The notes under the pieces: model-generated
Seen by the model: only the letters and a program-made list of their open reading frames with translations
Databases searched by the model: none
Told to the model about the DNA's origin: nothing
Translations under genes and position numbers: made by a program
Assembly (NCBI GenBank): GCA_021324735.1
Contig: JAJPIO010000009.1
Coordinates: 372,001-436,000, forward strand
Length of the DNA stretch: 64,000 nt
Source: Bacteroidota bacterium
GTDB taxonomy: Bacteria; Bacteroidota; Ignavibacteria; Palsa-1295
Reading direction: 5' to 3'
Shown here: piece after piece, positions 1-64,000 of the stretch
Numbering within the stretch: the first letter of the stretch is position 1
Layout of the letters: each line of letters begins with the position of its first letter

Positions 1-1026
1 TATCTGGGATTCCTTCCACGTTGTACCACCATCCGTGGATTCGGAAATATTGCCACCCCAGCCACAAGCAGTGACCATACCATTGCCATTGGTAGCAATA
101 CCTTGTAACAAGAACGGAGTGCTGCGGATCGTTTGCCACGAGTGGCCGGCATCATCGGTGCGAAGTATTACACCGTGCGCAGTATCGATATAGCCAACGG
201 CAAAACCTGTATTGGCGCTCGTAAAAACACACTTGTTGAGTACACCGCCAGGGAGATCCGAAGTGCCGGGCTTCCAGGTGGTGCCACCGTCCGAAGTCCA
301 GAACGCTGTTCCATATCTGCCGATTGCGACGCCATTAGTGGAATTGATAAAGCGGATGTACATGATTCCGCCGCTCCCGATAGGAGTTGAGGTCCAATTT
401 TTACCTCCGTTATGTGTTGCAAAGATCTGCCCATAGTGCCCGGGGCCAGGATAAGGGCCAGTGGATATAACGGAAGGATCACTCGTACCGATAAAACCAT
501 TGTTGGCATCCAAAAAGCAAGTTGTGCGAAGGAAGTAAGTGGTATTCACGAGCGTCGAATCCCAGTGGAAACCACCGTCTATGGTATGATAGACATAGTT
601 GCCATCTCCGACCGCCCAACCGGTAAGAAGATCGAGGAAAGATAACCCATAGATGACCGTTCCACCGTTTCCTTCGGTACCCAAATAGTTGTGAGTATTC
701 CAATTAATGCCGCCATTGGCGGTGCCGAGAATGATTCCATGGCTGCCGCCAATATATCCGTTGTTCTGATCGGGAAATTGGACAATTACAAGATCGTCCG
801 TTGTACCCGAGGCTCTGTACACCCAAACGGAAGAGTCGTCGAGGTCGACCGTATCGTGGATAACTACTCGGGTAGTATCCGGTACGGTACGGATGGTGTC
901 ATGGTGAATGATGGTATCCGGTGCCTGCGTAATAAATTTGTCTTTACAGCTATTTAAGCTCATCGCTGAAAATACGGCGATCGCCAGTAGAGCGAGGAGG
1001 ACGAGGCGGGCACTCAGGTTTTGCAT
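1..1026 (-). CDS. YCF48/BNR-like beta-propeller lipoprotein (3' end outside window)
   Basis: An open minus-strand frame runs off the window at base 1 and gives 342 residues without a stop. It opens with a hydrophobic signal peptide ending in a lipobox-like LNSCKD, so the protein is probably lipidated and exported. A Thr/Asp-rich linker (residues about 35-65) follows. Then come repeated blade motifs of the kind GWAVGDGNYVYHTIDGG, FATHNGGKNW, AFWTSDGGTTW, ILRTDDAGHSW and SESTDGGTTW. These are the (S/T)-x-D-G-G-x-(T/H)-W signatures of YCF48/BNR/sortilin-type propellers. A second ATG six bases upstream (1032) is possible; GAG lies about 9 bases before the 1026 start. The substrate is unknown, and family members are usually secreted or surface proteins. 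It is divergent from the sigma gene at 1199. Confidence 0.8.
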   Translation of the reverse strand, partial: MQNLSARLVLLALLAIAVFSAMSLNSCKDKFITQAPDTIIHHDTIRTVPDTTRVVIHDTVDLDDSSVWVYRASGTTDDLVIVQFPDQNNGYIGGSHGIILGTANGGINWNTHNYLGTEGNGGTVIYGLSFLDLLTGWAVGDGNYVYHTIDGGFHWDSTLVNTTYFLRTTCFLDANNGFIGTSDPSVISTGPYPGPGHYGQIFATHNGGKNWTSTPIGSGGIMYIRFINSTNGVAIGRYGTAFWTSDGGTTWKPGTSDLPGGVLNKCVFTSANTGFAVGYIDTAHGVILRTDDAGHSWQTIRSTPFLLQGIATNGNGMVTACGWGGNISESTDGGTTWKESQI

Positions 1027-1198
1027 GATCATTATCTCAGGATTCTTGCCATTATAACGAATTAGGACCGTTTAGCCTGACATTTATTCATTGGGCTGTC
1101 AGGGCATACCACGGAAATTCGTTTTAAGACCAGGACACTCACAATATGGAAGTCTGGGAACGCCCCAGGAGAACGGTGTGATTCCTTCGGAGCCATAC

Positions 1199-1852
1199 AT
1201 GACCGCCGAACTAACAGCCGATGTGCACTCGACGGCACACCACAGCGTAGTACAATACGATGAAGTATTTACTCGCATGTTGCGTGGCGATGACTCTGCG
1301 TTCGAATTACTATTTGTTGCGTTCGATGCCAAACTTCGCCGGTATCTGAGCCGACAAATTGGGACAGCATCCACCGGGCCTCTCGTAGAGGATATGTTGC
1401 AGGAAGTGTGGATCCGATTTATCAATCTTCGGAAACAACCTCCTTCCAAAGTTAACGCTCCCTTTCACGTGCAGGCGTTTCTCTTCCGTGTCGCTCACAA
1501 CATGGTGATCGACCGAAGACGGACCTGGAAGCAGCACACCTCGATCGACTCGCTCGATGAGCATCAGCATCCGGTCACTCGGCATCATACCGCACTCGAT
1601 GCAGAAGAGATCGTCGAACGAGCGTTCGCGCAACTACCGGACGATTTTCGTGAAGTCCTTGAATTGAATCTCCACCTTGGATATCGTTTCGACGAGATCG
1701 CTGAAATGTTAGATAAGACACCAGAAGCCATTTGGCAGCGGGCCTCCCGCGCCCGAGCAAAACTGCGGCATCTCGTCGTGGAGATCGCTAAGAAAGAAGG
1801 CGTGAGCCTCAGCAAGTTTACGTCACCAGTGGCCGAAAGGAAATCACTATGA
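1199..1852 (+). CDS. ECF-type RNA polymerase sigma factor
   Basis: 217-residue sigma-70 family factor of the extracytoplasmic-function class. It carries a region 2 helix (FELLFVAFDAKLRRYLSRQI, then a DMLQEVWIRF-type 2.2 helix and the 2.3/2.4 part around FLFRVAHNMVIDRRR). It also has a region 4 helix-turn-helix (LPDDFREVLELNLHLGYRFDEIAEMLDKTPEAIWQRASRARAKLR, split here by function: recognition helix at the end). No region 1 or 3 is present, as expected for ECF factors. I place the start at ATG 1199 because GGAG lies six bases before it; an upstream in-frame TTG at 1091 has no such site. The stop overlaps the next gene by four bases (ATGA), so the two are translationally coupled. It probably directs a small envelope regulon under control of the membrane protein that follows. 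Confidence 0.85.
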   Translation: MTAELTADVHSTAHHSVVQYDEVFTRMLRGDDSAFELLFVAFDAKLRRYLSRQIGTASTGPLVEDMLQEVWIRFINLRKQPPSKVNAPFHVQAFLFRVAHNMVIDRRRTWKQHTSIDSLDEHQHPVTRHHTALDAEEIVERAFAQLPDDFREVLELNLHLGYRFDEIAEMLDKTPEAIWQRASRARAKLRHLVVEIAKKEGVSLSKFTSPVAERKSL

Positions 1853-2430
1853 CAGACCATGATCGTACACCACTATCGTCGGTAGATCGGTCGATCGACC
1901 GCTTTATATCCGGTGAAATGTTAGAGGACGAACGGGCCGCCTTTGAAGCGCGTCTCGTTAACGACCCCGAAGCGGCAGAACTGCTCGAAGCCGAGCGCTT
2001 GATACAAGCACATCAGTATAATGCCGTTCGATCGGCAGGAGCTGGCGTGGCGCTTCCAAACGTCCTCCTTCTGCAACATCTTTTGAAGACCAGACCGCAA
2101 AAGCGTTGGCCGCTATATCTTTTGGCAGGACTATTCGCATTAATGCTGGTCGGAGTTCTTTACCTTACGGCCACCTACTCGAAACGTGCGTATCAACTTC
2201 CGAAAGCAACGGTCGTTGCAGATTCATCGAAGCCCACGCCGGTTCAGCGACCCACGCTTATGCAAACTCCGGCCGAGCCAACCGTTCGCAGCACACAAAC
2301 TGCCGCTGCAAAATCCACAGCAAATGATTCTATTCATCCGAAGCCTTCACCAGCGGAGATCGAGGAACCGCATGGTCCGATGAAGGTCTTTACGAATGAC
2401 AAAGTGCCGATGAAGATTCACTCTAATTAG
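1849..2430 (+). CDS. Putative membrane-anchored anti-sigma factor
   Basis: 193 residues. The N-terminal about 85 residues are charged and helical (SIDRFISGEMLEDERAAFEARLVNDPEAAELLE), which resembles the anti-sigma helix bundle seen in zinc-less FecR/RsiW-like partners. A single transmembrane helix follows (around residues 86-108, WPLYLLAGLFALMLVGVLYL). Next comes a Pro/Thr/Ala-rich, probably periplasmic tail of about 80 residues. Position (ATGA overlap with the ECF sigma gene) and topology together suggest an anti-sigma role; the sequence alone does not prove it. No HxxxCxxC zinc motif is present. The last eight bases overlap the convergent DUF1361 gene. Confidence 0.65.
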   Translation: MTDHDRTPLSSVDRSIDRFISGEMLEDERAAFEARLVNDPEAAELLEAERLIQAHQYNAVRSAGAGVALPNVLLLQHLLKTRPQKRWPLYLLAGLFALMLVGVLYLTATYSKRAYQLPKATVVADSSKPTPVQRPTLMQTPAEPTVRSTQTAAAKSTANDSIHPKPSPAEIEEPHGPMKVFTNDKVPMKIHSN

Positions 2431-3124
2431 GGTGAATGCCGGGGCTTCCTAACTCCGAACTTCGCAGACTTATTTTAGCTTGCCGCCGCTCTAAACGATA
2501 GCGAATGCCATCGTGGAAAACGCGGTAGATCTGATGGACGACGATCAGGCAGAGCCAGATGCTTACAATAACTTTCGCGACTCGGATTTCTTCGAGGATC
2601 GCTGAACTGGAATCGAGAATGCCTCTGGGATCGGAAAGAATATTCCAGCTATTGTAACGCGCCACACGACCGAGGTATACCCCAACGGCAGATAGTAACG
2701 GAATCACAAACAGTGCGAACCACGCCCACGCTCTACCGATCCTCATTCGCACAGCATAGAGTACTCGATCGACCGTAAAGCTATAACAGGCTAAACCAAA
2801 CGCCATCAGCATTGCGTAGAGTGGAAATTCAGTCCCGAGCAATTTCCATAAGGAGGCATCGTTCTTTCGAACGGTCTCGAGGAAGTGGACGAGATCGGTC
2901 GCTACATAAGGGGCATTCGGCAAAAAAAGGAGGACCAGTACTAACTCTAAGCCGAAGGTGACATTCCGTATTCCTGTTCGAGGCTGGTCTTCTCGCTTAA
3001 AAAAGATCAGCGCCAGAACTACGGGCACAAACGCCAGTATGGCGTTCCATGCCATCCACCAGAATGAGCCAAGATCCATAAAATAATCATGGAAATCGCG
3101 AAAGATCGAGGCCAATACGTACAT
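2423..3124 (-). CDS. DUF1361 family membrane protein
   Basis: 233-residue polytopic membrane protein with about six hydrophobic helices. The loop LPNAPYVATDLVHF is the hallmark of the DUF1361 family, whose function is unknown. Other hydrophobic stretches include FVPVVLALIFF, LELVLVLLFL, YAMLMAFGLACYSF and WAWFALFVIPLLSAVGVYLG. The C-terminus is basic (YRLERRQAKIS). It converges with the anti-sigma gene and overlaps it by eight bases at the 3' ends. There is no evidence of an operon with the sigma pair. Confidence 0.75.
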   Translation of the reverse strand: MYVLASIFRDFHDYFMDLGSFWWMAWNAILAFVPVVLALIFFKREDQPRTGIRNVTFGLELVLVLLFLPNAPYVATDLVHFLETVRKNDASLWKLLGTEFPLYAMLMAFGLACYSFTVDRVLYAVRMRIGRAWAWFALFVIPLLSAVGVYLGRVARYNSWNILSDPRGILDSSSAILEEIRVAKVIVSIWLCLIVVHQIYRVFHDGIRYRLERRQAKISLRSSELGSPGIHPN

Positions 3125-3189
3125 TGGGCCATTCTACGTGAGATTCTGCCGGAAGGTTCTACGGCCCAGGCATTCCTTTTTTCTACTGC

Positions 3190-3429
3190 TCACGCATTCC
3201 ATTCATCGAAGCCGGATTCCGTCCTTCGGGAGGCGCCTTTCCAGATGCAGGTCGTGAAGCGTTCGTCACACTCCAGAACTTGCCGGGCATGGTTCGCAAA
3301 ATCGTCTTCCACGCTGATGACCAGAAATTCTCCTTGCTTCGAGAGGGCCGGCGGTATTTGCTTCATGCGTAATGCTTCCATGCCTGCATAGGCATCCGAT
3401 AAGGAATTCAGTTGGGCAATGATTGTCAT
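3190..3429 (-). CDS. Small conserved-type hypothetical protein (79 aa)
   Basis: 79 residues with no signal peptide or membrane segment. A strong Shine-Dalgarno (GGAGGAG, seven bases before the ATG) argues that it is genuinely translated. Sequence features are an N-terminal beta strand (MTIIAQL), a helix (SDAYAGMEALRM), an IPPAL turn, a strand (EFLVISVED) and a helix (ANHARQVLE). This ferredoxin-like order loosely recalls DUF2007-type putative signal-transducing domains, but I cannot confirm membership. It lies between the DUF1361 and acyltransferase genes, all on the minus strand, with 65- and 51-base gaps. Confidence 0.6.
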   Translation of the reverse strand: MTIIAQLNSLSDAYAGMEALRMKQIPPALSKQGEFLVISVEDDFANHARQVLECDERFTTCIWKGASRRTESGFDEWNA

Positions 3430-3480
3430 AATGGTTCTCCTCCCAACTCCTGCGGTCAGTGCAGATCCATCGTAAGGGGG

Positions 3481-4791
3481 TTAGGTGGATGTCGTACCGA
3501 GTTGGACCACGGGTGAGCGACCCGTTTCGCTGCCGCTTATAGTATCCGATTTTATGCCAAGCATTCTACCCAACGCGATATACACCTTAAATAATCGCGT
3601 GCCCGGTTTCGGCGCGTTCATAAACGGTGCCTCTACGAAGCGGAAGATGAACGCAATGATCGGGATCGAGAGGACCAATACTCCAATCCGAAGGACAAAC
3701 TGCAAAGCATCACCATTCAGCGTCCGTATCCAGGGATTTCCGAACCACGATAGCTGCATGTGGAAAAGGTAGATCGAATAGCTGATCGTACCGGACCAAA
3801 CAAGAAAACGGTAGGGCGACCAGCGCCAACTTTTCGCTTCAGCCGTCACCTTTCTGGACGGTACTATAGCCCCTGCGATGAGCAGCGCAAAGCCCAATCC
3901 GAAAACGATATCCGTTAAGAGCCACGTCGGTTGCCATAGCGTAGTAAGGATGGCTGCGAAGAGCACTGCTGCTGACGCTGTAACCAGTGGTACTCGTTTC
4001 GCCGTTAGATTTGCGCCCTTTACGAACCACTCGGCGAGCCAGGCGCCGAACAACCACTCCGGCATACGCGAAAAGACGAATCCCATCATGGCGTAGGGGC
4101 CAGTCCAGGCAACGCTAATAAGCTGCGATCCGAAATACTGCATCGAGATGAGTCGCCAGGCGATGGCAAAGATCGTAAGCATCGCGATCGATCGCGTAAG
4201 CCCCATCTTCCGGAACAAGTACAGGAAGAGCGGATACATCAGGTAGAGCTGAAACTCCAGCGCCAACGACCAATACACATGCACGATCCCGTAAAAGTAG
4301 CGGTCGAAATAGCCGTGCGTTAGCGTCAGGTGCGAGATCAGATTCAGCACCGTCGGCGAGCCTTCGACGTAATCCGTACCGTGCGCAGTGATGACCAGCA
4401 GCAGGTACGTCCCAACGACCGACACCGCATAGGCCGGATACAATCTCCAGAGCCGCCGCAGATAAAACTTCCGCCACTCGAACTTGTAGCTTCCGGCTTC
4501 GGCAGCTTTTCGTGCGAAGGGCAAATGAATACAAAATCCGCTAAGGACGAGGAACAACCCCACACCCAGATATCCCCACCGCAAGGGCGACGTCACATAC
4601 GCCAGCATTCCCGCGCCTTTGGTCCACGGCACGACGCCGAGCGAAGGGAAAGGGTAAACGCCGTAGTGTCCCCAGATGTGGTACCCCGCCACCATCAATG
4701 CCGCCACGCCACGCAGCGCATCGATCGAATCGAGGCGAAGCTTTATTGGGCCGGGTATCGGGTTTCGGGTCTCGGGTATCGGAGGGTTCAC
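3481..4791 (-). CDS. Acyltransferase 3 (OafA/YrhL-like) membrane protein
   Basis: 436-residue polytopic acyltransferase. Residues about 20-45 carry the family opening LDSIDALRGVAALMVAGYHIW, with the conserved His in the first helix. A WGYLGVGLFLVLSGFCIHLPF segment with the second helix-pair motif follows, and then about ten helices. Family members move acetyl or other acyl groups onto surface polysaccharides or lipids in the inner membrane. The apparent start is GTG at 4791. The first 13 codons come from a 7-bp-period repeat, giving the odd N-terminus PIPETRNPIPGPI. The GGAGGG ribosome site at 4803-4808 is the arm of a perfect inverted repeat whose other arm is codons 2-4. The true start could lie a little downstream, but no better in-frame ATG exists before the family domain. 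Confidence 0.85.
   Translation of the reverse strand: MNPPIPETRNPIPGPIKLRLDSIDALRGVAALMVAGYHIWGHYGVYPFPSLGVVPWTKGAGMLAYVTSPLRWGYLGVGLFLVLSGFCIHLPFARKAAEAGSYKFEWRKFYLRRLWRLYPAYAVSVVGTYLLLVITAHGTDYVEGSPTVLNLISHLTLTHGYFDRYFYGIVHVYWSLALEFQLYLMYPLFLYLFRKMGLTRSIAMLTIFAIAWRLISMQYFGSQLISVAWTGPYAMMGFVFSRMPEWLFGAWLAEWFVKGANLTAKRVPLVTASAAVLFAAILTTLWQPTWLLTDIVFGLGFALLIAGAIVPSRKVTAEAKSWRWSPYRFLVWSGTISYSIYLFHMQLSWFGNPWIRTLNGDALQFVLRIGVLVLSIPIIAFIFRFVEAPFMNAPKPGTRLFKVYIALGRMLGIKSDTISGSETGRSPVVQLGTTST
4752..4786. repeat. 7-bp-period array (CGGGTAT type)
   Basis: Four successive seven-base units read CGGGTAT, CGGGTTT, CGGGTCT and CGGGTAT, followed by a decayed CGGAGGG. The array codes for the first residues of the acyltransferase. 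It belongs to the window-wide set of degenerate heptamer arrays, which have different unit sequences at different loci. Confidence 0.75.
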
Positions 4792-4808
4792 TGCCGGTTC
4801 AACCCTCC
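4781..4808 (-). promoter_or_regulatory. Inverted repeat over the acyltransferase ribosome site and start
   Basis: Arms GGAGGGTT (4781-4788) and AACCCTCC (4801-4808) are perfectly complementary around a 12-base loop. In the minus-strand mRNA the 5' arm is the purine-rich GGAGGG ribosome site, the GTG start codon lies at the end of the loop, and codons 2-4 form the 3' arm. Folding would hide the ribosome site. The geometry is seen directly; control of translation is inference. Confidence 0.45.
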
Positions 4809-4965
4809 GCTATCTCATGGTAGTTTCGCAATTTTGCGTACCCTGACGGAATTGGAGGTCTGAAGCATCTGCACATCAAAGATATTTGCTTTTTGTTTTT
4901 CGTTTTAATTTCATGAATAGCCGAAAACCGAGTTCCCGAAACTCTAGAATTTTGTATAAGTTGTC

Positions 4966-5024
4966 TGAACCGGGATGGATGGGATTGAGGGATGGCTGGG
5001 ATTGAGGGATGGCTGGGATGATCC
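4966..5024. repeat. 17-bp tandem repeat with TCCCGGTTCAGAC-type end
   Basis: On the plus strand a 17-base unit (GGGATTGAGGGATGGCT) occurs twice in perfect tandem at 4981-4997 and 4998-5014. It is flanked by GGATGGAT-type variants and, on the minus strand, by CATCCCGGTTCAGAC. Related CATCCC/CCCAGTTCAGAC tracts occur at about 7125-7155 and 35735-35865, so this is an interspersed non-coding element. A 76-codon open frame crossing it is not believable as a gene. Confidence 0.6.
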
Positions 5025-5056
5025 TCGCCGCCTCAGCAGCATTCCCCATAACGGCT

Positions 5057-5109
5057 GTCATTGCGAGGAGTTTATCGGAGTGAAGCGGAGATAAACGACG
5101 TGGCAATCC
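5057..5109. repeat. GTCATTGCGAG...GGCAATC interspersed palindrome
   Basis: Imperfect inverted repeat of the widespread intergenic type that starts GTCATTGCGAGG and ends ACGTGGCAATCC. The inner arms GTTTATC (5070-5076) and GATAAAC (5090-5096) are perfectly complementary. The outer arms are ATTGC and GCAAT. It is REP/MITE-like in appearance, non-coding, and lies upstream of the Mrr gene. Confidence 0.6.
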
Positions 5110-5161
5110 CTAACAGAAGAGGCAATAATCTAAACTTGGATGGATGGGATGCGTAAACCTC

Positions 5162-5189
5162 TTGTCAAGCTATAGATTACGTATTTTTG
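5162..5189 (+). promoter_or_regulatory. Candidate Bacteroidota-type promoter of the Mrr gene
   Basis: TATTTTTG at 5182-5189 matches the -7 consensus TAnnTTTG, and TTG at 5162-5164 lies 17 bases upstream, close to the usual -33 spacing. The ATG of the nuclease gene is 31 bases further on. The match is by eye only. Confidence 0.4.
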
Positions 5190-5220
5190 TATCTGTAATC
5201 CATTCGTTCTCTGCTCTATT

Positions 5221-6129
5221 ATGATCCCAGACTTCCAATCCATAATGCTGCCTTATCTAAAGCTTTTAGCTGATGGTAAACCTCACAAAGTTGCAGAATC
5301 AAGACAGCGGCTTGCAGATGAGTTTAAACTTACCGATGCAGAACTTCAAGAGATGTTGCCCAGTCTTCGCGCTCCGCTCTTTGCAAATCGGCTTGGTTGG
5401 GCTGTTACTTATCTGAAGCAGGCTAATGTCATTGAGCCTGTATCACGTGCCGTTTATAAAATAACCAACAACGGGTTACAAATCATTAAAGAAAATCCTG
5501 GCAAGCTGAACATCGCATATTTAAAGAGATTTGGCGAATTTCAGCAATGGCAAGGGAGATTTAATGGCGAAGCCGACGCCGCAGAAGAAAAACAAGAAGA
5601 GCATAGTTCGCAATCACCAGAAGAACTACTTGAATCGAATTATCAAACTCTCCACAGTATACTTGCAAACGAATTACTGGAAAAAGTAAAGGCTTCTACT
5701 CCGCTTTTCTTTGAACAAATTGTTATTGATCTATTGCTTGCGATGGGATACGGTGGCTCAAAAGCGGAGGCTGCCAGCTTAACTAAGAAGAGCGGAGACG
5801 AGGGTATCGACGGCGTTATTAAGGAAGATCGACTCGGCCTCGATGTGATTTACGTTCAAGCCAAGCGCTGGGAAGGCACTGTCGGAAGACCGGTTGTACA
5901 GGGATTTGTCGGAAGTCTTGTCGGCAAACAAGCTCATAAAGGAGTGATGATTACAACATCGACTTTTTCAAAGGACGCTGAAGCTTACGTTACTCACATC
6001 GATAAAAAGATTGTCCTTATTGATGGCGAGAAACTTGCTGACCTAATGATCGAGCACAATGTCGGTGTGTCGGAAGCGCAACGATATGTGATTAAGAAGG
6101 TGGACGTTGATTATTTTGGAGAGGAGTAA
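5221..6129 (+). CDS. mrr: Mrr-type restriction endonuclease
   Basis: 302 residues. The N-terminal about 95 residues are the Mrr winged-helix domain (IMLPYLKLLADGKPHKVAE, ending in YKITNNGLQIIKENP). After an acidic Glu/Gln-rich linker comes the PD-(D/E)xK nuclease domain: FFEQIVIDLLLAMGYGG, then GDEGIDGVI with the catalytic Asp, then VIYVQAKRW with the Q-x-K motif, and a conserved GFVGSLVGKQAHKGVMITTS segment. Family members are type IV enzymes that cut methylated or otherwise foreign DNA. No methyltransferase is adjacent, which fits type IV action. The composition (Lys- and Gln-rich, AT-rich codons) differs from the flanking genes and suggests acquisition. The stop overlaps the convergent downstream gene by 19 bases. 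Confidence 0.9.
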   Translation: MIPDFQSIMLPYLKLLADGKPHKVAESRQRLADEFKLTDAELQEMLPSLRAPLFANRLGWAVTYLKQANVIEPVSRAVYKITNNGLQIIKENPGKLNIAYLKRFGEFQQWQGRFNGEADAAEEKQEEHSSQSPEELLESNYQTLHSILANELLEKVKASTPLFFEQIVIDLLLAMGYGGSKAEAASLTKKSGDEGIDGVIKEDRLGLDVIYVQAKRWEGTVGRPVVQGFVGSLVGKQAHKGVMITTSTFSKDAEAYVTHIDKKIVLIDGEKLADLMIEHNVGVSEAQRYVIKKVDVDYFGEE

Positions 6130-6800
6130 GGTGAATATCCAATTACGAATCTTTCAATCTTATTGAAGCCCGGAGCTGCAAGCATAATTGCATAATTGCC
6201 GGGGGGATAGGGTCCAATATCAAACATAGCACTCTGTTCACCGATATTGAGTGTTTGCTTTAGCAAAGTTCGGCCCAGCGGATCGAGGACGGAAATCGTT
6301 GCGGGTCTTTCAATATTGTTTTTTCTTGTAACAGTAACCGAAGATCGTGCAGGATTTGGATAAATGGAAAAATCATAATTAGCTAACGCAGCTTGCCGTG
6401 CTACAGCATTAGAATGCTGAATAAAGCCAGATAAGTAAACTGATGAGGGAACAACAGAGTCGGATAGAACAAGATAAGCGTAGGCCTTCTCTGTTAAGGG
6501 CTTAAATTTGATACGACAATAACCTATAGAAGGCGCGCGTTGCGGAAGTCCGCCACTGAGAGTTACTTCTGAATCAAGAAGTTCGAAGCACATGATCGTA
6601 TCGGGTGGTAATGCCATTAATCCTATCTTCGGATGGATTATCATGTCCGATGAAGTGTAGGTTTGAACCCTTACTGCAAAGACTGTCGAATCACCTTGAT
6701 TGCAGTACACTGTCTGGTTCATTGGTTGCGCGAGAACAAAACGCGGCAATCCTAAAAGTGCAGATAGGAACAGGAGCCTTAAAAATTGAGACATCTTCAC
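6111..6800 (-). CDS. Secreted protein with type IX secretion sorting domain
   Basis: 229 residues. A signal peptide (about residues 1-25, FLRLLFLSALLGLPRFVLAQ) precedes a short unknown domain. The C-terminal about 80 residues are a Por-system/T9SS sorting domain: YDFSIYPNPARSSVTV, ISVLDPLGRTLLKQTL and a PPGNYAIML strand, followed by a short VIGY end. Such domains deliver cargo across the outer membrane and are removed there. The body has no recognised fold. Its 3' end overlaps the 3' end of the Mrr gene by 19 bases. Confidence 0.8.
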   Translation of the reverse strand: MKMSQFLRLLFLSALLGLPRFVLAQPMNQTVYCNQGDSTVFAVRVQTYTSSDMIIHPKIGLMALPPDTIMCFELLDSEVTLSGGLPQRAPSIGYCRIKFKPLTEKAYAYLVLSDSVVPSSVYLSGFIQHSNAVARQAALANYDFSIYPNPARSSVTVTRKNNIERPATISVLDPLGRTLLKQTLNIGEQSAMFDIGPYPPGNYAIMLAAPGFNKIERFVIGYSPYSSPK

Positions 6801-6895
6801 TCTTCATGCAACATCCAATTGCCAGAAGAATATTCAGTGTGATTCAAAAATGACCATATTGGGGGAATTGCCATGTATATCCGGTAGCTTTTTTT

Positions 6896-6922
6896 GTCAT
6901 TCCCGCGGAGGCGGGAATCCAG
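6896..6922. repeat. REP-like hairpin, GTCATTCCCGC type
   Basis: Arms ATTCCCGC (6899-6906) and GCGGGAAT (6911-6918) with loop GGAG. A second copy, with loop GAAA, is at 27588-27607. It is a typical interspersed extragenic palindrome. Confidence 0.65.
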
Positions 6923-6975
6923 AACATGGGAAGTGTCACCCTTCCAGAGTTTTGAGAAAATAAAAATGAACGCGT

Positions 6976-7032
6976 GCCAGGGGTTGCGCTCCTTCGTTGC
7001 GGCGCACCATTGGTGCGCTTATCACCCCTGGC
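6976..7032. repeat. Compound palindromic element
   Basis: Outer arms GCCAGGGGT (6976-6984) and ACCCCTGGC (7024-7032) enclose an inner perfect palindrome with arms GCGCACCA (7002-7009) and TGGTGCGC (7011-7018). A GC-rich tract with the words CCTCCGGGGACGG and GGGATGCACCGACC follows. No coding sense is seen; overlapping open frames here are short and mutually inconsistent. Confidence 0.5.
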
Positions 7033-7182
7033 TATTAACATATGTCCCTCCGGGGACGGGGTGTCGGGCAGGGATGCACCGACCTACGCGCAAGCGTCGA
7101 CCATCCGCGAATTTTCCCACCCATCCCCAAATCCCACCCATCCCAGTTCAGACTAAACTCTATTAGCTTGCGAGCGTGGGTT

Positions 7183-7218
7183 CGGACTGGAAAGTCCGCG
7201 GACAGGCTGAAAGCCTGT
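7183..7218. repeat. Two adjacent small palindromes with AAAG-type centres
   Basis: The first has arms CGGACT/AGTCCG around GGAA (7183-7198). The second has arms ACAGGCT/AGCCTGT around GAA (7202-7218) and is followed by TCTACAC. They belong to the group of short palindromes with different arms and similar centres described in the findings. Confidence 0.5.
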
Positions 7219-7237
7219 TCTACACTACTCAATAAAA

Positions 7238-7260
7238 AAGGGCGTGCAATGCACGCCCTT
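7238..7260 (-). terminator. Rho-independent terminator of the 7296-7577 gene
   Basis: Perfect hairpin with arms AAGGGCGTGC and GCACGCCCTT. On the minus strand it is followed directly by a run of six T. It lies 36 bases past the stop codon of the minus-strand gene. Confidence 0.7.
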
Positions 7261-7270
7261 CGAAATGGTA

Positions 7271-7290
7271 GTCAGGCAAGAAGGCCTGAC
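7271..7290. repeat. Small palindrome GTCAGGC/GCCTGAC
   Basis: Arms GTCAGGC (7271-7277) and GCCTGAC (7284-7290) surround AAGAAG, and the element is flanked by GTA and CTAC. It sits between the terminator and the stop of the 93-residue protein gene. Confidence 0.5.
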
Positions 7291-7295
7291 CTACT

Positions 7296-7577
7296 TCAAA
7301 CTTTTTCTTCTTTGAACTTGCCGACGATCTGTTGGATCTTCTGCACGACTTCAGAGCGCTTGAGTCCTGCTTTGGCCTGGAAGACGGTCATCTTGAATTG
7401 TGGGCGATGACCACCGGGGCTGGTCGAGCCGACGAAGAAATCCGAATGCTTCCAGCCGGTCTCGCGGAGGGACTCCTGAATGAGGGAGACCTGCAAGCGG
7501 CTGAGCGGGGTCGCGATCCGGATGTTCGGCTCCTCCGAACCCGGTACTAATTCCTTCTCTTTGGACTGCATTCGCAT
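7296..7577 (-). CDS. Hypothetical protein (93 aa)
   Basis: 93 residues with no signal peptide or membrane helix, and not recognised. The middle reads IRIATPLSRLQVSLIQESLRETGW, then VGSTSPGGHRPQFKMTVF. It ends in a basic helix (SEVVQKIQQIVGKFKEEKV). The presence of a downstream rho-independent hairpin and a weak GGAAA ribosome site supports a real gene. It is transcribed divergently from the secreted VOC-like gene at 7729. Confidence 0.55.
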   Translation of the reverse strand: MRMQSKEKELVPGSEEPNIRIATPLSRLQVSLIQESLRETGWKHSDFFVGSTSPGGHRPQFKMTVFQAKAGLKRSEVVQKIQQIVGKFKEEKV

Positions 7578-7728
7578 AGCGTTTCCGATTTAGGCTTTAG
7601 TGAATAACTCGCCAAACTATTTTCTTGGCGTTTGGCCTTACATGAACGATCGTTAAGGCCGCCTAACGGGCGGGCTCGTCCAAAAAGTGCCAAACTCGCG
7701 CCCCCGCTACCCCAAAATTGCCGAATTC

Positions 7729-8472
7729 ATGCGAATTTCGGCGTTTTTCGCACTATTATTTTTAGGATTATCCCTTTTCGGCACACCGGACGCGACCGCT
7801 CAGACGAACGCGGTCACCGTCGAGCAGATCGAGTACCTGACCCCGAATCTGGACTCGCTAGCGAAGGCGTTTGTGTCGCTCGGCTTTCAAATTGTGTCCG
7901 AAAAACCAGTTCAGTTCGATCGGCAGCAGTATGAGGTGCTGGTCTCATCAGGGCCGACGATCCACTTGAAGGCGACGCTCTTCAAAGATACCAGTAATTG
8001 GCTTGTAAAAGCGGCGGGGACTTACGGGACGCATGTGACGAGTGTGATGCTGCGCGTACCAAGCCTGACGATGCTTCAGCACCGGTTCGATTCACTTCAA
8101 GTGGCGTACGATACCATCGGCAATGCTATCGCCTTGCGAGGGCCGGAGCCACTCGATGTGATCTTCGTCGATTCCAATTTTGTAGTGCCGCCAAAGCGAG
8201 TTGCTGTGCCGGATACATCACGCATGTTTCCCAGTCGGGTATCATGGTTGGTGCTTTCGGCGAGCCCGGAGGAGGAAGAAGTAATGCGAAAGGTGTGGGC
8301 CGCGCTGGGATTGCATCGATCTCACGAAGGCTGCTGCGATTACTGGCTGATCGGTCCGCCGGAAGATCGCGTGGCTACTCGCTTCGAAATACCATCGCCT
8401 GAAACACCGGACCTGCATTACGAAGGCTCGTGGCTATCGATCGAGCCGGGTGGAGTGGTATTCGCGTATTAG
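7729..8472 (+). CDS. Secreted glyoxalase/VOC-like protein
   Basis: 247 residues from ATG 7729; this start gives a clean signal peptide (MRISAFFALLFLGLSLFG, cleavage near ATAQ). An in-frame GTG at 7687 would add 14 residues ahead of it. The mature part starts VEQIEYLTPNLDSLAKAFVSLGFQIV, which is the layout of a vicinal-oxygen-chelate (glyoxalase/bleomycin-resistance) module. A second half with WLVLSASPEEEEVMRKVWAALGL looks like a second module. A HEGCCDYW segment may bind metal. The enzyme role is unproven. The stop is one base from the convergent dcd stop. Confidence 0.6.
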   Translation: MRISAFFALLFLGLSLFGTPDATAQTNAVTVEQIEYLTPNLDSLAKAFVSLGFQIVSEKPVQFDRQQYEVLVSSGPTIHLKATLFKDTSNWLVKAAGTYGTHVTSVMLRVPSLTMLQHRFDSLQVAYDTIGNAIALRGPEPLDVIFVDSNFVVPPKRVAVPDTSRMFPSRVSWLVLSASPEEEEVMRKVWAALGLHRSHEGCCDYWLIGPPEDRVATRFEIPSPETPDLHYEGSWLSIEPGGVVFAY

Positions 8473-8473
8473 C

Positions 8474-9031
8474 TCATTTCCACGTTCCGGTTTTCTCGTC
8501 CCAATTCTTATACATCATGGATTCCACCGGTTTGCCACTTCGCTCGGCATACTTGGCGCTCGCCTTCTTATTATAAGGGACTTCGCAGTTGCCGGACGTC
8601 TCAAAATAGATAAGCTGTCCAATAGGCATACCGGCGTAAACGCGAACCGGATGCCGGACCGAGATCTCGAGCGTCCACTGATTCGAAAATCCGACGTCGC
8701 CTTTACCAGCCGTTGCATGGATGTCGATACCAAGCCGCCCTACGCTCGATTTACCCTCCAGGAATGGAACGTGCTTATGTGTTTCGGTATATTCTTCCGT
8801 AATACCAAGATAAAGCGTGTCGGGATTGAGAACGATGCCATCACTCGGTATCTCAATGTAGCGTACTTCATTGTGCTTTCTGGCATCGAGCAGGTCATCG
8901 GTATATACGGCGAGCGTCGAGCCAAGATGAACGTCGTAGCTATTGGAGCCGAGGCACTCCGGACGAAACGGCGCGATGACGATCGAGCCATCGTTAATAG
9001 CCTGCTGGATTTCTTTATCGGTTAAAATCAA
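8474..9031 (-). CDS. dcd: dCTP deaminase
   Basis: 185 residues, full length. Converts dCTP to dUTP for thymidylate synthesis in the cytoplasm. Family landmarks are present: MILTDKEIQQAI, RPECLGSNSYDVHLG, PFLEGKSSVGRLGIDIHATAGKGDVGFSNQWTLEI (split: substrate-binding SSVGRLG and the region with the catalytic Glu in TLEI), and YAGMPIGQLIYF. The C-terminus (KYAERSGKPVESMMYKNW) matches the Bacteroidota form. Convergent with the VOC-like gene. Confidence 0.93.
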   Translation of the reverse strand: MILTDKEIQQAINDGSIVIAPFRPECLGSNSYDVHLGSTLAVYTDDLLDARKHNEVRYIEIPSDGIVLNPDTLYLGITEEYTETHKHVPFLEGKSSVGRLGIDIHATAGKGDVGFSNQWTLEISVRHPVRVYAGMPIGQLIYFETSGNCEVPYNKKASAKYAERSGKPVESMMYKNWDEKTGTWK

Positions 9032-9033
9032 AC

Positions 9034-9090
9034 CTGGATTTACTGGATTGGATGGATTTACAAGATTGATTTTGAAGGATGCAAAAGATT
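9034..9090. repeat. Degenerate 7-bp-period array (GGATTTA type)
   Basis: Reads GGATTTA, CTGGATT, GGATGGA, TTTACAA, GATTGAT, TTTGAAG and GATGCAA in consecutive sevens. It lies in the 156-base gap between dcd and the subtilase gene. Weaker periodicity than at the other heptamer loci. Confidence 0.4.
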
Positions 9091-9187
9091 TTGAATGTAA
9101 TGCCCTACGAAGAGACTTAGCGAGCGAGCTAAGTTCGGCGAAGCAATCCGTTGAACAAACGGCAAAATCCGAGAAGAAATTGCGCGG

Positions 9188-12100
9188 CTATTTTGTATCG
9201 TTGATGATAACGAACTTCGATGTTTTGCTATCGACTGCATTGCCGTTAGCATCGGTGCCGCTGACTTCGTAGAGATAGAGTCCGCTGGGCATGAGGCGGC
9301 CTAAGTCATCGCGCATGTCCCACGCGGCGCCGCCCAGTTGTGTGCTCGTCGTTATCGTACGGACGGGATGCATATTCAGGGAGTAGATACGGATGGTCGC
9401 CTGCGGAGTAAGTCGCGCGAACGTGAGTTCACCGTCACTCGTCTTTGCCGGGTCGGGGTAAACGAACGCATTCTCTAAATTCGGTTCGATCACAGAAACA
9501 CCGGCGCAACTACCGGCGCCATTATCGAGCGGGGTATGGCGTGTGCTGGTAATGCCGTTTATACAAAGCACGAACGGAACCCCGAGTCCTGCAAGATGAA
9601 TGTTGCCGGCAACATCGATATACAGCGCATTAGGATTTGCGCTATCGATCGACACATTCGTTAACGTGCCGTAAGGCGAAAGCGAGTAATGAGAAACGTC
9701 GAGCGCATCGGATGATGGCTGTTCGTTAAAGATAACGTGAATGCGAAGTCCGTTCGGTCCTTGATCGAACGTCCACGAAACGATGTAAAACCGATCGAGC
9801 GTAACGACGTGCGAGACGTTGAAAACCAGATAGTGTACCGTATCGAATGGCGAGTTCAGCGTATCGCGCAGATCGAACGAGGTCACGCGTAACTTATGCG
9901 AGCCAACAGCAAGCGGTGCTTGAAGCGAGAGCACAAGCTTGTTTGGTCCGACGATAGCGATCGCATTAGGAAGAATGGTGTCATCGACCATTATTGTCCC
10001 AGCCCAAATGCGGGGCGTGCGAATGCCATTAGTTGAGTGAGCGAGAAGTGATTGTTCGCTCGAATATTGTGCGCTATCCAACTGAGGCATGGGATGCACG
10101 ATCACTTCGAATCCGAATGCCGGCAGGCTGATAGGAGTGCTGTAAGCTGGCGAAACCGCCGCAACGGAATATATCAGCACATCGCCGTTCGCTACGGTTG
10201 AATCGGTGTAACGCGATGAGGTGGTCGAGTCGATCACTGTGTACGTTCTATCCGTCGGCAGCGCGCGGAGAATAAGATATTTCGTTGCTTTTTCTACCGG
10301 CGCCCACTCCAGGTCAACGCGATCGGTATCGCGCGGAGAGACCATAAATCCGGCCGGTGAAGGCGTTTGCGTGAGATAAGAATTCGACCGTTCGAAAAAG
10401 CGAATGGAATCGCCGGCGAAAAATCCGAACTCACGTTTGCCGTTGCGGTCGAAATCCCATGCAAGTGCGCCGTGCGGGCTAGTGGAGAGAGGATACTGCC
10501 AGACCGGCTTCATCGCATGCGACGATGAATCGTACTCGATCAGATAGAAATTTGGGAAGAGCGAAAGCACCAGGTCATCGACCGAATGCCCCGTCACATT
10601 CGTAACGCGCGAGAGCGAGCAATTGCGATCGCTATTGATATAGAAGTGATCGTTCTGGTTCGACCCCCAGAAGTGCTCGACGTACATCGGCGCAAACTTC
10701 ATTCCGCCAAGGTTTCGCAGGACTTTTACCGTCCAATAGGCGGCATGATATTCATCGAGCGTATCCTGTTGGAAGATCGGGTGGTATGCAAAGGCGATAT
10801 CGGGTTTGCCATCGCCATCGAAATCACCGACGGTTACCAGCGAGCCGCTGGAGGCTCCATCATTCTCATCAGTAAAGACGGCGCGAAAACCGGTCGGCGC
10901 CGTAGCATCGCGCTCGTAAACGATGAGGTCGGCATCGTCATCGAGTGTGACGAGATCGTCAAAGCCGTTTCCGCGAAGATCCGCATGAACGACGTTCGGC
11001 CACGAATAGGTATTCTGCGAATTATAATAGTCTGGCGTCGATGGATTTATCATCGAGCCTAACTTGATGTAGCGGCCTGCATCGTATTTATAGGCTACGC
11101 AGGAATCGCCCAAGGTACCGATGACGTCCTGCGCATGATTCGCTTCCAGTGCCGCAAACGTGCTCCCATAGAGCGTATCATTTTGATAGATGATACCGCC
11201 TAAGATCGAATGTTTCCCATTCGCCTTATAAACTCGCGTCACGCCGCACGATTGGCTTCCACCAGACCCGCGAATATGCATGCCGAGCGAGTCGTAGGTT
11301 GTATCGTACGTAAAGGGAAAAAAGCACGTATCGATACTTTGCACGAGTAACTCGGGGCGATTATCGCCCTGCGAATTACCGAGCGCGCGAGGAATAGCAG
11401 GATCGTCGAGCGAGTCGATGGCGATAAAACGGCGCTTCGTCGAATCGAAACGAAAGACCGTGAGTATTCCGCTCTCGTTCGGATTCTCGATCGCTTCGTC
11501 GCCTGTTGGCAGCATGAGCGTCGTATCCAGCGCGAAGCCGCCAGGAAGCGTATATGGCTTTTCAACAAAACCATCCTGCGGTACAGCGTCATCTGGAATG
11601 ATGGCCGTGGTATCGATTATGGTTGTGTTGCCATCCGGTGTGCGAAGAATGGCCGCGATCGCAAGGGGCACTCCTGCTTGTGCGGCTTCTCGCTTGATGA
11701 GTGCAATGTGCTCGAAGCCGATCTTATCGTTCGCAATCGTGGAGGGCTTTGCACCTTGTGCAGCGTAGTGTACTTCGAGTTGGGTCGGAATATCGGAAGT
11801 AGCCTGAACGAGAAGTCCGCGCTGGTTATTGATCCATAAGGAATCGATAGAAAAGAGAACGAACTTCGGCGGTGCCGCTGCGAGCGCGATAATGCAATGC
11901 TCTTCGGTGCTGCGGTTATCACTCGAGCGGACCGCGAGGCGAACGGTGTAGTAGCCGGGCCGAAGTCCAGCCGTATTCCATACACCGAACGTAGTATCAA
12001 GGACCTGCGACGTACCACTCGCGATGTTGTGCCAATTGTTTACCGATGGGTTTGTATCTGGCCGCATGCCATACGCCCAATCGACAGAGTAACCGGTAAA

Positions 12101-13690
12101 CAGTGTGGAGATCGCGCTGCCGGTAAGGTGAATGGTATCGCCGATCCTGAATTCGTCGAGGCGGTGTGGCGATGTAAGCTTAATATTCGCGCCACCTTTG
12201 TACGTAAGTGCAGCGAGTGCATCGATGCGGCCATTGGCACTGCGATGATCGTAACCACGATCGCCGACGTCTTTCGTGGTCGATTCGATGATGCTTCGCA
12301 GTTCAACCGGGGAAAGCCTCGGATCTTTTGATAACAATAATGCGGCAATCCCTGCCGCGATCGGCGAAGCCGCGCTGGTACCAGAAACGGAATCGTACGA
12401 ACCACCTTTGGCGGTGGTGAGGACGTATTCCGCCGGTGCGACGACGTCTAACTCTTCGCTGTGCGTTGTAAATGCGTAAAGATTGTCGGGACTGGGGTAG
12501 CTCGTTGTTCCGCCGACTGAAACGACTTCATCGAATTCGGCAGGATAGTTGGGGCCATCCGTACCATCGTTACCACTCGATCCAAAAACGGCAACACCCT
12601 TTGCGATCGCATACCGAATGGCATCGCGTTGAAGTAGCGATGGAATAATATCACCGAACGAGCAATTGAGAACGCGAACACCATTATCGGCTGCATAGAC
12701 AATTGCGGAAGCGATATCATCGTCCTCACCGGTACCGTTGGCATCGAACGCCTTGAGCGCTACCAGCTTGCACTTCGGCGCAATACCGCTTACGCCAATA
12801 CCATTATTTTGCTGAGCTGCCAAAATGCCAGCGACGACCGTACCGTGGCCGTGTTCATCCACGGGAAACGGATCGCGGCCAAACCAATCGCCGGTATTTA
12901 TCTGCTCCTGATCGACGAAGTTGTAGCCGATGACGTCGTTAGCGTAGCCGTTGCCATCGTGGTCTTTGCCGTCGATGTCGCCGTAAACGGTATCGCCGCG
13001 CGCATCAACGCCTTTTACGGTGTCCGGCCATGCATCGAAGAGGCCGTTATGATTGATGTCTTCCGCAGGATTAACCGCGAATTGAAATTTGAGATCGGGA
13101 TGCAGCCAATCGACACCCGTATCGACAAAGCCGATCTTTACTGTGCTGTCGCCTTCGGTGATCTGCCATGCTTCGGGGGCGTGAACGTTCGTAAGCCACC
13201 ATTGGGCGAAGAAGAGAGGATCGTTGGGAGCAAAGTCCTCAGTGCTGAGTGCTGAGTGCTGAGTATCCATTTGATTAGACTTAGGACTCAGGACTAAGGA
13301 CTTAGGACTTCGATCGGCCTGAATGTGATATCTGTAATTCGGCTCGACGTATTCAAACTCGGGCACGCGTGCAAGTTGGCGAACGGCGTCCTGGGCGTTT
13401 AAGTCAGAACGGAGCGGAATTTGAACGATGCGATCGAGTGTCGAAGCGGAGTTTATTCCTTGTAAGCCTGCGCCTTTTGCAGGGCGCTTAAAAACCTGGC
13501 GATAAATAGTAGGAGAAGCGCTGACCGCTCGCAGTTTCGAAAGAGTGGCAGCATCGCCCAGGGCTGCAGCGGTTCGAAATTTTACGATAATGCTGTGGAC
13601 TGTGGAATCGATAAGGATAGAGTGCGAAGACTGAGCCTGCGCGCTTGCGCACCATGCGAGAAGTAGGAGAACGAGCAGCCGACGGTACAT
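9188..13690 (-). CDS. Large secreted subtilisin-like (S8) protease with FlgD-like C-terminus
   Basis: 1500 residues. Signal peptide (1-20), then a fervidolysin-type propeptide (HSIIVKFRTAAALGDAATL to YVEPNYRY). The S8 catalytic domain carries Asp near 190 (IGFVDTGVDWLHPDL), His near 277 (DEHGHGTVVAGILA) and Ser near 438 (SGTSAASPIAAGIAALL). Beyond it are beta-rich modules and FG-GAP/VCBS-like repeats (VTVGDFDGDGKPDIAFAY, VHADLRGNGFDDLVTLDDD, LAWDFDRNGKREFGFF). A fibronectin-III-like part follows, and finally a FlgD-like/T9SS-type end (IRIYSLNMHPVRTI, GRLMPSGLYLYEV). Likely an extracellular or surface protease. Residues about 127-152, between propeptide and catalytic domain, are encoded by two inverted 7-bp-period arrays. 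GGAAAGGA sits just before the ATG. Confidence 0.92.
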   Translation of the reverse strand: MYRRLLVLLLLAWCASAQAQSSHSILIDSTVHSIIVKFRTAAALGDAATLSKLRAVSASPTIYRQVFKRPAKGAGLQGINSASTLDRIVQIPLRSDLNAQDAVRQLARVPEFEYVEPNYRYHIQADRSPKSLVLSPKSNQMDTQHSALSTEDFAPNDPLFFAQWWLTNVHAPEAWQITEGDSTVKIGFVDTGVDWLHPDLKFQFAVNPAEDINHNGLFDAWPDTVKGVDARGDTVYGDIDGKDHDGNGYANDVIGYNFVDQEQINTGDWFGRDPFPVDEHGHGTVVAGILAAQQNNGIGVSGIAPKCKLVALKAFDANGTGEDDDIASAIVYAADNGVRVLNCSFGDIIPSLLQRDAIRYAIAKGVAVFGSSGNDGTDGPNYPAEFDEVVSVGGTTSYPSPDNLYAFTTHSEELDVVAPAEYVLTTAKGGSYDSVSGTSAASPIAAGIAALLLSKDPRLSPVELRSIIESTTKDVGDRGYDHRSANGRIDALAALTYKGGANIKLTSPHRLDEFRIGDTIHLTGSAISTLFTGYSVDWAYGMRPDTNPSVNNWHNIASGTSQVLDTTFGVWNTAGLRPGYYTVRLAVRSSDNRSTEEHCIIALAAAPPKFVLFSIDSLWINNQRGLLVQATSDIPTQLEVHYAAQGAKPSTIANDKIGFEHIALIKREAAQAGVPLAIAAILRTPDGNTTIIDTTAIIPDDAVPQDGFVEKPYTLPGGFALDTTLMLPTGDEAIENPNESGILTVFRFDSTKRRFIAIDSLDDPAIPRALGNSQGDNRPELLVQSIDTCFFPFTYDTTYDSLGMHIRGSGGSQSCGVTRVYKANGKHSILGGIIYQNDTLYGSTFAALEANHAQDVIGTLGDSCVAYKYDAGRYIKLGSMINPSTPDYYNSQNTYSWPNVVHADLRGNGFDDLVTLDDDADLIVYERDATAPTGFRAVFTDENDGASSGSLVTVGDFDGDGKPDIAFAYHPIFQQDTLDEYHAAYWTVKVLRNLGGMKFAPMYVEHFWGSNQNDHFYINSDRNCSLSRVTNVTGHSVDDLVLSLFPNFYLIEYDSSSHAMKPVWQYPLSTSPHGALAWDFDRNGKREFGFFAGDSIRFFERSNSYLTQTPSPAGFMVSPRDTDRVDLEWAPVEKATKYLILRALPTDRTYTVIDSTTSSRYTDSTVANGDVLIYSVAAVSPAYSTPISLPAFGFEVIVHPMPQLDSAQYSSEQSLLAHSTNGIRTPRIWAGTIMVDDTILPNAIAIVGPNKLVLSLQAPLAVGSHKLRVTSFDLRDTLNSPFDTVHYLVFNVSHVVTLDRFYIVSWTFDQGPNGLRIHVIFNEQPSSDALDVSHYSLSPYGTLTNVSIDSANPNALYIDVAGNIHLAGLGVPFVLCINGITSTRHTPLDNGAGSCAGVSVIEPNLENAFVYPDPAKTSDGELTFARLTPQATIRIYSLNMHPVRTITTSTQLGGAAWDMRDDLGRLMPSGLYLYEVSGTDANGNAVDSKTSKFVIINDTK
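13234..13308. repeat. Inverted pair of 7-bp-period arrays inside the subtilase gene
   Basis: Left array: AGTGCTG three times (13241-13261) with flanking variants GTCCTCA and AGTATCC. Right array: ATTAGAC, TTAGGAC, TCAGGAC, TAAGGAC, TTAGGAC (13274-13308). The right array read on the other strand is of the AGTCCTA type, so the two are in inverted orientation around a 5-base core. The insertion is in frame with the protease. Confidence 0.75.
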
Positions 13691-13762
13691 TCCTTTCCTT
13701 AACGGGTACCGGCAATGGCCCGTTCAGAACCGAAAGGGAAATTTGAGTACCTTTATTCGCGA

Positions 13763-15340
13763 CTAATCGTCGTTTTCCTGGGTCTGGTCGTCGAAGGGGA
13801 CGGGGTAGTGCCCGGTGAAGCAGGCAGTGCAATAACCGATGTCGTTACCGGCTTTATCTTTACGCGGCACGCTATCGAGTAACTTTTTGACCGAGAGATA
13901 GCGCAGCGAGTCGACGCCGAGGGCTTTTCCGATCTCTTCCTCGTTCGTATAGTGATTCGCTATGAGCTCACTGCGGCTGGGGAAGTCCATGCCGTACTTG
14001 CAGGGATGAGTGATCGGAGGGGCGGTAATACGCAGGTGGACTTCGCGCGGTCCGGCGTCACGAATCAAATTTACCAGTGATTTCGAAGTCGTGCCGCGAA
14101 CGATCGAGTCATCAACAACGACCACTTTCTTATCTTTCAGTACTCCTTTGACGGTATTGAACTTTACCTTTACCTTCATTTCGCGCCGGTCTTGTCCGGG
14201 TTGAATAAAGGTGCGGCCAACATAGTGTGACCGGATGAGGCCGATCTGATACTTGGTCTGGTTACCGAGTTTCTGATTCTCACTTGCATACCCTAAGGTC
14301 GCGGTGTTGGAAGAATCGGGTACATTGATAACGGTTACTTTCCGGCCGTCTTCATGTGGTACCGGGGATTCCGACGCCAGGTTCTTGCCAAGTTTACGGC
14401 GGATCCGGTCTACGTTCTCTTCAAATACTTTAGAATCGGGACGCGCGAAGTAGATATATTCAAAGATGCAGTGCGTCGGCGTCGGCGGCTTTTCTACGAC
14501 ATAGGTCGACCGAACTTCGCCAGTCTTTACTGTATGTTCATCTATAATGAGAATCTCATTCGGATGAACGTCGCGAATATATTCCGCACCCACGATATCG
14601 AATGCGCAGGTTTCGGAAGCCACCATGTACGCCCAGTCGCCATCGGCACGCTTGAGGCGCCCGAAGGCAAGCGGACGAATACCGCGCGGATCGCGTGCGG
14701 CGACGAGCGAAGTATCGGTCAGCATTGCGAGTGAATAGGCGCCACGCGTTTGTTGTAGCGCATCGCGGATCTGATCGATCTGATCTTCTTTATGAGACCG
14801 TGCAACGAGATGCAGAATGAGTTCGCTATCGGTCGAGGTCTGAAAGATCGTGCCTTGCTCGCTCAAGGCGTCACGGAGCGTATGGGTATTGGTCAGGTTA
14901 CCGTTATGGGCGAGGCCAAAATTTCCGAGCCGATAATGCATAAAGAACGGCTGGATATTCTCTATTTTGCCGCTCGCACCGGTGGTAGAATAACGGTTGT
15001 GCCCAAGAGCGGTATCGCCGATGAGCGTTTCAGAAAGGATCTTATGGTCCTTAAAGACGTCGAGGACGAGTCCGTTATCTTTATGAATTCTGAACTTGCG
15101 TTTCGGCCCTTTTGCGCCGCTCTCTGTATAAGCCGAGAGTATTCCTGCCGCCTCTTGTCCGCGATGCTGAAGTGCATGCAGTGCGTAGTATGCTATTACG
15201 CTGGCCTCCGGGTGATTAAAAATGCCAACTACGCCACAATTACTTTCGGGTTTATCCAATTCACGGTCCTGGTTGCTCGAGCCAGGAATCGTTAAAACAG
15301 GAAGCTCAATCGCGCAGGGGTCGGCAGTAGTTTTAGGCAT
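13763..15340 (-). CDS. purF: Amidophosphoribosyltransferase
   Basis: 525 residues; catalyses the first step of purine synthesis (PRPP plus glutamine to phosphoribosylamine). The N-terminal nucleophile hydrolase domain has its catalytic Cys at residue 35 (ESNCGVVGIF), so about 34 residues form a propeptide to be removed. HALQHRGQEAAGI, GHNRYSTTG and the PRPP-binding VVVVDDSIVRGTTSK are all present. Cysteines in HCIFEYIYF, HPCKYGMD and YCTACFTGHY match the four ligands of the Bacillus-type [4Fe-4S] cluster. It stands alone here, not in a pur operon, and is divergent from the ABC exporter. Confidence 0.95.
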   Translation of the reverse strand: MPKTTADPCAIELPVLTIPGSSNQDRELDKPESNCGVVGIFNHPEASVIAYYALHALQHRGQEAAGILSAYTESGAKGPKRKFRIHKDNGLVLDVFKDHKILSETLIGDTALGHNRYSTTGASGKIENIQPFFMHYRLGNFGLAHNGNLTNTHTLRDALSEQGTIFQTSTDSELILHLVARSHKEDQIDQIRDALQQTRGAYSLAMLTDTSLVAARDPRGIRPLAFGRLKRADGDWAYMVASETCAFDIVGAEYIRDVHPNEILIIDEHTVKTGEVRSTYVVEKPPTPTHCIFEYIYFARPDSKVFEENVDRIRRKLGKNLASESPVPHEDGRKVTVINVPDSSNTATLGYASENQKLGNQTKYQIGLIRSHYVGRTFIQPGQDRREMKVKVKFNTVKGVLKDKKVVVVDDSIVRGTTSKSLVNLIRDAGPREVHLRITAPPITHPCKYGMDFPSRSELIANHYTNEEEIGKALGVDSLRYLSVKKLLDSVPRKDKAGNDIGYCTACFTGHYPVPFDDQTQENDD

Positions 15341-15628
15341 TGGAGCGAGCTAAACACTCGGGGCACGGCGAGAATTTCCGGGCATAGTAAGAGCCGCACT
15401 CTACATCGGTTGAAAAAAAAGAATTTTTAATAGTTAACTCTTCTTTATTCTCCTTAACTCTTTGTATTTCCTCCTCTTGTTAATTTTTCTCTTTCCACTA
15501 CGGCCTCGCATCGGTTGAACTGCCATTCCTGATACGAGTGTTGTCTAAAACCGGATAATATCCGATGAATCCTGGGAAATCGATCCGGTCAATCTTTTTA
15601 ATCCAGTAGATCCTGGTTCTGGGCCGTT
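15341..15628. other. Intergenic region between divergent purF and ABC exporter
   Basis: 288 bases. The centre (about 15410-15500) is AT-rich on one strand and then pyrimidine-rich (repeated CTCTT, TCCTC). Both divergent promoters should lie here, but I see no convincing -33/-7 pair, riboswitch or terminator. No PurR-like palindrome was recognised. Confidence 0.4.
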
Positions 15629-17428
15629 ATGGCGATCGAAGAAGATGTAATAGGTAAAGCATACGACGCCAATCTGATGCGTCGTTTGGTGAGCTACCTC
15701 CGCCCGTATAAGTGGAAGGTGTTTCTTGCCGTGTTCATTACGATCGTGGTTTCGGCGCTGGGGCCGCTCAGGCCTCTGCTGACTATGGTGGCGATCGACA
15801 AGTATATTGCCCACGGAGATTATGGCGGATTGGCGCAGATCGTCGGTATTATCATTGGTACGCTCGTTCTCCAATCGGTTATCCAGTATGGGCAAACGCT
15901 GGTAACAGCATGGATCGGTCAGCAAACGGTGCTCGATCTTCGCCGTGAGCTATTCGCACATTTGCAGGAGCTTTCGATGCGCTTTTTTGACCGGAATCCG
16001 GTCGGGCGACTGGTGACGCGTATTACGAACGACGTCGAAGTGCTGAACGAGCTCTTCAGCTCCGGCATCATTATGATCGTTGCCGATGTGTTCGTGATCT
16101 TGTGGATCTTCATCTTCATGTTCTGGACGAGCTGGAAGCTTTCGCTCGTGGTCCTGACGGTCTTCCCGTTTTTGCTCATTGCGACCGCGATCTTCCGTAA
16201 AAAGGCGAGGGAGTCGTATCGAGAAGTGCGGTTACTCGTCGCACGCGTCAATGCATTCCTGAATGAGCACGTCTCCGGCATGATCACTGTGCAACTGTTC
16301 GGCGGAGAAGCACACACCTTTCGCCAGTTCGATAAGATCAACCACGACACAGCGGATGCCAATATTCGCAGTGTGTTCTACTATGCGGTATTCTACCCGG
16401 CAGTCGAATTTTTGTCCTCGATCGCGACGGCGCTTATTGTGTGGTATGGCGGCACGCTCGCGCTTGGTAGTAAGAACGGTATGATCGCCGGGGTTACGGT
16501 CGGTACGCTTATCGCTTTTTATCAATTCACCGAGCAATTTTTCCGGCCTATCCGGGACTTGGCCGATAAGTACAATATTCTGCAATCGGCGATGGCAGCG
16601 AGCGAACGCATTTTCCGTTTGCTCGACGATAAAACGATCCTCGCATTACCGCCTGCTGCGGAGCACATCGAGCGCTTGCGGGGCGAGGTCGAATTTCGAA
16701 ACGTCTGGTTCGCATACAACAAAGAAGATTATGTCCTGAAAGATATTTCGTTCACGGTAAAACCCGGACAAACCGTTGCATTTGTTGGCGCGACCGGAGC
16801 AGGCAAATCATCGATCACGAACCTGATGATGCGGCTCTATGAATTCCAGAGGGGCGAGATCCTGATCGATGGAAAGGATATTCGCTCGCTCGACCCCTTG
16901 GAATTGCGCCGGGATACTGCCATCGTACTGCAGGACGTATTTCTCTTCAGTGCTGATGTGGCGACCAATATCAGTCTCGGAAATCCGGATATTCCTCAAG
17001 AGAAAATTCGCGAGGCAGCGACGCTCGTGGGAGCAGATGATTTTATTTCTCGCTTGCCGCGCGGGTTCGATTCGCAGGTGAAAGAGCGCGGCGCCATCTT
17101 ATCGGTCGGGGAAAAGCAACTCATCTCATTTGCTCGCGCGCTCGCATACGATCCCAGCATTCTCATACTCGATGAAGCGACCTCGAGTGTCGATACGGAA
17201 TCGGAGCAGATGATACAGCGGGCTATTGAAAAGCTGCTGAAAGGCCGGACGTCGCTCGTGATCGCGCATCGCTTGTCAACGATACAAAAGGCCGACAAAA
17301 TCATCGTAATGCACCACGGGCAGATCCGCGAGCAAGGCACCCACGAAGAGCTGCTGCGGCTGGGAGGTATTTACCGAACCCTGTATGAGTTGCAGTATAA
17401 AGAACAGGAAGTGGCAAAGGCGGCGTAA
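15629..17428 (+). CDS. ABC exporter, fused permease and ATPase (MsbA/LmrA-like)
   Basis: 599 residues, a half-transporter that would work as a dimer in the inner membrane. Six transmembrane helices lie in residues about 30-320, and the DLRRELFAHLQELSMRFFDRNPVGRLVTR coupling segment is typical. The nucleotide-binding domain has Walker A GATGAGKSS (about 387), Q-loop VLQDVFLFS, signature LSVGEKQ (about 490, with V-G-E in place of the common G-G-Q), Walker B ILILDEATSS and H-loop IAHRLSTI. Lipid, peptide or drug export are all possible; context gives no substrate. No ribosome site is obvious before the ATG. Confidence 0.9.
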   Translation: MAIEEDVIGKAYDANLMRRLVSYLRPYKWKVFLAVFITIVVSALGPLRPLLTMVAIDKYIAHGDYGGLAQIVGIIIGTLVLQSVIQYGQTLVTAWIGQQTVLDLRRELFAHLQELSMRFFDRNPVGRLVTRITNDVEVLNELFSSGIIMIVADVFVILWIFIFMFWTSWKLSLVVLTVFPFLLIATAIFRKKARESYREVRLLVARVNAFLNEHVSGMITVQLFGGEAHTFRQFDKINHDTADANIRSVFYYAVFYPAVEFLSSIATALIVWYGGTLALGSKNGMIAGVTVGTLIAFYQFTEQFFRPIRDLADKYNILQSAMAASERIFRLLDDKTILALPPAAEHIERLRGEVEFRNVWFAYNKEDYVLKDISFTVKPGQTVAFVGATGAGKSSITNLMMRLYEFQRGEILIDGKDIRSLDPLELRRDTAIVLQDVFLFSADVATNISLGNPDIPQEKIREAATLVGADDFISRLPRGFDSQVKERGAILSVGEKQLISFARALAYDPSILILDEATSSVDTESEQMIQRAIEKLLKGRTSLVIAHRLSTIQKADKIIVMHHGQIREQGTHEELLRLGGIYRTLYELQYKEQEVAKAA

Positions 17429-17492
17429 CGACTGGTGCAGTTTTTTTGATAGTCCTATCAATATTTCCCAATTAGAGTTCGAGAGGACAACC

Positions 17493-17673
17493 GATGTATA
17501 GCGAAGGTCTTTAGACCTGGGAAATAAAGATCAAAAGAGATTAAGAGTCCGGAGGACGACAGAAAATTCGGTGATTATGCCGATCATCTATCGTCCTCCG
17601 GACTTTCGGTTTTCATGCTCACCTGAACTCCGGGCATGAATGCCTTCGCTATACATCTTTCGTCCTTCGGACT
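17493..17673. repeat. Nested inverted-repeat element
   Basis: Outer perfect 15-bp arms GATGTATAGCGAAGG (17493-17507) and its complement (17643-17657). Inner perfect 14-bp arms AGTCCGGAGGACGA (17546-17559) and complement (17591-17604). A third, one-mismatch copy of the inner arm is at 17660-17673. The element fills the gap between the ABC exporter and hemL, whose 3' ends converge here. It has no coding potential, and a minus-strand frame crossing it is a run-on artefact. It has a MITE- or REP-cluster-like appearance. Confidence 0.65.
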
Positions 17674-17698
17674 ATTCGCAATCTCTTTCCTGGATACT

Positions 17699-18976
17699 TT
17701 ATTCGAACGCCTTACGAGCAGCCGCAACGGTTCTCTCCAGATCCTCATCGGTGTGCATCGTCGAAACGAACATCGCTTCAAATTGGGATGGGGCGAGATA
17801 AACCCCAATCTCCAGCATACCACGGAAGAATTTGCCATACACGTTGGTGTCTGCTGTGACGGCGCTTTCGTAATCGGTTACTTCTTTATCGGTAAAGAAA
17901 AGGCATAGCATCGAACCAACACGGGTTTGCGTCGCCTTAATACCGGCGGAGAGGACTGCTTCACCGATATGCTGCGCCAGCAAAGATGATTTTTTCTCCA
18001 GTGCCGGATATGGATTTTCGTCACGCAAAATTTTTAGCGTTGTAAGTCCCGCGACCATTGCGAGCGGATTGCCGCTTAATGTACCCGCTTGATAGACCGG
18101 CCCGAGCGGCGAGAGCATTTCCATAATATCACGACGTCCCCCAAAGGCACCAACCGGTAAACCGCCACCAATGATCTTTCCGAGCGTAGTGAGATCGGGT
18201 TTAATGCCGTATAATCCCTGCGCGCAATGGAGGCCAACACGAAAGCCGGTCATCACTTCATCGAAAATGAGGACGATACCTTCTCGGTCGCATATCTCAC
18301 GAAGTCCTTGCAAAAAGCCTGGCTGCGGTGGGACGACCCCCATATTGCCGGCAACAGGCTCCACGATGATCGCCGCGATCTGCCCTCGGTTCGAGCCAAC
18401 GAGCGCTTCCACACTTGGAAGATCGTTATACTGGGCATTGAGCGTATCCTTCGCCGTACCCGGCGTAACGCCCGGTGAGCTTGGCGCTCCTAATGTTAAA
18501 GCGCCACTGCCTGCTTTGATGAGAAAAGAATCGCCGTGGCCATGATAACAGCCTTCGAACTTGATGACCTTATCCCGGCCCGTGAATCCGCGAGCGAGGC
18601 GAATGGCGGATATCGTCGCTTCTGTGCCGCTGGAGACCATGCGAACGAGTTCGATCGAGGGTACGAGTTCGCGAACGAGTTCAGCAAGTTCGATCTCGAG
18701 TTCGGTCGGTGCCCCGAAACTGGTGCCGAGCGATGCTTGCTTTTTTATCGCCTCAACAACCATTGGATGCGAATGACCGATAATATGCGGACCCCACGAG
18801 CCGACGTAATCGATATAGCTATTCCCATCGGCATCCCAAATGTAAGCGCCTTCGCCACGAGTGATGAAGAGCGGTTCGCGTCCCACGGAGCGAAAGGCAC
18901 GAACGGGAGAATTAACGCCGCCCGGAATACTCTTCTGGGCGCGAAGAAAAAGTTGATGGCTTTTGGTATCTGTCAT
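17699..18976 (-). CDS. hemL: Glutamate-1-semialdehyde 2,1-aminomutase
   Basis: 425 residues. PLP enzyme that converts glutamate-1-semialdehyde to 5-aminolevulinate, the C5 entry to heme. Landmarks: [83 protein letters not shown], and the PLP-lysine in [18 protein letters not shown]. It is separated from upstream hemB by a repeat-filled 119 bases but shares strand and pathway with hemB, hemG and hemH. Confidence 0.96.
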
Positions 18977-18982
18977 AAAATG

Positions 18983-19109
18983 TAGCCGAGACCTTTAGGT
19001 CACGGTTGTCGGAGCCCCACATGTAGTCACGGTTTGGAGCAATCAGCGTGACCTAAAGGTCACGCTACACGCAAATCAGAGTAATACGCCGTGACCTAAA
19101 GGTCACGGC
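18983..19109. repeat. Three GTGACC-CTAAAG-type palindromes
   Basis: Copy 1 (18983-19005) is imperfect and in the opposite sense. Copy 2 has perfect 10-bp arms AGCGTGACCT/AGGTCACGCT (19045-19066). Copy 3 has arms GCCGTGACCT/AGGTCACGGC (19088-19109). Arms are separated by AA and flanked by GTAG/CTAC-like bases. Copy 3 supplies the stop codon and last four or five codons of hemB. Confidence 0.75.
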
Positions 19110-20148
19110 TACGAATCACATCGGCAGCCTGCAATGCAAAGTACGTAAGAATGATCGATGCACCGGCGCGCTTGATCGACGTTAAGCTTTCCAGCATCAC
19201 ACGTTCTTCATCGATCCAATCATTTCGGCCTGCGGCTTTGATCATTGAATATTCGCCGCTAACCTGGTAAGCGGCCGTTGGCATCGCAAATTGCTCGCGA
19301 ATGCGACGAATGATATCGAGCGAAGAGATCGCTGGCTTTACCATTACAATGTCCGCGCCTTCTTCGATATCGCGCTGGACGACGCGCAGTGCCTCATCCG
19401 AATTTGCGACATCCATTTGGTGCGAACGACGATCGCCGAAGCTTGGCGTGCTGCCGGCCGCATCACGAAACGGTCCGTAGAGGCCCGAGGCATATTTCGC
19501 TGAATAGCTCATGATGGGCAGCGTTGAAAATCCGCTTTGATCGAGTGCATCGCGAATGGCACCGATGCGGCCATCCATCATGTCGCTCGGTGAAATAAGA
19601 TCACTGCCTGCCTCGGCATGGCTTACCGCTTCGCGCACCAGCAGTTCGACCGTTTTATCATTTACAATTTCGATCTCACCATTGCGGTTACGTTCGACAA
19701 CGCCACAATGACCGTGTTCGGTATACTCACAGAGGCAGACATCGGTAGCGACCAATAGCTCGGGGAAGCGCTTTTTAATCTGGCGCACCGCGTTTTGGAT
19801 CACACCCTGATCGTTATACGCTTCCGAGCCATACTCGTCTTTGTTCTCAGGGATACCAAAGAGAATAATGCCGCCTAAGCGAGCCTCAAGTGCTGCTTCG
19901 CTGTTACGAAGAATGCCATCGATGCCGAGTTGCTCGACACCGGGCATGGAATCGATCGATTTACGAAAGCTCGGTTTATCTTCAACGACGAAGAGAGGGA
20001 GAATGAGATTGGAGGGCTGGAGTGTCGTTTCGCGAACGAGCCGCCGATGGCGTTCGGTCATACGCGTGCGGCGCGTACGCGAGCTTGGGCCGATAGCTAG
20101 TTCTTCGATCTCCAGATCGTGGTCGTGATGATGATGCGAGTGTGCCAT
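19096..20148 (-). CDS. hemB: Delta-aminolevulinic acid dehydratase (porphobilinogen synthase)
   Basis: 350 residues from ATG 20148; joins two aminolevulinates into porphobilinogen. Landmarks are RRTRMTERHRRLVRETTL, LILPLFVVE, VATDVCLCEYTEHGHCG (the Cys-rich zinc site, so a Zn-type enzyme), LISPSDMMDGRIGAIRDAL, the Schiff-base lysines in IMSYSAKYASGLYGPFRDA and VMVKPA. I prefer ATG 20148 over the upstream in-frame start at 20199 because it lies eight bases after the hemG stop. Two oddities appear. The N-terminus is His-rich (HSHHHHDHD), and the final RSRDL plus stop is encoded by an interspersed palindrome. Confidence 0.95.
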   Translation of the reverse strand: MAHSHHHHDHDLEIEELAIGPSSRTRRTRMTERHRRLVRETTLQPSNLILPLFVVEDKPSFRKSIDSMPGVEQLGIDGILRNSEAALEARLGGIILFGIPENKDEYGSEAYNDQGVIQNAVRQIKKRFPELLVATDVCLCEYTEHGHCGVVERNRNGEIEIVNDKTVELLVREAVSHAEAGSDLISPSDMMDGRIGAIRDALDQSGFSTLPIMSYSAKYASGLYGPFRDAAGSTPSFGDRRSHQMDVANSDEALRVVQRDIEEGADIVMVKPAISSLDIIRRIREQFAMPTAAYQVSGEYSMIKAAGRNDWIDEERVMLESLTSIKRAGASIILTYFALQAADVIRSRDL

Positions 20149-20156
20149 AGTGGCCG

Positions 20157-21485
20157 CTAAACAAGGCTCTTCGCGAGTTCCGTTGCATTGCGAATGCACG
20201 AACCCATCGAGATCCCGCCCCGGTAATTTCCGATGAAATGAAGCCCCGGATTGACCTTTTCGGCTTCCTCAATTGCTCGTAAAACCTTTCCGTATCCCAC
20301 ATTATATTGGGGAATCGCCCGTTTCCAAAGCTTAATGCGCTGAAACGCAGGGGGGCCATTCGGCTTCATCAGTTGCTCGACCTCGGCAATGCCCTTTTTT
20401 AATATCTCGTCTTCCGATCGGTTGGCGATCTCTTGGCGCTGGGCGCCGCCCGTAAGAACGGTGAGCAACACGTGCCCTTCGGGAGCGCGACCAGGAAAAT
20501 TAGAACTGGAAAAGATGATACCGAGAATATTACGCTTTTCGATAGAGGGAATAAGCCCCCCAAAGCCTTCCGGCGGCGTCGAAAACTGATCCACACGATA
20601 GCCGAGAAAGAGCACAGCCACCGGAGGATAGTTTATCATTGTAAGAACTTGCGAAAGCTCCGGTGCGAGTGGCTCGATCATCGGCGCAACGTGATAAGCC
20701 GGAAGCGAAAATATTATCTGTGGAGCTTCGAAGGTGCCGGTCGAAGAGGTAACGGTGTAGCCCCCCGAAGTTTTTTCGATCTTCAGCGCGCCGGTGTGTA
20801 ATTGCAATCGTGAAGCGAGCGATACACGAAGTGCATTTACAAGTTCGGAAAGGCCATTGGGAAAAGAGACCACACGCGTTTTTACTTTCCCTTTCTTTTG
20901 CGAGCGCCCTTTTGCCATGCCTCGGATGAGCGAACCCGCTTGTTGCTCGGCTTGCCACATGGAGCCAAACGCATAGCGCATGCTGAGCTTATTCGGATCA
21001 CCCGCATAAATACCCGTGATGAATGGATCGGCGGCATAATTAAAGACTTGTCGTCCCAGGCGCCGGGTTACGAACGATGCCGCCGATTCATCCTCTGCCT
21101 TTGTTTTTGCAATAAATGGCTCGAGGAGAATTCGAAGCTTGCCTCCCAACGAAAAGAGGGGAGTGGTAATGGCTTCGCCCGGACCCATGGGTACTTTCAC
21201 CCATTCGCCATTTTTGAGAATGAATCGCTTCTTCGATGTCGGATTTGCATCGATGACACGGTCCACAATGCCCGATTCGTTTATGAGATCGATCGTTGCT
21301 TGATTCTCGACTCGAAGAGAGTTTGGACCAGATTCGAGCAAATAACCTTCATCTCGGTCTGTTACGATCTTACCACCTGCTTTGGAGGACTCTTCCAATA
21401 CCAGAACATCTTTGCCTGCGCGGACGAGTTTGTGGGCTGCCGTCAGGCCGGATATACCGGCACCGATCACAATAACATCAGGCAC
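20157..21485 (-). CDS. hemG: Protoporphyrinogen/coproporphyrinogen oxidase (HemG/HemY family)
   Basis: 442-residue FAD enzyme. The dinucleotide fold opens the protein (VIVIGAGISGLTAAHKL, then VLVLEESSKAGGKIVT), followed by GYLLESGPNSLRV and a C-terminal FAD motif (GLHFIGNYRGGISMGSCI). It oxidises protoporphyrinogen IX or coproporphyrinogen III with oxygen, and the sequence does not tell which. Co-location with hemH, and presence of this oxygen-using type, fit an aerobic life. The 5' end overlaps the upstream phosphatase gene by eight bases, and the 3' end is eight bases from hemB. Confidence 0.92.
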   Translation of the reverse strand: MPDVIVIGAGISGLTAAHKLVRAGKDVLVLEESSKAGGKIVTDRDEGYLLESGPNSLRVENQATIDLINESGIVDRVIDANPTSKKRFILKNGEWVKVPMGPGEAITTPLFSLGGKLRILLEPFIAKTKAEDESAASFVTRRLGRQVFNYAADPFITGIYAGDPNKLSMRYAFGSMWQAEQQAGSLIRGMAKGRSQKKGKVKTRVVSFPNGLSELVNALRVSLASRLQLHTGALKIEKTSGGYTVTSSTGTFEAPQIIFSLPAYHVAPMIEPLAPELSQVLTMINYPPVAVLFLGYRVDQFSTPPEGFGGLIPSIEKRNILGIIFSSSNFPGRAPEGHVLLTVLTGGAQRQEIANRSEDEILKKGIAEVEQLMKPNGPPAFQRIKLWKRAIPQYNVGYGKVLRAIEEAEKVNPGLHFIGNYRGGISMGSCIRNATELAKSLV

Positions 21486-22236
21486 AAAGCATCTCCTTTA
21501 CTTTATCTGCAATACCAGGCGCACAACTTGCGAGGTGACCTCCGTCGATCGTTTTGCGACCTGTAAAATCGTAATATACTCCACCAGCTTCTTCAACGAT
21601 GACGCCGAGCGGTGCGGAATCCCAGATGGCCATGCGCGCATCGAGCATCGCTTCCGCGCGGCCGGTCGCGACGAGGATATGTCCCCAGCAATCACCCCAG
21701 CCACGATACAGACCAAAGGACTGTGTGATCGTATCGTACTTATCACGACCGATAAGCTGTTCAAGCCGAGAAGGACTCGTTGTACACACAAGGCTCTCAG
21801 AGAGAGAAGTTTTTTCAGATGCTCGCGCACGCTCACCATTCCAGTAGCAGCCTTTACCAATGCCTGCCGATACCGTCTCTTTCAATACCGGCAAGTGTAC
21901 GACGCCATGCGTAATAATACCATTCTCTTCTAGCGCGATGAGCACGCCATAGATCGGCACGCCATGAACGAAGCTTTTCGTGCCATCGAGCGGATCCAAT
22001 ATCCACCGGCGATTCGGGTTCGAGCCTTGAGTACCGTATTCTTCGCCAACGATCACATCATCGGGGAAATGCTCTCGGATGCGTGCTCGAAGATATTCTT
22101 CGGACTCTCGGTCCGCACGCGTGACCGGGCTCTCATCGCCCTTCGTTATAATTTCGAGCGAGCGTGACTGAAAATATTTCAGCGTGATATCACCCGCACG
22201 GCGGGCGATCTCTTCCATAAAGAGGCGAAGATCCAT
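21478..22236 (-). CDS. hisN: Inositol monophosphatase family phosphatase, HisN-like
   Basis: 252 residues of the Mg-dependent inositol-phosphatase fold. Metal motifs: VGEEYG, WILDPLDGTKSFVHGVP and WDSAPLGVIVEEAGG. The DPLDGTKSF variant and the length point to histidinol-phosphatase (HisN) rather than a true inositol phosphatase. It sits inside the heme block, overlapping hemG by eight bases and directly abutting hemH, with no his genes beside it. A different sugar- or nucleotide-phosphate substrate is therefore possible. Confidence 0.8.
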   Translation of the reverse strand: MDLRLFMEEIARRAGDITLKYFQSRSLEIITKGDESPVTRADRESEEYLRARIREHFPDDVIVGEEYGTQGSNPNRRWILDPLDGTKSFVHGVPIYGVLIALEENGIITHGVVHLPVLKETVSAGIGKGCYWNGERARASEKTSLSESLVCTTSPSRLEQLIGRDKYDTITQSFGLYRGWGDCWGHILVATGRAEAMLDARMAIWDSAPLGVIVEEAGGVYYDFTGRKTIDGGHLASCAPGIADKVKEMLCA

Positions 22237-23265
22237 TTATTCGTGTTGAAGCGCGTGAATTTCCTGAAGTGCCACGTCCGCAAGGCACTCGATGAAGAGC
22301 GGATGATCGTTGAGGCCCTTTATCACAATATAATTTACGATGCCGGCCTCGTGCGCCGTGTGTCGCTCCTCGATATTTAGCTCGTGCAATGTTTCGATGT
22401 GGTCGCTTACAAAGGCGATCGGAATGACAAGGAGGTCCGTAATGCCACGAGCGCCTAATGCGATCAGTGTTTCATGCGTGGATGGCTTTAGCCATTTTTT
22501 CGGTCCGACCTTGCTTTGGAAGGAAAGCATATATTCTTTATCGTGACCGCGCGCATCCATAACTAGCTCCATCGTCTCACGAATTTGCTCGGAGTAAGGA
22601 TCGCCACGCTTTACCATGTCCAACGGAGTACCGTGCGCGGAGAAGAGAAGCATCACTTTTGAGGGATCGGGAAATTGCGCCAGTCCTTCTTCGATCCGGG
22701 TGTTGAGTGCCTTGATATATTGGGGATGCTTATAATACTCCCGAATCCGCCGCTCGTTGAATTCAACGCCAAGTGCTTTTCGCTGCCGGTCCCACTCGTT
22801 AAAGCTCGAGCCGGCATTGGCCATTGCGTATTGCGGATAAAGCGGCAACAAGACTACATTCTTAATATTGTCTCGCTTCAGATTCTTTATCGCTTCCTCT
22901 GTATACGGTTTCCAATATCTGGCTGCGAGGCGAACGGTTACAGCTAATTCGGGATAATGCTTATCAAAATATTGCTGTAATGCGAGGAGTTGGTCTTCGG
23001 TCCGCTCGACGATAGGGGATTTGCCGCCGATCTCTGCATATTTCTTCTGCACCGACGGTGCGCGCCGTGAGGAGATCTGCCGGGCCAGGAATCGTTGAAA
23101 CCGAGGGCCGAACGGCAGCTCAAAAATATCGGGGTCATTAAAGAGATTATAGAGAAACGGCTCTACGGCCTCGAGCGAATCGGGGCCGCCAAATTGCAGG
23201 AGAACGATAGCGACGGGGGATATCACGGAATTTCGAAGGCAGGGAAACGAGATCGGGACAAGCAT
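22237..23265 (-). CDS. hemH: Ferrochelatase
   Basis: 342 residues; inserts ferrous iron into the porphyrin as the last heme step. Landmarks: VAIVLLQFGGPDSLEAVEPFLYNLFND near the start, LLFSAHGTPLDMVKRGDPY with the catalytic His, LSFQSKVGPKKWLKPST, and IPIAFVSDHIETLHEL with the second conserved His and Glu. The start at ATG 23265 has GGAGGG ten bases upstream. A GTG at 23226 would give a more family-typical N-terminus, so the first 13 residues are uncertain. The stop touches the start of the HisN-like gene. Confidence 0.93.
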   Translation of the reverse strand: MLVPISFPCLRNSVISPVAIVLLQFGGPDSLEAVEPFLYNLFNDPDIFELPFGPRFQRFLARQISSRRAPSVQKKYAEIGGKSPIVERTEDQLLALQQYFDKHYPELAVTVRLAARYWKPYTEEAIKNLKRDNIKNVVLLPLYPQYAMANAGSSFNEWDRQRKALGVEFNERRIREYYKHPQYIKALNTRIEEGLAQFPDPSKVMLLFSAHGTPLDMVKRGDPYSEQIRETMELVMDARGHDKEYMLSFQSKVGPKKWLKPSTHETLIALGARGITDLLVIPIAFVSDHIETLHELNIEERHTAHEAGIVNYIVIKGLNDHPLFIECLADVALQEIHALQHE

Positions 23266-23339
23266 GATTTCATGACCCTCCCTCGCCGGACATCTTCACC
23301 TCTATTTCCCGCCAGTACGTTGGTACCACACATGACAGT

Positions 23340-24506
23340 TCAGATCCTACCGGCGCCGGCAAGTTCCACTAACGCCCCCTTTAGCGCATCAAAGTCCGAT
23401 GGATCGTTATACACCTGTGACGAAATTCGGACATAGAGCTTCCCATTGGCATTCATGGCAGGAACTTCGATCCGGTGCTCATCAAAGAGCACGTCGTGCA
23501 ATTTGAGAACACGCTCATCCGTTGCATCCGGGTTGCCGGGCAGAGGAAATGTGCATAGATTAGCAAGCATATTCTCTGGAGTGCCCAGTGGCACACCGAG
23601 AGCAACGGAGATTTCCCGCCGAGCATCTACCAAGAGCTTACGCGTATACTCACGACTGCCCGCCGCAAAAAGCTTTTTATGAAATTCGATCCCGGCAGGA
23701 ATGCTCAGCCACGCCGTTGAGTCACGGGTGCCCGTCCAACCGAATTCGGTCTGATATCCGCCGCCGAGATAATGCGAGATCACCGTTGGATGGATCTTCG
23801 CCTGGTGCTTCTTATCCACCCACAGGAATGCCGCACCCTTTGGCGCAAAGAGCCACTTATGACAGTTGCCAACGTAATAGTCGGCGCCGAGTGTATCGAG
23901 ATGTAAGTCGATTTGTCCTGGCGCATGAGCGCCGTCGATGAGCACCGGTATGCCGCGCTCTTTGAACAGTGCAATAATCTTCTCGACTGGGAAAACAACT
24001 CCGGTTGGGCTAGTGATGTGATCTATCACTGCAAAGGCTGTTCTCGGTGTAATTGCCAGCCGGATGGCATCGATCACTTCCTCTGGATCTGCAATAGGAA
24101 AGGGAACCTCGGCGTCGACAACCGTAGCTCCGCAAAGTCCTGCAACATAGACCATCGTTTGACGAACCGCGCGATAGGCATGGCTGACGGTCAGCAGTTC
24201 TTCGCCAGGTTTAAACGTGGAAAGGAGCGATCGGAGCACGGCATTCGCACCCTCCGTCGCATTTTGTACGAATACCAAGTCTTCCACACGTGCGCCGACG
24301 AACAATGCAAGCTCTGCCTTTGACTTATCCAAATGCTGTGGCAATTCACGGGTCATGAAGCGGACCGGCTCCGCTTCCATCCGGTCCTGCCACTCGCGTT
24401 GTACCGCAAGAACCGCGTGCGGCGAGGCCCCGAAGGAACCGTGATTCAAAAAAATTATATCTTCATCTAAAGGCCACTGGGGACGGATTACTTTGCCAAA
24501 GGTCAT
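23340..24506 (-). CDS. Class V aminotransferase (isopenicillin-N epimerase-like)
   Basis: 388 residues of fold-type I PLP enzyme. Opens IIFLNHGSFGASPHAVLAVQREWQDRMEAEP, typical of the IPN-epimerase-like branch. Cofactor-binding FVQNATEGANAVLRSLL, AVIDHITSPTGVVFPV and VLIDGAHAPGQIDL follow, with the PLP-lysine in YYVGNCHKWLFAPKG. A C-terminal substrate domain ends with YNDPSDFDALKGALVEL. Epimerase, desulfurase or transaminase activity cannot be told apart here. It lies 74 bases upstream of hemH on the same strand and is divergent from the C39-like gene. Confidence 0.85.
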   Translation of the reverse strand: MTFGKVIRPQWPLDEDIIFLNHGSFGASPHAVLAVQREWQDRMEAEPVRFMTRELPQHLDKSKAELALFVGARVEDLVFVQNATEGANAVLRSLLSTFKPGEELLTVSHAYRAVRQTMVYVAGLCGATVVDAEVPFPIADPEEVIDAIRLAITPRTAFAVIDHITSPTGVVFPVEKIIALFKERGIPVLIDGAHAPGQIDLHLDTLGADYYVGNCHKWLFAPKGAAFLWVDKKHQAKIHPTVISHYLGGGYQTEFGWTGTRDSTAWLSIPAGIEFHKKLFAAGSREYTRKLLVDARREISVALGVPLGTPENMLANLCTFPLPGNPDATDERVLKLHDVLFDEHRIEVPAMNANGKLYVRISSQVYNDPSDFDALKGALVELAGAGRI

Positions 24507-24550
24507 ATTGGGCCGTTAAACGTAAAGTTGCTAAGCGATGAATCCTTTGG

Positions 24551-24571
24551 ACCCTAAACCCTAACCCCTGC
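24551..24571. repeat. Short 7-bp-period tract (ACCCTAA)
   Basis: ACCCTAA twice in tandem (24551-24564), then the decayed CCCCTGC, in the short divergent gap between the aminotransferase and the C39-like gene. With only two full units the period could be chance; it is listed because the same period recurs elsewhere. Confidence 0.35.
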
Positions 24572-24593
24572 TCGCCTGTTTGTCCGGCTCCTT

Positions 24594-25457
24594 ATGGGTT
24601 TTTATCCTCAATCGAACCGGTGGCAATGTGGGCCGTTCGCGCTGAAGCATGCGATGGCTATTGTCGGCTTGTTCGTGGATGAGAAAGCCATTACAAAGGC
24701 CGCACGAAGCACCCGGGGTGGCACGGACGAGAAGATGCTGCGTCGAGCTGCCGATCGCTACGATTGCCGCTTGCAGGAAATACGCCGCTTTAATGAGGAT
24801 TCTGCCTTCAAGTCACTGACGACCGCTCTGGCCGCGGGCCGGCCTTGCCTTATTTGTATCAATCAGTGGGGGCATTGGGTTACCATCGTAGGCTTCGATG
24901 CCAGGAGCGAGCGGTTTGTCGTCATCGATAGCGAAAAGGACCCGGTGGTTCGCATCCCGGCCTGGAGCGAGCTCAAGCGCCGGTGGGTATTCAATGAATA
25001 CGACCGGGATGGCAAGCTGAAGCAATATTACGATCTTTACGTATTACGTCCGAAGTTCAGGGTGCAAACGAAGGCTAATTTTTCGCTGAAGCGTGCTCAG
25101 TTTCTTCGGCGTGCCGGAAATGCTCAGTTTATTAAGCATTTCGACGAATATGTGAGCGACCTGCTCAATATTGCGCGGCCTGGTTCGTCAAGGACAGGTA
25201 CGGCAGCCGTATTTTCCATGGCTGAGTTTCTCCGACGGCATAGCAAAATGCTGTTGGAAACGGTGCGATATTGGCACGAGCAAACGACCGAGGCGCAGCT
25301 TCGGCGGGTGCTTAACAACATGCGCTTTGTAGCTGAAACGTATGGTCTTGTTATCCGTCAGGAGGACGAAAAACGGACGATCGCGTCTTTTTCAGCTTTG
25401 CTCATGACATGGGCAACTACGCATGAGCCTCTCGAAGAAGCATTGTACGGCGAATAG
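24594..25457 (+). CDS. C39-like papain-fold protein with helical C-terminus
   Basis: 287 residues. Residues about 9-110 show the C39 peptidase layout: RWQCGPFALKHAMAIVG with oxyanion Gln and catalytic Cys (about 11-12), then GHWVTIVGFD with catalytic His (about 92), and VVIDSEKDP with the third member Asp. A second half of about 150 residues is helical and basic and is not recognised. No signal peptide, membrane helices or ABC domain are present, so this is not a bacteriocin-exporting C39 transporter; a free cytoplasmic peptidase or peptidase-like protein is more likely. It is 30 bases upstream of hslV on the same strand. Confidence 0.65.
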   Translation: MGFYPQSNRWQCGPFALKHAMAIVGLFVDEKAITKAARSTRGGTDEKMLRRAADRYDCRLQEIRRFNEDSAFKSLTTALAAGRPCLICINQWGHWVTIVGFDARSERFVVIDSEKDPVVRIPAWSELKRRWVFNEYDRDGKLKQYYDLYVLRPKFRVQTKANFSLKRAQFLRRAGNAQFIKHFDEYVSDLLNIARPGSSRTGTAAVFSMAEFLRRHSKMLLETVRYWHEQTTEAQLRRVLNNMRFVAETYGLVIRQEDEKRTIASFSALLMTWATTHEPLEEALYGE

Positions 25458-25487
25458 CACTACGCATTCTCCACCTTTATCAGAGTT

Positions 25488-26024
25488 ATGAAAATCAGAT
25501 CGACCACAGTTTTAGGGATTGTTAAAGATGGCAAAGCGGCACTTGGCTCTGATGGCCAGGTTACGATGGGCAATACGGTTATGAAGGGGAATGCGAAGAA
25601 ACTTCGTGTCCTTCACAACGGCCACGTTATTGCCGGATTTGCCGGTTCAACGAGCGACGCTCTCACACTATACGATCGCTTTAATAGCAAGCTCGATGAG
25701 TTTCGTGGTAATGTACCACGCGCCGTTGTGGAATTGGGGAAAGACTGGCGGCAGGATAAATATCTTCGCCGTTTAGAAGCGATGCTCGGTGTAGTAAGCC
25801 GCGAGCATGCCTATCTCCTTTCCGGTACCGGCGACGTTATCGAACCGGAGAATGGTATTGTGGCAATTGGCTCAGGCGGTCCCTACGCACTTGCAGCGGC
25901 ACGGGCCTTCCTAAAGGCGAAGCCGGAAATGAGCGCGCGGGAGATCGTGGAGGAATCGCTTAAGATCTCGGGCGAGATCTGCATTTATAGCAATACCAAT
26001 ATTACTGTCGAAAGCTTAGACTAA
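25488..26024 (+). CDS. hslV: HslV, ATP-dependent protease peptidase subunit
   Basis: 178 residues, the usual length. After a short propeptide (MKIRS) the nucleophile Thr begins the mature chain (TTVLGIVKDGKAALGSDGQVTMG). NAKKLRVL, GFAGSTSDALTLYDRF, LEAMLGVV and IVAIGSGGPYALAAARAF are standard. It forms the double hexameric proteolytic core that HslU feeds. HslU follows after nine bases, so the two form an operon, possibly including the upstream C39-like gene. Confidence 0.97.
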   Translation: MKIRSTTVLGIVKDGKAALGSDGQVTMGNTVMKGNAKKLRVLHNGHVIAGFAGSTSDALTLYDRFNSKLDEFRGNVPRAVVELGKDWRQDKYLRRLEAMLGVVSREHAYLLSGTGDVIEPENGIVAIGSGGPYALAAARAFLKAKPEMSAREIVEESLKISGEICIYSNTNITVESLD

Positions 26025-26033
26025 GATTTTTAG

Positions 26034-27563
26034 ATGGATACCAAAGAGGAAATTACTACGCTATCGGACGAGCAAAAGAACGGCGAGGAAATAGCGACAC
26101 CGCATAAAGAATTGCGTGTGCACACTCCGCACGAGATCGTCCAGGAGCTGGATAAATATATTATCGGTCAGGGCAATGCGAAGCGTTCGGTCGCGATCGC
26201 ACTTCGTAATCGTTGGCGCAGGCAGCAGGTTGCGGAGGACCTTCGCGAAGAGATCATGCCGAACAATATTATCCTGATCGGCCCCACCGGTGTTGGCAAA
26301 ACGGAGATCGCTCGCCGCTTAGCGCGCTTGGCAGGTGCTCCGTTCTTAAAAGTAGAAGCGACGAAGTACACGGAAGTCGGATACGTGGGCCGCGATGTGG
26401 AATCGATGATCCGGGATCTTACGGAGCTTGCCATTACGATGGTAAAATCCGAACAAATGGAAGCAGCGGAGCCGAAAGCGCGTGCGAATGCCGAAGAGCG
26501 CATTCTCGATATCCTCGTTCCTCCGATGACCCAATCGGTACCGCAAACGCCTCCGCCGATGATGTTTCCCGGTGTGCCAGTCAGCTCAACGATCACCGGT
26601 GTGCCGCAGGGTACCGCCCGCACGCCGTCAGAAACAAAAGAGATGGCGGAGCTGAATGAGAATACTCGCAAGCGCTTTCGCGAAAAAATTCGAGCCGGGG
26701 AAATGGACGAACGCGAGATCGAGGTTGACGTCCAGCAGGCGCCGCCCATTGCATCGATGCAAATTATGGGACCGCTCGGCGGACCCGGCATGGATGAGAT
26801 CGGCCAGAACATTCAGGATATTCTGGGCGGTATGCTTCCGAAGAAGAATAAACGCCGCCGCGTGACGATCGCTGAGGCGCGGGCGATCTTCGAACAGGAA
26901 GAAGCCGCAAAGCTGATCGATATGGATAATGTCATTCGTGAAGCGATCGAACGAGTGGAGAGTGGTGGTATCATCTTCCTGGATGAGATAGATAAGATAG
27001 CCGGTGGCTCTAAACGCGAAGGCAGTGGTGGAGGGCCGGATGTTTCCCGCGAAGGCGTTCAGCGCGATCTGTTGCCTATCGTGGAAGGTTCGAATGTCAG
27101 TACCCGTTATGGTATTGTCCGGACCGATCACATTCTGTTCATCGGCTCTGGCGCATTCCATGTCACGAAGCCGAGCGATCTTATTCCCGAATTGCAGGGT
27201 CGTTTTCCGATTCGTGTCGAGCTGGATAGCCTGACACAGGAAGACTTTATCAAGATACTCACCATTCCTGAGAATGCTCTACTTAAGCAATACACCGCGC
27301 TACTCGGGACGGAAGGCGTTGAAGTCGAATTCACGCCCGATGCCATTCAGGCGATCGCTCGTACGGCATTCGAAGTGAATGAAGCGGTAGAGAATATCGG
27401 TGCACGCCGGCTTCACACCATTCTTACAACGTTACTCGAACAAGTGCTGTACGATGTGCCTGACGTTGTAAAGGAGAAACACCTCAAGATCGACGCAAAA
27501 TTCGTCGACGAGCGGCTCGATAAGGTCGTGAAGAATCGGGACTTGAGCCAGTATATTCTCTAA
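26034..27563 (+). CDS. hslU: HslU, ATPase subunit of the HslUV protease
   Basis: 509 residues; AAA+ unfoldase. Opens with [35 protein letters not shown], Walker [10 protein letters not shown] (about 83), then [22 protein letters not shown]. Walker B is [10 protein letters not shown] (about 312), with LLPIVEG and [15 protein letters not shown] further on. It ends in LSQYIL, the tail that docks into HslV. It is longer than the common 440-460 residues because the I-domain carries a Pro/Gly-rich insertion ([15 protein letters not shown]...) of several tens of residues around 165-205. Confidence 0.97.
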
Positions 27564-27586
27564 TTAGGCGTTCGCTTCAAAATGGT

Positions 27587-27608
27587 AATTCCCGCGAAAG
27601 CGGGATTT
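27587..27608. repeat. REP-like hairpin (second copy)
   Basis: Arms ATTCCCGC (27588-27595) and GCGGGATT (27600-27607), loop GAAA, 24 bases after the hslU stop. Same family as 6896-6922. It may also act in 3'-end formation for the converging hslU and 27618 genes. Confidence 0.6.
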
Positions 27609-27617
27609 GCACCGTTA

Positions 27618-28499
27618 TTACGGAGCAATAACAATTCGCCTCAGGATAGTATCATTACAGGTGCGTCTGAGAATAAAATAGAATCCAGAAGGCAAATTTT
27701 TTGGGGGTTCGATTTGATCATCCCCTCTGGCTTCGAACGATGCAACCATTCTTCCCATTACATCGAAGATCGTAACAGATGTTTCGCTGCGATATGCAAT
27801 CGCCGTCGTATCTTGTGAAGCAACACCCATCAGGGGCGAACAGAGGCCAAAATAATTGCAAAACACGAGTTGTAAGAATCTTCCGTACTCATTGAAATGG
27901 TCTTTGTTATGGAACATCAATGCTCTAATCGTGGTATCTTTGGGAATCCACGCACACGGATCGAACCTATAGTCGTCCCATTCATTGGCTAGAAGTACCG
28001 GGACAAAATTGCCTTGTGGAAGATAATCTTGATTAGTGGCCCACTGTACCTTGCTGGTAAATCCTCGAGTAAATTCCGAATCCACCCCTATTGCGGAATC
28101 ACAATATCGTAGCAGATTATCAGTCTGTTCAGAATGCAACCCTATGAAATGCCAAAGGGTATCTCTCTGTCCGAGAAAAAAACCTGAATTTTCGGCATAG
28201 ACTCTGCCGCCCGCCTTAAGATATTGGATCAGGCTTAGTTGATCGCCAACACGTAACGAGTCATACCATCCCTGACGCAAAATGGCTACTGCATCGTATT
28301 CAGATAGATCTGTAGGAAGCTGGATATGGAATAACAAATCGACTCTTCCATGATAAATACTGGGTAGGATTGAGTCAAAATCATGGGGATAAAACCAATT
28401 TGAATCAGATACGACTAAAATCTTCCCATGCAATTGCTGCGCATTTGCTAATGCGCCGATGGAACAGATGATGCAAATAGCACCAATGAAGCGTCGCAT
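27618..28499 (-). CDS. Secreted protein with T9SS-like C-terminal domain
   Basis: About 293 residues from ATG 28499; an in-frame GTG at 28508 is the alternative. A signal peptide (FIGAICIICSIGALANAQQ) precedes a domain with LHGKILVVSDSNWFYPHDFDSILPSI, YDAVAILRQGWYD and YLKAGGRVYAENSGFFLG. This pattern resembles a class I amidotransferase-like (ThuA/BPL_N-type) alpha/beta fold, but I cannot confirm it. The C-terminus (TIFDVMGRMVASFEARG, LPSGFYFILRR, RIVIAP) is type IX/FlgD-like. It has 3' ends convergent with hslU. Confidence 0.7.
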   Translation of the reverse strand: MRRFIGAICIICSIGALANAQQLHGKILVVSDSNWFYPHDFDSILPSIYHGRVDLLFHIQLPTDLSEYDAVAILRQGWYDSLRVGDQLSLIQYLKAGGRVYAENSGFFLGQRDTLWHFIGLHSEQTDNLLRYCDSAIGVDSEFTRGFTSKVQWATNQDYLPQGNFVPVLLANEWDDYRFDPCAWIPKDTTIRALMFHNKDHFNEYGRFLQLVFCNYFGLCSPLMGVASQDTTAIAYRSETSVTIFDVMGRMVASFEARGDDQIEPPKNLPSGFYFILRRTCNDTILRRIVIAP

Positions 28500-28600
28500 G
28501 AAAACCAAAGCCGATTGCGAATCGAATAATTCTCTCTCAACTTGTCCGCGTCTCGGCTGCCGGGTGATGTGAGCAGCTACTCGAAATGGCCGATATTGAT

Positions 28601-29368
28601 TTAGGCTCGGGTTTCTGCCGCAGACTCGATAATCCGGACGAATGAGCCGGCATCGAGCGAAGCGCCACCGATGAGGCCACCATCGACGTCTGGCTGTGCG
28701 AAGATCGCATCGGCATTCTCGGGCTTGAGGCTACCGCCATAGAGGATCTGAATGCTATCAGCGGCATTCCCATAGCGCATTTTTAACTCTGACCGAATAA
28801 AGGCATGAGCCTCCTGTGCCTGCGCCGGTGTAGCATTTTTGCCTGTTCCGATAGCCCATACCGGCTCATAAGCGATTACCATCTTCGAGCAATTTTCATT
28901 TGTAATTGTGGCAAGGCTCCCTTCGATCTGAGCGCGGAGCACCGCTTCCGTCTGATTTGCTTCACGCTCTTTCTCCGTTTCGCCCACGCAAATAATGGGC
29001 AGCATTCCTGCCTGGATAACAGCAGCCGCTTTTTTTGCAACGGTCTCGTTCGTTTCGCCGAAGAGCGTTCGACGTTCACTATGGCCAACGATCACATACG
29101 TGCAATCGAGTTCGGCAAGCATGACGGCTGAGATCTCGCCAGTGAACGCACCTTTATCCTGCCAGTGGCAATTCTGCGCGCCAAATTTTATTTTAGCGAA
29201 CTCCAACTCGTGTTTTGCAATAAGTAGGGAAGTAAACGGCGGACACACTGCAACTTCGATGTTCTCGCAGGTCTTGCTCCATTCCACATTTAACTGGAAG
29301 AGCAGCTTACGCGTCTCTTCGATGGTGCCATTCATCTTCCAGTTACCGCAAACGAATTTCTGACGCAT
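28601..29368 (-). CDS. tpiA: Triosephosphate isomerase
   Basis: 255 residues. Glycolytic interconversion of dihydroxyacetone phosphate and glyceraldehyde-3-phosphate. Active-site parts are complete: Lys11 in CGNWKMNG, His in VIVGHSERRTLFGE, Glu in IAYEPVWAIGTGKNATPAQAQE, and the phosphate-binding LYGGSLKPENADAIF/GGLIGGASL. The start overlaps the 3' end of the Nudix gene by 26 bases, so Nudix, tpiA and gatB form one tightly packed transcription unit. Confidence 0.96.
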   Translation of the reverse strand: MRQKFVCGNWKMNGTIEETRKLLFQLNVEWSKTCENIEVAVCPPFTSLLIAKHELEFAKIKFGAQNCHWQDKGAFTGEISAVMLAELDCTYVIVGHSERRTLFGETNETVAKKAAAVIQAGMLPIICVGETEKEREANQTEAVLRAQIEGSLATITNENCSKMVIAYEPVWAIGTGKNATPAQAQEAHAFIRSELKMRYGNAADSIQILYGGSLKPENADAIFAQPDVDGGLIGGASLDAGSFVRIIESAAETRA

Positions 29369-29843
29369 TAGAAAGGGTTGGATTTAGAATGTCTTTAAGT
29401 AAAAGGATGAGGCCTTCCGGGAAAAAGGTCTCATTCGAAGTTTCGATTTCGGAGATCGGCCACCAACGAAAGTCGGAAATATTCTCTTCAGGATGAACCT
29501 TAAATCGCGTTGGTGTCGGTCTACCAACAATTCTCGCCAAAAAGAAATATTCGCGGGAGGTTACAAGCTCTTTCCCGTACAGAAGGTCGATGTCTCGCCG
29601 GAGAATGCACCGTTCCACTGACTCGATGTGAACTCCCGTCTCTTCTTTTAGCTCACGAATTGCCGCCGCTTCATAGGTCTCATTATCTTCGACGCCACCG
29701 CCGGGAGCCACCCAATAGATCAATCGGTCAGGCTGTTTCGGGTTAGCAGGCGATGTATCCGAATGTTGAATGAGTAGTACCTCTTCGCGGTCATTTACAA
29801 CGATCGCTCGCGCAGTTCGGCGAATACGAAGTGGCGTTGACAT
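29343..29843 (-). CDS. Nudix hydrolase
   Basis: 166 residues with a complete Nudix box: GGGVEDNETYEAAAIRELKEETGV fits G-x5-E-x7-REU-x-EE-x-G-U (positions about 49-72). Flanking strands are ARAIVVNDREEVLLIQHSD and YFFLARIVG. Substrate (nucleotide sanitation, sugar nucleotide or other) is undetermined. The ATG shares one base with the gatB stop (TAATG), and the 3' end overlaps tpiA by 26 bases. Confidence 0.9.
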   Translation of the reverse strand: MSTPLRIRRTARAIVVNDREEVLLIQHSDTSPANPKQPDRLIYWVAPGGGVEDNETYEAAAIRELKEETGVHIESVERCILRRDIDLLYGKELVTSREYFFLARIVGRPTPTRFKVHPEENISDFRWWPISEIETSNETFFPEGLILLLKDILNPTLSNASEIRLR

Positions 29844-31309
29844 TACGCCTTCTCTAATTCTTCCTTCATTAGCGAATTCACCATTTCGGGGTTCGCTTTA
29901 CCCTGCGTCGCCTTCATCGTTTGACCGACGAAGTAGCCAAAGAGCGCAACTTTGCCGCCCTTATATTGTGCAAGCTGATTCGGGTTCTTCGCGATCACAT
30001 CACGAACGGTCGCTCGAAGTGATTCGGTATCGGTAACTTGTACAAGGCCTCGCTTCTCAACGATCTGCTTTGGCGAATCGCTATTGCCAAGTAAATCCGG
30101 AAAGATATCCTTGGCGATCTTATTCGATATTGTTTTATCCTGAATAAGGTCGACGAGCTCTGCAAGATGATTCGGCTGAAGTCCAAGCGCGGAGATGGTT
30201 TGCTTCCGCTCGGACATAAGCCGCATTACGTCGCCCATGATATAATTCGACAGGGCTTTTATGCTTTCGTCCGACTTCTTTACAAGGCTTAAGATCGACT
30301 TTTCAAAGAAGTCTGCGGTGGCTTTATCGGCTGTCAATACACCCGCATCATAGCTCGGAATTTTGTACTCGCTTACAAAACGGTCGCGGCGGGCGCGCTG
30401 AAGCTCTGGAATTTCCGAACGGACCTCATCGAGATATTTTGTAGTGACCGTAACAGGAAGAAGATCGGGTTCAGGGAAATACCGATAGTCATGGGCTTCT
30501 TCCTTCGTGCGCATCGGACGTGTAACGCCCTTATTGGCATCGAAGAGCATTGTTTCGTGAATGACTTTCTCCCCGCGTTCGATAAGACCGATCTGCCGTT
30601 CGATCTCGGACTCCAGAGCGCGCTGCACGTTGCGGAAGCTATTCATATTCTTTACTTCCGTCTTCTGCCCAAACTTTTCTGCGCCACGCAAACGGACCGA
30701 GACGTTGGCATCACACCGCAGCGAACCTTCCTCCATATTGCCGTCACAAATACCTAAATAGGTAACGATCGACTTAATGGTCGTCAGATAGGCATAGGCT
30801 TCATCGCTCGAACGCATATCGGGCTCGCTCACGATCTCGATAAGCGGTACGCCGGCACGGTTAAGATCGACCAGCGTTTCGGCGCCGAAATCGTGGATCG
30901 ACTTACCAGCGTCCTCTTCCATATGAATGCGTGTAATGCCGATCTTCTTTAGCGTCCCATCTTTTTGCTCCACTTCGAGAAATCCGTCGTGGCAGATAGG
31001 CGTCTCATACTGAGAAATCTGATAGCCCTTAGGAAGGTCCGGATAAAAGTAATTCTTACGAGCGAAGATCGAGCGCTCGCGAATTTCGCAATTGGTTGCC
31101 AAGCCCATCCGGACAATAAAGCGGAGCAAGTTCTCATTGAGAACGGGAAGAGTACCTGGATGCCCGAGGCAGACCGGACAGGTATTATGGTTTGGCGACG
31201 CACCAAATTCCGTCGAGCAGGAGCAGAATGCCTTGGATTTCGTAAGCATCTGCGCGTGTACCTCGAGTCCGATGACGGGTTCGTATTTCTGTAGTAATTC
31301 TGGAGTCAT
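29843..31309 (-). CDS. gatB: Aspartyl/glutamyl-tRNA amidotransferase subunit B
   Basis: 488 residues from ATG 31309. Part of GatCAB, which amidates Glu-tRNA(Gln) (and Asp-tRNA(Asn)); a tRNA-Gln lies elsewhere in the window. Landmarks: YEPVIGLEVHAQMLTKSKAFCSC, CPVCLGHPGTLPVLN, NYFYPDLPKGYQISQYE and EDAGKSIHD. The later DANVSVR and a C-terminal YqeY-like helical domain ending in QTMKATQGKANPEMVNSLMKEEL are also present. I choose 31309, not the in-frame start at 31339, because a TATTTTTG -7 box ends six bases before this ATG, which implies a leaderless mRNA. gatA and gatC are not nearby. Confidence 0.95.
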   Translation of the reverse strand: MTPELLQKYEPVIGLEVHAQMLTKSKAFCSCSTEFGASPNHNTCPVCLGHPGTLPVLNENLLRFIVRMGLATNCEIRERSIFARKNYFYPDLPKGYQISQYETPICHDGFLEVEQKDGTLKKIGITRIHMEEDAGKSIHDFGAETLVDLNRAGVPLIEIVSEPDMRSSDEAYAYLTTIKSIVTYLGICDGNMEEGSLRCDANVSVRLRGAEKFGQKTEVKNMNSFRNVQRALESEIERQIGLIERGEKVIHETMLFDANKGVTRPMRTKEEAHDYRYFPEPDLLPVTVTTKYLDEVRSEIPELQRARRDRFVSEYKIPSYDAGVLTADKATADFFEKSILSLVKKSDESIKALSNYIMGDVMRLMSERKQTISALGLQPNHLAELVDLIQDKTISNKIAKDIFPDLLGNSDSPKQIVEKRGLVQVTDTESLRATVRDVIAKNPNQLAQYKGGKVALFGYFVGQTMKATQGKANPEMVNSLMKEELEKA

Positions 31310-31315
31310 GTGGTG

Positions 31316-31323
31316 CAAAAATA
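31316..31323 (-). promoter_or_regulatory. TATTTTTG -7 box six bases before the gatB ATG
   Basis: Minus-strand TATTTTTG matches the Bacteroidota -7 consensus TAnnTTTG. With the usual start point a few bases downstream, transcription would begin at or within a base or two of the ATG, giving a leaderless transcript. No clear -33 element was found. Confidence 0.5.
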
Positions 31324-31363
31324 CGGAGAGATGGCCCAAATGTAACTTGTGGCCCTAAAATGC

Positions 31364-31394
31364 GAACCGGCTTCAGGTTATCTGAAGCCGGTTC
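31364..31394 (-). terminator. Hairpin terminator of the 31472-32029 gene
   Basis: Perfect 13-bp arms GAACCGGCTTCAG (31364-31376) and CTGAAGCCGGTTC (31382-31394) with a five-base loop. It lies 78 bases past the minus-strand stop and is followed on that strand by GCATTTTAG. The U-tract is weak, so efficiency is uncertain. It also insulates gatB from read-through. Confidence 0.6.
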
Positions 31395-31471
31395 TTACTA
31401 CATCCTAAGATTCTTTGGTGAGAGGGTCAGTGCATTTTCTGATCTTAGGTCCCTCTGTTCATGGAGTCAAC

Positions 31472-32029
31472 TTATTTTGCGGCGTAATCTGCGCCGAGCT
31501 GATGCGTGAGGTCGGCAACGATATCACCGAGCGCATCTTCATCGAGATTATCGATCGCTTGCGACATTTCTCGCTGTGCGATCGGGCGGCTGGCAGAACC
31601 GATACCCGAGAACACCGGAACGAGCTCGACCTTGATCGTAAGAATACCACCGATCGGGCGCTGCTCGTAATGGACGTTCACATTCATCGAATATTGCTCC
31701 GTGATGGAATGGGCCGCGAGTCCGGCGACGGGGGCAGAAAAGCCAATCGTCGTACCGCTAACGAGGCTTTCAAAATTGCCGGCAAGTTTGCTGTTGACGG
31801 CCTGGGAGGTAATATCCTTCAACTGGTTGCTCACCGCCTCACGGACGGAGCTTTGCGTAATGGATCTTACTTCCTCAAAGCTCATTACTGGCGCTTTATC
31901 ATTCGATACCCGATAGGTATACGAAGTCGGGATCGCCGCTTGCTGGCTTTGTGCGCCCGCCTGTTGGGCCTCACTGCGTGTGACCAACAAAGCAAACAGT
32001 GCAATTGTGAGGGCAGCTATCGTTTTCAT
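31472..32029 (-). CDS. Secreted hypothetical protein
   Basis: 185 residues from ATG 32029, chosen because it starts a clean signal peptide (MKTIAALTIALFALLVTRSEAQQ); an upstream in-frame start at 32083 would bury it. The mature part has a Gln/Ala-rich start, then MSFEEVRSITQSSVREAVSNQLKDITSQAV. A beta-rich centre (YSMNVNVHYEQRPIGGILTIKVELVPVF) and an acidic helical end (AIDNLDEDALGDIVADL) follow. Not recognised. It is probably periplasmic or surface exposed. A hairpin terminator follows at 31364-31394. Confidence 0.65.
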   Translation of the reverse strand: MKTIAALTIALFALLVTRSEAQQAGAQSQQAAIPTSYTYRVSNDKAPVMSFEEVRSITQSSVREAVSNQLKDITSQAVNSKLAGNFESLVSGTTIGFSAPVAGLAAHSITEQYSMNVNVHYEQRPIGGILTIKVELVPVFSGIGSASRPIAQREMSQAIDNLDEDALGDIVADLTHQLGADYAAK

Positions 32030-32435
32030 GGCTTGGGCTTGCCTTTGGCTGATAACTAAACTGGCACTTAAACTAATTGGCAACTAACTAGAAGCTCACC
32101 TGCTCGTAATCGATTTGCCGTGAGGCGCGGTACCAATATTATTTATTCGCGCCTCGTTGGATAAGACGAAATTTCACCCAATTCTGATACAAAAATCTTC
32201 GAATTTGGCCCAAAAATCTCGATTGTTCAAGATTTCGTAATGTCATATTCGCACACCTGCCCAAGAGTGCTACACACTGATTCCCAACTTAGAACATCTA
32301 AAGCTCTGCCATTCTCAAATTGACTCATGTTTTTGACAAGTGTATCAAAGTCAAACATATATTTAACCGGCCTTCCAACTTGGAAGATCAGTGTCTGAGA
32401 CAAGCTAGCAGACATTATCTCGTATTTTTGTGGCC
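32030..32435. other. Intergenic region between divergent genes
   Basis: About 400 bases. It holds an inverted repeat with arms GAGGCGCG (32122-32129) and CGCGCCTC (32148-32155) around an AT-rich 18-base loop, and the -7 box of the glycosyltransferase. A 62-codon minus-strand frame (32227-32415) is present but has no ribosome site or recognisable content, so I leave it out. Otherwise nothing was recognised. Confidence 0.45.
32423..32430 (+). promoter_or_regulatory. TATTTTTG -7 box before the glycosyltransferase gene
   Basis: A perfect TAnnTTTG match ends five bases before an in-frame TTG (32436) and overlaps the in-frame GTG at 32430. A start codon inside the promoter box is unlikely, so TTG 32436 in a leaderless mRNA is favoured. 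No clear -33 box. Confidence 0.45.
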
Positions 32436-34022
32436 TTGATAGCCACCAATTCTCGCCCGATCGCCCCCGTTATCCGACCGCTTGCCATTGTGCTTGCGGC
32501 GCTTGGGGCGGTAATGCTGATCGCGATGATCTTTTATCCGTTCGGCTACGACCAGGCCGTCTTCGCCCTCGGTGGAGAAATGGTCCGGAAAGGAGCCGTG
32601 CCCGTTCGCGATTTTCTCGATACCAAGCCGCCGCTTATCTTCTATATATACTCCGTAGCGTCAGGACTTTTCGGAGATCACGAATGGTCCATTCGCCTGG
32701 TCGATATCTTGTTTTGGATCGGCGCCTCTTTTTACTTCTATAAAATTCTTCGGCGTTATCTCGCTTCCGAAATTTCCATCATCGCCGTTTCGCTTACCGT
32801 CATACTTTATGCCGGCTCCGGATTTTGGATGACCGCCGAAGCCGAAAGCTTCGCGCTACTGCCATCGCTCATACTTCTCGATGTCACGCTTCGAGCGGTC
32901 GAGCGTCCCACGCGAGCATTTCTTTACAGCCTCATCATGGGTGTCGCTGCATTCGCATTACTGATGCTAAAGTTTACGCTGGTACTAGGGCCACTCGCTG
33001 CTATCCTATTTATCTTTTTGGACCGTCGAATTTCTGCGCGGACCAAATGGAGCGTAGCGCTTGGCCTGATCGCATCACTCGCCGCGTTGGGTTTAATATT
33101 CCTGTGGAGTCTTCGTATTTCTAATTCCTCTTCTTCGTTCTTAGAATGGCTTCATTGGCTGTCGTACTATTCTTCTGTTGGAAGAACGGAGCGCTCTCTT
33201 CTCGAAGAGATATTTTTGAGATTTCCCGGACGGCTTATTTACTCCGCTTCACCAACGCTGCTGCTGTTTGGAGCACTTGGCGTCGCACTCTTTATTCGCC
33301 ACAAAAAGAACCAGCCTCTATTTACGTTATTACTTCTTACATTCTGTTTTCAACTTCTTGGCGTTCTCATCGAGCGGAAGATCGAATTTCCCTATCAATA
33401 CACTCGGGCACTCTGGGCGCTTACGCCCTTCGCGGCGATCGCGATCCAATCGCTGCTCGAGAGATTGAACGCAAACTGGAATTCTACTACAGTCCTTGCG
33501 AGAGCCGCAATTGTCCTATGCCTTATCGCCTTAGTGATCGGTTCACCTCTTTCGAGAATCGCCACTCAGTCGATTCCCTGGACCGTCGCCGCTATTCGAG
33601 GTAATCAACCGGCGGAGGTTCAGCATCGTATTCCGGATTACTTCGCTAAGGAGCAACACGATGTTGCTTCTTATTTAACTGCTCGGATGCAGCCTCGCGA
33701 CCAATTGTTCTTCTGGGGTAACGATGTAGCCATTTACTTTTTCGCGGGTCGCCTTCCACAGACCATTTGCCTAACCGCTACACCGCTTCGCACTGCGGGT
33801 ACTCCAATATCGTGGAAGTCAAAACTTCTTTCGCAACTGAATTCAACCCCTCCGAAATATTTCGTTGCCGAGTTTGGTGACGCGAAGCCGTACATTACTG
33901 GTTCTGATCTCGATTCTTACAGCGCATTACTCGCGTGGCCGGAGATGAGGGAATACCTCGTTACTCACTACACCGCCGATACTACCATCGGACACTTTTT
34001 TATTTTTCGAAAGACTTCGTAA
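32436..34022 (+). CDS. Glycosyltransferase family 39 (PMT_2/ArnT-like) membrane protein
   Basis: About 528 residues with some ten to twelve membrane helices. The motif FLDTKPPLIFYIYSVASGLFG (about residue 60; read as D-T-K-P-P-L) is the signature of PMT_2-type, polyprenyl-phosphate-sugar-using transferases. It follows an early acidic loop, GYDQAVFALGGEMVRKGAVPVRDF. The C-terminal about 130 residues are soluble and probably periplasmic (QLFFWGNDVAIYFFAGRLP). It probably adds a sugar to a lipid or protein at the outer face of the inner membrane. A GTG at 32430 is the alternative start. Confidence 0.85.
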   Translation: MIATNSRPIAPVIRPLAIVLAALGAVMLIAMIFYPFGYDQAVFALGGEMVRKGAVPVRDFLDTKPPLIFYIYSVASGLFGDHEWSIRLVDILFWIGASFYFYKILRRYLASEISIIAVSLTVILYAGSGFWMTAEAESFALLPSLILLDVTLRAVERPTRAFLYSLIMGVAAFALLMLKFTLVLGPLAAILFIFLDRRISARTKWSVALGLIASLAALGLIFLWSLRISNSSSSFLEWLHWLSYYSSVGRTERSLLEEIFLRFPGRLIYSASPTLLLFGALGVALFIRHKKNQPLFTLLLLTFCFQLLGVLIERKIEFPYQYTRALWALTPFAAIAIQSLLERLNANWNSTTVLARAAIVLCLIALVIGSPLSRIATQSIPWTVAAIRGNQPAEVQHRIPDYFAKEQHDVASYLTARMQPRDQLFFWGNDVAIYFFAGRLPQTICLTATPLRTAGTPISWKSKLLSQLNSTPPKYFVAEFGDAKPYITGSDLDSYSALLAWPEMREYLVTHYTADTTIGHFFIFRKTS

Positions 34023-34033
34023 TCGTCTTTACG

Positions 34034-34567
34034 TCACTCGCAATCCTGAGCGACATGCTCGAGTCGCGTAATATCGAAGCCCTCCGTTTTCGCCTGTTGG
34101 AGCAAGGCGTCGAGCGTTGATTGAGGCAATGATTTATCGCGGCTGAGGATCCATAGGTAATCTCGGCTCGGGTCACCGATCATCGCGTAGCGATAGTCTC
34201 TGTCCAGCGCGAGTATCCAGTAGTTACCGCTGAACGGCCAAAAGAAGCGGACCTTGAGCTTCGAGGGTTCATTGGCATTCGGTACCCACGCGGTCCCGAT
34301 CGCGGTCTTGACCCGAGACGGGTCATCGACCTTATGGCCCATGTTCTCGACCTTGATGTCGCCGTTCGGCTTGATCGAGTAATTCGCCGTTACACACTTG
34401 AGACCATTTTCGAAGCTGTGCGGAATGCGCATGATCTCGTACCACGTTCCAGTGTAGCGCTGCAAGTCAACCGTCGGTACGACCGCGAGATCACCTTTTG
34501 AACTCGAGCAGCCCCATAGTCCAAAGATCGAGAGTAACATGACGGTGAGATTCGTTCGTGTTATCAT
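34034..34567 (-). CDS. Outer-membrane-type lipocalin lipoprotein (Blc-like)
   Basis: About 177 residues from ATG 34567. A short signal with lipobox LWGCSSS predicts lipidation. The lipocalin core is clear: VDLQRYTGTWYEIMRIPHSFENG (the G-x-W motif), CVTANYSIKPNGDIKVEN, KLKVRFFWPFSGNYWILALDRDYRYAMIGDPSRDYLWILSR (cut into strands) and a C-terminal helix with a Cys near the end. Bacterial lipocalins bind fatty acids or lysophospholipids and are linked to envelope stress. An in-frame upstream start (34633) would fall inside a heptamer array and is not credible. Confidence 0.88.
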   Translation of the reverse strand: MITRTNLTVMLLSIFGLWGCSSSKGDLAVVPTVDLQRYTGTWYEIMRIPHSFENGLKCVTANYSIKPNGDIKVENMGHKVDDPSRVKTAIGTAWVPNANEPSKLKVRFFWPFSGNYWILALDRDYRYAMIGDPSRDYLWILSRDKSLPQSTLDALLQQAKTEGFDITRLEHVAQDCE

Positions 34568-34634
34568 CGTTGAGAGGTGGAATACCTCGCTTACGAAAAA
34601 AACGCGTCCAGGATTCGATTTCCTGGTTTCCACC

Positions 34635-34676
34635 CGTCACCGTTCATCGTTCACCACTCACCGTTCACCACTCTTA
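34635..34676. repeat. 7-bp-period array (GTTCACC type)
   Basis: Consecutive sevens CGTCACC, GTTCATC, GTTCACC, ACTCACC, GTTCACC, ACTCTTA. The last unit holds the stop codon of the HisA-like gene. No inverted partner is obvious in the short gap to the lipocalin gene. Confidence 0.7.
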
Positions 34677-35453
34677 CAGGTGTGGCTTACCTTCGAGCGG
34701 ATTCGTCCAGAGATTGCTCTTCGGCGTCGATTCGAACGCGTAGGTTGCTTCCATCTCTCGCCAGATAAGCTGACAGGGGAATCGATTCTCATTCAGCGCC
34801 CGGCAAAGGATGAGCGAATCGAGCGCGGGACCCATATCCTGCAATTGTTTTAGCTCGGGATACCCTCGCACGCCATGCAGGACGGTCAGCCGAATGCTAT
34901 TCTCTTTTGCCAAGTCGATAACCGCTCTCAGCTTATTCCAATCGATGGTACCGCTCTCTAACGTATCTCGACGGGAGATGTCGATCGCGATGCGCTCGAC
35001 GCCGCGGCTGCGATAGACCGGAAGTTTGGCTGCGAGGTCGAATGTGAGATCGACCGTCGGGATGATCTTACGCGACGTGAATGAGCCACACCACGAGAAG
35101 AACAGCGCCTCATCGGTACCGACCGGAAGGAACAGTCGATAGATGCCAGCGTCGAATAGGATCTTGCAATCATGTTGGGCTTGTGGGATATCAAGAAGTG
35201 AAATGCCGAACGGAATATCGACGGCTTCCCGCATGCGCCGGATGATCGCAAGGCACTCATCGTCCCACGGATCGTGGTCCAAAAACTGCAGGTTCAGCAT
35301 CTTCGCGTTCTCTTTGCGTAAGAGCCGCGCCCGATCGATCGGGTCCTGCGAGTAAATGTCGCGGTCGGCGTGGTGGATTTCATGCGCCAGCGAGGCGATC
35401 TGCGCTCCGCAGACTCCGTGCACGATCGGTATCGATGGAATGATCAGTACCAT
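34674..35453 (-). CDS. HisA/HisF-like TIM-barrel protein, catalytically degenerate
   Basis: 259 residues with the layout of HisA (ProFAR isomerase). It has a first strand LIIPSIPIVHGVC, then DRDIYSQDPIDRARLL in place of YSEDPVEVA. Further on come PFGISLLDIPQAQHDCKILFDAGIYRLFLPV, VERIAIDISRRDT and LTVLHGVRGYPELKQL. In true HisA the first strand ends IPAIDL with a catalytic Asp; here that Asp is Pro. The second catalytic Asp of the ILTDI-type strand is also replaced (TVLHGV). One Asp (IAID) is kept. It is therefore probably not an active isomerase, and its true role is unknown. No his genes are adjacent. The stop lies in a heptamer array. Confidence 0.65.
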   Translation of the reverse strand: MVLIIPSIPIVHGVCGAQIASLAHEIHHADRDIYSQDPIDRARLLRKENAKMLNLQFLDHDPWDDECLAIIRRMREAVDIPFGISLLDIPQAQHDCKILFDAGIYRLFLPVGTDEALFFSWCGSFTSRKIIPTVDLTFDLAAKLPVYRSRGVERIAIDISRRDTLESGTIDWNKLRAVIDLAKENSIRLTVLHGVRGYPELKQLQDMGPALDSLILCRALNENRFPCQLIWREMEATYAFESTPKSNLWTNPLEGKPHL

Positions 35454-35942
35454 TGGCCGCGTAACACCATCGGCATGCGTCCGGTTTTATACGCATGGCC
35501 CGACCGATACGCGGCGATAGTTTTCAAGCCAGTTGTGTGCGTTTAATATTCATAATTGCCTGCTCCGGTTTTTAAATCATCTGCTCGGTTTTCAAAAGAA
35601 CTAGCTTCGAACAGAAGGTAAACAAATGGGCACCTATATCATCGTTCCCGTGGGCATCTGAACTGAGATTTGTGGGACAGTTCACACAGTAGAGCAAGCT
35701 AAAGCTTGCTCTACACTTTAACTCTTCGCCGAGAGAGCCCATATATCCCTCCGTCCCATAAGTCCCAGTTCAAACGATAGAGCAAGCTAAAACTTACTCC
35801 ACATTTTTACTTTGCTTGACAGATCTCAGCTATCCCTCCATCCCCCAAATCCCAGTTCAGACGATGGAGCAAGCTAAAGCTTGCTCTACACTTTTACCTT
35901 GCACTTTTAACTCTTCGCTCGTCGAAGTTGTTAACTCGCGCA
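35454..35942. other. Intergenic region with repeats
   Basis: 489 bases. The first 170 bases are AT-rich with no recognised signal. The second half carries three copies of an 88-base repeat (see 35690-35891). No gene or RNA was recognised. The promoter of the downstream membrane-protein gene must lie within or after the repeats. Confidence 0.45.
35690..35891. repeat. Triplicated GAGCAAGCT palindrome element
   Basis: Three copies at 35690-35716, 35778-35804 and 35865-35891, about 88 bases apart. Copies 1 and 3 form 9-10-bp hairpins with arms AGAGCAAGCT/AGCTTGCTCT around AA. The middle copy has lost pairing at several positions, so it is decaying. Between them lie CCCTCC and AAGTCCCAGTTCA/AAATCCCAGTTCA words shared with 4966-5024 and about 7125-7155. 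Confidence 0.65.
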
Positions 35943-36704
35943 ATGCAGACTACGGAGAGTCCATCCTCGCTCGGACCATTACTGTATGATTTCGCGCTGC
36001 TGCTCGTGCTGTTCCTGCTGCTGAACCTCGACCGGAGATTTCGCGAGTATGCGGGGCGCTCGCTTATACGTCCATTCAACTTTTTTGCGGATATCCGCGA
36101 TGGCCGCTTGTTGCCGAACGGTCAGACAACGGTGCTCGCGTTCGTACTTGCGGGCGGCTTCGCCATCGCCATGGCAACGCTCATGAATGGTTATGCCATT
36201 TCACCTGCTGGCAGGAAAATTTTCAGTTCGTTATTACCATCGAGCGCGCTTACGAACGGTACGCTCGGTGCGAGCTACGCCTCGCTGCTTATCTGGGGCA
36301 CGCTCATCTCGTTCGTACTCGTGATCGTGCTTGCATTGCTTATGCGGTTCGCAGCGATCTTTGTGAAGGGCCGCATCTATTTCAGCGATACCTATAATAT
36401 CGTAGTGTGGTCGCTGTTGCCGCTGGCCTTTTTGCTTGCGTATGACCTCATTCTACCCCGCATGGATTTCGATCATCCGACTGCCGTGCTGTCGGGCGTC
36501 ATCCTCCTTGTCATTTTTCTGTGGAGCTATTTCCGGGTTTTGAAAGGCGCTGGCGTTCTCTTCGATATCTATCCGACGCGTATCTATTTATATGGGGTTG
36601 CGTTCCTGGCTTTGGTAGCTGTCGTAGCATTCGTTTTTCTTCAAAAGTGGGAAATTCTGGCGAATTTTTCGCCCGCCACGCCGTTAGTAGGGCGGGGTGC
36701 GTAA
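35943..36704 (+). CDS. Multi-pass membrane protein, possibly Yip1-like
   Basis: 253 residues from ATG 35943 (an in-frame TTG lies 15 bases upstream). About six membrane helices: LLYDFALLLVLFLLLNL, TVLAFVLAGGFAIAMATLM, LLIWGTLISFVLVIVLALLM, NIVVWSLLPLAFLLAYDLIL, AVLSGVILLVIFLWSYF and LYGVAFLALVAVVAFVFL. The N-terminal RPFNFFADIRDGR segment before the first long helix pair and the spacing of helices resemble Yip1-type proteins, but the match is loose. Function unknown. The C-terminus runs close to the heptamer arrays before smc. Confidence 0.6.
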   Translation: MQTTESPSSLGPLLYDFALLLVLFLLLNLDRRFREYAGRSLIRPFNFFADIRDGRLLPNGQTTVLAFVLAGGFAIAMATLMNGYAISPAGRKIFSSLLPSSALTNGTLGASYASLLIWGTLISFVLVIVLALLMRFAAIFVKGRIYFSDTYNIVVWSLLPLAFLLAYDLILPRMDFDHPTAVLSGVILLVIFLWSYFRVLKGAGVLFDIYPTRIYLYGVAFLALVAVVAFVFLQKWEILANFSPATPLVGRGA

Positions 36705-36712
36705 CCGCCCGA

Positions 36713-36834
36713 AAAGTGCTAAGTCCTGAGTCCTAAGTAGTTTGCGCCGAAACGTTAGGGCTATCTTACTTAGCACTAAGCACTTAGGACTCAGCACTTC
36801 CAACCTCTTTAGCACTCAGTACTTAGCACTATAC
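36713..36834. repeat. Inverted 7-bp-period arrays upstream of smc
   Basis: Left array: AGTGCTA, AGTCCTG, AGTCCTA (36715-36735). Right arrays: ACTTAGC, ACTAAGC, ACTTAGG, ACTCAGC (36768-36795) and ACTCAGT, ACTTAGC, ACTATAC (36814-36834). The right units are the reverse complement type of the left ones, with a core of about 30 bases between. The last array ends five bases before the GTG start of smc. Confidence 0.75.
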
Positions 36835-36838
36835 TCGC

Positions 36839-39800
36839 GTGTATTTATCGAAATTAGAGATCATCGGATTTAAGTCGTTTGCGCACAAGACGCTGCTGAA
36901 GTTCGATTCGGGTATGACGGCGATCGTCGGCCCGAACGGATGCGGCAAAACGAACGTGGTGGATGCGATCCGCTGGGCGCTCGGCGAGCAGAAAGCCGGT
37001 ACCCTCCGCTCCGACGTCATGGAGAACGTCATCTTTAACGGTACGCGGACTCGCAAGCAGCTCGGTATGGCCGAGGTCTCGCTTACGATCGAGAACACGA
37101 AAGGCATTCTGCCGACGGAATATCAGGAAGTGACGATCACGCGCCGCCTGTTCCGCTCGGGTGAATCAGAATATCTGCTGAACAAAGCACAGTGCCGCCT
37201 GCGCGACATCATCGAGCTCTTTATGGATACCGGAATGGGTGCGAATGCCTATTCGGTGATCGAGTTGAAGATGATCGAGACGATCCTTTCGGACCGTACC
37301 GAAGAGCGTCGCAAGTTATTCGAAGAGGCCGCGGGCGTCACCAAGTATAAGGCTCGCCGGAAAGAAGCGCTTCGCCGCCTGGATGAAGTCGCTGCCGATC
37401 TTGCCCGTGTCGATGACATTGTAAAGGAAGTCACGAAGTCGGTGGCGACGCTCGAACGTCAGGCTGAACGTGCGAAACGGCATGCCGAGCTTTCCGCAGA
37501 ATTGCGAGCGCTCGAGATCGACTTGCTCGAACGCGAATATGCGCTTAACTCCGATCGCATCGCTCCGCTCGTCGCAGAGTTGCAGAATGCGGAATCCACC
37601 CGCGACCGCATTACCGGCGAGCTTTCGAAATACGAAGCCTTGCTCGATGTGCTCGAACGGGAAGAAGCGGAGATCGAAGAACGGTTGCAATCCTCCGAGC
37701 GCACCGTAAAGGAGAAGTCGGAGATCATCCAGCGCACTCGCGAAACGATCATCGCGACGGAAGAACGCATCCGCGCTTTGGGCGAGCAGAAAGAACGCGC
37801 GACCAAAGACCATGAGCGCCTCCAGCGTGAGAAAGTTGAACTAGCCGAACGGCTGGAAGCATTGAAGACGGCTCATGAGCGTGCCGCCGGCGATCGCTCG
37901 GTATTGGAAGAAGAGAAGCGCGAGAAGGAACAGGTGCGAGCCGAAGCGGAGTCGGTCGTTCGCCAACGCCGCAGCGAATTACAGAAGGCTCGCGATGCCG
38001 TCTATTCGCTTCTGAACAAGCGCAACGAACGCTCGAACGACCTCGAACGACGTCGTGCGCGCATTGAGGAATTGGAGCGCCGACTTTCGAAATTTGAAGG
38101 CGAATACATTACGCTCGATGAGAAGCATACGAAGCTCGAGGCGGAATCAAATACGTTGACGGTAGATCTTGCTTCAGCGAACGACCGCGTTACTTCAGCC
38201 GAAGCGGAGCATCAAGCAGCACGCGACCGTCAGCAAGTGCTCAAGACAAAGCTCGACGAGTTACAGAACGCTTCCTTCACACTACAGAACGAGATTGGTA
38301 AAAAGATCTCGAAGATCGAGTTCTTTACGGGCTTGGTAGAGCAGGGAATCGGTGCCGGAGAAGGCACGCAATATCTTCTTTCGGAATCGGGCTGGGCATC
38401 GACCGATCCTATCACGGTCGCCGATGCTTTCGACTGCGATTCGGATTATCGCGTCGCATTCGAGAGCGCCCTTGGTGAGATCGCGTATTATCTCATCGTT
38501 GAGACGAGCAAAGACGCATTCGAAGCGGTGGACGTCCTGAAGCATTCGCAGAAGGGTAAGGCAACGCTTATCGCGCTCGACCGCGTGCCGAATACGCAGG
38601 CCCAGCACATCTCGCTTCCTGCCGGTGCGCACAGCGCTCTTTCTATCGCACGCTTCTCCGACCGATACCACAATCTCTTCTCGATGCTCCTTTCGGAGAT
38701 CGCGATCGTGGATTCGATCCAGGACGGCTACTCACTGCTCGACACCACACCAGCGATCGAGCGCTGTGTTACGCTCGATGGCGAGGTCATCACGCGTGCC
38801 GGATTTGTAAAGGGCGGTTCGAAGAAGAGCACGGAAGGTATCCTCATCGGTAAGAAAGAGCAGATCCGCGAACTCGAGATCGAAGTCGCTAACCTGAAGG
38901 CAGAGATCGAGCGGTACGATAAAGAGATCGCGGACGCGAACCGCGAGTTCGAGCAGATCGATGAGCGCGCGCTTTTAAAGAAAGTACGTGAGGCGGAGGA
39001 AGCTCGCCGTACGGTGCAAATGCGCGCCTCGCAGGTAAATTACGAGCTTACTCGAAACGGCGAGCAGCGCGAACAACTCACGACAGAAGAAGCCCGCCTT
39101 AAGAATGACGTAGCGCCGCTTGCAGAATCGCTGGATGCGATCGCAGTGGAAGTGGGCGAGTTCGAGCGCCAGCATGGTGAAGCGCTCGAAGAATCGGTGA
39201 AGATGCAGCACTTGGTGGAAGAAGCCGAGCGCTTGCTTGCCGAGGAATCGCAACGTTCGACCGAAGTGCAGGTACGTTTCGCGAGCCTTGTATCGGAGGT
39301 GTCCCGCATCGAAAGCGAAACGCGCCAGACCGAACGCGCGATCGATAACGCCGCACAGCTTGCGGACCAGCGCGAACGCGAGCGCGAGCGCGCCGAGACC
39401 GATCTCGTAGAGTTAGCTGGAAAGCTTGGGGAATTCCGCGAAATGCTTACCGGACTGGAAGCCGAATTAGTAACGGCGACCGGTCAGCATGAGGAGATCG
39501 TCGAGCTGCGGAAAGCGAAGCAGACGGAAGCGCACAAATACCGCGATGCGTTGCGTGAAGAGCGTCAGGAGCACGATAAGACGATCAACATCACGCACGA
39601 GTTGCAGATGAAGATCCAGGAGCTCGAGCAAAAGGTCCTGCAGATCGCACAGCGTGCAAAGGAAGAATTCGAGATCGAACAGCTCGAACGCAAGACCTAT
39701 CCGGAGGAGGAAAATTTCAGCTTTGGCGATGCACGCGAACAGGTCCGCGAGCTAAAGCAGAAGATCAAGAATTTGGGCGCTGTTAACCTGCTTGCGTACG

Positions 39801-40432
39801 ATGAGTTCGTAAAGGAATCCGAACGGTTGGAATTCCTCACGAATCAGCGCCGCGACCTGGACGAGGCACAAAAGAACCTCGTTAACATGATCGAAGAGAT
39901 CAATGTAACGGCGACACAACAATTCTTGTCAACGTTCGAGGAAGTCCGGCATAATTTCCAGGAGATCTTCCGCTCGCTCTTTGCAGAAGGCGACGAGTGC
40001 GATCTTCAACTGGAAGCTGAGAAAGACCCGCTCGAAGCACAAATAGAAATTATTGCCAAGCCTCGTGGTAAGCGTCCGCACTCGATCGAACTGCTTTCGG
40101 GTGGTGAAAAGACGATGACGGCTATCGCGCTCTTGTTCGCGATCTATCTCGTAAAGCCATCGCCGTTCTGTATCCTCGATGAAGTGGATGCCCCGCTCGA
40201 CGATTCGAACATCGACCGATTCCTCTCCATCATTCACCGGTTTGCGGTGAACACGCAGTTCATCGTCGTTACGCACAATAAACGCACGATGGCCGCCGCC
40301 GATGCGCTCTATGGCGTCACACAGGAAGAGGACGGCGTCTCGAAGATCGTAAGCGTGCGCCTGAAGAAGGAAGGCGTTGTAGTGCGCTCGAAGGAGAAGC
40401 AAGGGGAATTGGTCGAAGAAGCGGCTGCATAG
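36839..40432 (+). CDS. smc: Chromosome segregation protein SMC
   Basis: 1197 residues, the usual length. N-terminal ATPase half: FKSFAHKTLLKF and Walker A GPNGCGKTNVVDAI (about 32-39). Long coiled-coil arms surround a hinge near residues 515-665 (EGTQYLLSESGW... to ITRAGFVKGGS). The C-terminal half carries signature LLSGGEKTMTAIALL (about 1086) and Walker B CILDEVDAPLDD. It forms the condensin core with ScpA/ScpB, which are not in this window. The start is GTG 36839, directly after a heptamer array, with no ribosome site visible. A methyltransferase gene follows after 11 bases. Confidence 0.96.
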   Translation: MYLSKLEIIGFKSFAHKTLLKFDSGMTAIVGPNGCGKTNVVDAIRWALGEQKAGTLRSDVMENVIFNGTRTRKQLGMAEVSLTIENTKGILPTEYQEVTITRRLFRSGESEYLLNKAQCRLRDIIELFMDTGMGANAYSVIELKMIETILSDRTEERRKLFEEAAGVTKYKARRKEALRRLDEVAADLARVDDIVKEVTKSVATLERQAERAKRHAELSAELRALEIDLLEREYALNSDRIAPLVAELQNAESTRDRITGELSKYEALLDVLEREEAEIEERLQSSERTVKEKSEIIQRTRETIIATEERIRALGEQKERATKDHERLQREKVELAERLEALKTAHERAAGDRSVLEEEKREKEQVRAEAESVVRQRRSELQKARDAVYSLLNKRNERSNDLERRRARIEELERRLSKFEGEYITLDEKHTKLEAESNTLTVDLASANDRVTSAEAEHQAARDRQQVLKTKLDELQNASFTLQNEIGKKISKIEFFTGLVEQGIGAGEGTQYLLSESGWASTDPITVADAFDCDSDYRVAFESALGEIAYYLIVETSKDAFEAVDVLKHSQKGKATLIALDRVPNTQAQHISLPAGAHSALSIARFSDRYHNLFSMLLSEIAIVDSIQDGYSLLDTTPAIERCVTLDGEVITRAGFVKGGSKKSTEGILIGKKEQIRELEIEVANLKAEIERYDKEIADANREFEQIDERALLKKVREAEEARRTVQMRASQVNYELTRNGEQREQLTTEEARLKNDVAPLAESLDAIAVEVGEFERQHGEALEESVKMQHLVEEAERLLAEESQRSTEVQVRFASLVSEVSRIESETRQTERAIDNAAQLADQRERERERAETDLVELAGKLGEFREMLTGLEAELVTATGQHEEIVELRKAKQTEAHKYRDALREERQEHDKTINITHELQMKIQELEQKVLQIAQRAKEEFEIEQLERKTYPEEENFSFGDAREQVRELKQKIKNLGAVNLLAYDEFVKESERLEFLTNQRRDLDEAQKNLVNMIEEINVTATQQFLSTFEEVRHNFQEIFRSLFAEGDECDLQLEAEKDPLEAQIEIIAKPRGKRPHSIELLSGGEKTMTAIALLFAIYLVKPSPFCILDEVDAPLDDSNIDRFLSIIHRFAVNTQFIVVTHNKRTMAAADALYGVTQEEDGVSKIVSVRLKKEGVVVRSKEKQGELVEEAAA

Positions 40433-40443
40433 CTTACTATACA

Positions 40444-41217
40444 ATGGCTGCAATTCACAGTGAGTGGATCGGCGGAGACCATAACTACGATTTGAGTGGC
40501 AGAGGATACCCTAATTATCGTCGGGCCGATCCTCGCATAGCAGCACTTATCCACTCTGCCTTAGGTGATGCAAAAACGGTTCTTAATATCGGTGCCGGCT
40601 CCGGTAACTACGAACCGGAAGATCGCTATGTGATTGCTATCGAGCCGTCTGTTGTAATGCGCGCTCAGCGGCCTAAACATCTTGTGCCAGCTATTCATGG
40701 CGCTGCTGAATCGTTACCGCTGGATGATGCTTCGGTGGATGCCTCCATGGCAATTCTTACGATCCATCAATGGGGCGATCTTGAGCGAGGCTTGAGAGAG
40801 CTGCGTCGGGTAACTCGTGGACCAATCGTTATTATGACGTTTGATCCCTCTGCGTTAAATCGGTTGTGGCTTTCTCATTATATACCGGAATTTCATCTCA
40901 TTGAAGGCAAACGCTTTCGTCCCATTGATGAAATATGCGGATTGTTGGCTGAAAATACATCTGTAAGCACTATCCCAATTCCACTCGATTGTGTTGATGG
41001 CTTCACAGAAGCCTATTACGGAAGACCTGAGGCATTCTTGGATCCGGCTGTCCGAAAGTCCCAATCTGCATGGTCATTTATGGATCCTCCCATAGTACGC
41101 AACGGTATCGATCTGCTTTTTAAAGATATTGAGAGCGGTCACTGGGATCGCATGTTCGGTCATTTGCGCACGCAGCCATTCTTTGAAGGTGCACTGCGAT
41201 TGATCATAAGGCATTAG
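40444..41217 (+). CDS. SAM-dependent methyltransferase
   Basis: 257 residues of the class I (Methyltransf_11-like) fold. Motif I is TVLNIGAGSGNYEP, followed by the acidic-strand VIAIEPS. Motif IV-like region: LPLDDASVDASMAILTIHQW, then GLRELRRVTRGPIVIMTFDP. The substrate is unknown. It starts 11 bases after smc and is likely co-transcribed, which may be incidental. The AT-rich codon use is slightly different from smc. Confidence 0.85.
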   Translation: MAAIHSEWIGGDHNYDLSGRGYPNYRRADPRIAALIHSALGDAKTVLNIGAGSGNYEPEDRYVIAIEPSVVMRAQRPKHLVPAIHGAAESLPLDDASVDASMAILTIHQWGDLERGLRELRRVTRGPIVIMTFDPSALNRLWLSHYIPEFHLIEGKRFRPIDEICGLLAENTSVSTIPIPLDCVDGFTEAYYGRPEAFLDPAVRKSQSAWSFMDPPIVRNGIDLLFKDIESGHWDRMFGHLRTQPFFEGALRLIIRH

Positions 41218-41264
41218 TAGGTTTTCGAAGGCACTCGAATCGGTTGGTTGAGTAACCTCAATTC

Positions 41265-42131
41265 TTAATTGACGTGATAATTCAGTTTTGACATCGTTCG
41301 GATCGCCTGATGATTGGAGTTGATAGATTGCTCTTCGCTATTAATATTCACCTTTGGGAAGCTGACCGAGACCGTCGTTCCTTTACCTTCGGAAGACCTA
41401 ATTTCGATCGAGCCGTTCATGGATTCGACCAGCTTCTTCGTGATCGTTAGTCCCAAGCCCGAGCCATCCGTTGTGTTGGCACGCTCCCGGCGGAATTCGT
41501 CGAAAATATAGGGAAGGAAGGACTCCGAGATACCGATACCGGTATCGACCACACTAATACTAACACGTCGTGAATCGGCTACACCTTCTTCCGCCACATT
41601 GATAATGATCGTGCCGTTATTCGTATACTTGATCGCATTTCCGATCAGATTGGTGAGGATGCGCTCGAGGTACGCCGCATTGACGAATACGTGAAGCGGC
41701 TGGATCGGCTTGCCCACACTGAGCTTCACCGATTTCTTTTTTGCGATCGGCTCGACCATCTTGACGACCTTTTGGATGCATTGAGTGGGGTCGAGGACCT
41801 CCCCGGCAAAATCGGTCTTACGGGATTCGAGTCTCGCCAGATCGAGAATATCGTTGATGATATCGATCAACTGCTTCGAATTTTCTTCGATGATCGAGAT
41901 ATATTGTCGAACGGGTGCATCGGAGTCTACGATGTCCTCGATCAGGTTACAATTAGCGATGATGGCAGTGAGTGGTGTACGCAACTCGTGGCTCATACTG
42001 GAAAGGAAACTCGACTTCAGACGTGTCTTCTCTTCCGCAGCCTCTTTAGCATGAATCAACCGATTCTCAATGTTGTGCCGCTCGGTGATATCTCGCGCGC
42101 TGACGCAGACGGCAGTGATCTGTCCCTCCAC
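41265..42131 (-). CDS. Sensor histidine kinase, C-terminal part (frameshifted gene)
   Basis: 288 residues as an open frame, but it is the 3' part of one gene with 42160-42975. Its frame stays open upstream and reads sensibly (PNHREERRFEFSFNPIQVEGQ) to the shift point. It holds the end of a PAS/PAC domain (SARDITERHNIENRL), the H-box [13 protein letters not shown] with the phospho-accepting His (about 48), N-box NLIGNAIKYTNNG, and G-boxes VVDTGIGISESFLPYIFDEFRR and GSGLGLTITKKLVESMNG. No receiver or output domain and no membrane helix are present. As an isolated product it would start inside the PAC domain. Confidence 0.85.
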   Translation of the reverse strand: MEGQITAVCVSARDITERHNIENRLIHAKEAAEEKTRLKSSFLSSMSHELRTPLTAIIANCNLIEDIVDSDAPVRQYISIIEENSKQLIDIINDILDLARLESRKTDFAGEVLDPTQCIQKVVKMVEPIAKKKSVKLSVGKPIQPLHVFVNAAYLERILTNLIGNAIKYTNNGTIIINVAEEGVADSRRVSISVVDTGIGISESFLPYIFDEFRRERANTTDGSGLGLTITKKLVESMNGSIEIRSSEGKGTTVSVSFPKVNINSEEQSINSNHQAIRTMSKLNYHVN

Positions 42132-42159
42132 CTGGATAGGATTGAAGGAGAATTCAAAC

Positions 42160-42975
42160 CTACGCTCCTCTCGATGGTTGGGGTATGGAAGGATCGAGCG
42201 AGACGGATAACGCTTGTTCGAGCGTGCAACGCTCTCCGGAAAGAGCTCGAACGTATAACCCCTTCAATATCTCATCGAGCATTGAATTGGGTTCGAGCTG
42301 GCTTCGCAATTCTTGAAAGGCATCGTTGCTGGCAATGATTGCCTGTGAGCGATCGATCGACCACATCGGGTGACCGGCATTGTCAAAAATCGCTTTTACA
42401 TTTACACCGGCGGTACGAAGGGCCCATTCTGCCCGTTTCAGATCGGTGATGTCCGTATAGGTGGACCAGCAGCACGCTAGTTTAGGGTTTGACATTGGCA
42501 AAGCGATGCTATTAAGACGCATGAATCGCTTCTCTTCTCCGGCAACGATCTGCAGTTCGGTCGTTTCGATCTGATTGAAGAGAAAGGCTTGCTTGAGGTG
42601 AGCTAGAAACGCGACCCGGTGATCCTCCGCGAGAAAGTTCAGTACTGATAAGCCATTGAGCGCGGTCGCCTTACTTGCTCCGAGCATCTGCGCTCCTGCA
42701 AGATTTGTTTGGCGAATGATACCTTTACTATCGACACAGACACACGGAATGGGTGCATGCTCATAAAGCGACATATATTGAGCGAGTGATGCCTCCAGTT
42801 TCTCGTGCGACTTCTGGAGTGCCTCATTCCGCGTCTGCAGTATGCGATTGTCGTTTTGAAGATTAGTTTGAAGGCGGGTATGCTCATGAAGTTCGGATGC
42901 GGCATCTTGTTCCATGCCTTGGATCACTCGCAGCAATTCCGCCTGACTAAGATGGTCACGATTGCTTGTTGACAT
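42160..42975 (-). CDS. Sensor histidine kinase, N-terminal PAS part (frameshifted gene)
   Basis: 271 residues: an N-terminal coiled coil (residues about 15-65, MEQDAASELHEHTRLQTNLQNDNRIL), PAS 1 (YEHAPIPCVCVDSKGIIRQTNLAGAQML) with PAC (WSTYTDITDLKRAEWALR), then PAS 2 (AIFDNAGHPMWSIDRSQAIIASNDAF). The frame then ends early at SIPQPSRGA. Removing one base from the C4 run (GGGG on the plus strand, 42180-42183) would restore SIPNHREERRFEFSF and join it to the kinase part. Cytoplasmic and soluble by sequence. A real mutation, phase variation or a sequencing error are all possible. Confidence 0.85.
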   Translation of the reverse strand: MSTSNRDHLSQAELLRVIQGMEQDAASELHEHTRLQTNLQNDNRILQTRNEALQKSHEKLEASLAQYMSLYEHAPIPCVCVDSKGIIRQTNLAGAQMLGASKATALNGLSVLNFLAEDHRVAFLAHLKQAFLFNQIETTELQIVAGEEKRFMRLNSIALPMSNPKLACCWSTYTDITDLKRAEWALRTAGVNVKAIFDNAGHPMWSIDRSQAIIASNDAFQELRSQLEPNSMLDEILKGLYVRALSGERCTLEQALSVSLDPSIPQPSRGA

Positions 42976-43368
42976 ATGCTTCTAAGAACAAAACAGAACT
43001 GTATGTTGGGCTCCAGGAAAGCAAATACGCCCCTCGACTCACAACGCTTATTCTACAGTAGCGATCCGTCCTAACCACAATGCTGAGGCCAGGATTTCAC
43101 TAACAAAATATGAAAATATTGTCTGACATATAAAAAAACAGCCGAACTCAACAATTACCAAAATCTGGGCCAAAAATATCTCTGAAAAATCGAGAATATT
43201 CAGAAGCATAAGTCCGCGTTTTCGTAATCGCTTATTCCGGTGATGGATATAACAATAGAAAACGAAAAAGGACGTTGCTTAGCAACGTCCTTTCTATTTT
43301 GATCTGGCAATGCGGGTCGTGACGCTTGCCAGCTTCCTTGTTTTGAAGGAAAATTGACCGATGAGTGA
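42976..43368. other. Intergenic region between kinase and sulfur operon
   Basis: About 390 bases, AT-rich in 43080-43260, with the sulfur-operon terminator at its end. The promoter of the minus-strand kinase must lie in the left part, but no good -33/-7 pair was found. No open frame of interest. Confidence 0.4.
43267..43293 (-). terminator. Terminator of the DsrE-TusE-SQR operon
   Basis: Perfect arms GGACGTTGC (43270-43278) and GCAACGTCC (43282-43290) with a three-base loop, extended by AAA/TTT. On the minus strand it is followed by TTTTTCGTTTTC; on the plus strand by TTTCTATTTT, so it may work in both directions. It lies 76 bases past the last operon stop. Confidence 0.8.
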
Positions 43369-43866
43369 TCAGGTAAAAATGATCTGCCCCCCGGCCGATT
43401 GTTCGTAAAACTCTCCTACAGTGAGCACCTTATCCATTTGAGGAATGAAGTCATCCTTCGTAAGATGGAACATGTCCACGGTGGCTTTGCAGGCATAGAT
43501 CCCTGCTCCGGCGTCATGGATCATTTCGAGGAATTCCGGAATGGGCGGAATATCGATCTTCTCCATTTCCTTGTTCATCATCCAGGTTGCGATAGCAGAC
43601 ATGCCGGGGATAGCCCCGAGGAGCGTCGGCATAGGCAATCCTTTCGCAGAAGGGACGCGCATCGCCGGATTTCCTACGGTCGCGACCCGAATCTTATCAT
43701 TGTAATTCTTTAGAACTCCGTAAAGCCCAAAGAACGTAAAGAAGAGATTTGCCTCGATCCCTTCCATGCGTGCACCGTTGGCCATGATAAGGCCAGGGTA
43801 GATCCCTTCGAGGGAGCCACGCGATACTACGATCGAAACCTTCGAGATGGGTTGAGAGCCGGTCAT
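43369..43866 (-). CDS. DsrE/DsrF-like sulfur-handling protein
   Basis: 165 residues of the DsrE2-type branch. It opens VSIVVSRGSLEGIYPGLIMANGARMEGIEANLFFTFFGLYGVLK. A long insert MRVPSAKGLPMPTLLGAIPGMSAIATWM follows, then the conserved Cys in DAGAGIYACKATVDMFHL, the likely persulfide-carrying residue. It ends QSAGGQIIFT. Family members carry and transfer sulfane sulfur. It is last in a three-gene minus-strand operon with a TusE-like and an SQR-like gene, 15 bases after the TusE-like stop. Confidence 0.85.
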   Translation of the reverse strand: MTGSQPISKVSIVVSRGSLEGIYPGLIMANGARMEGIEANLFFTFFGLYGVLKNYNDKIRVATVGNPAMRVPSAKGLPMPTLLGAIPGMSAIATWMMNKEMEKIDIPPIPEFLEMIHDAGAGIYACKATVDMFHLTKDDFIPQMDKVLTVGEFYEQSAGGQIIFT

Positions 43867-43881
43867 TGGGAGGCCTTTCTT

Positions 43882-44196
43882 TTATACGCAGCTTGCAGGT
43901 TTAGGATAGCCGGAAATTTTTGCGGCTTTCTTGATCGGGCCATTCGGAAAGAGCTCGTAGAGGTCCTTCGTCGGAATGCCACCGACCTTGTTCATACGCC
44001 GCATGCCGGGTACGACTCCTTTTTCCTGGAAATCATGATCGATGAAGTCGAGCACGCGCCAATGTGCCGGCGTCAGGGTAATACCTTCTTCTTCGGCAAT
44101 GGTAGCGGCGATGACCTTATTCCACTGTGAATGGTTGGTCATGTACCCTTCATCGTTCACGTCTATTGTTGTGCCGTTAATTTGTTTCTGTGCCAT
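43882..44196 (-). CDS. tusE: TusE/DsrC-family sulfur relay protein
   Basis: 104 residues, family length. NDEGYMTNHSQWNKVIAATIAEEEGITLTPAHWRVLDFIDHDF, GVVPGMRRMNKV and FPNGPIKKAAKISGYPKPASCV are typical. The penultimate Cys (CysA) of the flexible tail is present. The second Cys about ten residues earlier, needed in true DsrC of dissimilatory sulfite reduction, is absent. That favours a TusE-like or other sulfur-carrier role. Second gene of the operon, 22 bases after the SQR-like gene. Confidence 0.9.
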   Translation of the reverse strand: MAQKQINGTTIDVNDEGYMTNHSQWNKVIAATIAEEEGITLTPAHWRVLDFIDHDFQEKGVVPGMRRMNKVGGIPTKDLYELFPNGPIKKAAKISGYPKPASCV

Positions 44197-44218
44197 AGTA
44201 GAACCTTGTTGAACGGTG

Positions 44219-45484
44219 TTAATGCACGGCTTCCGCCGCGAGAATTTCTTGTGGTATGTGCTTGCCGGTGCGGCTCATTTTGTGATCGATGCCAGGCATC
44301 GGCTTCGCTTTGAGCAGCACGTTCCAATAGATCCATCGGAAAGCAAGCTTCCCAAGGTGGTTGATATGAGTCTCTTTTAAGAGAGAGAACGGGCCGATCC
44401 CAGGTAGCGGGAAAGTGCCGGGCACCGGCTGCAGATCGTAATTGAAATCGATCAGGAATGCTTTGTTGTACCCCGACTCGATATAGCAATTCGCATGGCC
44501 GTCGAAATCAGCTTCGAGCGGTTCGCCCTTCATGTAGTGAAGAATATTTTTCGTCAGCACTTCACTTTCGAAGTGTGCCACCGAGCCGGCTTTCGACGCT
44601 GGCAGATCGGTCGCATCGCCGATGACGAAGATATTCTCTTTTACTTTCGATTGAAGTGTGTTTTTATCGGTCGGTACGAAGTTAAGCTCGTCGCCAAAGC
44701 CGGAGCGTTCGATAACTTCGTCACCCATATTAGTGGGGATGGTAACGAGCAGGTCGTACGGTACTTCCTTATCGTCCCAGGATACGATCTTATGATTCTC
44801 GTTGTCAACTCGGGCGATATTAAACTCCGTAACGGTCCTGACCTTTTTCTCCGTAAGGAGATGTCCCATCACATCCGAACAGATCGGCTTCGTAAACGGC
44901 CCGGTGAGCGGCGTGACGTAGGTGAGTTCGGTTTTATCGCGAAGTCCACGTTCGGTGAGCCACCAATCGGCAAGGAACGTGAATTCTAATGGCGCGACCG
45001 GGCATTTGATCGGTAATTCGGTAATATGGACGACGAGACGCCCGCCCTTCCAGTTTTTCAGTGCTTCGCGCAAGGCAACGGCGCCTTCGAAGGTATAAAA
45101 ATCGAAAACCCGTTTACGCCAGTCATCGCCAAGTAATCCTTCTGTTTGCCCCGGTGCGGTTTTCGAACCAGTGGCAATGATAAGAATATTGTAGGGGAGT
45201 GTCATCCCGGAATGGAGGACCAGTTGGTTCGCTTCCGGCTCGATCCGGTCGACCTTAGCCTCTATATACTGTACGCCCTCGGGTATAAACTCCCGTTTCT
45301 GTTTTACGACGTCGTTCTCGGAATAGAGACCGAACGGCATAAACAGAAAGCCCGGTTGATAATAATGCTTTGGGTATTGATCGACAATGGTGATCTTCCA
45401 TTCTCGGAGGTCAACCTTTTTGCGAAGGTGGTTGGCCATCATGGTACCGGCGGTACCAGCACCTAAAATCACAAGTTGTTGCAT
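44219..45484 (-). CDS. Sulfide:quinone oxidoreductase-like flavoprotein
   Basis: 421 residues from ATG 45484 (GAGAG upstream; an in-frame TTG at 45490 is less likely). FAD-binding LVILGAGTAGTMMANHLRK, ILIIATGSK and the second FAD motif NIFVIGDATDLPASKAGSVAHFE are all clear. KCPVAPLEF carries one conserved Cys, and other Cys lie in FTKPICSD and HANCYIES. The C-terminal LAFRWIYWNVLLKAKPM helix could touch the membrane and quinone. Sulfide oxidation to sulfane sulfur passed to the TusE/DsrE partners is a reasonable operon role, but the SQR subtype was not determined. First gene of the operon. Confidence 0.85.
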   Translation of the reverse strand: MQQLVILGAGTAGTMMANHLRKKVDLREWKITIVDQYPKHYYQPGFLFMPFGLYSENDVVKQKREFIPEGVQYIEAKVDRIEPEANQLVLHSGMTLPYNILIIATGSKTAPGQTEGLLGDDWRKRVFDFYTFEGAVALREALKNWKGGRLVVHITELPIKCPVAPLEFTFLADWWLTERGLRDKTELTYVTPLTGPFTKPICSDVMGHLLTEKKVRTVTEFNIARVDNENHKIVSWDDKEVPYDLLVTIPTNMGDEVIERSGFGDELNFVPTDKNTLQSKVKENIFVIGDATDLPASKAGSVAHFESEVLTKNILHYMKGEPLEADFDGHANCYIESGYNKAFLIDFNYDLQPVPGTFPLPGIGPFSLLKETHINHLGKLAFRWIYWNVLLKAKPMPGIDHKMSRTGKHIPQEILAAEAVH

Positions 45485-45787
45485 GCCCAATCGCTCTCTT
45501 AGTTATTCTTAAGCGGATCCTGTCACATCCTACTGGACGCTTGACATCAAGGGAAAGGAAATGCCAATGAGAAAGAGTACCGAAATTGAATGGATTACGC
45601 GTTAGGTAACCTTACGGCCTGAGGACCCGAAGGCAGAATTTGACGGGAGGCGGTTAAAGGACTTTTCTACCGGTTACTTAAGAAAATCCTGAACATTCCT
45701 CTGGCGAGGGCGAAGCTATGTAGTCGAACACCGCCCATCTGAGGGGCCGTTCGGCCTGGCAATGCAGCGAGTGTTGCTAATTTCCTT
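45485..45787. other. Intergenic region between SQR operon and lipoprotein gene
   Basis: 303 bases with no believable open frame. The stretch 45610-45780 contains short complementary GC-rich words and could fold, but I could not match it to a known RNA family. It is the 5' region of the minus-strand SQR operon, so the operon promoter probably lies here. Confidence 0.4.
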
Positions 45788-46480
45788 TTATTTCCAGTCT
45801 ATCAATTCAGACATGTAAGACTCCTGTCTTCGCCGGCTAAACAGGGCCGAACTGATCTCTGGAAAACTTTCGACAAAGTAATGGATCGAAGGAGCGTAGA
45901 ACAGGCGCTCGTCATATCCCGCTTCGATCTCATACATTGAGTCGGATATTGTTCGTGTCAGTTCAAGAACGAACGCTCTATTCGCCGGCAGATGCAAGCC
46001 GACGGTGCTAATAGCGTAGCCGGTATCTGGCGCGATCGAATCCCACACGCTGATGTTCGTGGCAGAGTAAAACGTATCCTTCGTAAAGACGAAAGGCCGG
46101 TTCGAAGCAATCGGCACTGTGATCCACGGAAGGAGCGTAAACGAAGACTCCGAAGAGTATTGGACTAACGAATCGTGCTCTGGGTGAGTGTATAAGCTAA
46201 GATCGCCATTTGCCTCCCAGTTCAAATAGAATGTATCGATAACGCCGCGAGTGCTGTCGCGGATCATCGTCACATTATTTTTACCTGCGAAGCTAAGTCC
46301 TGTACCTAAGATCCGCTCGATCGTGGTATCGAATCCTTCATCGTAACGCGAATTCAGGAATTTAAATACGGTCGGATACGACGTAGTAGAAGCAGGTTCG
46401 GTGGTGTGTGAGCATGCCTCGAGGCCGAGGCAAATTATGATGATCGAAAGAGAAAGAGCTTTCGAGGACCGAGTATTCAT
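45788..46480 (-). CDS. Hypothetical lipoprotein
   Basis: 230 residues. The signal SLSIIIICLGLEACSH ends in a lipobox-like LEAC, so export and lipidation are likely. The body is beta-rich (FKFLNSRYDEGFDTTIERIL, GVIDTFYLNWEANGDLSLYTHPEHD, RAFVLELTRTISDSMYEIEAGYDERL) and not recognised. AAGGAGG lies eight bases before the ATG, inside a perfect hairpin that also pairs the start codon. Confidence 0.7.
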   Translation of the reverse strand: MNTRSSKALSLSIIIICLGLEACSHTTEPASTTSYPTVFKFLNSRYDEGFDTTIERILGTGLSFAGKNNVTMIRDSTRGVIDTFYLNWEANGDLSLYTHPEHDSLVQYSSESSFTLLPWITVPIASNRPFVFTKDTFYSATNISVWDSIAPDTGYAISTVGLHLPANRAFVLELTRTISDSMYEIEAGYDERLFYAPSIHYFVESFPEISSALFSRRRQESYMSELIDWK

Positions 46481-46501
46481 GTAAGTGACCCTCCTTACAT
46501 G
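46478..46501 (-). promoter_or_regulatory. Perfect inverted repeat over ribosome site and start codon
   Basis: Arms CATGTAAG (46478-46485) and CTTACATG (46494-46501) with an eight-base loop. In the minus-strand mRNA the loop and arm edge contain AGGAGGG, and the 3' arm contains the ATG. It could be an RNA hairpin limiting translation or a palindromic protein-binding site. Confidence 0.5.
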
Positions 46502-46538
46502 TAAAACAAACCTCAGTCATAAAAGAATTGCTTATTCA

Positions 46539-48596
46539 TTAACTCTTTCCGTTAAATGTCAAATACGTGTGGTCCGTCAGGCCTTTTTCGTATTCGTTCA
46601 GCATTCGCATCCCTTCGTTCGGACGAAGGCGATCGGACTTGATCGCTTCATCGATCTGCACTTTCATGCGGCGGACCAATTCCTTCTCGTGATATTGCGT
46701 CAGTTCAAGGACCTGTGAGATCGAATTGCCCGGGATCGTCTCTTCTATATAGAAGCCGGATTCCTCATCGGGATCGAGGAAAACGTGTGCTTCATTCACA
46801 CGCCCGAAAAGATTGTGTAGATCGCCCATGATGTCCTGATACGCGCCGGTCATAAAAAAGCCGACGTAATACGGTTCACCATTGTGTAGTGGATGGAGCG
46901 GAAGCGTCGTGCGGACATCTTTAATATCAGCAAACTTGGAGACCTTGCCGTCGGAGTCGCACGTGATGTCTACGAGTGTGCCGTGAATGGTCGGTGGCTC
47001 GTTCAGGCGATGGATCGGCATAATAGGGAAGATCTGTCCTAGTGCCCAATGATCGAGCAAGCTCTGGAAGACGGAGAAATTACAGAGGTACTGATCGGCG
47101 AGGTGCGGAGTCAGATCGGCAATTTCTTCCGGTATCTCGTCTTCGATATTCGGATCCTCGGCGCGGCGCTTATACAGCTCTACGATCTCTTCGACGATGT
47201 GCCAGTAGAAGGTTTCGATCTTAGCTTTGGTACGAAGATCGAGAATGCCGAGATCGAACGCGTTCTGCGAATCGTCTTTGATCTGCAGCGTGTCATGGAG
47301 CGCTTCGCGCGGATTCGTCTCCATCCAGTCCTTGATCTTCTGTAGCTGCTTGATCCACTTATGATCGGTGCGATGAACGCTAAGATCGTACTCGGCCTTG
47401 GTTTTTTCGATCGCGCCAAACACACGCACGACCAGAAGCGAGTGGTGCGCAACGATCGCGCGGCCTGACTCCGATACAATATGTGGATGGGGTACGGCTT
47501 CTTCATCGCAGACGTCCATAATATTGTAGACGGTGTCCGCGGCATATTCCTCCATCGTGTAGTTGGTGGAGGAGTGGAAGCTTGTTCGGCTGCCATCGTA
47601 GTCGACACCTAATCCGCCGCCTACGTCGATGTAGCGAATGCCGGTCAGCCCCATCTTGATCAGCTTCGCATAGTACCTGGTTGCTTCGCGCGTTGCGCGC
47701 TTGATGGAGAGAATATCTGGGATCTGGCTGCCGATGTGGAAATGAACGAGTTGCAGCGAATCGATCGCGTTCTCACTCTGAAGATAATCGATCGCCTCGA
47801 CCAGATCCATCGTCGAAAGACCGAACTTTGCGGATTCGCCGCCGGAGGTTGCCCAAATGCCCGTACTCTTTGCGGCCAGGCGAATTCGCACGCCAATGAT
47901 CGGCTTGACACCGATCTCTTTACCGACTTCAAGAATCGATTTTACTTCCTCGACCTTTTCGGCGATCATGATGACCTTTTTGCCGAGCTTATTGCCGAGA
48001 AGAGCAGTCCGAATAAAGGCAGTATCTTTATAGCCATTACAGATAATAATGGCCTCGTTATTATAATGGGTGGCGAGCGCAGCGAATAGCTCGGGCTTCG
48101 AGCCAGCCTCAAGGCCGTAATTAAAAGGTCGACCGGCATCCTCGATCTCCTCGACAACTTCCCGAAGCTGATTTACTTTGATCGGGAAGACACCGTAATA
48201 TCTGCCCTGATAATTCTGCTCTTTAATGGTATCGTTAAAAGCGCGGTTAAGCCCGATGACGCGGTCGCGGAGCAGGTCCTGAAATCGGATAACGAGCGGG
48301 AAGCGAAGGTCCCATTCTTCGGCATCTTTGATGACTTCCATAATATCGATGGAAGCACCCTGATCGCGCATTGGGGAGACGGTGACATTACCCTGCTTAT
48401 TAACGCCAAAATAGCCGAGTCCCCACCGGTCGATATTATAGGTTTCGACCGCATCGTCGATGGTCCATTCGGCCTTCGGCGTAAAATCGGCCGGAGTCAG
48501 GTCGCGAAGCGCGTCATGGCCATTTCCGGCCGGTACGTACTCGCGGAGTTCTTCCAGTTGTTGCTCGTGGGAGATAAGGGTGTTGCGGTCGGCCAT
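46539..48596 (-). CDS. speA: Biosynthetic arginine decarboxylase
   Basis: 685 residues, full family length; converts arginine to agmatine for polyamine synthesis. PLP-lysine region YYGVFPIKVNQLREVVEE, then NYGLEAGSKPEL, LVHFHIGSQI, YIDVGGGLGVDYDGS, PHIVSESGRAIVAHHS and a C-terminal GAYQDIMGDLHNLFGRVNEAHVF. Fold III (alanine racemase-like) barrel plus beta domain. The start at ATG 48596 has no strong ribosome site. It lies upstream of the lipoprotein gene on the same strand with 58 bases between. Confidence 0.96.
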   Translation of the reverse strand: MADRNTLISHEQQLEELREYVPAGNGHDALRDLTPADFTPKAEWTIDDAVETYNIDRWGLGYFGVNKQGNVTVSPMRDQGASIDIMEVIKDAEEWDLRFPLVIRFQDLLRDRVIGLNRAFNDTIKEQNYQGRYYGVFPIKVNQLREVVEEIEDAGRPFNYGLEAGSKPELFAALATHYNNEAIIICNGYKDTAFIRTALLGNKLGKKVIMIAEKVEEVKSILEVGKEIGVKPIIGVRIRLAAKSTGIWATSGGESAKFGLSTMDLVEAIDYLQSENAIDSLQLVHFHIGSQIPDILSIKRATREATRYYAKLIKMGLTGIRYIDVGGGLGVDYDGSRTSFHSSTNYTMEEYAADTVYNIMDVCDEEAVPHPHIVSESGRAIVAHHSLLVVRVFGAIEKTKAEYDLSVHRTDHKWIKQLQKIKDWMETNPREALHDTLQIKDDSQNAFDLGILDLRTKAKIETFYWHIVEEIVELYKRRAEDPNIEDEIPEEIADLTPHLADQYLCNFSVFQSLLDHWALGQIFPIMPIHRLNEPPTIHGTLVDITCDSDGKVSKFADIKDVRTTLPLHPLHNGEPYYVGFFMTGAYQDIMGDLHNLFGRVNEAHVFLDPDEESGFYIEETIPGNSISQVLELTQYHEKELVRRMKVQIDEAIKSDRLRPNEGMRMLNEYEKGLTDHTYLTFNGKS

Positions 48597-48748
48597 TCTC
48601 AGGAAAAAGTCAACGGAGATGCAAGGTATTGTGAGCGCAAACAGAGGAGAACGGCAATCGGTGCAAGGGAAGAGTAAAAATTTTCGGTACGGAAGAAACT
48701 TTGGGATGGGCTGAGGTCACATACGATAGTCCTTTAACAATATTTAAT

Positions 48749-49531
48749 ATGAGGAATAAAATTACACTTCCCATTTTTTTGGCTGCTGCTATCCTCGGAG
48801 GCTGTAAGAGTTCAACCACTGTAGAGAATGATGATCTGGGAACGCTCACTGGCAAAATCGCACTCATAGGGCTTAACTGCGATTCGCTTGCAAACAGAGC
48901 GGGCGCAACTGTTGCTATTGAGGGAACTGGCTTTTCTACACAAACGGATTCGACCGGTCATTGGACCATTAAAGGTATTCCAGCAGGCATTTATAATATT
49001 ATTATCTCAAAGCCGGGATTCGACACTGATCTTGTACCCGAGTATAATATTAGTGGTGTCGGAACTCAATTTTTGGTACATGAGGTAGCCCGAGTTAAGC
49101 TGATGGATTCGGTGATCATTTCTTCGATCTCTGCAACGGTAAAAGATTCGATCAGGACCTTCTATGTGGATTCCATTCAGATCAAAGATACAAATGGGCA
49201 TATCGATACTTCTATTATTGAAGTGCCTCGATCGGATACGGCCTATAGGGAATACGATTTATCGGTCTCCTTTGCTTTAAGCGGTCCGGATACTGCGATT
49301 TCTTTCGTACCCGATTATCATGTTGTAAATCCATCGGCGCCTTTCCAGTCGCATTCTGATCTTTCGCTGGCATCCACGATTTCTAAAGATCACATGCTCG
49401 TAGGGCATATTTCCATATTTACAGAGCATCCCTATAAGCTTACTGGAAATGTCTTCGTAATAACGACTACAACGGAATCTAGATGCGGTCCCGATTTTAA
49501 TACTGTATCGAAGACCTTTGTGTTACCATGA
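48749..49531 (+). CDS. Lipoprotein with carboxypeptidase-regulatory-like domain
   Basis: 260 residues from ATG 48749. This start gives a proper lipoprotein signal (KITLPIFLAAAILGGCKSS); an upstream in-frame ATG at 48701 would put 16 residues before it. The domain TLTGKIALIGLNCDSLANRAGATVAIEGTGF, then STGHWTIKGIPAGIYNIIISKPGF, is the CarboxypepD_reg/peptidase-associated beta sandwich common in Bacteroidota envelope proteins. The rest is beta-rich and unknown. It is 25 bases from the ECF sigma gene. Confidence 0.8.
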   Translation: MRNKITLPIFLAAAILGGCKSSTTVENDDLGTLTGKIALIGLNCDSLANRAGATVAIEGTGFSTQTDSTGHWTIKGIPAGIYNIIISKPGFDTDLVPEYNISGVGTQFLVHEVARVKLMDSVIISSISATVKDSIRTFYVDSIQIKDTNGHIDTSIIEVPRSDTAYREYDLSVSFALSGPDTAISFVPDYHVVNPSAPFQSHSDLSLASTISKDHMLVGHISIFTEHPYKLTGNVFVITTTTESRCGPDFNTVSKTFVLP

Positions 49532-49555
49532 GCACCCCAATGTGTTAGAATATGA

Positions 49556-50146
49556 ATGACTGACACTCGCCAGCGCGAATTTCTCGAGTTGTTGGAGCCC
49601 GTCTATGACCGGCTCTCCCGCTATGCGTTGGCCATTACTCGAAATGAAATGGATGCCGAAGACCTCGTCAGCGCTACCGTCCTCAAAGCATTCGAGCAAT
49701 TCGATAGGATCAAAGACAGCGAGCGATTTCTTCATTATTTGCTAACTATCGCTTCCCGATTACATAAGCGCCGCCGATATCGCGAGCGCAATAAAGTAGC
49801 CTATGATGCAGAACTTGCTACACTTCGCCAAGCAGATACACAAAGCCCTGAACAAGCAGCAGAACTTCGTATCGTAATGGATGCCCTGCAACGATTACCC
49901 GAGCGCATGCGCGAAACACTGGTGCTTTTCGAAGTTGCCGATCTTTCGTTGGAAGAGATTCGTGGAGTGCAGGGTGGTACACTGAGCGGAGTAAAATCCA
50001 GATTGCGGCGGGGACGAGAACTGCTTTCAAAGGCACTCGGAATTCCTCCGATCGAGCAATCACGCACTGCACGAAAAGAAAAAAGAATGATCTTTAGGGA
50101 AGAGGCGCCGATCCTACTTCTTGCGGAGGAAAGTTATGGCCGCTAA
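49556..50146 (+). CDS. ECF-type RNA polymerase sigma factor (second)
   Basis: 196 residues. Region 2: FLELLEPVYDRLSRYALAITRNEMDAEDLVSATVLKAFEQFDRI and FLHYLLTIASRLHKRRRYRER. Region 4: MDALQRLPERMRETLVLFEVADLSLEEIRGVQGGTLSGVKSRLRRGRELL. The C-terminal about 35 residues (EQSRTARKEKRMIFREEAP...) extend beyond region 4. The final codons overlap the next gene by 11 bases, and GGAGGAAAG inside it serves as that gene's ribosome site. Confidence 0.88.
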   Translation: MTDTRQREFLELLEPVYDRLSRYALAITRNEMDAEDLVSATVLKAFEQFDRIKDSERFLHYLLTIASRLHKRRRYRERNKVAYDAELATLRQADTQSPEQAAELRIVMDALQRLPERMRETLVLFEVADLSLEEIRGVQGGTLSGVKSRLRRGRELLSKALGIPPIEQSRTARKEKRMIFREEAPILLLAEESYGR

Positions 50147-51131
50147 GCAGTATCACGATCATATCGCTCACTTGCGCACCCGGCCTGTTCGACCCAGCTT
50201 CGAGCAGGTCACGCGATTGGTAGAAGGGCATGTGAAAGGCAAAAGCTTTGCCTTTGGTGTGCCGTCCGTAAAAGTGTTGGCTGTTTTGGTGGTGCTGGTT
50301 TCTATGGCTGGCGGGTACTGGTTATTTAATCCTGCAGGGCTCCGGCAACCTGTGGCAGCGCCGGGCATAAATTTTCAGGAAAAACCTAATGCAGCATTGT
50401 CAGTCGTAACATCATCAGTCCGCGGGACCTATACGTCGCCAAGGCCCCATACGTCCTACGGGACTGCAAAGCTATCCTCTCAGGAAGACCCGGCTCTTCA
50501 GGCAATACCATCTCTTCCTCAGTTTAGTCTGGCAGCCCGTGCCCCAGTTAGGCAAGCATTTTTCACACTTCAGGCACCAACTACATCTCTTGACACCGAA
50601 CAGCCATCCCAAAACCGCTACTTTCTTGAGGCCGGGGGATCTGCTGGCTTCCAACTCTCTGCCGATCCTGCCTATCATCTTGCTTCTTTTGGCGAGCCAT
50701 TTATTGCTGGTGGTTATGATCTCACGCAGAATATTTCGGTAGGTCTTGTTGGGGGAATGGAGACATTTATGGTCCGCCAAAATACCTATTCAACCGCGTT
50801 CCATGACACAACCTTTACTCACGACGGAAATACCTATCAGAATATCATTGGAAACGTGATAACAAGTCCGGTAGCGTCACAAAAGCAGGTGGCGTATGTA
50901 GGGGGAAGCGTTCGGTATTGGGTGAAGGGGAGCAGTCTTGTCCCATTCGCTGAACTGATGGCGGCCGGTTCGAACGAAGGAGCGATCGCCGGAGCAACAC
51001 TTGGAATGCAGGTTTTACGAAGTGGTAATATCTCGGTCGATGTTGCTGCTTCTCTTCGAGAGCTGTTCCCATCTTCCGGGGCGCCGTTTATGAAGGTAGG
51101 CGCCGGTGCAGCGCTTCGCTGGGATTTCTAG
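50136..51131 (+). CDS. Sigma-linked membrane protein with beta-barrel-like C-terminus
   Basis: 331 residues from ATG 50136, chosen for the GGAGGAAAG site five bases before it. N-terminal about 45 residues are basic and could be the anti-sigma part. One transmembrane helix follows (about 46-66, VKVLAVLVVLVSMAGGYWLF), then a Ser/Pro/Thr-rich linker to about 155. Residues 160-331 look like an outer-membrane barrel of OmpA-like size: YFLEAGGSAGFQL, PFIAGGYDLTQNISVGLVGGME, QVAYVGGSVRYWV, GAIAGATLGMQVL, and a terminal Phe (AALRWDF). The mix of inner-membrane helix and barrel-like strands in one chain is unusual. It overlaps the ECF gene by 11 bases. Confidence 0.65.
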   Translation: MAAKQYHDHIAHLRTRPVRPSFEQVTRLVEGHVKGKSFAFGVPSVKVLAVLVVLVSMAGGYWLFNPAGLRQPVAAPGINFQEKPNAALSVVTSSVRGTYTSPRPHTSYGTAKLSSQEDPALQAIPSLPQFSLAARAPVRQAFFTLQAPTTSLDTEQPSQNRYFLEAGGSAGFQLSADPAYHLASFGEPFIAGGYDLTQNISVGLVGGMETFMVRQNTYSTAFHDTTFTHDGNTYQNIIGNVITSPVASQKQVAYVGGSVRYWVKGSSLVPFAELMAAGSNEGAIAGATLGMQVLRSGNISVDVAASLRELFPSSGAPFMKVGAGAALRWDF

Positions 51132-51170
51132 AAAATAGCTCGGTCCCAAAATTTTTCCTCAATAATCGGG

Positions 51171-51178
51171 TATATTTG
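51171..51178 (+). promoter_or_regulatory. TATATTTG -7 box five bases before a lipoprotein ATG
   Basis: Exact TAnnTTTG match ending five bases before ATG 51184, giving a probably leaderless mRNA. Same geometry as at gatB and the GT39 gene. No clear -33 element. Confidence 0.5.
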
Positions 51179-51183
51179 CAGTG

Positions 51184-51837
51184 ATGTTGCGAATCCCCCG
51201 ATCAGTTTATCTTTTTGCCATCGTCGCATTTCTTGCCGGATGCGGAATATTCGGTAAGGCCGAGCGCAAGGTTGCGCTGTTGCCTCCTTATTCACCACAA
51301 CCGGACCTCTTAGGTGAAGATTATTTCCATTCACCGGCAGGGGATGTTGCCGCACGATATCCGAAAAACTGGCTGCATGTGGATATACGGACCATTCCAA
51401 TGCAGAACGTGCTCGAAGTCTATACGGATGAGGCGCGCTCCAAAGCTCTTGTATTAGCAGAGATCCCGGCCACGGCGGAATTCCGGCGCGAAGTAGAGCG
51501 TGATGGTATGGAGGCGCTGGCAAACCAGTCGTTCGCTTCAAAATCGGCGAAGGTCTCTGGCAAACTTGCCATTACGCGCCCGACGCAGATCTATAGCGAG
51601 AACGGGAAGCTTTTTGCGAGTTACGAATACGCGGAAGCAGCGTCGGATTCATTACATCGCAAAGAGAATCGGATCGTGCTGTTTACGACCGGTTCAAAGT
51701 TTTACGAGCTGGGTATGATCGAGTTAGAGGCGCCGCAGAGCACGATGGAACATGCTCAGAACTTCCGCATTTTAGAGTCTGTTATCGCGTCGCTCGAAGG
51801 CGTAGCCGAAGTTCAGGCCGACACAACGCTGGACTAA
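51184..51837 (+). CDS. Hypothetical lipoprotein
   Basis: 217 residues from ATG 51184; an in-frame GTG three bases earlier is possible. The signal peptide ends in lipobox LAGCGIF. The mature part contains FHSPAGDVAARYPKNWLHVDI, SKALVLAEIPATAEFRREVERDGMEALANQSF and FRILESVIASLEG. The pattern recalls PsbP/DUF1795-like 'user-friendly' sandwich domains that start with a membrane-lipid-like YPxNW segment, but assignment is tentative. It ends directly at a heptamer array. Confidence 0.7.
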   Translation: MLRIPRSVYLFAIVAFLAGCGIFGKAERKVALLPPYSPQPDLLGEDYFHSPAGDVAARYPKNWLHVDIRTIPMQNVLEVYTDEARSKALVLAEIPATAEFRREVERDGMEALANQSFASKSAKVSGKLAITRPTQIYSENGKLFASYEYAEAASDSLHRKENRIVLFTTGSKFYELGMIELEAPQSTMEHAQNFRILESVIASLEGVAEVQADTTLD

Positions 51838-51924
51838 AGTATGAATGATGAAGTATGAAGTATGAATTCTTAGATTTTTAGCTTCATCATTCAATTTTCT
51901 GACTTTTTACCTCATACTTCACTT
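51837..51924. repeat. 7-bp-period arrays in inverted orientation with 12-bp hairpin
   Basis: Left array AAGTATG, AATGATG, AAGTATG, AAGTATG (51837-51864). The right side has the complementary sense (CTTCATCATTCA at 51882-51893; CTCATAC, TTCACTT at 51911-51924). TGAATGATGAAG (51842-51853) and CTTCATCATTCA form a perfect 12-bp stem followed by ATTTTCTGACTTTTT, so it may also terminate the lipoprotein mRNA. Confidence 0.7.
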
Positions 51925-51930
51925 TTTTGT

Positions 51931-52002
51931 TGGGGCGTCGCCAAGCGGTAAGGCACCGCCCTTTGGAGGCGGCATTCGGAGGTTCGAATCCTCCCGCCCC
52001 AG
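51931..52002 (+). tRNA. tRNA-Gln (anticodon TTG)
   Basis: A 72-nt cloverleaf. Acceptor arms TGGGGCG (51931-51937) and CGCCCCA (51995-52001) with discriminator G. D-arm GCC...GGC; anticodon stem CCGCC/GGCGG around loop CTTTGGA (51961-51967) with anticodon TTG. T-arm GGAGG/CCTCC around TTCGAAT. CCA is not encoded. It sits between two heptamer-array clusters. Confidence 0.95.
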
Positions 52003-52003
52003 C

Positions 52004-52038
52004 AATGAAGGTTTGAAGTATGAGGTAAGAAGTAAGAA
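52004..52038. repeat. 7-bp-period array, left flank of the four-helix-bundle gene
   Basis: Consecutive sevens AATGAAG, GTTTGAA, GTATGAG, GTAAGAA, GTAAGAA. It begins two bases after the tRNA and ends six bases before the ATG of the four-helix-bundle gene. Confidence 0.7.
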
Positions 52039-52044
52039 TAGGAT

Positions 52045-52395
52045 ATGAAAGACAACGATCTTCGTGAACGGACGAAGAAGTACGCTCTACGTATTATCAA
52101 CTTAGTGAACTCGCTGCCGACCAATAGAGTCGGAAGAGTTATTGCCGAACAGGTTGTTCGAAGCGGAACGTCAGTCGGTGCACAGTACCGAGAAGCCTTT
52201 CGGGCGAAATCAAAACCGGATTATATCAGTAAGATCACGGGTTCGCTTGGGGAGCTGGAAGAAACACAATATTGGCTCGAACTTGTGATCGAAGCAAAGC
52301 TTATTAAGAACGAACGACTCGGACCCTTGCTTCAGGAGACGAACGAACTGATCGCGATCCTCACGACCATCGTTCTTAAATTGAAGAGAAGCTGA
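52045..52395 (+). CDS. Four-helix-bundle protein (23S-rRNA IVP / S23 family, Avd-like)
   Basis: 116 residues, all helical. Family marks: LRERTKKYALRIINLVNSLPTNRVGRVIAEQVVRSGTSVGAQYREAFRAKSKPDYISKI (read as helix 1, then QVVRSGTSVGAQYREA), then GSLGELEETQYWLELVIEAKLI and a final helix NELIAILTTIVLKLK. The family was first seen in intervening sequences of 23S rRNA genes and is structurally related to Avd of diversity-generating retroelements. Free-standing copies have no known function. Here it is bounded on both sides by inverted 7-bp arrays, directly after tRNA-Gln, and no 23S rRNA is near. Confidence 0.9.
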   Translation: MKDNDLRERTKKYALRIINLVNSLPTNRVGRVIAEQVVRSGTSVGAQYREAFRAKSKPDYISKITGSLGELEETQYWLELVIEAKLIKNERLGPLLQETNELIAILTTIVLKLKRS

Positions 52396-52409
52396 GACTG
52401 ATCGAATTT

Positions 52410-52437
52410 TTCATACTTCATAGTTCATACTTCATAC
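52410..52437. repeat. 7-bp-period array, right flank of the four-helix-bundle gene
   Basis: Consecutive sevens TTCATAC, TTCATAG, TTCATAC, TTCATAC: the reverse complement type of the left-flank units (GTATGAA). The final TACTTTTC lies four bases before the GTG of prs and could act as a degenerate -7 box. Confidence 0.75.
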
Positions 52438-52446
52438 TTTTCGCCC

Positions 52447-53385
52447 GTGTCTCACCCAAAGTTAGTTTCCGGTCGTAGCAATTTAAAGTTTGCAGAAGCC
52501 GTTGCGGCCAGCCTGGCGATACCGCTTGCAAGTGTGCGCATCAAAAATTTCTCCGATGGAGAAATGTGGGTCAAGTACGACGAGAACATCCGTGGCGAAG
52601 ATCTCTTCATTATCCAGTCCACGATGCCGCCGTCGGATAATCTGTTCGAGCTGCTTATGCTTATCGACGCGGCGCGAAGGGCGAGTGCGCGTCGCATTAC
52701 GGCAGTTATTCCATACTTTGGCTATGCGCGGCAGGACCGCAAAGATCAGCCGCGTGTGGCGATCACCAGTAAGCTCGTAGCCAATCTTATTACAGAAGCG
52801 GGCGCCGATCGCGTTATCTCGATGGATCTGCATGCTCCGCAGCTTCAGGGATTTTTCGATATTCCGTTCGACCACCTTTACGCGTCGAATACGTTCGTCA
52901 AGTATTTTAAGGAAGAGAAGATCAAAAACATGACCGTTGCCTCGCCGGATGTTGGCGGTACGAAGATGGCCCGGTCCTATGCGAAGCGGTTCAACAGCGA
53001 TCTTATCGTTATCGACAAACGCCGTCCGGCGCCGAACGTGGCCGAAGTGATGAATATCATCGGCGATCCTTCGGATAAGAACGTGATACTCATCGACGAC
53101 CTGATTGATACCGCCGGCACATTTACCAATGCTGCCTATGCCTTAAAGAAGGCCGGTGCGAAGGCAATTTATGGTGCATGTACTCATCCGGTGCTAAGCG
53201 GAGAAGCGATCAAGCGTATCGAGGACTCGCCGCTCGAGTGTGTTGTGGTTACGGATACGATCCCATTAAAGAAAAAGTCGAATAAGATACGTGTGCGTTC
53301 GGTAGCTCGTGTGTTTGCGGAAGCGATCAAGCGCACGCACGAGGATAAGTCGATCTCGTCGCTCTTCGACACGGAGAAGAGCTAA
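52447..53385 (+). CDS. prs: Ribose-phosphate pyrophosphokinase
   Basis: 312 residues; makes PRPP from ribose-5-phosphate and ATP, the substrate used by PurF in this window. Landmarks: LVSGRSNLKFAEAVA, FSDGEMWVKYDENIRGEDLFIIQST, YFGYARQDRKDQPRVAITSKLVA, MDLHAPQLQGFFDIP, VASPDVGGTKMARSYA and the PRPP loop VILIDDLIDTAGTFTNAA. The start is GTG 52447, directly after the heptamer array and without a ribosome site. A leaderless mRNA from the TACTTTTC box is possible. Confidence 0.96.
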   Translation: MSHPKLVSGRSNLKFAEAVAASLAIPLASVRIKNFSDGEMWVKYDENIRGEDLFIIQSTMPPSDNLFELLMLIDAARRASARRITAVIPYFGYARQDRKDQPRVAITSKLVANLITEAGADRVISMDLHAPQLQGFFDIPFDHLYASNTFVKYFKEEKIKNMTVASPDVGGTKMARSYAKRFNSDLIVIDKRRPAPNVAEVMNIIGDPSDKNVILIDDLIDTAGTFTNAAYALKKAGAKAIYGACTHPVLSGEAIKRIEDSPLECVVVTDTIPLKKKSNKIRVRSVARVFAEAIKRTHEDKSISSLFDTEKS

Positions 53386-53425
53386 GCTTCGGGAATCAGT
53401 CATAGTGTGAGTCGTTGTAAAGCCC

Positions 53426-54289
53426 ATGAAATGGGTTCTTGCAATCGTGTCTTCTTTGCTTTGTGCGCATGCTGCCGCAGCTCAGCCAAATCCCATTCCG
53501 AATTCGAGTTTTGAAGTCTGGCACTATGACACCTTTTGGGGCGGACTGTTGCCTGATGGCTGGAACGGCTTCACCGACAATGGTCTGATCACACAAAGCA
53601 CCGACGCGCACTCCGGTCAATTTGCTCTCGCCGGAGCTGTCGCGACGCTGCTTGACTCAATAGAATTTCCGTATGTTTTCTATGCACTCTCCGATGCCAA
53701 CGAAGGATTTCCCATCAATTTTCAACCTGTTGCATTTAGTGGCTGGTATAAGCTAACTTCTATCGGTCGCGACCAGCTTGTTATCAATCTTCGTTTTAAA
53801 AAGAATGGCGGGCTTATAGGGACGTGTCATTTCAGCGATTCCATCACAACGAATACCTATAAGCACTTTAGCGTGTCACCTGAATTGCTCTTTCAGGTGC
53901 CGGATACGGTAGAGATATATGTCTTGATGCAGAATTCAGTTGGTAAAGTACATCTGGGCAGCAACTTTGTGCTGGACGATATTTCGCTTGTAGGATCATC
54001 CAGTGTAAAAAATGCAAGTCCTTTATCTTTTGCCATTGAAGAGAATTATCCCGATCCATTCAGTGCGAGGACCAACATTCGTTATTCACTAAACACGGAC
54101 GGCCGCGTGCGCTTAGAAGTATTAGATGTAACGGGCAGGAGCGTTGCCTTGCTTGCAGATGATAACGAATCTGAAGGCGAGCACGAGGTCACGTTCGATG
54201 CAGACAGGCTGCCGGCTGGCCCTTATTTGTGCCGGTTGACTTCGAGTAATGGTGGTAGCTCGATCCGCATTTTACAAATAGCGCATTAA
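53426..54289 (+). CDS. Secreted protein with type IX/FlgD-like sorting domain
   Basis: 287 residues. Signal peptide MKWVLAIVSSLLCAHAAAAQ. The body begins NPIPNSSFEVWHYDTFWGGLLPDGWNGF, a galactose-binding-like/PCMD-type beta sandwich in which the feature is a named-object-type NSSFE motif. The C-terminal about 80 residues are a sorting domain: IEENYPDPFSARTNIRYSL, VRLEVLDVTGRSVALL, LPAGPYLCRL. Probably a surface or extracellular protein. The stop directly abuts the stop of the convergent permease gene. Confidence 0.78.
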   Translation: MKWVLAIVSSLLCAHAAAAQPNPIPNSSFEVWHYDTFWGGLLPDGWNGFTDNGLITQSTDAHSGQFALAGAVATLLDSIEFPYVFYALSDANEGFPINFQPVAFSGWYKLTSIGRDQLVINLRFKKNGGLIGTCHFSDSITTNTYKHFSVSPELLFQVPDTVEIYVLMQNSVGKVHLGSNFVLDDISLVGSSSVKNASPLSFAIEENYPDPFSARTNIRYSLNTDGRVRLEVLDVTGRSVALLADDNESEGEHEVTFDADRLPAGPYLCRLTSSNGGSSIRILQIAH

Positions 54290-55393
54290 TTACTTCTGCG
54301 CTTTCCAGATCACGATCAGCGCTCCGAAAAAGAATAGGATATTGGCAAGCCACGCGGTTAGCATCGGCGGTACGAGGCCGTTGTAGCCAAACGATTGTGA
54401 TATCTTCGTAAAGCTTAAGAAGACGAAGGCAATTGCGATGGCGATCGAAAATTCAAAGCTAAGGCCTCCACGTTTTTTCTTCGATGCGAACGGTACACCG
54501 AAAAGAACGACGATCAGTGATGTGAAGGCAAGCGAGTACTTACTATGATAATCGACTTCGTCCTGAGCTACATCTTGTCCCGATCGCCGCTTAAGTTGGA
54601 TACGCCGGTATAACTCCGGGTTGGTCATCTCGTCCATCTTCAGCAGGCGATCTTTTAACTCCTGTGGAGTAAAACTAAAATGGTAATAACTTTCGGCGCC
54701 CGGAATATGCCGTATCATTTCAGCGGTCGTATCCGTTTCGAAGACGCGTTCGGCAGCGTCTTGCAAATGCCACATTCCGCGTGTCGAATCCCACGTAATA
54801 AGGGAAGCATCGATGCGGCTGGTCATTCTTGTAATATCGTGCGGGTCGAAGGTCTGCACCGATATCTTTGTCCCTCGCTTCTGTCCCCAGGAGTAATCCG
54901 CCATGGAAACGATACGATTCTTAGAATCCTGAAGATACAGATCGAACTGCTGGCTGGTAATAAGGTCTTCCTGGACGCGATCGCGCAAGATCTCTTCCAC
55001 GCGAACATTCGCATGCGGAAGGATCCAGCCGTTGAAATAAACAGCGCTTGCGGAAATAAGCACGGACGCTACTATGAAGGGCACCATCAGCCGATAGAGT
55101 GAAATGCCCGCCGAACGCATCGCGACGATCTCACTCGCCATCGACATGCGACCTGTTGCGAAGAGTGATCCCAACAACAGGCAGACCGGCAAAATCAGAG
55201 CGATGATCTGCGGAGTGAAATTAACATAATACTCGACGACGATACCGAAAGGGACATGGTGGTCGAGGAATTTATCGAGCTTTTCCATTAGGTCTACGGC
55301 GACGTAGATAATGATAAAGCCCAACATCGAGACAAGGGAGGCGACGAAGAACTGCTTTAAGATATAGCGGTCCAGCAGTTTAAGTGAGAGCAT
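54290..55393 (-). CDS. LptF/LptG (YjgP/YjgQ) family permease
   Basis: 367 residues. Three N-terminal membrane helices (YILKQFFVASLVSMLGFIIIYVAVDL; FTPQIIALILPVCLLLGSLFATGRMS; YRLMVPFIVASVLISASAVYF), a central periplasmic beta-jellyroll, then three C-terminal helices. The cytoplasmic coupling segment ASEIVAMRSAGISLYRL is characteristic. Works with LptB to extract lipopolysaccharide from the inner membrane. LptF and LptG are not distinguishable by eye; no partner gene is adjacent. Divergent from the lipoate ligase-like gene with 27 bases between. Confidence 0.9.
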   Translation of the reverse strand: MLSLKLLDRYILKQFFVASLVSMLGFIIIYVAVDLMEKLDKFLDHHVPFGIVVEYYVNFTPQIIALILPVCLLLGSLFATGRMSMASEIVAMRSAGISLYRLMVPFIVASVLISASAVYFNGWILPHANVRVEEILRDRVQEDLITSQQFDLYLQDSKNRIVSMADYSWGQKRGTKISVQTFDPHDITRMTSRIDASLITWDSTRGMWHLQDAAERVFETDTTAEMIRHIPGAESYYHFSFTPQELKDRLLKMDEMTNPELYRRIQLKRRSGQDVAQDEVDYHSKYSLAFTSLIVVLFGVPFASKKKRGGLSFEFSIAIAIAFVFLSFTKISQSFGYNGLVPPMLTAWLANILFFFGALIVIWKAQK

Positions 55394-55420
55394 AATTCGT
55401 CGTCGTGTGTTTTACCAATT

Positions 55421-56236
55421 GTGCAACAGGAATATTCGGCAACCGATTCAAGCGAAGTGCATACGCCATGGCTCATCGAACAGGAGTTCGAACGCACGGG
55501 CGCCTATCACATGGAGCGCGATGAAGCGCTGGCCCGCGAGCGGATCGAAGCGCCGCACCTGCCGAACGTCCTCCGTTTATACTCCTGGCAGCCCGCGGCG
55601 GTTTCGATAGGATTCCAGCAAAAAATGGAATCGATCGATCTCGAAGCCTGCAAACTGGCTGGGGTCGACGTCGTTCGACGACCCACGGGTGGCCGGGCCG
55701 TGCTGCACATTAACGAGTTAACGTATGCGGTGATCATGCGGGCGAATCCTGCAGAAGGCATTTATGCCGCCCATAATCGGATCGTTCAGGCACTTGTGAA
55801 TGCGGTCAAACATCTTGGCGAAACGGATTCGCCTCTCGAAGTGACTCCGGCCTCCACCGGTCGCTCATTCTCCGCGACGTACGCTCCGGGTACGCTTACT
55901 AATGTCGCTTGCTTTGCAAGTTCAGCGCGCCATGAAGTAACCTGGAAAGGGCGGAAGGTCATCGGCTCCGCGCAACGACGCTTTGGCGAAATACTTCTGC
56001 AGCACGGTTCGATCCTTCTAACCGACGATCACCTTCTCCTTCCGAATCTCTTAGCACTGCCAGTTCAGAAGCGAGAGGAAATGCATGCGATGCTCAAGCG
56101 GGAGACAGCATCGTTTTCTGATATCTTTGGAAGGAAGATCGGAATAGAAGAGGCTGCCAACGCGATTGCAGCAAACTTCCAAATGCAGTTGCCATCTTCC
56201 ATTAAGGCAACGGCCGCCATCTCACTGGTGGATTAA
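55421..56236 (+). CDS. Lipoate-protein ligase A family protein
   Basis: 271 residues of the BPL/LplA/LipB fold. YHMERDEALARERIEAPHLPNVLRLYSWQPAAVSIGFQQ, RRPTGGRAVLHINELTYAVIM (the R-R-x-T-G-G-x-A-V-x-H lipoyl-binding motif) and KVIGSAQRRFGEILLQHGSILL are diagnostic. It may attach lipoate or octanoate to E2/GcvH proteins, or move it between them (LipM/LipL-like); the exact activity is open. Start GTG 55421 is uncertain; later in-frame ATG codons would cut the first family helix. Confidence 0.88.
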   Translation: MQQEYSATDSSEVHTPWLIEQEFERTGAYHMERDEALARERIEAPHLPNVLRLYSWQPAAVSIGFQQKMESIDLEACKLAGVDVVRRPTGGRAVLHINELTYAVIMRANPAEGIYAAHNRIVQALVNAVKHLGETDSPLEVTPASTGRSFSATYAPGTLTNVACFASSARHEVTWKGRKVIGSAQRRFGEILLQHGSILLTDDHLLLPNLLALPVQKREEMHAMLKRETASFSDIFGRKIGIEEAANAIAANFQMQLPSSIKATAAISLVD

Positions 56237-56309
56237 AAGCGAACTTTTTGAATGGATTGGAGTTGTTAGCGGCCGATTCCAGGAAACGCAATTCTCGCAC
56301 TAAGAATCT

Positions 56310-56723
56310 GTGGCAAAAACGCTAAAATTGCAATTGGTAACGCCGGATCGCTCGATCTTCGAAGGCGAAGTTAACGAATTTATGGCGCCCGGCGCTATGG
56401 GGCCATTCACCGTTCTCCATAATCATAGTCCAATCGTTTCCGCGTTGGTGCCTGGCGTATTCCGTTGGCGGATCGACGGTACCGAGTCCAATATGCTTTT
56501 GGGTGGCGGCTTCCTCGAATTTCACGATAATGTTGCGGTTATTCTGGCCAGTTCGGCAGAGCGAGTAGAGAATATCGACGTGGAACGTGCTCGCCGCTCG
56601 CTCGCACGAGCCGAAGAGCGGTTGCAGCATGCGGTCGATGGTACCATCGATTACGATCGTGCTCGTGCCTCTCGTGACCGGGCCAAGGCGCGTATTGCCG
56701 CTCGAACGCCTATTCGCGGTTAA
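56310..56723 (+). CDS. atpC: ATP synthase epsilon subunit
   Basis: 137 residues: LKLQLVTPDRSIFEGEVNEFMAPGAMGPFTVLHNHSPIVSALVPGV, LLGGGFLEFHDNVAVILASSAERVENID, then the two-helix C-terminal domain (ERARRSLARAEERLQHA). It is the F1 stalk subunit that couples and inhibits catalysis. The start is GTG 56310 with no clear ribosome site. No atpD or other ATP synthase gene is adjacent, which is unusual because atpDC are normally paired. The 3' end overlaps convergent pth by 14 bases. Confidence 0.93.
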   Translation: MAKTLKLQLVTPDRSIFEGEVNEFMAPGAMGPFTVLHNHSPIVSALVPGVFRWRIDGTESNMLLGGGFLEFHDNVAVILASSAERVENIDVERARRSLARAEERLQHAVDGTIDYDRARASRDRAKARIAARTPIRG

Positions 56724-57378
56724 GCTTCTCGTTCGAAGAAAGTTTTTCGGCGCCTTCCTTTTTCGGGGAGGCGCTTTTCTTTTCCGGTTCTTTACCTGAA
56801 ATTTCCTTACCAGAAATATTGATGCTGTTCATTGCCCGCTGAACGCCAGAACGAGCGATGTCCAGACATGCCCGAGCGGCCCGCTCGACCATTTCCTTTG
56901 CGGCGTCTACCTCATCCGGCTTGAACTTCGAAAGAACGAAGCGGACCTGTTCGCCACGATGAAAATTTGCCCCGATGCCACAGCGAAGCCGTGCGAAATC
57001 CTCAGAGCCAAGATCGTAAATGATGGAGGTGAGACCATTATGTCCGCCATCGGAGCCGCCCATGCGAAGGCGAAGTGTGCCGAGTGGCAATGCGAGGTCA
57101 TCCACGATGACAACGAGATTTTCCTGAATGACCTTATAGAATTGTAAGGCATCGCGGACCGCTCGGCCTGAGAGATTCATGTAGGTCGTCGGCTTGAGGA
57201 GGAGGATCTCCTCGCTCCCACGAAAACCCTTCGCGACGTAGTAATCGCCTTTACCGGCCCGCCAACCAGTGGACCGTTCGAGAGAACGCTCCACTTCATC
57301 GACTACCTCAAAGCCGATGTTATGCCGCGTCCCGGCATATTCCCGACCGATATTACCAAGTCCCGCAAAAAGCCACAC
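56710..57378 (-). CDS. pth: Peptidyl-tRNA hydrolase
   Basis: 222 residues; recycles peptidyl-tRNA. Catalytic set present: FAGLGNIGREYAGTRHNIGFEVVDEV (Asn, His), LLLKPTTYMNLSGRAV (Asn), VIVDDLALPLGTLRLRMGGSDGGHNGLTSI (Asp, Asn). Beyond the usual about 190 residues there is a Lys/Glu/Ser-rich tail (SGKEPEKKSASPKKEGAEKLSS), part of which is encoded by the overlap with atpC. The start is GTG 57378. It is separated from rplY by a terminator hairpin, so it probably has its own promoter. Confidence 0.94.
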   Translation of the reverse strand: MWLFAGLGNIGREYAGTRHNIGFEVVDEVERSLERSTGWRAGKGDYYVAKGFRGSEEILLLKPTTYMNLSGRAVRDALQFYKVIQENLVVIVDDLALPLGTLRLRMGGSDGGHNGLTSIIYDLGSEDFARLRCGIGANFHRGEQVRFVLSKFKPDEVDAAKEMVERAARACLDIARSGVQRAMNSINISGKEISGKEPEKKSASPKKEGAEKLSSNEKLNRE

Positions 57379-57408
57379 GTTTTTTATCGAATATTAATTC
57401 TAAAAACA

Positions 57409-57438
57409 GATAAAGGGTGGAAACATCCACCCTTTATC
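57409..57438 (-). terminator. Terminator of rplY
   Basis: Perfect 12-bp arms GATAAAGGGTGG (57409-57420) and CCACCCTTTATC (57427-57438) with a six-base loop, followed on the minus strand by TGTTTTTAG. It lies 26 bases past the rplY stop and upstream of pth. Confidence 0.75.
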
Positions 57439-57463
57439 GAGAAGCTTTGTGAAGTAAGAAAGC

Positions 57464-58105
57464 TTAAGCGCCTTCTTCCTCTTCCTTCTTACCCTTTGCC
57501 TTGATCTGCTCGGGCTCGGTGATGACCGTCTCCGCAGTCGGGGCGGTTTCATCCGCCGTCTTCGGTGCCGCGACGGTCACGATTACCGCGTGAGAATCAG
57601 CGGTGATCGTGTAGGCCGGATTTTCCGGAAGATCGCTGACGTGGATCGAGTGGCCGATCTTAAGGTCGGCAACATTGACGTCAATGTGCTCCGGAATTGC
57701 ATCGGGCAAGCACTCGATGCTAAGCTTATGGAGGACGAAGTCCATAACGCCGCCATCTTTCACACCGGCCGGAGAGCCGACGAGATTGATCGGCACGTCG
57801 ATCTTGATCTTCTGGCCTGCAAGGATCTTGATAAGATCAATGTGACTTACGCGGTCCGTTACCGGATGGAATTGCACTTCGCGAAGAATGCAGCGTAAGG
57901 TCTCGCCGTCCAGAGTGAGCTTGACGGTGTGGGTTTCATGGGTGTAGATCAGGGAGCGGAGGTCGAGCTCTTTTACGTGGAATGCGATGCTCGGCTCGCC
58001 CTGGCCATAGATGATACCAGGTACGCGGCCCTGATTACGAAGCTGATTAGCGGTCGAACCGCCTAATTTTGAACGCTTTTCAGCGTTGAGTGTAAGTTCT
58101 GCCAT
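57464..58105 (-). CDS. rplY: 50S ribosomal protein L25 (CTC/TL5 form)
   Basis: 213 residues: the N-terminal L25 domain binding 5S rRNA (LNAEKRSKLGGSTANQLRNQGRVPGIIYGQGEPSIAFHVKE) plus the C-terminal TL5 beta domain (INLVGSPAGVKDGGVMDFVLHKLSIECLPDAIPEHIDVNVADLKIGHSIHVSDL), followed by an acidic/Lys tail ending KKEEEEGA. GGTGAG lies eight bases before the ATG. In many genomes pth follows this gene, as here. Confidence 0.95.
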   Translation of the reverse strand: MAELTLNAEKRSKLGGSTANQLRNQGRVPGIIYGQGEPSIAFHVKELDLRSLIYTHETHTVKLTLDGETLRCILREVQFHPVTDRVSHIDLIKILAGQKIKIDVPINLVGSPAGVKDGGVMDFVLHKLSIECLPDAIPEHIDVNVADLKIGHSIHVSDLPENPAYTITADSHAVIVTVAAPKTADETAPTAETVITEPEQIKAKGKKEEEEGA

Positions 58106-58642
58106 TGTTTTTTCTCACCGCCGCACACTTATGCCGGACCCAAAGTCCTCGATAGTGCCCAACGGATACTGGTGAAAAATATAGCCGACGCCTGATCGCT
58201 CAGGACCCGGTTTTGAATTGCGGTGGGCGATAAGCAAAACCATAGGAAATTAGTTCGCTAACGGCTGTATTGGTCCTGCAACTCGAAATGCCCATCACAC
58301 TTCGCATCTACTGATAACGTAACAAATTAGCGAATTATGGCTGAGTTCGCTAATTGTGGTCGTGGTATACTTTTTGAGCCGAACTCGGCAATTCCTTGAA
58401 ATCCCTTTTCCGGGTTCCTCTGGAGATTGCTCTCCGGCTTTGCTCTTTTAACGATCGGGCGACCGGCGTGCAGTTTACTCAAGGAAACAAGTTCATCGCG
58501 AATGCAACACTGTAGAAAAAGCGCTGTGTCATCGTTCGCCTACGCCTTTAGAAATTTATTTGTAAACTTGACAGGAGATAGGTTCGGCTCATAAGCTCAA
58601 GGCCGAACGTATTTCCGCATTCCCTTATAGGAGCGACGTGGT
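58106..58642. other. Long intergenic region between divergent rplY and the HAMP kinase
   Basis: 537 bases without a believable open frame. It holds a perfect 10-bp inverted repeat (58325-58355), and a partial third copy of its arm word TTCGCTAA near 58254-58261. A second inverted repeat with arms GTTCGGC/GCCGAAC lies at about 58583-58608. AGGAG at 58629-58633 is the ribosome site of the kinase gene. These are possible operator or RNA-structure sites. Confidence 0.5.
58325..58355. promoter_or_regulatory. Perfect inverted repeat, candidate operator
   Basis: Arms AATTAGCGAA (58325-58334) and TTCGCTAATT (58346-58355) with an 11-base spacer, in the divergent region between rplY and the large kinase gene. 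No T-run follows, so a protein-binding site is more likely than a terminator. Confidence 0.45.
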
Positions 58643-61600
58643 ATGAAGCAGAAAGTAACGCCGAAAGCCAGTGCTAAATCATCGTACTCGATGGAAGAAC
58701 GCGGCTCATCGCATGGAGCCACCAATGGTAATGGTTCGCACGGTGGCGAAAGCCCGTTTGCAAACGATCCTGAAAGAAAGCCTACCCGGCGCTCCGCAGC
58801 AACGCGCACGACGACGGTTGGCGAGATTCAGACCGTCCCGGTAGCGGTCACCGGATTCCAGAATGGAAAGTCCGGCCATGGTGGCCTCGACCAACTGGAG
58901 CCGGCAAGCGCACGGCGCCTTCTGAACACTCTCGTTGCCGTTCGCAAAGGAGATTTTTCGGCCCGATTTCCAGTCGATGAAACGCTCGCGGTTACCGATT
59001 CGCTGACGTATCGCATTGCACAGGAGCTCAATGAAATTATCGAGATGAACCAGAACCTCGTTCGCGAACTCGAGCGAACGAGCGCAGCCGTCGGTAAAGA
59101 AGGAAAGATCACGCAGCGTGCCACGCTTCCTAATGCGTCCGGCGCATGGGCTGTTGCGATCGAAGGTGTTAATACGCTCATTACCGATCTGGCCCAACCG
59201 CTGACGGAAGTTTCTCGCGTTATCGGCGGTGTAGCTCGCGGCGATCTTTCGCAACCGATGTCTTTGGAGATCGAAGGGCGCCCGCTCAAAGGTGAATTCC
59301 TTCGAATGGGTAAAGTCGTCAATACGATGGTGGAGCAGCTAAGCTCGTTCGCATCGGAAGTAACCCGTGTAGCCCGCGAAGTAGGTACGGAAGGAAAGCT
59401 GGGCGGTCAGGCTATCGTGAAAGGCGTCTCGGGTACGTGGAAGGACCTTACAGACAGTGTAAACTTCATGGCCTCGAATCTTACGTCTCAAGTGCGTAAC
59501 ATCGCCGACGTAACAACGGCGGTAGCTAATGGAGACTTGTCGAAGAAGATCACAGTAGATGTAAAAGGAGAGATCCAGGAGCTGAAGAACACGATCAACA
59601 CGATGGTGGACCAGCTAAGCTCGTTCGCATCGGAAGTAACGCGCGTTGCTCGCGAAGTAGGTACGGAAGGAAAACTGGGCGGTCAGGCGCAGGTAAAAGG
59701 CGTCTCGGGTACGTGGAAAGACCTGACAGACAATGTAAACTTCATGGCCTCGAACCTTACCGCTCAGGTGCGTAACATTGCTAACGTAACGACGGCCGTA
59801 GCTAATGGCGATTTGTCGAAGAAGATCACGGTAGATGTAAAGGGCGAAATCCTGGAGCTGAAGAACACGATCAACACGATGGTGGACCAGCTAAACTCCT
59901 TTGCCTCGGAAGTAACGCGTGTAGCTCGTGAAGTAGGTACCGAAGGAAAGCTGGGTGGTCAAGCTATCGTGAAAGGCGTCTCTGGTACATGGAAAGACCT
60001 GACGGACAATGTAAACTTCATGGCCTCGAACCTTACGGGCCAGGTGCGCAACATCGCCGATGTTACGACGGCAGTAGCTAATGGTGACTTGTCGAAGAAG
60101 ATCACAGTAGATGTAAAGGGAGAGATCTTAGAGCTGAAAAACACGATCAACACGATGGTGGATCAGCTCTCATCGTTCGCTGCTGAAGTAACACGCGTTG
60201 CTCGTGAAGTAGGTACGGAAGGAAAGCTGGGCGGTCAGGCCGATGTAAAAGGCGTTGCCGGTGTGTGGAAAGACCTGACGGACAATGTAAACTTCATGGC
60301 CTCGAACCTTACGGGCCAGGTGCGTAACATCGCCGAAGTTACAACGGCGGTAGCTAATGGTGATCTGGGTAAGAAGATCACAGTAGATGTAAAAGGAGAG
60401 ATCTTAGAGCTGAAGAACACGATCAACACGATGGTGGACCAGCTCTCGTCGTTTGCATCGGAAGTAACGCGCGTTGCGCGTGAAGTAGGTACGGAAGGAA
60501 AACTGGGCGGTCAGGCAGATGTAAAAGGCGTTGCCGGTACCTGGAAGGACCTGACGGACAATGTAAACTTCATGGCTGCCAACCTGACATCTCAGGTGCG
60601 TAACATCGCTGAAGTTACAACGGCGGTAGCTAATGGTGATCTGAGTAAGAAGATCACGGTAGATGTAAAGGGAGAGATCCTGGAGCTGAAGAACACGGTC
60701 AATACGATGGTGGACCAGCTAAACTCCTTCGCCGCCGAAGTAACGCGCGTGGCGCGTGAAGTAGGTACGGATGGTAAGCTGGGCGGTCAGGCGGATGTAA
60801 AAGGCGTCGCCGGTACATGGAAAGACCTGACAGACAATGTAAACTTCATGGCCTCGAACCTTACGGGCCAGGTGCGTAACATTGCGGACGTTACAACGGC
60901 GGTAGCTAATGGAGACTTGTCGAAGAAGATCACAGTAGATGTAAAGGGAGAGATCTTAGAGCTGAAGAACACGATCAACACGATGGTGGACCGCTTGGGA
61001 TCGTTCGCATCGGAAGTAACCCGTGTAGCCCGCGAAGTAGGTACGGATGGTAAACTGGGCGGCCAAGCAGAAGTGCGAGGTGTTGCCGGTGTCTGGAAAG
61101 ACCTGACGGACAATGTAAACTCGATGGCTGGTAATCTTACAGCCCAGGTGCGTAACATCGCCGACGTAACAACGGCCGTAGCTAATGGTGATCTGGGTAA
61201 GAAGATCACGGTAGATGTAAAGGGCGAAATCCTGGAGCTGAAAAACACGATCAACACGATGGTGGACCAGCTTTCATCATTCGCAGCCGAAGTAACGCGC
61301 GTTGCTCGTGAAGTAGGTACGGAAGGAAAACTGGGTGGTCAGGCGCAGGTAAAAGGCGTCTCGGGCACGTGGAAAGACCTTACAGATAGTGTAAACTTCA
61401 TGGCCTCGAACCTTACGTCTCAGGTGCGTAACATTGCCGACGTAACAACGGCGGTAGCTAATGGCGATCTGAGTAAGAAGATCACAGTAGATGTAAAGGG
61501 CGAAATTTTGGAGCTGAAGAACACGATCAACACGATGGTGGACCAGCTAAACTCCTTTGCATCGGAAGTAACGCGTGTAGCGCGTGAAGTAGGTACGGAA

Positions 61601-64000
61601 GGAAAGCTGGGTGGTCAGGCCGATGTAAAAGGCGTCTCGGGTACGTGGAAAGATCTGACGGACAATGTAAACTTCATGGCCTCGAACCTTACGGGCCAGG
61701 TGCGTAACATTGCTAACGTTACAACGGCGGTAGCTAATGGCGATCTGAGTAAGAAGATCACAGTAGATGTAAAGGGCGAAATTTTGGAGCTGAAAGACAC
61801 GATCAATACGATGGTGGACCAGCTAAACTCCTTCGCATCGGAAGTAACACGCGTGGCGCGTGAAGTAGGTACGGATGGAAAACTGGGCGGTCAGGCAGAA
61901 GTGCGAGGTGTTGCCGGCGTCTGGAAAGACCTGACGGACAATGTAAATTACATGGCTGCTAACCTGACGACTCAGGTGCGCGGTATTGCCCGAGTCGTTA
62001 CGGCGGTCGCTAATGGTAACCTGAAGCGAAAACTTTCGGTGGAAGCCATGGGCGAAATTGCCGAACTCGCCGATACGATCAACGCCATGATCGATACACT
62101 CGCAACGTTCGCCGATCAGGTAACGACGGTGGCCCGCGAAGTAGGTATCGAAGGAAAGCTCGGCGGTCAGGCAAACGTACCGGGTGCTTCCGGAACGTGG
62201 AGAGACTTAACGGACAATGTAAACCGACTCGCTGCTAACCTGACGACTCAGGTGCGCGCTATGGCCGAGGTCGCTACGGCAGTAACGAAGGGTGATCTAT
62301 CACGAATGATCACCGTCGAAGCTGCAGGTGAAGTTGCGTACCTTAAGGACAACGTGAACGAGATGATCCGTAACCTTAAGGATACGACACGCAAGAACAC
62401 CGAACAGGACTGGCTCAAAACGAACCTTGCCCGGTTCACGAGACTCCTGCAAGGACAAAAAGACTTGTGGACGGTATCGCGACTCATCCTCAGCGAGCTT
62501 GCTCCGCTCGTCAATATGCAGCATGGCGTCTTCTATATTACGGAGCCGGCGGGCGATCAGCCGATCCTCAAGCTGCTCGCAAGCTATGCATACCGTGAGC
62601 GTAAGAACTTATCGAACCAATTCAAATTGGGCGAGGGCCTGGTCGGTCAATGTGCGCTCGAAAAAGAGCGGATCGTTATCTCCGGTATTCCGGGCGATTA
62701 CATCAAGGTCAACTCCGGCCTTGGAGAAGCATCGCCACTCAATATCGTCGTATTGCCGGTACTCTTCGAAGGCAATGTCAAGGCGGTCATCGAGCTGGCG
62801 AGCTTTGCACCGTTCAGCGAGATCCACATCGCATTCCTCGATCAGTTGACAGAATCGATCGGTATCGTTTTGAATACGATCGAAGCGAATATGCGTACGG
62901 AATCACTCCTTGCGCAATCGCAGTCACTCACACAGGAACTGCAATCGCAACAGCAGGAGCTGACGGAAACGAACCGCCGCCTCGAACAGCAAGCAAAATC
63001 GTTGCAGGCTTCCGAAGAACTGCTCAAGCAGCAACAGGAAGAGCTCCAGCAAACGAACGAAGAGCTGCAGGACAAAGCGAAACTCCTCAGCGAGCAAAAG
63101 AGCGAGGTCGAATACAAGAACCGCGAGATCGAACTGGCCCGCCGCGCACTCGAAGAAAAAGCAGAGCAGTTGGCGCTCACGTCGAAGTATAAGTCAGAAT
63201 TCCTGGCGAATATGTCGCACGAGTTACGCACACCGCTCAACTCCATGCTGATCCTTTCGAAGATGCTGGCGGAGAACAACGAGGACAATCTTACGCCGAA
63301 GCAGGTCGAATTCTCGGAGACGATCTACTCGAGTGGTGCGGACCTGTTGGCACTCATCAATGAGATACTCGATCTCTCCAAGATCGAATCGGGCACCATG
63401 GCAGTCGATATTTCCGAGGTCAACGTGCCCGAACTCGAGGACGATCTGCACCGGACCTTCGATACACTCTCGAATGAAAAGGGACTGAAGTTCCAGATCG
63501 TACGCTCTGCCGATATGCCGGAGACGATCACTACCGATTCGCATCGGTTGGAGCAGGTGCTCAAGAACTTACTCTCCAATGCGTTCAAATTCACGCATGA
63601 AGGAAGCGTGCGGCTGGAAATTTCGCCAGCATCGCGCGAGATCAAGTTCGACAATGAGATCCTTAAGAAAGCACCGAACGTCATTGCGTTCAGCGTAACG
63701 GATACCGGAATTGGTATCGCACCATCGAAGCAGAAACTGATCTTCGAGCCATTCCAGCAAGCCGATGGTACGACCAGCCGTGAATACGGCGGTACGGGGC
63801 TGGGCCTTTCGATCTCGAGGGAAATAGCCCGCTTACTGGGCGGTGAGATCCACCTCAAGAGCGATCTGGGCCAGGGCAGTACGTTTACGTTGTACCTACC
63901 GGTCCATTATGTACCGACCATTATCGGTCTGCGCAGCGAGAATGGAACGAACGGTCAGGATCAGGAGCGATCGTCTCAGGCAGAGGTGTCGAAACAAGGA
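58643..64000 (+). CDS. Giant soluble histidine kinase with tandem HAMP array (3' end outside window)
   Basis: An open frame of 1786 codons runs to the window end. Start ATG 58643 with AGGAG nine bases before it. Order: a low-complexity basic N-terminus (1-85); a HAMP-like segment from about 95 ([14 protein letters not shown]); then eleven 92-residue repeats (about 245-1250) of the type [19 protein letters not shown]...[17 protein letters not shown]...[26 protein letters not shown] domain follows (about 1265-1410), then a Gln/Glu-rich coiled coil (1410-1510). The kinase core has SHELRTPLN with the phospho-His near 1526, N-box [13 protein letters not shown], and G-boxes VTDTGIGI and [18 protein letters not shown]. 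No transmembrane helix. The layout is that of group III (fungal Nik1-like) hybrid kinases, so receiver domains may follow beyond the window. Confidence 0.93.
59381..62416 (+). repeat. Eleven tandem 276-bp HAMP-coding repeats
   Basis: The word GTAGGTACGGA (GTAGGTATCGA in the last copy) starts at 59381 and recurs every 276 bases through to 62141 in the same frame. Inner copies are nearly identical even at silent positions, while the last copies (from about 61970) diverge. This is a coding tandem repeat, not a CRISPR array. Confidence 0.9.

Follow-up and report, generated by a model that had tools for sequence, protein, structure and literature searches.

Mirror-image heptamer arrays flank free-standing IVP/S23 genes and suggest a small insertion element

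The IVP locus between tRNA-Gln and prs

The host genome belongs to the Bacteroidota, and its relatives with names are Ignavibacteria and Kapaibacteria. In the window, the whole stretch of 64,000 nucleotides that was analysed, a small IVP/S23 gene lies between tRNA-Gln and prs (Table 1). A sequence-only reading had described this gene as bracketed by inverted heptamer arrays, and the bracketing was confirmed in the sequence. The upstream arm reads TTGAAGTATGAGGTAAGAAGTAAGAA and is followed by a 6 bp gap and the ATG at 52045. The downstream arm reads TTCATACTTCATAGTTCATACTTCATACTT (52410-52439), and prs starts at 52447. The TTCATAC array reported after the gene is real, both by inspection and by repeat search. 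For the array said to end six bases before the gene, the gap holds, but the arm is degenerate and spans ~52013-52038. IVP is the sole gene between the arms of the elements described here, where no transposase is represented.

The clean downstream arm of the window copy pairs better with a gene-less array at 51837-51866, in a gapless inverted match of score 22, than with the degenerate proximal arm. This distal array forms the left half of an inverted pair before tRNA-Gln that had also been noticed earlier and is equally genuine. A similar pair is found in G009 and a partial one in G006. The predicted RNA fold of 52004-52446 is still closed by its own arms (z -3.4), and own-arm matches at tRNA-Gln/prs average higher than cross-species ones in this small, decaying set.

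Table 1. Features of the IVP locus and heptad arrays elsewhere in the window
Feature	Position	Strand	Basis or context
Lone heptad array, CGGGTAT	4752-4782	.	Repeat is that of IVP element L020 in a genus mate
Gene-less heptad hairpin, AGTCCT/AGTGCTG family	13234-13310	.	In frame in subtilase-like gene 9188-13690(-)
Lone degenerate heptad array (CACCGTT)	34631-34669	.	Repeat search
Three gene-less heptad arrays, AGTCCTG/AGTGCTA family	36713-36834	.	Upstream of smc
Gene-less pair before tRNA-Gln, left arm, AAGTATG (the IVP element's heptamer)	51837-51866	+	Sequence; repeat search
Gene-less pair before tRNA-Gln, right arm, TTCATCATTCAA...CCTCATACTTCA	~51882-51921	-	Sequence
tRNA-Gln	51931-52003		Upstream neighbour of IVP element
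Upstream (left) arm, heptamers GAAGTAT/GAGGTAA/GAAGTAA	~52013-52038	+	Sequence; TRF period 7
IVP/S23 four-helix-bundle gene, 116 aa	52045-52395	+	PF05635, TIGR02436, AlphaFold, Foldseek
Downstream (right) arm, inverted heptamer array TTCATAC	52410-52439	-	Sequence; repeat and inverted-match search

The 116-aa product is matched by PF05635 (E 2.9e-19; 69.7 bits, curated cut-off 33.8) and by TIGR02436 (E 1.7e-25; 89.4 bits, curated cut-off 24). Aligned with eight relatives, it was modelled by AlphaFold as four helices with a pLDDT of 94.1; a single-sequence run gave a pLDDT of 49, and the figures used here rest on the aligned run instead. The top structures found by Foldseek were 2RLD (Bacteroides, S23 family; TM-score 0.88) and 2GSC (Xanthomonas). 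Next came 4DWL (TM-score 0.78 on the query), the Avd protein encoded by the diversity-generating retroelement (DGR) of a Bordetella phage. Five chains are present in each of 2RLD and 2GSC (chains A-E), and the Xanthomonas IVP/S23 protein was reported to be a homopentamer (PMC4990558). We infer from these structures that the IVP protein of the elements would be a ring-shaped pentamer.

A great many genomes have IVP/S23 annotations with no function assigned, and we know of no catalytic activity for these proteins. Among IVP orthologues retained in place, dN/dS is 0.02-0.18; the gene product therefore functions as a protein. Two longer proteins, L005 (G000 C16:190110-190331) and L006 (G000 C7:347602-347748), have weak, sub-threshold similarity to IVP and no arrays, and weak matches of this kind recur among genus mates.

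Gene-less sets of heptad arrays had also been reported at two further places in the window. Both are real (13234-13310 and 36713-36834), the second consisting of three arrays, not two. The 77-bp hairpin at the first site adds ~25 aa to the protease in which it lies, and nine of nine orthologues are without it (1 filled of 10). The arrays upstream of smc are missing from 8/8 relatives (1 filled of 9). The gene-less arrays agree more closely with the IVP elements of their own genome than random sets do (118/5000 as good), and no IVP remnants were found inside the gene-less hairpins. The idea that the gene-bearing copy is autonomous and the gene-less sets its non-autonomous relatives is thus supported as to kinship, the repeat families being the same, while autonomy of the gene-bearing form is presumptive. 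In 100-kb samples from each of four IVP-rich and four IVP-free genomes, gene-less arrays were not clearly commoner in the former.

Across 863 kb, made up of fetched stretches of the genome and the window, period 7 with its double, 14, gave 18 calls, whereas the remaining periods between 4 and 13 gave 1-6 calls apiece. Sixteen of the 18 are real once an N-run and a contig-end array are dropped. At a lower threshold, the density of period 7 fell from 1.92/kb close to the four IVP genes (up to 300 bp away) to 0.27/kb in the remaining intergenic DNA, and coding DNA had 0.018/kb. For the other periods, intergenic densities were 0-0.07/kb.

A run of 15 perfect CCGATAC heptamers stands at a contig end ~670 bp after an IVP gene (L144; G000 contig C11, 295525-295631). 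Long heptad arrays seem to break assembly, so that array lengths in drafts may be underestimated. Two longer tandem repeats also occur in the window. A 276-bp unit repeated 9.6 times inside coding sequence (59319-61980) resembles a string of HAMP-type domains from a sensor histidine kinase, and an 87-bp repeat of 2.6 copies (35678-35902), with a palindromic AGAGCAAGCTAAAGCTTGCTCT core, bears no relation to the heptads.

Mirror-image arrays at IVP genes and their link to the protein

An enlarged set of 106 free-standing PF05635 genes was drawn from the genome's own family, other Bacteroidota, Verrucomicrobia, an acidobacterium and a deltaproteobacterium; sampling leans toward high-scoring IVP genes, and the loci are partly non-independent. 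A period-7 or -8 array is present at one or both ends of 88/106 genes (37/41, 23/30 and 28/33 by group). An inverted flank match with a score of at least 14 was found at 70/106, compared with 13/1490 swapped pairs (0.9%), and 93/106 have an array or an inverted match. The 13 genes with neither include a supported clade (L014, L031, L058), possibly of domesticated copies. For the 79 genes of the initial set, the best inverted flank match scored 16 at the median, versus 8 after flanks were swapped between genes.

The sequence-only reading had proposed to look for heptamer enrichment beside homologous genes. It is plainly there: a period-7 array lies within 250 bp of 75/107 IVP genes versus 20/631 windows of the same loci at a distance of over 700 bp, and the arrays are inverted, with matching heptamers. 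Where both flanks carry heptad arrays (n=39), the two heptamers are the same in 20/39 and differ by at most one base in 31/39, the expectation being ~3%. The flanks agree only as reverse complements; direct-orientation and swapped controls are at chance. Arrays have a median length of 4.4 units, with 4-5 units in 62/139, and median distances are 11 bp from the stop codon to the downstream array and 34 bp from the end of the upstream array to the start codon. In this genome, inverted repeat arms flank each of the four IVP genes, and the repeat differs from gene to gene. An IVP gene with mirror-image arrays is therefore a unit structure and a general pattern.

The repeat goes with the protein lineage, not with the host genome. 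On the protein tree, period 7 and period 8 cluster (7 changes vs 13.3 when shuffled; 0/500 as low). Heptamers agree within one mismatch in 44% of cross-genome pairs of proteins at least 60% identical, versus ~2% of those below 40% identity, and in 0/74 same-genome pairs below 40% (Mantel 0/2000). The AAGGATG heptamer even recurs across phyla, in L016, L024 and the verrucomicrobial L164. This linkage excludes that the arrays are a property of host or locus; shared descent could by itself suffice to produce it. Octamer elements were seen at L009, L017, L019, L022, L071, L076, L077, L081, L093, L098 and L242, of which L022 is nested in a clade of AGTGCT heptamer elements.

Filled and empty sites

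Genomes differ by whole blocks: a unit, with or without a gene, is found or lacking exactly at a gene junction and in one case within a reading frame. Conservation of the whole block in place in all relatives, an outcome that the sequence-only reading had named as telling against it, was not observed: the three other IVP elements of this genome, both gene-less sets and the plasmids described below all show empty or IVP-less sites. The element between dnaB and gmk (L002) is missing from 8/8 relatives checked, and in G010 the two genes lie ~10 bp apart. The element on the 5' side of dppB (L001) is likewise missing from 8/8 relatives, four of which retain a short heptad array. A third, at an aldolase-gene junction (L003), is missing from 7/7 relatives that have the gene, and in most of these seven the flanking genes overlap or nearly touch.

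The window's own copy is older. The element is common to five species of the genus, in two of which it is intact, in one interrupted by stop codons and in two internally deleted; the other genera are without it. There, tRNA-Gln lies within ~130 bp of prs, and the interval holds short, unrelated hairpins (L041-L044), with GTACAAT heptads in G012, gene-less AAAGTCA heptads in G004 and a GC-rich hairpin in G011. The tRNA-Gln/prs interval is a recurrent landing place, and the window copy is an ancestral insertion between these two genes in this genus of the Ignavibacteria/Kapaibacteria group, intact here and decaying in sister species.

Replacement was seen in genus g47. One site is empty in G077, and its IVP in G050 differs from that in G112, G066 and G038; at a second site the G112 and G066 elements are ~65-69% identical and their flanks ~91-94%. 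The g47 loci L211, L217, L229, L230 and L222 occupy two neighbouring operon junctions, with the IVP swapped or missing between flanks that are ~90% identical. Gain and loss are mostly unpolarised in these comparisons, except at sites filled in one of 9-10 genomes. No near-identical copies were seen at different sites of one genome, so recent within-genome hopping is at most a possibility.

Two plasmids, pNsp_c of Nostoc sp. ATCC 53789 (NZ_CP046706.1) and pC052_D of Nostoc sp. C052 (NZ_CP040276.1), provide a closer comparison. Their backbones are 93%, 99.7% and 91.6% identical in three blocks. Each plasmid has a different IVP element, at sites 0.3 kb apart, and each lacks an insert where its counterpart is filled. 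The pNsp_c element (WP_114083260.1; insert of 503 bp) lies behind WP_104899637.1, and the empty site in pC052_D reads GAGGTAATGGGATTTG. The pC052_D element (WP_114080759.1; ~421 bp) lies ahead of the WP_104899637.1 gene, and the empty site in pNsp_c reads GGTTCTAGGTTATGCAAATC. A target duplication, the doubling of ATG, was found at the pNsp_c site only, the remaining sites being highly diverged.

Three other cyanobacterial cases add to these. Mirror-image arms enclose an IVP gene between cas6 and cas4 on pANA02 of Anabaena sp. 90 (L240), between cas10 and cmr3 in Picosynechococcus sp. PCC 7003 (L243) and, in antisense orientation, between nrdB and nrdA on pNe_5 of Nostoc edaphicum. IVP elements within CRISPR-Cas operons might be mistaken for Cas accessory genes. 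A period-8 IVP case in Gemmatirosa (Gemmatimonadota), added to those in Cyanobacteriota, Bacteroidota, Verrucomicrobia, Acidobacteria and a deltaproteobacterium, brings the architecture to at least six phyla.

A candidate element, its rivals and known systems

The observations probably describe an IVP insertion element with repeat-array ends, a protein that reads its own repeat, and rRNA intervening sequences (IVSs) as a subset. Such an element would be ~400-500 bp long and consist of one IVP/S23 gene inside terminal inverted repeats, each an array in which a unit of 7 bp, or more rarely 8 bp, occurs 3-6 times (mostly 4-5). In the hairpin that both arms form as RNA or DNA, each subunit of the pentamer would read roughly one copy of the protein's own repeat; the IVP protein probably binds its own 4-5-unit terminal arrays. 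Binding of this kind would lead to a fixed period per lineage, to 4-5 units, and to tolerance of any repeat as long as the arms agree. It would also join both ends of the element, and with a host activity insertion elsewhere would become possible, both for the element itself and for gene-less derivatives that share its arms. As to the insertion enzyme, replication- or recombination-based hairpin insertion is our guess. The 23S rRNA IVSs would be elements that landed in rRNA, where RNase III cuts out the paired arms; insertion into transcribed regions, rRNA included, would be tolerable because the paired-arm RNA stem can be cut out. Filled and empty sites would also arise from horizontal arrival with recombination, and the strong purifying selection on elements that stay in place suits a host function as well as a selfish one.

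The IVP protein may instead be a stationary, self-regulating RNA- or DNA-binding protein, with the arrays as its operator and terminator, the gene-less hairpins as targets in trans, and ordinary gain, loss and transfer behind the empty sites. In-place orthologues under strong purifying selection (dN/dS 0.02-0.18), an upstream array located in the 5' untranslated region, the tracking of repeat identity with protein lineage and the resemblance of gene-less hairpins to resident IVP arms all suit a regulator of this type. They have to be set against a gene-less hairpin inserted within the protease reading frame, insertions at exact stop/start junctions whose same neighbours are empty elsewhere, the replacement by a different IVP at one g47 site, the antisense position between nrdB and nrdA, and the identical architecture of rRNA IVSs, so that a purely stationary role appears unlikely. 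That the arrays are slippage repeats or terminator-like hairpins, gathering in intergenic DNA near small genes, is hardly credible, although a bacterial excess of heptamers has been ascribed to polymerase slippage (reported in PMC4692102). Against it stand matching heptamers in mirror image, a repeat and period specific to lineage, block-wise insertion, and an array density beside IVP genes above that of the remaining intergenic DNA. Arm matching, the insertion data and the enrichment (75/107 vs 20/631; 1.92 vs 0.27/kb) refute slippage and generic intergenic repeats.

Two further rivals retain mobility and assign it to a known enzyme. A Y1 (HUH) transposase could move the units in trans, as RAYT does for REP/BIME, with IVP as a stabilising accessory; the elements have the form of hairpins with inverted-repeat ends, and this genome has 11 Y1_Tnp genes. 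This is nonetheless improbable, for the units studied contain no Y1 gene, the repeat type tracks the IVP protein rather than a transposase, and three complete IVP-rich genomes, G041 (9 IVPs on one contig), G054 (8) and G013 (6), are without a PF01797 match. Dependence on a Y1 transposase is accordingly not general. Retro-mobilisation would have the IVP protein recruit a reverse transcriptase, as Avd, whose fold it shares, serves that of DGRs, where Avd is required for retrohoming (PMC10053308). Unlike the setting of DGR Avd, this 100%-complete genome has no reverse transcriptase candidate (PF00078), and reverse transcriptases are found as often in genomes that lack IVP (12/32) as in those that have it (46/116). 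Dependence on reverse transcriptase was rejected for this genome, and as a general explanation it is very improbable.

The insertion-element reading invites comparison with several known systems. In the 23S rRNA IVS of Coxiella, an S23p ORF stands behind tandem GACAGAT heptamers within a 28-bp terminal stem, and the IVS is excised by RNase III (PMC4990558). The elements resemble the IVSs of Coxiella and Leptospira in placing an IVP ORF between complementary ends, and that of Coxiella in the heptamer repeats just before the ORF (PMC4990558). Unlike 23S IVSs, they have arrays on both sides, gene-less versions and many copies per genome; the window element lies between tRNA-Gln and prs and others at intergenic junctions, and the IVP loci tested gave no match to E. 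coli 23S rRNA. RNase III excision is a feature of Coxiella, its counterpart here being a predicted stem (z -3.4). REP/BIME-RAYT systems and MITE-type hairpins likewise have short inverted repeats and gene-less copies sharing ends with gene-bearing ones, and classical IS and MITEs share the terminal inverted repeats (70/106 inverted matches). In contrast to REP/BIME-RAYT and MITEs, the arms here are 7/8-bp arrays whose sequence varies by element, the unit contains no transposase gene, and no fixed target duplication was apparent at the sites compared.

Intergenic heptamers have been described before, as STRRs of Calothrix and Nostoc, GGGAATC in Xanthomonas and TAACTGA in Beggiatoaceae (PMC4692102, PMC4679880). 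The arrays studied here resemble them in having period 7, in being intergenic and in being G-rich, as in the plasmid arms TAGGGAG, GGGGAAA and CAGGAGT. They differ in their link to IVP genes and in their mirror-image pairing; the portions of PMC4692102 and PMC4679880 that were searched make no link to IVP/S23. Relative to these portions, what is new is the association with the gene and the pairing of arrays in mirror image. In the open-access PMC literature, no paper was found that ties free-standing IVP genes to heptamer arrays.

A stronger claim is advanced tentatively and stays somewhat doubtful: the elements may form a new mobile class with no nuclease, transposase or reverse transcriptase, in which a ring protein would set the ends, one 7-8-nt repeat per subunit, under lock-and-key co-diversification. 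IVSs, hairpins and much of the heptamer excess would then be its products.

The rRNA intervening sequences have stood for more than 25 years without explanation. The present results suggest that IVP/S23 proteins and rRNA IVSs belong to one widespread mini-element, and the repeat array offers a functional handle, as the probable binding site of IVP, a different one for each protein lineage. Named cases that can be cultured are at hand in the plasmids of Nostoc, Anabaena and Picosynechococcus. A cause for part of the bacterial heptamer excess, for which PMC4692102 offers slippage alone, may also lie here, a connection that is only suggestive. An element that moved with one protein, itself no enzyme, would, if true, be surprising.
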